DNA of 34,742 bases from Pigoraptor vietnamica. Lineage: Eukaryota > Opisthokonta > Filasterea. Below, piece after piece: positions 1 to 34,742 of the stretch. Below the pieces are notes generated by a model. It ran no database searches, was not told where the DNA came from, and was given only the letters and a program-made list of their open reading frames with translations. The number at the start of each line of letters is the position of its first letter. The stretch's first letter is position 1. The stretch covers positions 1 to 34,742 of the forward strand of contig CALSCQ010000577.1 of NCBI GenBank assembly GCA_943704525.1, written 5' to 3'. A program made the translations under genes and the position numbers.

Positions 1-89
1 CCCCCAAAAAAAAAAAAAAAAAAGAAAAAAAGAAAAAAGAAAAAAGCCTGGGTGCAATAAGTGCGAGGACGCCACAGGGTGCGACTCAC

Positions 90-1019
90 CGGTGGATGCG
101 GAAGGATTGTATCAGCCGCCTTGCCGCGCCCAGCGCATTCTCGCGTTTGGCCCACGGCTGTGCGGACGGGAGACTGCCATGTGGGGGACGTGCACACGCC
201 GACGACTGCGACGAAACATCTGCACGGCCAGCGCGCGTTACATTAAGAGTGCTGGACACGGTAACAGCGTCAGCAGCACGGTAGAGAACAAGCCACCCTA
301 CCTCCGCCGTGCGGTTTCCACGTCGCAGATCTATGGTCAACAACGCGTGCGGCCACTCTCATCACGTCTTCGTCCGTGTTGAGCGCCAGTCTCGAACGCT
401 TGGTGCGCTTGTCATCCTCGCCGCCGGCGTCGTCGTCCGCAGCTTCTTCGTTAGGGCGCGACCGCACCCGCGAAGATCCCGAATGAGCCACGCCGCTTTG
501 CTCACTGGCAGCCGGTCCCCCTCCAGCATCCTCGTGAGCATGTGCGCCGTTCGTTGTCGAAGCAGCTTGCGCCCGTTCGCTGCGGCGCGGCGTGGACCCG
601 TATGCCGCCGTCGAAGCGGAAGCGGCTTCCTTGCCATTGCGCGCGCCTCCATTGTTTGTGAACGAGTCAAGCAGGCCGAGAAGGGCGGCTGAGGGCTCCG
701 CGGGTGCCGAAGAAACAAGTCTCCCACGCGCGATCGCGTCTGCCTGATGGGTGCCATCGTGCGAATGCGAATGTGTGTCGGCTTGACGCACACCGCCGCT
801 GCTGCCGTCGGCGTCGTTCTCACGATGGCGCCGCGTATCGTCCTGCGGCAGGTCGGAGTCCCCCGCTTTGTCCTCCATCTCCTCGTCGGCCCAGGCAACG
901 TCAAGAGACAAGCGGTGGCGACTGACAGCGGACGGTGGCGGTGATGCCCTCGCACGCCGCGAAGACAGCGACAGGGGAATGCCCCGCCTTCCGTGGCTGC
1001 CTTCCTCTGTTGGCGCCAT
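90..1019 (-). CDS. Disordered hypothetical protein, N-terminal two exons (partial)
   Basis: I do not recognise this protein. The ATG at 1019-1017 follows an in-frame TAG. Exon 1 is 1019-302 and ends at a GTAGGG donor. Exon 2 is 219-90, after a gccgtgcag acceptor and before a GTGAGT donor, and the phase is consistent (one base carried over). Beyond 90 the sequence is an intron ending in a long pyrimidine tract on this strand (the poly-A/G run at 1-45), so the next exon lies outside the window. The visible 282 residues are rich in Ala, Ser, Gly, Asp and Arg, with acidic and His/Asp stretches and a basic cluster (DDKRTKRSR) that could be a nuclear localisation signal. A more ordered, helix-prone stretch ends the fragment (PWAKRENALGAARRLIQSF). 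A nuclear role is only a guess. The main uncertainty is whether the 302/219 junction is real. Confidence 0.5.
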
Positions 1020-1327
1020 TCTCTAATCAACACGCACGCACTCTCGCTTGCGGACGGTGAGAACTTGTGAATCCTCATGTGCGTGTGTTGTTTCAGTTGC
1101 CTCACCCAGTGATGTGTCATAGTCTGGACAAGGGTAAACCCTCACCCTACGACAAACAGGTGTTACCTGCTTGTGTATACCCACGGAAGCGGTCGATGTT
1201 ATCGAGGTGGGGCACGAGGAAGTCAAGGATCAACCCGAAAATGTAAAAAAGAATAGCAAACGCAGCACGCACGCACGCGAACGCATACACGCACGCACGC
1301 ACGCCGATGCAGCCCACGCCGCCCACG
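1020..1327. other. Intergenic region: 5' flank of the left gene and 3' flank of TTC17-like
   Basis: No gene is seen here. It lies between the stop of the TTC17-like gene and the start codon of the next minus-strand gene, so it should hold the terminator of one and the promoter of the other. A GCAC/CACG-rich run at about 1263-1303 (on the minus strand GTGC/GCGT repeats) is the only visible structure. I see no clear TATA box or polyadenylation signal. Confidence 0.5.
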
Positions 1328-4300
1328 CTACGCCTTTGTTGATGTCTTATCCGCGCACTGCAGTTTCGCCAACAGTCGCAGGGCCGTTCGATGGTACGGC
1401 ACCCGCAGCAAAACGCTCCTCAAACGGTGGCGGGCGCTGTCCCGATCTCCCAAGGCCATCGCAAGCAGCGCATCTTCCAAGTAGGCGTGGGGATGCACGT
1501 CGTTCGCAATCTGCTGCTTCGCCGCAGCGGAGAGTCCCGTGTTGGCGGCGTCAGGCGGCACGGCTTTGAAGATGGGGTCATTGGCCGGCGCGTGCAGCGG
1601 CGCAGCGCCGTCCTCCCGCAGCATTGTCGCCAGCAGACGGCGGCCCTCACCGTGGCTGTCGATAGCACGATATGCGTCCGCCAAGGGAACGACGACGATC
1701 TCCCTGAGATGCACGGGCACGCGCGTGAGGGCAAGCTTGCCGCATTCAATTGCCTCGTGCGGATAGCCACCCGCGCGCCACCAGAGCATAGCAAGGACAT
1801 CCCACGCCCACTGCGAGGCGACGTGGTTGTGCTGTGCGCCCAATCGAGAGGTGTGTAAGCAATTGCCAAAGACGAATAGAGTCACACAGATAATCGGCAC
1901 ATAGCGGCCCGTCCCGAAAGCCAAGAACAATGCAGCGCAACGGAAAAGAGCCATCGAATGAGGCGAGACGAGACCACGTGACGCGCACGAGACACCATTA
2001 CTGACCCCAATGCCGCGGAGCTGCGCGAGGGTCTTCCCGCGCGTCCTGAGGGGCTTGGACACCGGCGCGTCCGATCGCACGTTGTATGCGACGTACTCGC
2101 GAATTTCCGACGAGCCATCCATGAACATTGGGGGAAGCTGCTGGAGAGGGGGAGCGTCCTGAGAGGGGGACGTGTGTTAGCCACGCATCGCATTAGACGA
2201 CCAAACAACTGTGGACGTATCGCAACGATGCACGCCCATTGCAAACGCGCACCTTCCGACAGAAAGGGTACTGAAGATCGTTGAAGAGGACGCCGTTGAA
2301 GTATGTGGGGAGTTTGGGTACGACGTGACGCAGCGCCATCTCAAAATCGTAAGTGCTGCGAGGGAGAGAAGGGCGGCGTTGAGCACGTGAGGGAAGATGA
2401 ACAGGCGAAAGCCATCGGTGGCCAGTGACGAGTATGCCGTTCCCGCACTAGAGAGATAGAGACAGCTAAGATGCTTTGCGCTTATGACAAAAGACGCGAT
2501 TGGAGACCAAAGTGCGCGAGGAGAGGACAACGTACTTTACGCCGCGCGCTTCGAAGGGCACGAACACGCTGAGGTTGCGAGCGAACGTGTCGTCGACGCG
2601 CAGGGACTTGCACTCGCTGGCGGTGGGGAAGTCGGGCCGGAGGAATGGCATCCCCGCAAGTTCGTTGGCTGAATGCGTATGCATTTGGGTGTGAAGGAGG
2701 GGATTACGTGTTGGATAAGCTTAAAGCACAGACGGTAGTCCATCGACGCCACCAGGATGGGAGTCGCGGGCATTCGCAGCAAACAAAGCGAAGGAACACA
2801 AGACGCCACAGAAGCAGCGGAAAGAGAGGGAGGCCTTCGCACACACACACGGTCCCAATCACACTCACGGCTGAAGCCCTTGTCCGACTGAGGGTCCTGC
2901 TCCATCTTGCACGTGACCGCCTCGAGCGCGTCGGCCGCCATCACAAAATCCGGCTGCGCCTTCACGGCGTAGGTGAGGTGCAGCTGCGCCGCGCGAAGGT
3001 AGCCGCCCGCCGCAAGCGTTGCGCCGAGGGCATACTGCAGCACAGTCTGGTCGCTCCTGGACATGCGAGCAGATGTTAGGCGAGCAAAGGTTAGTGCGCG
3101 CGCGTGCGTGCGTGAGCATGGGTTGCCGAGTGCAAGCAATAGAAAGTTGGGACTGAACCCACGTGAAAATGGCGGCGCGAAGGAGCGTCTCCGCCTCCCG
3201 CAAGTGGCCCGTCTTGTGCATTATGTTCGCAAGGTTCAAAAGTGCCGAATCCTGCGCGCCATGAGTAACGACCACTCAGCAATCGTGACACAGTGAGGTA
3301 CGAGACAACCCTCTTGGCTCCCGCAACGAAGTTCTAACGGCGATGCTTTAACGACGCGCACACGCAAACACACAGCAAGCGCGACGGGCACACGCAAACA
3401 CACAGCAAGCGCGACGGGCACACGCAAACACACAGCAAGCACGACGGGCACACGCAAACACACAGCAAGCGCGCATCATTCACGAGGGACTGCACATGGA
3501 CGCACCTGCGCACCGACGGGGCTGTTATAGAGTGCCCGCATGGCGCAATCGACGGCGCGGCTGGACTGGCCAACGTAACGCCAGTACAGCGTGGCCCAGT
3601 TCAGCACGACAAAGTCCGTCCCATACTGCGACGGCACAGGCATTCTTCGTGTTACGCGCAGTTGAAACCCATGGTATTCTTCGCGTTACACACAACAGTT
3701 AACCCATCGCGGTAATGGTGACTGACCAACATTCCACACCAAACAAACAGTGGCCAATTTTCACCACGCACTCACACACGCCGCAGACACGTCTCAAATA
3801 ATGCGTCCGGTGAGCCATGCCACATGAACAGCCCTCACCCTGTAGAGTGCGCGCGTGAGCACTCGTGCGGTCTGGTCCAAGTCGAACTCCTCCGTCGGCG
3901 GGCCCCCGGCAGGCTGTATGGAGCGCAAAAGATTCCCAAGCCCAGCCTCCGCGACGATCGGCAGTTGCGCGCGATCGATGATAGCGCGAAGGTGGCCAAA
4001 GACGCGGTGGGAGGGGCCCGGAAGAGTAACTGCGCACGCGGGCGTGTCCTCGTATTCGAGCTTCGGGTCGAGCGGGTTGTCTGTGAGAAGGAGAACTGGA
4101 TCGAGGTCGTAGCTGCGTGTGTGTGTGCGCGTGTTGTTGGGGAAAGCGGGGGGGGGGGGGGGGGGGACAAGACTGAGCCGCCTGCCATTACATGAGCAGG
4201 TTGCAACAAACACGCAATGGGGGAGAGTTCGTCACTCCATCGCCAACACTCACTTGGGCGCCTTGAATTGCGGCGGCAAGTACCAGCTCGCAAAGTTTTC

Positions 4301-5912
4301 CACGGATGGCACCGGCCCCGCGTTCTTGCACCGCCTCTGCCGCGCGTCTTCTTCCGTCCCCGCAGTCTCTTTGTTGGCCGATTGCGTAGATGTCGGGCTC
4401 GGTGCGCCGCGGTCACCGGTGCGCGTTGGCGCAGACACTGTCGGCGTCGGCGTGGGTGACGAAGTGGCGCCCGTCGCGCCCGTCCGCGCACTTGTTGACT
4501 TCGAGGGCGAGGCAGCGCTCGTCGGCTGCGCTTTTGGCTGGGCAGTCGCGGTCGCCGAGCCCGCAGTACTTCCCGATGATTTAGACGATGACTTGGACGA
4601 CGATGTTTCGGTTTTGGCGCTGCTTGTCAGAGACGCGGGGATTGAGGACGTCGGCGTTGCCTTTGCGACAGTATTCGACGCAGACGCAGCAGCACCGTCG
4701 CTCGCTCCACCCTTCGCAGCCGCAGACGCGCTCCCAGTGCCCTTGGCGGGTTCCTTCACGTCTGCAGGCCGCTCGCTTGCCTGCGACTGCTTCGACGGCG
4801 TGGACGTCGGTGCGTCCATGGCGTCCGCGCTTGCGCCCTTTCCGGTTTTCTTCTTCTTCTGCGCGTCGGTGGCGCCGCCTTCGTTCGCCGCAGACACGAG
4901 CCAGTCCAGGTACCACGACTGATACCCACTCTCCGCCAGCCCGTACGCCCATACCGCGCGCTGACGGCAACGGGCTCGCCGGAGCCACTCGTAGCCGGCT
5001 TGCAGCCGAGGGGCCACGCGAATTGCGAGGACAAACGACTCGTCCGCGCGTCGTATTTGCTCCGCGCGGAAGCGGAGGACGCCAATCGCGAGAACGGTGT
5101 GCCCGCCGTGGGGAAACGGCACGTGCCGGACGGCCGATTCGAGTGCTTCCACGAGACCGCCCGTGTCGTTCGCGCGCGCAAGCACGCTGGCAAGCCCCGC
5201 GTGCGCGTGCCATGCGTCGTCGGTCAGCTTGTTGTTGTTGGTGCCGTCGAGCGACGCCTGCGAGAGAGCGACTGCCCTCCGATAGCAGCGGTACGCAGCA
5301 GTGAGATTGCCGATCGATCGCTGGTAGAGGCCCGCGAGAACGTGTGCGAGGGACGACTTTGGATGCTGCGGGAGGCGAAACAAGCACATGGAGGGCCCGG
5401 TTCAACACAGGCGCAAAGACTCCAATCATGATAGAAACAAAGTAATGGGTCGTAGGCGCACACCCGCACAACCATACACCATGCACACGCACACAAAACA
5501 CAGCCAATATACAGGCGTGCATACACACATACGCAGCCCAGTGCCCTTGTGCAACAGTGCGACACTCACCGCGGCCAGCGCGCCTGCAATCCGCTCCCCA
5601 ATGCCCTCCAGCCCTTCTGACGACGCCTCAAACGCAGGAATGTTTTCAAATAGCGCGACCTCCTTTTCCGCCGTATCGGAAACCGCTATCCGAAGGGGAA
5701 TTTTGCTGAGGAAGGGCCCGCGCGCAACGCCGTCGGGCGCGGGTCCGTCGCACGTGGGCACTCGAAGCTTGCGCGGCAGCTTTCGCTTTAAATCCACGGT
5801 ACCGCCGACACTGAAATTGTGCGAAGAGTTGAGTGGCAGCTTATGGTCAACGCCCATACATCTCGTCCACACGAAGAGCTCCACAAGGTAGCAATAAACA
5901 TCACACACACAC

Positions 5913-6001
<89 letters not shown>

Positions 6002-6523
6002 AACGCACGTACGCACACACACACACACAGCAGCCCACTTGACGCCGGCCCAATCAGTGACGAAGTTGAACGAATCAATCGAGACCGGCTCCTCCCGACA
6101 GTCCGCTGTGCGTGGCCAGTCGCTGATGGCATACGGAGGAAGGCGCACCTCGCCGCCCTTGTAGTCCGTGATTGAGCGCGACGTCGACAAAAGGTGATCC
6201 ACAGGTTCCTGCGGGGACGGCAATAGGCGGTGTGCGTGCGAGCGTGAGAGTGTGCGGTGCGACGAGCCTCAAGAAGAACATACTTTTGTGTAATGTTACG
6301 CAAAGCACACATTGGCGCTCAGGCACATCCAACAAGAAACAACGCGCAGAAGTGCTCTCCAATCACAACCCACCGCCTTCACGATGGTGCCGTTCTTCGT
6401 GCGCGTCCAGTGGGATATCGCGTCCACTACCGCGGCGCAGAGACCCGCCACAACGCACGCGACCAAGAGTGAGCGCAAGCATCTGCGACGCACGACATCA
6501 CACCCGGCGGCGCGTCGGCGCAT
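1328..6523 (-). CDS. TTC17: TTC17-like tetratricopeptide-repeat protein, 12 exons, about 1095 aa
   Basis: Exons on the minus strand: 6523-6374, 6208-6039, 5861-5570, 5365-4254, 4112-3839, 3625-3506, 3251-3163, 3056-2869, 2668-2536, 2355-2253, 2158-2006, 1831-1328. All junction phases agree. Residues about 15-36 form a signal peptide. They are followed by SHWTRTKNGTIVKA, which matches the mature start of animal TTC17 (THWVVTEDGKI in human, recalled). Residues 205-330 hold TPR units. A Ser/Pro/Thr/Ala low-complexity linker fills about 390-540. The family hallmark (A-x-LYWR-x-x-G, AxxCxxxAL, D-x-x-L-x-NLANI) is at about 667-730 (VLNWATLYWRYVG, ALLNLANIMHK), then a QPDF unit. A diverged repeat of it (LAMLWWRAGGYPHEAIEC) is in the last exon. 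Human TTC17 has 1141 residues. In animals it is linked to actin polymerisation and ciliogenesis, and the signal peptide here implies secretory-pathway entry. Intron 11 (2005-1832) has an unusual GTCAGT donor and could be retained in frame. Confidence 0.86.
3361..3473. repeat. 30-bp minisatellite, almost four copies, in TTC17-like intron 6
   Basis: A 30-base unit beginning cacgcaaacacacagcaagc is repeated at 3361, 3391, 3421 and (truncated) 3451, with a single g/a difference visible in the third copy. It lies in the intron between 3251 and 3506. The near identity of the copies indicates recent tandem expansion. It is not a CRISPR array because there are no unique spacers. Confidence 0.95.
4148..4166. 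repeat. Run of 19 G in TTC17-like intron 4
   Basis: An uninterrupted G run (poly-C on the gene's strand) sits about 35 bases upstream of the exon 5 acceptor at 4113, so it may serve as part of the pyrimidine-rich tract. The length is prone to sequencing error. Confidence 0.9.
5902..6029. repeat. CA/GT microsatellite in TTC17-like intron 2
   Basis: About 48 CA units with minor interruptions. On the gene's strand this is a TG tract that starts within about 10 bases of the 5' splice site at 6038. It generates spurious poly-(CV) and poly-(HT) reading frames, which I discarded. Confidence 0.95.
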
Positions 6524-7056
6524 TTTCCGGCGCCGGGACGCGCGCGGCGTGCGAGAGCGCCTCTCAGGGAGGTACCGCTATTAAAGAGCGCAAGCAAAGC
6601 AACTTTTTTTTTCACTCGCGCACTTTCGGGTGAGCTGGCGGTTTCGGGTCTGTAACAACTGACGACGTAACATGGCGCATTTGGTGAGCTACAGTGCATG
6701 GTGAGGGTCTGCTATGGCACAAATTTCAACACATACGAAAATGAAAAGCGCGCTTTGCGCCGATTCGCCCGCCATTTTTGAGGGGCGGGCTGCAGCGCGC
6801 AGAGCGTATGCCGGGAAGATGTGCGACCACGATGCGAGAAAGGGAGATTGGGGCCGTGACGGCGATATCACGTGATTCCGGGCTAAGACCCTTCTGTGCC
6901 CGTTTTTCACAGAGTCCTTTTTTTTTTTGGGTTGGACTGAACACTGCTCCAACAGTGACTGACCGCCGGCAAGTGGGACGGCAGACTGCGTAGACATACA
7001 TTTGATAGTTGTCCGAAAGACAGGAGTCTGAATACTGCGACGGCCAGCGGCCCACC
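6524..7056. promoter_or_regulatory. Intergenic region between SIR2-like 3' end and TTC17-like start
   Basis: No coding sequence is supported. It should contain the promoter of the TTC17-like gene (start codon at 6523) and the 3' end of the SIR2-like gene. A perfect TCACGTGA palindrome lies at 6868-6875, and T/A-rich runs occur at 6604-6612 and 6919-6930. Open frames across it have no recognisable composition or domain. Confidence 0.4.
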
Positions 7057-8352
7057 CTATGCACGTCGCTGTCTCACCGCCTCGAGCAGTCGCCGCACAG
7101 TCTCCGTTGCATCGCCCAGATGCACAACGTCGCGGTCGTCACGTAGATACGAAGGCACTTTGATGTCCAGCGCAACGACACGTGCCGGTGATCGCTCGTG
7201 GACGGCGCCGATGAGTCCATGGTGGTCCATGCCGACGCCCACGCACAGCAGCACTTCGAGTGCGTCGGGCACTTGATCTTTGACCGACCCGTCCCTGTTG
7301 AGATTCGTCGGGACGTAACCGCACGCGTGCATGAGAAGGTCCGTGTTCGTCGTCACGAGCGGGGCGCCTAGAAGCGCGGCAAGATCCCCTAGCGCCGCGT
7401 GGCCGACGGGGCAGAGACTTTCGTTCCACGAGAGCATCTGCGACATCGTCTCTAGAAAATCGGACACGAGGGAGTCGTCGCGATCGAGGATGCGTTGCAC
7501 GAAGCGGTCAACGAGCACGTCCTGTTCGTACATGTATTCCCTATCCTTCGCCTCGCCCGACTTGAAGCCCACGGCGGCCGAGAGCCCCGCGCCATAATAC
7601 ACGAGCACGCGCGACGCGCTCGCCAAAAGGCCCGCAACGAAATCGAGCGCGACGTGTTGCGGCGGGATTGATGGCGGCGTGGTGAGCGGTGCTCTCAAGT
7701 GCCCGCGTTTCAGCCGCTTTTCAATTTCGCTCTTCAGCCGCTCCGCCGTCCTGTCTGCCACACCGCGCTTTTCGAACAAAACGTCCACATCCTCACCGCC
7801 GCGCAGCCTTCGCCAGTCGCGATCCAATACCCAACCGGGCGCATTCATGCACTTGAACAGGGGATTCTTGATGCCAAAGTGGGCCGCAACGTTGTCGACG
7901 CGCACGAAGCGCCTCCGTTGGGCGTCCGTGAGAGCGAGTGGGAGGTCCTTCATGCGATAGACGACCACGACGTACACCAGGTAGTCGTCTATCGAATCAC
8001 GATCAGTCCGCGGGTGTTGAAGATCTTCGAGTCGACGCACGCGGAGCAAGAGATTCGCCGCAAACTCGACGTCCTCGCGATCGTCAAGAGTGGTCGGCAG
8101 GGCGCCCACGGAGTCCACATTGGTCACGGGGGGTGGGAGGTCGCAGTTTGCGTTGCTTCCTCGCAGTTCGTAGTGCTTGGCGTGCGTTTCTGCCGCCGCC
8201 AAGGCTTCGGAAGGTGCATGCTGCGCGCAAGGGCAGTTGGACGTCAAATAAAAAAAAGTGAAACGAAGGACGTCAGGGCACGAGAAGTATTTTTATGTAA
8301 CTGAGAATTCCCAAGTGCTCACCTTAGCGGGCACTAGCGTGCGAAAGGCCAT
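7057..8352 (-). CDS. SIR2-like NAD-binding protein without zinc module, 2 exons, 397 aa
   Basis: Exon 1 (8352-8323) encodes MAFRTLVPAK and ends at a GTGAGC donor. Exon 2 (8220-7057) follows a strong ttgcgcgcag acceptor in phase 0. I chose this start because the uninterrupted frame of exon 2 begins without an ATG. The C-terminal half (about 214-392) has the sirtuin Rossmann signatures: VLVYYGAGLSAAVGF (GAG-x-S), P-x-GHAALGDL, LVTTNTD (T-x-NxD), VLLCVGVGMDHHG, then RVVALD and a closing HLGDATETVRRLLEAV. Between TTNTD and the VGVGM strand only about 35 residues remain, so the four-cysteine zinc module and the usual HG catalytic histidine are absent. The TTN-x-D form resembles SIR2-type NADase/SIR2_2 proteins more than protein deacylases. 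Residues 1-210 are unrecognised. It could be an NAD hydrolase, an NAD sensor or a dead sirtuin fold. Confidence 0.72.
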
Positions 8353-9095
8353 TGCTGTGTGTATTGTCAGCGTCGTAGCGTGTGAATCTGCTCTCTGCTT
8401 GTCGTCTGTCCCGGGCCCTCAGTCTGCCCAATACCCACAAGCGTCGACGCAGTGAGAAACGCCGGCGTGCAAAACGTTTCCACCCGATTATGTATGGTGT
8501 AAGGTGAGGATTACCTTGCGGATACGATTGTGTATGATGCAAGGTGAGGGCTGCCCGTTCGGGACATCCGGGGTAAAGTCCGGGTGGCGACATATTGGAG
8601 AAGACCCCCTCCGATCGCCAAATTTTGTCCGATCGCCCAAATATCGGAGTCCCGGGTGACCGGACTATTGTCAAATGGAATGCCTTCCTGTGCGCGGTGA
8701 GCTGGCACCAAGTGTGAGAATAATAATAACAGCCCGCCTTCGTTTTCTCTCTTTCCCAACGAACCGCGACTGCTTCTCTCTCCGTGTATCTGCTGTCCTC
8801 TGTCGGGGCTTTTCGTCTCTCGTTCGAACGGCGTGTGGCGCACCATGGTTTCGTAACGCGCCGAGTCGTCGGCCTTTTTTTGCCGTGTCCACTGTCGTCC
8901 GCTCCGTCAAGTCGCACAAAGCACGTCATTATAGTTTGAGCGCTGCGCCTCTCTACACACTCGCCGCGTGTGATTTTTTTTGAAGGGGTGACGCAGCGTT
9001 AACTGGTGGCAGCGTCTGCACGCGACGTGCATTGGCTCAAGATCGAGCACTTTCGTTGTGGAATCGTGAAACCATAGCGCTCGAGGGTCACACAA
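8353..9095. promoter_or_regulatory. Divergent intergenic region: SIR2-like (-) and receptor kinase (+)
   Basis: 743 bases between two divergent start codons, so it probably carries both promoters. No ORF here shows a domain. Visible structure: a 25-base imperfect direct repeat (8486-8510 and 8526-8550) and a short CGATCGCC-CAAAT motif used twice (about 8612-8645). No TATA box is evident. Confidence 0.45.
8486..8550. repeat. Imperfect 25-base direct repeat, 40 bases apart
   Basis: The two copies start gattatgtatggtgtaaggt and gattgtgtatgatgcaaggt and match at 21 of 25 positions. They sit in the divergent intergenic region upstream of the SIR2-like gene. They may be paired regulatory sites or a decayed tandem duplication. 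Confidence 0.75.
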
Positions 9096-10535
9096 ATGTC
9101 CGCGCGGCGGAAAACGGCGGCCTCATACGCCGCCTACGCGCTCGTGGCCACAATTGCCCTCTTCTCCGGTGTCGCAGGTGGGAGCACATGCTGCTCGTGC
9201 TGTGTACGCAAATCCCCTCTGTCTCGTGCACGTCGCCGATTGTAACTGATTGAGTCTCTCGGCAGATTCGGCGTGCGTGTCCCTCTCGTGGGACTCGCCC
9301 TTGCCGTCGGAGGGCATGAATAACGCCACCCTTCCGACGATCTCGGTCACCTGCGATGCCGGCTCGACCTCCGTCCTCACACTCCGCACGAACAACAGCG
9401 AGGCTATCGTGGGCGACGCGGTGGCAACGGCCACTTTGGACGGCGGCTCTCCCTCTCGCGCCTCGTTTGCCGGAGTGCGCCTCAGGCAGGGCACCAACAC
9501 GCTGTACGTGACTGTGTCGGACTCGGCCGCCGTGCTCGTCGCGCCCTCCAACACAGTGGTCTATCCCGGTGAGCAGATTTGTTTCAGCTCGCCATCTCAC
9601 GCACTCTCTCACGATAGCCGTGGTTCTTGCGTCTCACTGACTCTGGTGCTTTGCGCCCTGTCTCGCCCCTTTTTCTTTGCCGGTTCTCCAGCGACGTTTA
9701 CGGTCGGCGGCCTCCATTTCAAGAACGGCGCCTTCCGGACCCACGCGGGCGAGTACCTCACCATGCTCACTGCGGAGATTGTGTCATCGGACAAGGTGCT
9801 CCTCCCGAACACCACGCTTCGGTACCCGCGGCGCTCGACGGCGTGCACGGCGCCCGCCACCGCCGTCAAGGCAGCCATCGATTACGTGCAGAACTACGCC
9901 GCGGACGTGTTCCTCGGGCCAGTGTGCTCGGCGGAGTCGAAGCAAGTTCACGTCAGTGAGTGCAATGCGCGCATGCATTTCAACAAAGTGGCAAGGGTGT
10001 GCGTGTGTGCTGTGTGTTGTGTCACTCGATACTTGAGTGGTTTTGCGTTTAATTTGTAACTGTTTTTTGTACGTTGCATGAGGTATCGCTGAGAAATTGT
10101 GGCCCATCACGCACAGTCGCAAGCGTGTACGGCGTCCCCATGCTCAGCTACTTGTCGGGCATCCTGGAACTCTCCGACAAGGTGGGTTATTGTGTTGTTG
10201 CACACGCGCCCCTTTGCTATGTAGCCCTTGTCGCCATTGCATTGTTTGGGCTACGTGTGAAACGGCACACGCAATCCATTCTGAGTGTGTGTGTGCCGGT
10301 CCCTCAATCGTACGAAGTCGCATCTGCGGAATTGTGTTGCGTGCGGAAGGGGCGCCTTTCTGAGCCGCTCGCGTTGTATTGCTGCAGAAAGTGTACCCGT
10401 ACTTCATCCGGGGCATGGACCCGCTCTCCGAAGACCTCGGCTACGCATCGATCGTCAGCCACTTTGGGTGGAAGACCATTGTGAGTGCACACGCCGCCTT
10501 CGTTTTGTCCCAGCCTGCTGTTAGTTGCCGCAACA

Positions 10536-10589
<54 letters not shown>

Positions 10590-13500
10590 ATGAGAGAGAG
10601 CATGCGTTGCAGCTATACGTACGATTGCTCACGCGCTTAATGCGCACGCGCAGAGCATCGTGGAGTATGGCATCTTCCCCTTCTCGGACGTGTTTTACGC
10701 GCGCGTTGCGTCGTTGGGCATCGAAATCAAGAGCAAGTTTGTCGTGCGCTCGGGCGCGACCGACTTTCGCGACGGTCTCTCCATCCTCAGGGGCTCGGGG
10801 TCGCGCGTGTTCGTGTCGAACGTCTACAACGCCGGCGGAAACGGCGACGCGGCGCGTTTTTTGAAGGCGGCGGTCGCTGGGGGGATTGTTGGGCCGGGGT
10901 ACACATGGTGGGCGCCTCCTCTTTACATGTGCTGTGCGCAAGTGTGCGCCCTCTTTTTTTAAAAAAAAATCGATGGATGTTAACCCGTGCACACCACTTT
11001 CAATCATGACGTGTTTTCGCTGCGCGCGTGCCCCTGCCCATCGCTTTCTGTTTCTCTTCGCAGGATCATGGGGTCTGACGCGAGCCTGACGCTCGACCCC
11101 CGCTGGCTGAACGTGAGCGAGCTCGTCGCCTTCAACGGGTCGTTTGGCGTCGCCAATTTGCTTCCGAAGGGCGATTTTCCCCTCCGCCGACGGCTCGCGG
11201 ACCTGTGGAACTCGCGCAACCTGTCCGCCATCGGAGAGCCCGTGCTCGTGGCGCCCCTCCCGGCGTTTGTGTACGAGAACGTCACGGGGCAGGCGGACAC
11301 GATCACGACGGAGGCGGGGATGGCCGTCGATGCAGTGGGTGTTGCTGGCGCGCAGTGGGGACTGGGTCGTGAAAGTGCGCGCGTGTGACATTATTTGCAT
11401 CTTGGGTGGGACTTGAAGTGGTTGGAAGCGTGAGTGTGTGTGCGGGGAGGGACTTGAGTCTCCATTGCTGCCATGTTCTAACCCTCACCTGTCTCGGCGC
11501 AGTTCCTGACGCTGGTGCGCGGCTTCCACCAGCTCGCGTACGTTCAGAAGGTGTTCGTAACGCCCGCGAAGCTTCTCGCGGCGCTGTTTGCGACCAACTT
11601 TGAGGGCATCACGGGGACGGTCAGCTTTGACGCCAACGGCGACCGCCTGGCCATGACGGAGGTCCGCAACTTTCGCTTCTCCGCAGTCAGCCAGGTGCGT
11701 GCCAGTGCCTGCGTTGCTCTCCTGAGGCGGCCATGTCGTCTTGCGATATGTTGTGTGCGGCCATGCGACACTCGAGCACAAATCGCGCGCCCCCGTTGTA
11801 ACGAGCCCGTCACGCGCGCGCGCAGGCCATGACGACTGTGCGCGTTGGGTTTGTCCGCTATGACGCATCCCGCAATGCCACGGTGGACCTTTCCGAGAGC
11901 GGCTACGTCAACCGCACCCGAACGGGCTCCATTCTGTGGTCGACCGGCCTGACGACTGTCCCTGCGGCATGTGAGTGCTGTGTGCGCTTGGGCAAGAGAG
12001 GGCATGCGCGCGTTTTTTGCGATCGAAAGTCATCTTGCCGGTTGTCGGCGCGTGGTGGATTTGCTTTGAGACTGTTATTGACCTTGCTCGCCGCTTGGGG
12101 GCAGTTGCTTGTCCGCGCGGCTGCGTCAACGGCTACTGCAAGGCGCACGACACGTGCGTGTGCAACGCGGGATGGTCGAGCTCCGGAAATGGCCCCGACT
12201 GCGTCGTCGGTGGGTGTTCGTTTTATTTGAAGTCGAGAAACAATTTGTGTCCAGCTGCGGCGCCGTCTTCTGTTAGCCGCTATTCTGCACCATAGCGTGC
12301 TCTAATTGGACCGTCCGCTGCTTTCGCTGTCGTAACGTGGGGCTTGAAATCTTCTCTCGAGTGGCGCCGTCTTTTGTTAGCCACCCATGCTGCATCACGA
12401 ACGTTGTGCTGTGGCACGCTTTTTTTAATTGGACCGTCCTGCCAGTCGCTGTCGTAACGAGGGGCTTAAAAACGTCTCTGCAGCCGTCTGCTCGTCGTGT
12501 GCCAACGGCGTCTGCACTGCGCCCGAGGTGTGCGAGTGCCGCGTGGGGTGGACGGGCGCGTCGTGCCTCATCGCGACCGACTCGTCAAGCTCCGACAAAG
12601 GTGCGTGTGTGCCGTGCGGTGCCAGTGGCTCGGTTGTCGGAAGTCCTGGAGAGTGCTGCACTGCGTAGCATGCCTTTATGTCGCGGGAAGGCGCGGGCGG
12701 CAAAATATCCTGCGACGCGTGTCCCCATGTATCGACCCACGTGCGCGCACAGACACATTCAACTTGCCCTCCTCTTCGCTCGGGAGAGAAGTAGGGTCGA
12801 CGGATAATCTGAATGGAGGCTGATATATGTGCGCATCTCTCTCATCAGGCCGCATAGTGAGCATCGTCGTCGGCACGGTCGGGTCGGTGCTCGTCGCCAC
12901 GTGCGTCGCCTTTGCCGTCTTCTACCGCGTGAAGCGCGCGGCCCTCCTCCGCGACGCGCAGCAGTGGCAGATTGACGTTGAAGAGCTCGTGTTCGTCAAG
13001 CCCATCGGCGTCGGGTCCTTCGGCAAAGTCTACAAGGGCAGGTGCGTGGGCGTGCGCGATGTGCACTGTGCCGTGACTCTCTCGTATGTTCAGCGGCTGC
13101 GGTGGTGGAAGGGCGGGCGCGCGCGCGCGCGGTGTCACGTGAATAAGCTTTGCCTGAGGCAAGTCTGTCCGCTGTTGTCGCCGCAGGTGGCGCGGCACAA
13201 CCGTCGCCATCAAGACGATCCTCACCGAGTCGTACGACATGGACAAGCGCCTCGAAAAGGCCGGCGTCGAAGTCACGCACTCGACGCGGTCCGGTGGATC
13301 AAGGTGGGTGCGCGTCAGCACAGACGCCACCGGCACATGCCGACCCAGGAGCGCGGGGCCTCAGTGGTGTCTATACACATTGTTGTCGAGACGACTGGCC
13401 TCTTACGGCGTCCCCTTGTTGCGTGCTCGCAGTGCGACTTCCCCGCCCGCAATTCGCTCGCTCTACCAGTCGATATACGTGGTGAGGGACGCGTCTGCGC

Positions 13501-15244
13501 CCTCGTCGAAGCAGCAGACGAACGACGGCCCGAGGCCTTCGGACACGCGCACCGTGTCGGCGCACGCGTCCAAGAAGAGCAGGATATCAGAGGTCTTGTC
13601 TGGCGCGCTCAACATACTGCGGGGGACGAACCGGAGCCGCAGGGCCGGGACGACCGCCGCTGACGAGAGTACTGTGCGCGAATTTTGCGACGAGATTTCG
13701 TGTATGATCAATCTCAGACATCCTAACATCGTGTTATTCATGGTGCGTGTGTGTCGTGCGTGTATGCTGCTCTCCCTCAACGCGTTGCCGCCGTATGCTG
13801 CGGTCAAAGGCACACTTCTTTCTCTTCACCCGCTGCTGTGTTCGACCCCATGCGGCCTGATATATGGCAGGCATACCTCTTTACTTACAAAATGCGGGCG
13901 CATCCACGCAGGGTGCTTGTATGAAGGCGCCGGACTGCGTGCTCGTGACCGAGTTTATGGGCAACGGCTCGCTGATGGACCTCTACGACGACGACGGGAT
14001 TGCCTTCACGTGGAAGCTCCGCGTGGACTTTGCGCGCGACTGTGCCGCGGGCATGACGTACCTCCACATGCATTCGCCTCCGATATGTGAGTTGTTTGCG
14101 CGTGAGTGCGCGTGTTTGGTTGTGTGTGGTCGATCCTAGTAGTATATCTTAGATACGACTAGGAGACGGTCCATGTATGGTGGGTGTTACTCTCACTATG
14201 GGACACTACGAGATCACGTGACCGGCACGTGACGCTGTGTGTTGCGATGTTTGGGTTGGGGTTAGGGTTACATAGGGTTGTGTGTCAGGGTGGGGGTTTT
14301 GCTGTGCGAGGTTTGCGTCGTCATTCATGGAACCGGGCTTAATTCCATTTAATCGCAGTGCACCTCGACCTCAAGTCGCCCAACTGCCTCATTTCTGATA
14401 ACCTGACGCTCAAGGTGTGTTTGCGTTAAATGCACAGCTGCTAATGCTCACCAAGTAGTCGCCCGCTGTACGCTTGCCCACTGTCTTGCGCAAACGGCTG
14501 CTTTCGGAATCTATAACGGGGCATCGTCGCAGGTGTCGGACTTTGGCCTCTCCACGCTCAAGCGCGCTGAGGAGAAAAACAAAGGGGAGCAGGAAGTGCG
14601 CGGGACTCTGCTGTGGCTCGCGCCGGAAATTGCCCGTCGGGAGCGCGGTGCATTCACAGAATACGCCGACGTGTACAGCTTTGGTGAGTTCGACCGTTGC
14701 GGATGTATCCCCTCCGTGCGCGCATGTGTGTGTGTGCAGAGTGTGCGTGCGCGCATGAACCTCTGCTGATGTGCCGTTGCTTACGTGCTGCCACAGGCAT
14801 CATTCTCTGGGAGCTTCTCGCGCGACAGGTGAGCATGCCGCGGGTTGTGCGCTTCTCTACTGTATATGTGGCCGTGCGTTGTGACATGTTCGTGTGTGCG
14901 TGCGGTGGTGTTACTGTACATATGTGCGCCGATGGTGTGAGACGAGCGCTGATCCCCCTCGCCTTCATACACAGCTGCCCTACGCCAAGGACAACCTCAT
15001 CAACCACAAGGGCCTCAGCAGCCTCATCGAGGCCGGCCTCCGCCCCTCGCCCATTCCCGCAGACACGCCAGAGGAGTGGCGGGCGCTCATGATCGGCTGC
15101 TGGTCGGCCGCACCGAACGACCGCCCCTCCTTCCCTAACGTGCTGGCGCGCCTGGACAGCATGGCCTTTGCAAAATGGCCCGAGCCGCGCATCCACCGCT
15201 ATGACCGTGAGATAACAATTCGCACGGGGCTCTCCAGCGACTGA
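9096..15244 (+). CDS. Receptor kinase: ANF/periplasmic-binding ectodomain, 2 EGF, TM, TKL kinase; 19 exons, about 1064 aa
   Basis: Exons: 9096-9177, 9266-9568, 9692-9955, 10117-10181, 10388-10480, 10654-10907, 11064-11334, 11503-11694, 11826-11970, 12105-12209, 12484-12600, 12849-13041, 13187-13303, 13433-13742, 13912-14086, 14359-14414, 14533-14683, 14797-14828, 14975-15244; phases agree throughout. Residues 1-27 are a signal peptide and 28-128 a beta-rich, possibly Ig-like region. From 129 to about 540 comes a type-1 periplasmic-binding/ANF receptor fold (DVFLGPVCS, IASVYGVPMLSY, VSHFGWKTI, GYTWIMGSD, VSFDANGDR). EGF modules occupy about 557-630 and a TM helix 633-656. The kinase has GVGSFG 684-689, VAIK (Lys704), about 100 extra residues before EFCDEI, HLDLKSPN (Asp899), DFG 917-919 and LAPE. 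The HRD arginine is Leu898, so it is a non-RD kinase. It is probably a ligand-gated Ser/Thr receptor kinase of the plasma membrane; the ligand is unknown. Confidence 0.85.
10539..10586. repeat. CA microsatellite in receptor-kinase intron 5
   Basis: 24 uninterrupted CA units between exon 5 (ending 10480) and exon 6 (starting 10654). It is intronic and not coding. Confidence 0.95.
12257..12480. repeat. Diverged tandem duplication of about 105-120 bases in receptor-kinase intron 10
   Basis: Copy 1 (12257-12360) and copy 2 (12361-12480) share, in order, GGCGCCGTCTT-TGTTAGCC, a GCTGCA/TCTGCA block, TAATTGGACCGTCC, CGCTGTCGTAACG and GGGGCTT. Copy 2 ends at the branch/acceptor region of exon 11, so the duplicated unit includes the 3' end of the intron. 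It lies between the two EGF-coding exons. Confidence 0.75.
14135..14280. other. Odd intron 15 content: near-palindrome, paired CACGTG, telomere-like GGGTTA run
   Basis: Within intron 15 (14087-14358), 14135-14163 forms an imperfect hairpin (arms CCTAGTAGTATATC and GATACGACTAGG, loop TTA). At 14214-14221 is TCACGTGA, with a second CACGTG about 12 bases on. At about 14251-14280 is a G-rich stretch containing GGGTTGGGGTTAGGGTTA and a further AGGGTT. The intron is otherwise unremarkable and no gene is seen in it. Confidence 0.6.
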
Positions 15245-15466
15245 GTGTGCGGGAACACCGTATGCGAAATACACAAGACTGGCACTACCGCCAACCCGCT
15301 GTCTGGACTAAGGGAACATGTTGCCACATCCAGCCCACTCACAAACTCACCTTACACACACCTTACGCCTCGTGTCGTCGTTGCTTTAAAATAGGTCGCA
15401 CACTCACACCCACACCCTCACACTCACACACGCCCCGTGTCGTCGTTTGCTTGAACATAGGCCGCG
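15245..15466. other. Short intergenic gap between receptor kinase and exonuclease
   Basis: 222 bases between two plus-strand genes, holding the kinase 3' end and the exonuclease promoter. It contains CACTCACAC-rich runs (about 15345-15433) and two near copies of CGTGTCGTCGTTGCTT about 60 bases apart. Nothing else is visible. Confidence 0.4.
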
Positions 15467-16969
15467 ATGTCACGGGGGTGCGCGCTCCTGTATGGCACCG
15501 CTTACCTGTGTGTGCGAAGATCCGCGACCGCCGCGCACCGAGCATCCACGCGGCTCTATTCGTCTTCGTCCTCACGACCACCGCGACCGCCGTTAGAATT
15601 CCCTCCGACACGAACGCACTCACAAAGAACTGACGCGCGCACAAATGCGGCGGACGACACAGCGGGGTTATTTCGCTTCGGAGAACGCGCACACGAGCGC
15701 AAAGCGCGTCCTCGCAACGGCGTGAGCGGTGACAAGGAACACGTGCCCCTCAGTAAGAGCGCGGAGGCATGGCGGGCAATGGGAAAGTACAGTGTTCCGG
15801 AGGATCTTGTGCGGAAGGCCGGTGCGTCAACGGTGCGCGTGGCACTCACCATGGACCCCGGCGAGTTTGATGCGCTTGCCGAGGACCTGTTGGCCGATGG
15901 GGGCGTCGTGGGAATAGACATGGAGTGGCGGCCTTTCCAAGAAGACGCGCCCGTTGCGCTCGTGCAGGTGTCCACGATGGACCGCTGCATACTCTTTCGC
16001 ACTTGCACGCTGAGGTGAGTTCTTGGGTGCGTGCGACATGTGCACGTGCTTGTGCGTGCGTGTGTGTAAAAAACTCACTTTGTGGCGTGCATGCCTCTAT
16101 GTATTGTGCTGGCTGCGTGCGTGTGTTTATATCATGTGTGCCGCGCCCGAGTGCGTGTACGGCGTGGATGTGCGCATGCTGTGCTTGTATGCTTGTGTGT
16201 GTCTCTATGTGCATCTGCCATTTGGAATTTGCTGTTCTCTGGGTCACATATCCCTCTGACCCATACTCGAAAATGGGCGTCGCAGGCGGTCGCAGCAACC
16301 ATCGCTGCCCTCCGCCTTGCTTTCCCTGCTGGCCAACCCCGCCATCCTCAAAGTGGGCGTCGGTTTGGTCGAAGATCTCCAGCGACTCGCGGCCGATTTC
16401 CCCCCGCTGACGTGGCGCGGTGTCGTGGACATCGGCGATGCGGCGGGCGTTGTGCGGCACAAGGCGCTCATGGCGGCGAAGGCGGCGGCGGAAGCGGCGG
16501 CTAGGGCAGCGGCAGAGTCGGCGGAGGTGGGAAGCGCGGCGGCGGAGGTGGAGGGAAGGACGGCGGAAGCGACGGAGGTAGAGGGAGGGGCAGCGGCAGA
16601 GTCGGCTGAGGTTGAGAGAGGGGCAGCGGCGGACTCGGCTGCGGGTATGCAAGTCCCAGGTGGAACTCCGGAGGGACAGACCCCATCGGTCGACGTGCGG
16701 AGCGTGGGAGAGGCGAGCAGCCGCGCTGAGGACGGGAGGGGTGCTGGTGTGGTTGAGAACGACAGGGCGCAACAGCAGTCCGCGGCCACGGTGGACGCGG
16801 GGTGGCACGCGGACAATACCGCGGAATCGACTCTGCCGTCGGCGGAGGCTGAGGGAAAATCGGCGAGGGAGCAGGGAAACGAGGAGGTGCGCGCGGACGC
16901 CGCGGGAGCCGGTGGCGCCGTGCCCGGAGAGCTGGTGAAGAATTGCCCGCACACACTTCTTTCATATGT

Positions 16970-17040
<71 letters not shown>

Positions 17041-17557
17041 CCACACACCACGCGCGCGGGCTCACCCACCCACCCACCACGTGCTTACAACGTGGGCCAA
17101 TTTTTGTGAGCAGCACACGGACGCAACGGGAGCCACCCCGGATGGCGCCGTGGTGGTGAAAAAGAAGCGGAAGAAGCAGCCGAGGCCGCCCAAGGCGCAG
17201 CGGATGGGGCTCAAGGGGATCGTGAACGAGTACCTAGGGTTCGACATCGACAAGCCGCGGTTCGTGGTGATGAGCGATTGGGACGCGCGCGCCCTCACCA
17301 CGACACAGATAGAATACGCCGCGACCGACGCGTGGGTCAGCGTCGCTGCCTATCTGAAGATGGTCGAGCGCGGCCTCCCTTTCGTCGTGCGCGAGTGGAT
17401 GTCCCCCACTCCGCATCAGAAGAAAATGAGGGCGGTTGGGCGTGCGGTGGGACCGCCCGCAGCGCCGCACGTGAGGCGGACGGAAGCGGTGGCGGCGTTT
17501 GGTGATAGGCCGGCGCAGCGTCCGAGTGGAGAGTCACCCACTAAGAGGCCTCAATGA
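15467..17557 (+). CDS. DEDDy-type 3'-5' exonuclease with presequence and long low-complexity insert, 3 exons, 546 aa
   Basis: Exons: 15467-16014, 16286-16934, 17114-17557. Residues 1-45 are Arg/Ser/Ala-rich and free of acidic residues up to about 43, including TRLYSSSSS, which looks like a mitochondrial presequence. The fold is that of the WRN/EXD2 3'-5' exonuclease family: motif I VGIDMEWRP (Asp151, Glu153), then VALVQVS; motif II KVGVGLVEDLQRL (Asp212); a helix with GLKGIVNEYLG; motif III YAATDAW (Tyr467, Asp471). All four metal ligands and the tyrosine are present, so activity is plausible. Between motif II and the GLKG helix lie about 185 extra residues, first Ala/Glu repeats, then Ser/Gly-rich, then a KKKRKK cluster. 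The second intron is largely a CA tract. It could be a mitochondrial or nuclear DNA/RNA exonuclease; I cannot decide between EXD2-like and WRN-exo-like. Confidence 0.82.
16971..17038. repeat. CA microsatellite in exonuclease intron 2
   Basis: 34 CA units between exon 2 (ending 16934) and the acceptor at 17113. Read through, it would give a poly-(HT) stretch. I place it in an intron because a GTGAAG donor and a GAGCAG acceptor restore the exonuclease frame on both sides. Confidence 0.9.
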
Positions 17558-17806
17558 ATGTTATCAACGCCGCATCAGTGGTCAGTGGCACAGCCGGTCA
17601 GTCGCCCCTCTCAACCTCCTGAACACGAAAAATAGGCGCCTCAAGCGTGGATTGCATTTGTTGCTGTCCCGTCCCGCACAGTCACGGGTTCGACAAATTG
17701 AAAAGCACACGCGCAAACGCATAGCAACGCAAAATACGCACGCGGCGGCGAATTCCGCGAACTCCGTGCAAAGGAGCCGCGAACGAAAGTGACAACGCCC
17801 ACGTCG
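17558..17806. other. Convergent intergenic region (exonuclease / RA-WH2 gene)
   Basis: The gap between convergent 3' ends runs from 17558 to 17887; its right part is the duplicated segment listed separately. Nothing coding is seen. It should contain the polyadenylation regions of both genes, but I find no clear AATAAA on either strand. Confidence 0.4.
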
Positions 17807-17913
17807 GAAGCGACCAGCGCGCACGACAGGCCCCCTCGTCAATTGAGGATGAGGTGAAGCGACCAGCACGCACGACAGGTTCACTCGTCAGCCGTCCTTC
17901 TTGAGGATGAGGT
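17807..17913. repeat. Tandem duplication spanning the stop codon of the RA-WH2 gene
   Basis: Copy A (17807-17855, 49 bases) and copy B (17856-17913, 58 bases) are adjacent direct repeats: both begin gaagcgaccagc, continue gcacgacagg and end ttgaggatgaggt. Copy B contains the last codons and stop (17888-17890) of the minus-strand gene. Copy A lacks nine bases there and lies in the 3' flank. So the very end of the ORF plus its 3'UTR was copied downstream. Confidence 0.85.
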
Positions 17914-20900
17914 TTCGCTTCCACTCGGGCAGCGACGCGAGGTACTCCTGGCGCTCCTTCTCCTTCTGCTGGCGCTCGAGCTCGGGGCGCGCGGCCTCGT
18001 TCTTCTCCGCCTCCTTCTTCTTCAGGATGTTGCGCTTCCATTCGGGCACGCCGGCGTACTTCTTGTCCTCCTCTTCCTTCGCCTTGTCGACGCCCGCCGC
18101 AGCCGCAGCCGCAGCCTTCTCGGCCTCTTTCTTCTGCAAAATCTGCTTCTTCCACGCCGGCAGATTCTCGTCGATGGGCGCCGCCGCTGCATGCGCACGC
18201 AAGCCGGTGTTAGATGGGCCGCATCGCTTGAGAGGCACGCACTTTCAAGAGTAGAAGGGGTAGAGACATCACAATACTCACGTTCCGCTGCGGGAGGGGG
18301 TGGCGCGGGTGCCGCTGCAGGTGCGGCGGGCGCCGCGGGTCCACCCGGTGGCTTCGCGCCGCCCACGGGACCCCATTTCTTTGCCGGCGCAGGTCCACCG
18401 GCCGGCGCAGGGGGACCTGGGGGCGGCGGAGGCCCACCCGCGGCGGGCGCGGGCGGTGCCGGCGGTCCAGGTGGTGCTGCGGGGGCCGCGGGGGCTGCCG
18501 GCGCAGGCGGAGGCGGGGCAGGTGCCGAGCCACCACCACCGCCACTGCCGCCGCCTGGAGGGCCAGCCGACGTCTTGCGCAGCTTGATGCCTCCGGCGAT
18601 CGCAGCGTTAATGTCGAAGCCGCCGCCAGAGGGCGCCGGGGCTGGCTTAGGGGCTGGGGGTGCTGCGGCAGGCCCGCCGTCGCCGCCGGACTTCTTGAGC
18701 TTGACATTGGCGAGGCCGGCAAGCATGCCACCACCGCCACCTGCGAGTGGGCACAAGGTTGTGGTCAGCGTCTCGCCCATTTTAAATTATAGAGAACACT
18801 GCTAGGTGTGTTGACGACGTGCATCACGAAGCATATCGGGCCCAGCAAACAACGAGCGACGCCAAACGCACCCGACGGAGGCGGAGGCGGAGGCGGTGGT
18901 CCGCCACCCATCGGCGGGGGCGGCGGAGGTCCGCCACCCCCCATCATCGGTGGTGGAGGTGGTGGTCCGCCACCACCCATAGGCGGCGGAGGAGGAGGCG
19001 GAGGTCCGCCACCCCCCATCATCGGCGGTGGTGGGGGAGGACCGCCGCCGGCAGGGGCGGCGCCCGCGCTCTTCAACTTGACGCCGCCCGCAATCGCCGC
19101 GGCGAGACCGCCCATGCCGCCACCTCCCGACGGCGGGGGCGGGGGCGCAGCGGCCGCTGGCGATGGCTCCGGCGGCGGACCGGCCGACTTCTTGAGCTTG
19201 GCATTCTGCAGACCCGCCAACAGTCCGCCACCGCCTGCGATAATGAGCAACCAATGCTTGAGATACGAGGCGATGGTGCGCACAGGACACTGGGAAAGTT
19301 GCAATCGAACGCCCGCGTACACTGACCTCCGCCCGAAGGCGCGGCTGGCGGCGGGGGTGGAGGCGGCGGGGGGCCGCCACCACCCATCATCGGCGGCGGT
19401 GGCGGAGGCCCACCGCCCATAGCGGGTGGAGGTGGTGGTGGCCCACCGCCCATCATCGGTGGCGGCGGAGGCGGCCCACCGCCCATCGCTGGCGGCGGCT
19501 TCGGCGCGCCGCCCATAGGAGGGGGAGGAGGAGGTCCGCCGCCCATCGCCGGCGGTGGTGGCGGAGGAGGTCCGCCGCCCATCGCCGGCGGTGGTGGCGG
19601 AGGAGGTCCACCGCCCATTGCGGGCGGCGGAGGGGGGGGCCCACCCCCCATCATCGGTGGCGGCGGTGGCGGTCCCCCGCCCATGCTTGCTGGCGGCGGC
19701 GGAGGAGGTCCACCGCCCATACCCGACGACGCAGGCGCGCCCGCCGACTTGAGCTTGATCCCACCCGCAATGGCCGCGGCAATGCCGCCCATTCCGCCGC
19801 CGCCGCCGCCACCACCCCCTCCACCTGACGGGGCAGACGGGGCCGCAGCAACAATGGGAGACGGCTCGGGCGGCGGCGCCGATTTCTTGAGCTTTGCGTT
19901 TTGCAGACCGGCCAACAGACCTCCACCTGCGCGCGGAATAAGCAGACACATGAGAGGCGTCCTATGAACAAGACAGAGGGCGAAAAATGTACACTGTGAC
20001 AATAGCAAACCACAAAATCGCATCGCACTCACCGCCGCTCGCGGGCGGTGCGGCGGGCGGTGGCGGCGGTGGCGGCGGGGGTCCTCCTCCACCTCCCCCC
20101 ATTGGAGGGGGAGGCGGCGGGCCGCCGGCCGCTGCCATGGGCGGTGGCGGCGGTGGGCCACCGAACGACGGCGCAGGCGGCGGCGGCGGACCTGCGGCGG
20201 CCATGGGAGCGGGCGGCGGTGGTGGCGGCATGAATGGCTGCGCGGCGGGCGGCGGCGGCGGCGGGGCGACCGTGGCCTTAGCCGGCGCAGCAACGGGCGC
20301 AGGGGGTGGGCCAGGGGCCTTGGGCGGCGCCGGCGCTGCGACTGGCGCGGGCGGGGGTGGGGCGGGCGCGGCCATCGGAGCAGGGGGCGGCCCAGGCGCC
20401 TTTGGGGGGGCGGGCGCGGCGACCGGCGCTGGAGGGGGACCCGGGGCCTTCGGCGCCGCCGGCACCGCCAACGGCGCGGGGGGCGGGGCGGGCGCAGCTG
20501 CCGGTGGGGCAGGGGGAGGGTGCGCGGAACCGACGTTGGGCGCCGCAGACTGGCGACGCTGTGGCGCGGCGCCCGTTGAGAGGGAGAGGTGCGAGACGTC
20601 TGGGAGCGGGTCTGTTATGGACGGCTTTCGCATGAGGTTCGCAAACGTGTAGCCGGCCGTGCGATACTCGGGCGTGAGTAGGTCCATCGCGGCGCCCTTC
20701 CACTCCTTGGCCGGCGCGGTCGAAATTGCTGGCGAAACGCAGGCGGCGTCAGCGATAGACGCGTGAAAAGACGATACCAAAGGTCCGCCGGGTGCGAAAC
20801 GAGGAAAATGGAGAGGGGAAGTGCGTGAGACAGTGACGCAGGCGCGCGCAGTCCCACTCACTTGCGGCGTACTTGGACTTGAGAAACATCGGGTTGCCCC

Positions 20901-21706
20901 AAAAGTCCTCGCGCATCTGCACGCCCTCCTGTGTCACGGCATTGCTGGGCTGCGTCGACTTCTGTTGCTGGCCGGCGATGCTCCGCGCGGCGGCCTCGTC
21001 GTCTGCGTGGAGGCGTTGGCCAAAGGGGAATGAGATCGACGAGAGCGGAAACAACGGGTAGTAGAAGTCGCGCGCAGACACTCACAATTTCGCTTCTCCG
21101 CAGCACTCTTGAGGTAGATTTTCATGACGCGCTGGTGCGTGTCGCGCGTGACTTGCTGAATGTTCTCCGTGGGCGCCAGGTAGCGCGGGGCTGTGCATGG
21201 GAGGCGCACCATTCAGTGTGAGTGGGTTGGCAACATGAACCGCAGTGCATTATCGCTCCGCCACACACACACATGCCCGCACGCACGTGCGACATGCAAG
21301 CAGACAGGGCGACTCACGCGTGTGTCGGTGGACTGCGTACAGCACGTAATTAGCGGGATCCTGGTCGCCGCCCAGTTTTGGTATCACATTCGCAATGACC
21401 TCGCTTGCAGTCGTCTGCGGCGTAAAGCGCACGCTTCGAAAAGACTCGTCGTTCATGAACAGTCGCAAGACGTCCGTCGACGTGTGCTCGAGATCTGTGA
21501 AACACCGGCGGGGAAATCAACACAACGACGCCAGACAAACACACGAATCCAACGACAGCACGGGCGTGCTGTGGCAGACGCGCACCTGAGAACGAGTGGC
21601 ATCGTCGCGAGATTTGTTCAAACGCAGTCGCGTCAGACTTCTTCTTCTTTGGCGCTGCATGCGCAGAGTCGTCTATCGACGACGTCAACGCGCGATCGCG
21701 AGACAT
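17888..21706 (-). CDS. RA-domain, poly-proline, six-WH2, PxWK-repeat actin regulator, 9 exons, about 986 aa
   Basis: Exons (minus): 21706-21586, 21494-21318, 21190-21086, 21002-20862, 20728-20033, 19926-19327, 19234-18872, 18740-18282, 18186-17888. Every internal junction is phase 1. Residues 41-115 look like a Ras-association domain ([34 protein letters not shown]). Residues about 240-413 are Ala/Pro-rich ending in P6-P9 runs. Exons 6, 7 and 8 each carry two WH2-like actin-binding motifs, [15 protein letters not shown] (exon 8: [15 protein letters not shown]) and (I/L)AAAIAGG(I/V)KLKS (exon 8: [13 protein letters not shown]), separated by GGGPPPPPP runs suited to profilin or SH3 domains. The last exon holds three PxWK motifs ([36 protein letters not shown]) like those at the start of phostensin and taperin. 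Inferred role: Ras/Rap-type GTPase-controlled actin monomer delivery or nucleation. No PH, GBD or CA motif is seen. Confidence 0.82.
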
Positions 21707-22342
21707 TTTCGTCGACGAGGGACCCCAGTCGCGCTAGCGGCTCCTCTTCAACGTGCTGCCGCTTATCAGTCGCGCGGCGGCCCGCGCAGAGCGAAAGACG
21801 CCGCCGTATGCACCATGTGTTCCGGGTACGCCGACGACGCCTATACAGCCTGTCTGCAGCGACTGGTCACCCGAGCCACTGAATGAGCGACGGAGAAGTG
21901 CGAGACGGCAGCGAACGGCAAGGAATTCGACGCGGAGGGCTGTGCTCCGTCACGTTTCAGACGACAACACCCAGCGGGGAATAATTGAGGCGTGAAAAAA
22001 AGCCCATACACAAACGGGAAACCGAGGTGTCGTGCAGAAGAGACGATCGCCTCGTGCGCATAGGCTTTCTGCGTGCGTGCGTGCGTGTGTGCGTGCGTGC
22101 GTGCGTGCGTCGTGCGTCCGATCTGAGACGGCGACGAAGTAGCCCTGTTTGGGTGCGGCTGCGGATCGCCCAAGTAAACAGTGAAAATGTTGCCGAGATT
22201 TCGGTAGCTTTTGATGACGACCTAATGGCGTCATAAGGACAACGGAACATGTAACTCAGTACGGTTTGCTGGCGGTTCGCAGAAGACGAGTGCGTCCACG
22301 CAGCTTCTTCAGAGCGCTTGGGACACGAGCGAGAAGGCCGCC
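21707..22342. promoter_or_regulatory. Divergent intergenic region: RA-WH2 (-) and KANSL3-like (+)
   Basis: 636 bases between divergent start codons, presumably holding both promoters. A GCGT tandem tract sits at 22071-22117. I see no TATA box, RNA gene or convincing small ORF. Short frames across it have the Arg/Ser/Ala composition typical of GC-rich non-coding shadow. Confidence 0.4.
22071..22117. repeat. GCGT tetranucleotide tract
   Basis: About 11 units of gcgt/gtgc with one gtgt interruption, in the divergent intergenic region. Simple repeat; no function is evident. Confidence 0.85.
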
Positions 22343-26211
<3,869 letters not shown>

Positions 26212-26410
26212 GTAAAAGGTCATTTTGTAAGTGCTGTGACTATACTGTTCGACAGTTCAGTGCTGTCGTGATCAGGCGTTATTAGCGCAAGCCTCAGCCG
26301 TCGCCGGCCGCCGGGCCGGGACGACTACTGGCGTGCCCTGTCCGTGTTTGCCTCGTGTGCAAGTGGGTGTACTGCGCGGGTCTCATTGCTCAGAGGAGAA
26401 GAGAGACGCT
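26212..26410. other. Convergent gap between KANSL3-like and DDX54
   Basis: 199 bases between two convergent stop codons. No gene is seen. It must contain both 3' ends; no canonical AATAAA is apparent on either strand. Confidence 0.4.
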
Positions 26411-29400
26411 TTACTTCTTCTTCCCCTTGCCCCGAATCGCCTGCCGCCGGTGCTTCTCGCGTATCCGCCGGCTCTGCGCGTCCTTCCGCCGCCGCATCTT
26501 CAATATCTGCTCGCGCGACTTGAGCTCCGACCGCGGCCCCTTCTTTGCCTTGCCAGGCGACTGTGCATTCGCGTGCGCGCCGCCCTTCTTGGGCCCCGTC
26601 CCGTCCCCCTTGGCGGAGCGACCGCCCGGCGACCCCTTGCCCTTCGGTGCCTTGTGGCCCTTGCGTCCCTTCCCTTCGCCCTCCGCACCGCCGCCGTCGT
26701 CGTTCTCGAATGACACCACGCCTGCCGCGGGCGCCACGCCGCTCGGGAGGCCGGCGACCCTGTTCTTCTCCTTCCACTCCTTGTACTTGTTCGTCTTGTA
26801 CGTCGCCGGAATGTACGCGCCGCTCTCCGTGCGGATCTTCTTCTTCGCGGGCCCCTGGTCGTAGTCCGATTCGCGTATGTACTTCTTTTTTTTCCGATCC
26901 CACTTGAGCTGGTTGCGGCCGCGCTTGATCGTCTCGCCGTCGTCGCCAGCCATGTCTAGCACAGCGGTGTCCGCGGCCGTCCGGAACGACTCAAAGCCAC
27001 CCCCCGAGCCGCGCTCGCGCACTGACAGCGCCTTCTCGGCATTGTGGTCGGCGGGCTTGTAGCGGATAAAGTGCTCCTCGTCGCGAATGCCGCGCGTGCC
27101 GGGCGCGTCGTCGTCGTCGCCGGCGGCGGAGGGTGCTGGCGCCGTGCGTGCGCGCTTTGCCTTTGAGTTGGCCGCCTCAAACCTGTTCGATAGTGCGTCA
27201 GCAACAGGAACACTTATCGCAATGGAAACACCAAAGTTGCTCAAGACACGCAGAGTCGAAAAACAGAGCAAGAACACCCACGCATTGTCAATCTCGTCCT
27301 CGGTTGCCGCGACTGCGCGCTTTCTCTTCTTCCCACTGCCTTCCGCAGCACCGTCCATGTCCATCGCCACCGCGCCGTCTTCGTCGCTCCCAGACGCATA
27401 CGCCTCGGCTGCCGCCCGTCGCTCCGCCTCTTCCCGCGCCCGCAAGTCCTCCTGTCGCCGCGCAATGCTCCGCGCATCACTCGCGCGCTTTCCACGCATG
27501 ACCACCGCAGCCGCATCCTTGTTCGACCTGTCAATCTCGAATATCGTCTGCGAGGGACGATAGTTTCGCACGCCGCTGAGAACGTCGAGGTGCCGCTGGT
27601 CGGCGCCCGCGCGTCCCGCAAACACCGGGTGCGCCACCATCCGTCCCTCGGCAAGAATTTCCTTGGCGCGCTTGACGCTCTCTGCCGACGGCAGCGGGCG
27701 CGACTTGAGATACATCTTGTGGGCATTCTCGACCACGCGAGAGAGGGCGACAAGGTCCGACGACGTCTCCACCGTCTGGCGCACAAACTCGAGGTCGTCC
27801 TCCATGACGCCCGTCGGAAACAGTCCCATCACGCAGTCGTCCGTCTGGTCGCCGCCGGTGCCCGCGAGCACGAGCGGCTTGGCGAGGAAGAGGTGCAAAT
27901 CGAGCGCAAAGGGGAGCTCGTCCGGCGTGAGGAGGCTGTACGCCGTGCCGCTGCGACCGGCGCGCGCGGCGCGTCCCACGCGGTGCACAAACAGCTTGGG
28001 CTTTGGCGGGAAGTCATAGTTGACAACGTTGTCCAGCAGCGGAATGTCAATGCCGCGCGCCGCGACGTCCGTCACGACGAGCACCTTGGTGCGCCCCGTG
28101 CGGAACTTGGCGAGGTTAATCTTGCGCGCCGTCTGGTCCAGGTTGCCGTACACGTACGAAGCGTCGATTCCTGCGTGCGAGAGGAGGTCGCACAGGAATT
28201 CGACGTGGTGGCGCGTCGACGCAAACACGATCGTGGACCCGCCCCCAGCATCGATCCCGCTCTTCGATCGCGGGTCCGCCTTTCCGTCCGCAGTGCCCTC
28301 GCCGCCCTCGCCGTCCTTTGACGCGTCCGCGCTGTCGTCCTTCTTCTTGTCGCCCTTCTTTCCGCGCTTCTTTCCCCGTTTTGCGGCCTCCTTCTCCTCC
28401 TCCGCCTTCATCCGCCGCTCCTCCGGTGTCATGGGCTTAACACCAATCACGCGAGTCACGAGGTGCACGAGGGCGGCCGGCTTCTCGTCCTTCCGCACGC
28501 TGAGGTACGCCAGCTTCAGGTTCTCGCTGATCTTCGTGTCGACGTCGAGGCGGACGAGCGCGGGATCGTGCAGGCCCACGCGCGCAAAATCGACAAGGAG
28601 GCGCGGCAGCGTAGCGCTGAACAGGCACGTCTGTCGCTCCTCGGGCAGCCGCGCGAGAATCTCCCGCAGTTGCTCCTCAAGCCCCAACTCAAACAGGCGA
28701 TCGGCCTCGTCAAACACGACGTACGACACGTTCGGGAACTTCAGGTCCATCTCCACGGCCACGTGCAGAAAGCGGCCCGGCGTCGCGACCACAATGTCCG
28801 GACCCTCGTGCATCGCGGCAAACTGCGCGTCCATGCCGTCGCCACCGACGATCAGGGCGCAGCGGAGGTCGGTGAATTTGGCAAGCTCCTTGGCGAACTT
28901 GAGCGTCTGCATGGCGAGCTCGCGCGTGGGCGACATGACGAGGGCACGCACGCCCGCGCCCGGTTGCCTCGCCTTGAGCCTGCGGGTAGCAGTACATATT
29001 AGAAAGTCACAAGAAGGGGGAGGTGGGTGAGTGAATACCAGGGTGTGTAGCAATACTCGCGCAAGCAACGCCCGCGCGTGTGCGACTGCATCTGAGTCCG
29101 AGTGGCATCCATTTGCACCCACTTTTCCAGCATGGGCAGAAGGAACGCGGCCGTCTTCCCAGAGCCCGTGCGGGCCATTGCGACAATGTCCTTGCCGTCC
29201 ATAAGCAGCGGAATCGCCTGCGACAGACAGACACAGAGCACTCAGCCCCAGCACTCGGCTCCTGTACCAGCCACAGAAGAGCGGCCAGATGCCACGCTAG
29301 CACACCAACCGCCGCCATGCTACCGGCTGCATAATAACAGAGGTTATAGTCGCGATCAAACCCACGAACGTTGGCACACGCGCACGTGCACGCACCTTTC

Positions 29401-30027
29401 GCTGGATGGGCGTGGGCACTTTGTAGCCCTTCTTTATCACGGCCTTGTAAATCGGATAGCTCAGCCCTGCGACAGCAAAGCACAGCCTTTAAGGAACCGC
29501 AGCAAGGACGTGCGTTCGGTACATCAACGCACCCATCGACTGGAAGCCGCCGCTCTTGCCCTTCGCGCGCTTCGCCCGATTGACAATTACGGCATCGTCC
29601 ACCCCATCCTCGTCGTCCGAACCACGCGCAGGTGCACGCGAAGCCCGCACCGGTGCTGTGGCCCTTTTCCCGCGCGGGGGTTCTCGGGGTGCACTGTCCG
29701 TGTCCGCTGACGCGTCGGCCGCATCGCTGTCGCTCTCAGCTCCAGAGCCGTCGTCGCTCTCAGACGACACATCCAGCCCCGCGCTAAAGCTGCCCGTCCC
29801 GAACCCGTCCGGTGCCGCATTCATATCGAATGCCTCGTCATCCCCGCTGTCATCTGCTACACGCGCCGGTTATTCAGCTGATCAATTCACAAATTGACAC
29901 ACAAACTCGCACCGTTGTCGTCCCGAGTGCGCCGTGGACCCCTGCTGTCCCTGTCCCCGCGGCCACCGCGAGCACTGCCCCGGCCTCGGCCACGTGCCCC
30001 GCCGCCGCGCGGCCTTCCAAGAGCCAT
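26411..30027 (-). CDS. DDX54: DDX54/Dbp10 DEAD-box RNA helicase, 6 exons, about 1023 aa
   Basis: Exons (minus): 30027-29913, 29853-29533, 29466-29396, 29217-29123, 28979-27282, 27182-26411. Exon 1 encodes an RG-rich tail ([17 protein letters not shown]). An acidic region follows, then [15 protein letters not shown] and [11 protein letters not shown] (Q motif). Helicase motifs: ARTGSGKT (184-191), PTREL, GGD, TPGR, DEAD (291-294), [19 protein letters not shown] and [13 protein letters not shown]. The DBP10 C-terminal domain is clear ([29 protein letters not shown]), then a basic nucleolar-type tail. Family role: 60S ribosomal subunit assembly in the nucleolus. A Lys/Glu/Asp/Gly-rich insert of roughly 75 residues (from [20 protein letters not shown]) separates the two RecA lobes and is absent in the human protein as I recall it. 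Intron 5 (27281-27183, 99 bases) lacks stops and is a multiple of three, so retention would stay in frame. It is divergent from VCP. Confidence 0.93.
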
Positions 30028-30650
30028 TGTGAAAGCGCACTGATTCGAGTTGTTGAGACGATTCACATTTGCTTTGCCTTGTTGCAATTGCGCAGCACGT
30101 GCTGTTGCCGAAGTGGAGTCGACATTCCAAATTATGCCGAGATCTCGGAATGTTGCGAAGGATGGTTATCACGTGATGCCACGTGACAGAACAAATTTTC
30201 TGGCAGACTGTGCCTTCGAAATAAATTTCGCTGACTATGAATTAACTATGAATTTTCAATGGCGTAATAAATGCGCCTTTGTGATGACGACGAGGGACTT
30301 GCACTCAGCTGTTCCCAGCGCGATGACACACACACGCACACACGCACACACACACACCCTGCAACCCACACGTCACGGCACACACACTTTGCTTCCAAGA
30401 AGACAGGATCCTCCTCTGCCACGCTGGCTTCATTGGCGCATCTCGTGCGACGTACCATTGCTTGGGATTTGACTCTGTGGAATTTTCGGACTTTTGCGGA
30501 GGTGGGTGCGACGCGTTACAATTTTTGAATGTCCATCTGGCGCTTAGATCCCCTTGCACCAAGCTCACTTTTCTGTGCGCTTTATTCTGCAGCACACCTG
30601 CGAATCTGTGCATTTTCTCGCGTGCCTAGGGGTTGCACTTGGAACAGAAA
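30028..30650. promoter_or_regulatory. Divergent promoter region shared by DDX54 (-) and VCP (+)
   Basis: 623 bases between the start codons of two housekeeping genes. At 30169-30186 are two CACGTG boxes 10 bases apart (TCACGTGA then CCACGTGA). An AT-richer patch follows at about 30188-30270, unusual for this GC-rich window and a plausible nucleosome-poor core. A CA-rich run is at 30323-30358. No ORF here has coding character. Bidirectional promoter use is inferred from layout only. Confidence 0.5.
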
Positions 30651-33923
<3,273 letters not shown>

Positions 33924-34259
33924 GCGGCCACTGCGCCGAGCAAACGAAGCTTGTCGCTGCTGCTGCTGCGTGCGCAATTGCCGTCCGCGTGCGCGCCGTT
34001 CTTGGCTGCGTATGATTCACGCGTAATACAAGAAGCAAAAAAAAGAAGAAGTAGAAGAAGAAAAAACCAATGTGACCCACAGAGCTATGAACAACACGTG
34101 ATGATTTGGCGCTTGAGTGCAAGCGCCGTTTGAATTGGCAGCAAGTCACCCCTTGGCAATATCAACACTCAACAGCCGCGTCCCCAAATCTTCCTTCCTT
34201 TCCCTTGGAAAACTCGGCACTGAGAGCCGCGTGCGCGTGTGCACGCCACGTTCGCGACT
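33924..34259. other. Intergenic region between VCP 3' end and the rightmost gene
   Basis: 336 bases between two plus-strand genes. A purine-rich AAGAAG tract lies at about 34029-34068, roughly 105 bases after the VCP stop, probably within or just past the VCP 3'UTR. An ACACGTGA box is at 34096-34103. No gene or clear polyadenylation signal is seen. Confidence 0.4.
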
Positions 34260-34612
34260 ATGTCCAGGTGAGTCGCGACCAGTAATTGTTTGGAGGATGT
34301 CTCCTCTTCGCGTGTCGCTGCGGTCTTCTCCCGTCCAGTCGCCTCGTTTTCTCGTTGTTTCGGGTCTAGGCCCTTCAGCAGCGACGTGCCATTGCTGTGT
34401 TGTCATGACGCCCGCTGCCTGTCTCCGCAGCCCAAGGAAATCGAAGGACCCTGTCGTAGGTGTGTGGCGGTCATGTGTACGCAGTGTGGTGTTTGTGTGT
34501 GCCTTGCTAAACTGCCCTTTTTTTTCACGACAGTCCCCCAAAGTCCCATCGACGTTGCGCGCAAGCGACTGGCCTCGGAGCTTGATAATGCGGCACAGAC
34601 AATAGAGCGCGA
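34260..34612 (+). CDS. Unrecognised gene, first three exons (partial, runs off the right edge)
   Basis: Exon 1 is 34260-34267 (ATG TCC AG before GTGAGT). Exon 2 is 34431-34459, after gtctccgcag. Exon 3 is 34534-34612, before GTGAGT. These join in one phase-consistent frame giving MSSPRKSKDPVV followed by PQSPIDVARKRLASELDN and AAQTIERE. The fragment has two Ser-Pro sites, a basic start and a helix that could begin a coiled coil. I do not recognise the family. The following intron is a long GT tract that reaches the window edge, so the rest of the gene lies outside. Confidence 0.55.
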
Positions 34613-34624
34613 GTGAGTTGCGGG

Positions 34625-34742
<118 letters not shown>

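Follow-up and report, generated by a model that had tools for sequence, protein, structure and literature searches.

In animal cells, the adaptor that is recruited by a GTPase (RIAM/lamellipodin) and the factor that elongates actin filaments (Ena/VASP) are separate proteins. Whether both can reside in a single chain is the question raised by a gene of the filasterean Pigoraptor vietnamica at positions 17888 to 21706 of the window, by which we mean the whole stretch of 34,742 nucleotides that was analysed (contig CALSCQ010000577.1). An earlier note made from the sequence alone had described the product as an RA domain followed by proline runs, three pairs of WH2-like motifs and three phostensin/taperin-like PxWK motifs, and had proposed a GTPase-recruited multi-actin binder. 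No protein combining RA with WH2/GAB was found among the matches listed in a search of the titles and abstract starts of the open-licence literature. With slightly more confidence than doubt, the gene can be read as encoding a Ras/Rap-recruited actin filament elongation factor, whose binding events and polymerase activity we infer from the sequence.

Gene structure

The gene lies on the minus strand and runs from 21706 to 17888 in nine exons, which are in frame with one another and encode 986 residues, with a single stop in the spliced frame, at the 3' end. The introns are 83-133 nt long, and all eight are GT-AG and phase 1; the location, strand, exon joins and frames given by the earlier note were right. 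Exon 1 (21586..21706) carries the start codon and a basic N terminus (residues 1-40) and ends at the donor GTGCGC, exons 2 (21318..21494) and 3 (21086..21190) contain the RA domain, and exon 4 (20862..21002) encodes a post-RA linker, which includes a 15-residue stretch and is without a Pfam match. Exon 5 (20033..20728) contains a 29-residue segment followed by a proline-rich region with six poly-proline runs, the last of nine prolines. A pair of short motifs, here termed A and B, is found in each of exons 6 (19327..19926), 7 (18872..19234) and 8 (18282..18740), accompanied by ten, six and one poly-proline runs respectively, those of exon 6 following the motifs and that of exon 8 lying with a P/A/G-rich region. 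Exon 9 (17888..18186) encodes a basic tail with three PxWK motifs and the stop. A Cdc48 piece neighbours the gene.

By codon usage, exons 2, 3, 4 and 9 score above zero, and exons 1, 5, 6, 7 and 8 slightly below it. The frame of the model is the best of three in eight of the nine exons, and in exon 8 an alternative frame is equal (-0.19 against -0.20), so the proline-rich exons are neither proven nor excluded by codon usage. The locus might consist of two neighbouring genes, one for a protein with RA and poly-proline (exons 1-5) and the other for an actin-binding protein (exons 6-9), and an in-frame ATG in intron 5, upstream of exon 6, makes a separate shorter transcript possible. However, the exon 5-6 join is GT-AG and phase 1 as are all other joins, and exons 5, 6 and 7 share similar 3' ends (a proline run plus SGG|GG), indicating that the RA half is connected to the actin half by a join like those between exons 6 and 7 and between exons 7 and 8. 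Moreover, intron 5 has a GC content of 0.49, and its three frames give codon scores between -0.47 and -0.72 bits, under the score of every exon in its own frame. Two separate genes are very improbable in our view.

The RA domain

The RA domain proposed for the N terminus is borne out by Pfam RA (PF00788), which matches residues 47-127 of the full protein at 32.8 bits against a curated cut-off of 21 bits (E 1.1e-7, 2-89 of 93 positions) and the N-terminal piece alone at 36.1 bits. The first part of the domain (residues 47-99; 21477-21318) is encoded by exon 2, which a genome-wide search with the same profile picks up at 30.9 bits, and the last part by exon 3, up to about 21108. In this genome, RA has at least 11 matches on at least 10 contigs and Pfam WH2 at least 11 on at least nine, canonical WH2s included, and among the matches listed the RA-matching and WH2-matching contigs have none in common. 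A search of the genome for a second copy of the N-terminal 195 residues found none, as four of the six matches are the gene itself and the other two are weak (E 0.51 and 0.78). The RA part retrieved only two sorting nexin 27 chains from PDB sequences (best E 0.15). Pattern stretches resembling the N-terminal part (three in viral contigs and 295 in prokaryote genomes) gave no confirmed relative, as expected for a eukaryotic gene.

Paired actin-monomer-type motifs

Six short actin-monomer-type motifs are located at residues 417, 462, 618, 657, 740 and 778, as one pair per exon in exons 6 (A 19918-19883, B 19783-19745), 7 (A 19223-19188, B 19106-19068) and 8 (A 18726-18691, B 18612-18574). By pattern match, all six hold hydrophobics plus L(K/R)(K/S), where a WH2 has a short amphipathic helix and then a strand of LKK(T/V/S) type. 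Shuffling each exon 20,000 times gave one or more motifs in 0, 0 and 1 shuffles of exons 6, 7 and 8, using a pattern composed after the motifs were seen. A stricter earlier pattern (hydrophobic i, i+3) caught only two of the six, and a narrow motif pattern applied to 31 loci found only loci overlapping this gene. Since the broader pattern was written afterwards, comparison with the GAB of VASP provides more independent support. The sequences of exons 6, 7 and 8 suggest tandem duplication: over 15 codons, motif A of exons 6 and 7 differs by seven synonymous nucleotides with every amino acid unchanged, and the motif amino acids are kept in all three exons against a drift of codons and linkers.

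All six motifs outscore all but 0-5 of 2,000 shuffles against the human VASP GAB, in comparisons that are not independent because the motifs are duplicates of two and motif A is identical in exons 6 and 7; the GAB sequence was taken from PMC10340426. The 12-residue motif A aligns gaplessly with this GAB, and the 13-residue motif B corresponds to AAIAG of VASP plus one extra residue. Relative to the WH2 of WASP, the VASP GAB is shorter by one helical turn (PMC5753033). A of exons 6 and 7 matches the human VASP FAB as well as it does the GAB (scores reached by 0 and 3 of 2,000 shuffles), whereas exon 8 A (51 of 2,000) and the B motifs (164-1,240) are not clear matches, and against the FAB of this genome no motif is exceptional (238-1,114 of 2,000). 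Several also match WH2s of this genome well; for example, 0 of 2,000 shuffles reached the score of B, in exon 6 or in exon 7, against the C1094 WH2. A search of PDB sequences with the exon 7 pair returned 11 sequences, with the VASP GAB chain 2pbd_V at E 0.63, below unrelated interleukin-11 chains, and the exon 8 pair returned one insect enzyme only (E 1.3).

A plain WH2 family assignment was tried and rejected, as Pfam WH2 (PF02205) reported none of the six in the full protein or in three motif-pair pieces at a limit of E 10, where the HMMER filters discard most matches above about E 0.1. This silence weighs against the favoured reading, as the model does pick up canonical WH2s in this genome. 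It is no argument against a GAB-type motif, because the genome search passed over the GAB of the VASP encoded in this genome as well (nothing matched on C438, where the GAB was identified by reading). The three pairs noticed earlier stand in number and arrangement, two motifs per exon and beyond the shuffles, and their label becomes GAB-type. The better description is short WH2 motifs of the VASP GAB type, a sub-type that is a preference and no proof because A of exons 6 and 7 scores equally against FAB and several motifs match the genome's own WH2s.

Those WH2 matches, the canonical WH2 spacing in motif B and the presence of six motifs on a single chain would also suit a sequestering or nucleating protein of the Cobl/Spire type, with each motif holding an actin, the monomers aligned and poly-proline as a spacer. 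However, Gly-rich sequence directly before the motifs points to a short, GAB-like helix, and the pairs are set apart by P/G-rich linkers of 143 and 70 residues, in contrast to nucleator arrays, which are tight. A multi-WH2 protein of this type is unlikely.

Poly-proline runs and the basic tail

The expected proline runs are present as 23 runs of at least five prolines between residues 337 and 842. A run of eight or nine prolines precedes each motif pair and ends 10, 10 and 6 residues before A in exons 6, 7 and 8, a layout that appears like the profilin-actin loading site of VASP. As described in PMC5753033, profilin-actin is the preferred substrate of the VASP GAB, which takes part in its transfer from the proline-rich region. 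The VASP gene of this genome has WH1, GAB and FAB, and its region shows no run of even four prolines in the three forward frames, so the protein described here may supply the profilin-loading function.

PxWK motifs occur at residues 897, 935 and 974 (18160-18128, 18046-18014 and 17929-17897), and any PxWK at all turned up in one of 5,000 shuffles of exon 9, again by a pattern composed after the motifs were seen. The tail is basic (pI 9.24) and ends in LILKKDG. All three motifs of the earlier note are present in the tail, and the profiles it named gave RA over its cut-off, WH2 unreported and Phostensin_N below its cut-off of 23 bits (15.9 for the full protein and 21.2 for exon 9 alone). Villin headpiece (VHP) also fell below its cut-off of 27 (10.2 and 19.9 bits). 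The PxWK motifs resemble the end of villin headpieces of the same genome, and the tail resembles the C-terminal half of a villin headpiece and phostensin/taperin about equally. Genome-wide, VHP matched three places, this tail not among them, and Phostensin_N had no match, this tail included; the latter model is silent in control genomes too and hence uninformative. A second copy of the tail was not found in the genome, where the one extra match is weak (E 0.079) and has an internal stop, and the PDB sequence search with the tail gave four unrelated chains only.

Such a tail, together with the failure of Pfam WH2, could belong to a Ras-controlled scaffold in which poly-proline serves to dock profilin, SH3 or WW proteins, the tail bundles filaments and the GAB/WH2-like motifs have little or no affinity for actin. 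In taperin, F-actin is bundled by residues 1-260, a segment with one of the protein's two phostensin-like regions (PMC12139522). However, the motif residues have been kept across three exons despite codon and linker drift, and simple forms of SH3-type patterns and of a further ten-letter pattern have no match in the protein. A scaffold of this kind is quite unlikely.

A putative Ras/Rap-recruited elongation factor

In the favoured reading, the protein is an elongation factor whose N-terminal RA domain would bind, at the membrane, a Ras-family GTPase loaded with GTP, as suggested by the RA family, in which Ras binding is often absent. The poly-proline runs would gather profilin-actin, and the run of eight or nine prolines before each A would act as a loading site, passing profilin-actin to the adjoining GAB/WH2-type motif. 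Three such modules in series would hand actin onward to the barbed end, while the tail, through its three basic PxWK motifs, would grip the filament side as does the FAB of VASP or the filament-binding region of lamellipodin. Three putative profilin-actin loading modules plus a tail predicted to hold F-actin are best read as a new combination of known parts, relative to the open-licence literature and this one genome. At the sequence level, the earlier proposal of a GTPase-recruited multi-actin binder stands, as do its RA domain and architecture, with the labels of motifs and tail changed.

A more specific version, which we put forward tentatively and at rather less than even confidence, is a self-contained actin polymerase switched by Ras/Rap. 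MRL-type recruitment and Ena/VASP-type loading would be united in one chain, multivalency would come from a tandem-duplicated phase-1 exon (poly-proline plus a GAB pair) and not from tetramerization, and filaments would be held by a repeated minimal headpiece-like PxWK, the protein taking over the profilin-loading role that the proline-poor VASP seems to lack. One protein could in this way bring actin-building machinery to sites of an active Ras-type signal. A natural protein with both functions, and with several copies of the loading module in cis, would offer a direct test of tetramerization versus several close loading sites for VASP, and would also show the growth of actin machines by exon duplication.

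Relation to known actin regulators

Ena/VASP proteins share with this one the poly-proline shortly before a short GAB-type motif (human VASP compared with the 12-residue motif A here) and a separate downstream F-actin-binding element, which is putative here. They differ in carrying EVH1 where this protein has RA (it has no WH1 PF00568 match), one loading module as opposed to three modules with six motifs per chain, and FAB in place of PxWK repeats. Processivity of Ena/VASP increases with oligomerization, as reported in PMC5753033. The VASP tetramerization domain (PF08776) has no match in the protein, which weighs against the favoured reading, but it has none genome-wide either, the genome's own VASP included.

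The MRL adaptors (RIAM, lamellipodin and MIG-10) are likewise proline-rich and have RA in their N-terminal part. Unlike them, this protein has no PH match after RA in the Pfam search and, by pattern search, none of the ligand motifs that mark these adaptors, and it has actin-monomer motifs of its own where MRL proteins recruit VASP. Lamellipodin binds filaments directly (PMC4543927). Judged from domain content, the nearest functional comparison is not Cobl but a fusion of Ena/VASP with an MRL-type recruiter, so that of the two comparisons first offered, Cobl is less near and RIAM/lamellipodin is retained for the recruiting part.

Cobl resembles the protein in its terminal ubiquitin-like fold and its several WH2 motifs, but the fold here is of the RA family, no Cobl N-terminal domain is among the Pfam matches, and the paired GAB-like motifs and PxWK tail are different. 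WASP/WAWH proteins are also GTPase-linked, with poly-proline and then WH2; they differ in WH1 and CRIB, neither of which is matched here, and in their acidic VCA end, the tail here being basic. Phostensin/taperin and villin headpiece, whose Pfam cut-offs are both missed by three bare motifs that stand without the rest of a headpiece, share with the tail P-x-W-K followed by basic residues.

Gene structure and the N-terminal half

The gene lies on a 34.7 kb contig (C228) of the organism's own genome assembly (32.5 Mb in 1,395 contigs), and its nine exons, read on the minus strand from 21706 to 17888, are joined in a splice model to give a 986-residue protein with its sole stop at the end. Each of the eight introns is of the GT-AG type, has a length of 83-133 nt and falls in phase 1; the internal exons are therefore all symmetric, and duplicating one would leave the reading frame intact. 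Exon joins and frames had been read in the same way in the earlier note. Exons 5, 6 and 7 share a 3' end of 8 or 9 prolines followed by SGG|GG (with an AAP stretch within it in two of the three), and the starts of exons 6, 7 and 8 are similar to each other. Because these ends and starts are alike, tandem exon duplication fits as the origin of exons 6, 7 and 8; across the stretch holding the motif pair, identity to exon 6 is 82% for exon 7 and 55% for exon 8. Exon 5 is joined on in the same way, which appears to bind the RA half as well to the exons with the actin motifs, and it is very improbable that two separate genes have been joined here.

The RA domain previously proposed from motif resemblance is matched by Pfam RA at aa 47-127, with 32.8 bits in the full protein and 36.1 bits in an N-terminal piece (cut-off 21), and its exon was recovered by an RA profile search of the whole genome (30.9 bits). 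The join of exons 2 and 3 falls inside this match. RA_2 scored 26.1 bits in the full protein, below its cut-off of 27, and 29.5 bits in the N-terminal piece, above it; matches to the RA_3, FERM_f0 and Byr2 Ras-binding models were weak and all below their cut-offs. No significant match to the RA part was found among PDB sequences. At a limit of E 10, within which HMMER filters discard most matches above about 0.1, Pfam reported no PH, WH1, CRIB, FH2 or VASP tetramer domain for the spliced protein. Between the RA domain and the prolines lies a segment that is not proline-rich (aa 182-234; 20728-20571, minus strand), which gave no Pfam match and of which no second copy was found in the genome. 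It could serve as a separate binding motif.

Six putative actin motifs

Exons 6, 7 and 8 each hold one A motif (starting at aa 417, 618 and 740; an identical 12-residue sequence twice and a variant once) and one B motif (aa 462, 657 and 778). When each exon was shuffled 20,000 times, a motif turned up in 0, 0 and 1 of the shuffles, a result that is somewhat overstated as the pattern was chosen after the motifs had been seen. The A motifs of exons 6 and 7 (15 codons) differ by 7 synonymous nucleotides with no amino-acid change, and the B motifs (18 codons) by 10 synonymous nucleotides and 3 in amino-acid-changing codons. Compared with exon 8, the A motifs of exons 6 and 7 show 9 and 8 synonymous nucleotides and 6 and 5 in amino-acid-changing codons, respectively; for B of exons 6 and 8 (13 codons), 7 synonymous and 3 amino-acid-changing were counted by eye. 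Since the differences within motifs are mostly synonymous and the aligned A-to-B linkers are more variable, both motifs are taken as probably being under constraint, and a scaffold in which they sit idle is quite unlikely.

The six motifs had been called WH2-like; their number and pairing stand, but Pfam WH2 reports none of the six and the G-actin-binding (GAB) type of VASP is preferred. Elsewhere in the genome this model gave 11 matches, 8 of them flagged above cut-off, and none on contig C438, the site of the organism's own VASP GAB. As the model misses that GAB, a miss is expected of a GAB-type motif. Against the human VASP GAB (sequence from PMC10340426), A aligns without gaps and B shares AAIAG with one residue extra; only 0-5 of 2,000 shuffles reach the score for all six motifs, although these are copies of two and not six independent tests. 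The own-genome VASP GAB matches the A motifs well (2-23 of 2,000 shuffles), as it does B of exon 8 (7), and matches B of exons 6 and 7 poorly (570 and 312). Moreover, in exons 6 and 7 the A motif also resembles the human VASP F-actin-binding (FAB) motif (0 and 3 of 2,000) and own-genome WASP WH2s (1-13), and the B motif strongly resembles one own-genome WH2 (0 each). The shuffle comparison thus gives no clean separation of GAB from WH2. The GAB type is preferred because a putative short helix follows a glycine run and poly-proline adjoins the motifs. A nucleator or sequesterer is an unlikely reading of the protein.

Poly-proline and proposed loading modules

The poly-proline noted earlier is confirmed as 23 runs of at least five prolines. 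Ahead of the three A motifs, the nearest run has 9, 9 and 8 prolines and ends 10, 10 and 6 residues upstream of the motif; by analogy with Ena/VASP, each exon junction there may form one loading module. Ena/VASP proteins are described as carrying profilin-actin to barbed ends from their proline-rich region. GAB motifs take part in this; they have one helical turn fewer than the WH2s of WASP, and profilin-actin is the preferred substrate of the VASP GAB (PMC5753033).

A probable VASP gene lies at about 6680-8600 of contig C438 (locus L032, G000:C438:6000-12000), with WH1 pieces and, read by eye, a GAB SLQAQLAAARLRK and a FAB VMDEMAAKLARRR. VASP normally carries poly-proline runs. In this region no run of at least four prolines was found in any of the three forward frames. 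If this is right, the window's protein, and not the organism's own VASP, would be the one with poly-proline loading beside a GAB-type motif. A probable WASP gene (locus L033, G000:C1305:1-6000) has WH1 pieces, two WH2 motifs and, in its region, eight runs of at least five prolines.

The PxWK tail

The three PxWK motifs claimed earlier are present, starting at aa 897, 935 and 974, and when exon 9 was shuffled 5,000 times even a single one appeared only once, but their phostensin/taperin likeness is less secure: exon 9 alone scores 21.2 bits with Phostensin_N (cut-off 23) and 19.9 bits with the villin headpiece model (cut-off 27), and the ends of two true villin headpieces of the genome, MPVWKRTDIKKKAGLF and FPAWRQIEFRKKVGLF, are close to the tail stretch. 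The tail is absent from the matches of genome-wide searches with both profiles. Through its C-terminal stretch the villin headpiece binds F-actin. Taperin is described as having two phostensin-similar regions, and its residues 1-260 bundle F-actin (PMC12139522).

Proposed role and relationships

On these features we lean slightly towards a profilin-actin loader recruited by a Ras-family GTPase. The RA domain would provide recruitment, the prolines would collect profilin-actin and pass it on, in three modules, to the GAB-type motifs, and the PxWK tail would hold the filament, comparable to the filament holding by lamellipodin on behalf of VASP (PMC4543927). To our knowledge, no protein combines RA, poly-proline, GAB-type motifs and a PxWK tail, and the combination was not found in the titles and abstract beginnings of the open-licence papers listed; proteins built in this way may nevertheless have been annotated before. 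The parts are familiar and their combination would be new, and the protein is filed as a variant among GTPase-recruited proline/WH2-type actin assembly factors. Membership in Ena/VASP, the MRL adaptors, WASP, Cobl and phostensin was considered, and at least one tested defining feature failed for each. The additional WASP-type families of amoebae, WAWH and WAML, are described as carrying VCA regions (PMC3298513), unlike the window's protein.

Neighbouring genes

On the plus strand, 9250-15250 holds a probable multi-exon receptor kinase, with a tyrosine-kinase-like piece above its Pfam cut-off and an ANF_receptor-like piece below (20.8 bits, cut-off 25.4). It is followed at 15464-17557 (plus strand) by a 3'-5' exonuclease, with DNA_pol_A_exo1 matched at 16856-17554 (36 bits). 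The ORF at 15464-16015 resembles the first half of the exonuclease by eye, with no Pfam match, and is separated from the DNA_pol_A_exo1 match by a stretch rich in Glu and Ala together with a CA repeat. Housekeeping neighbours are a DBP10-type RNA helicase (26411-29296, minus strand) and a Cdc48/p97-type AAA ATPase (32014-33498, plus strand).
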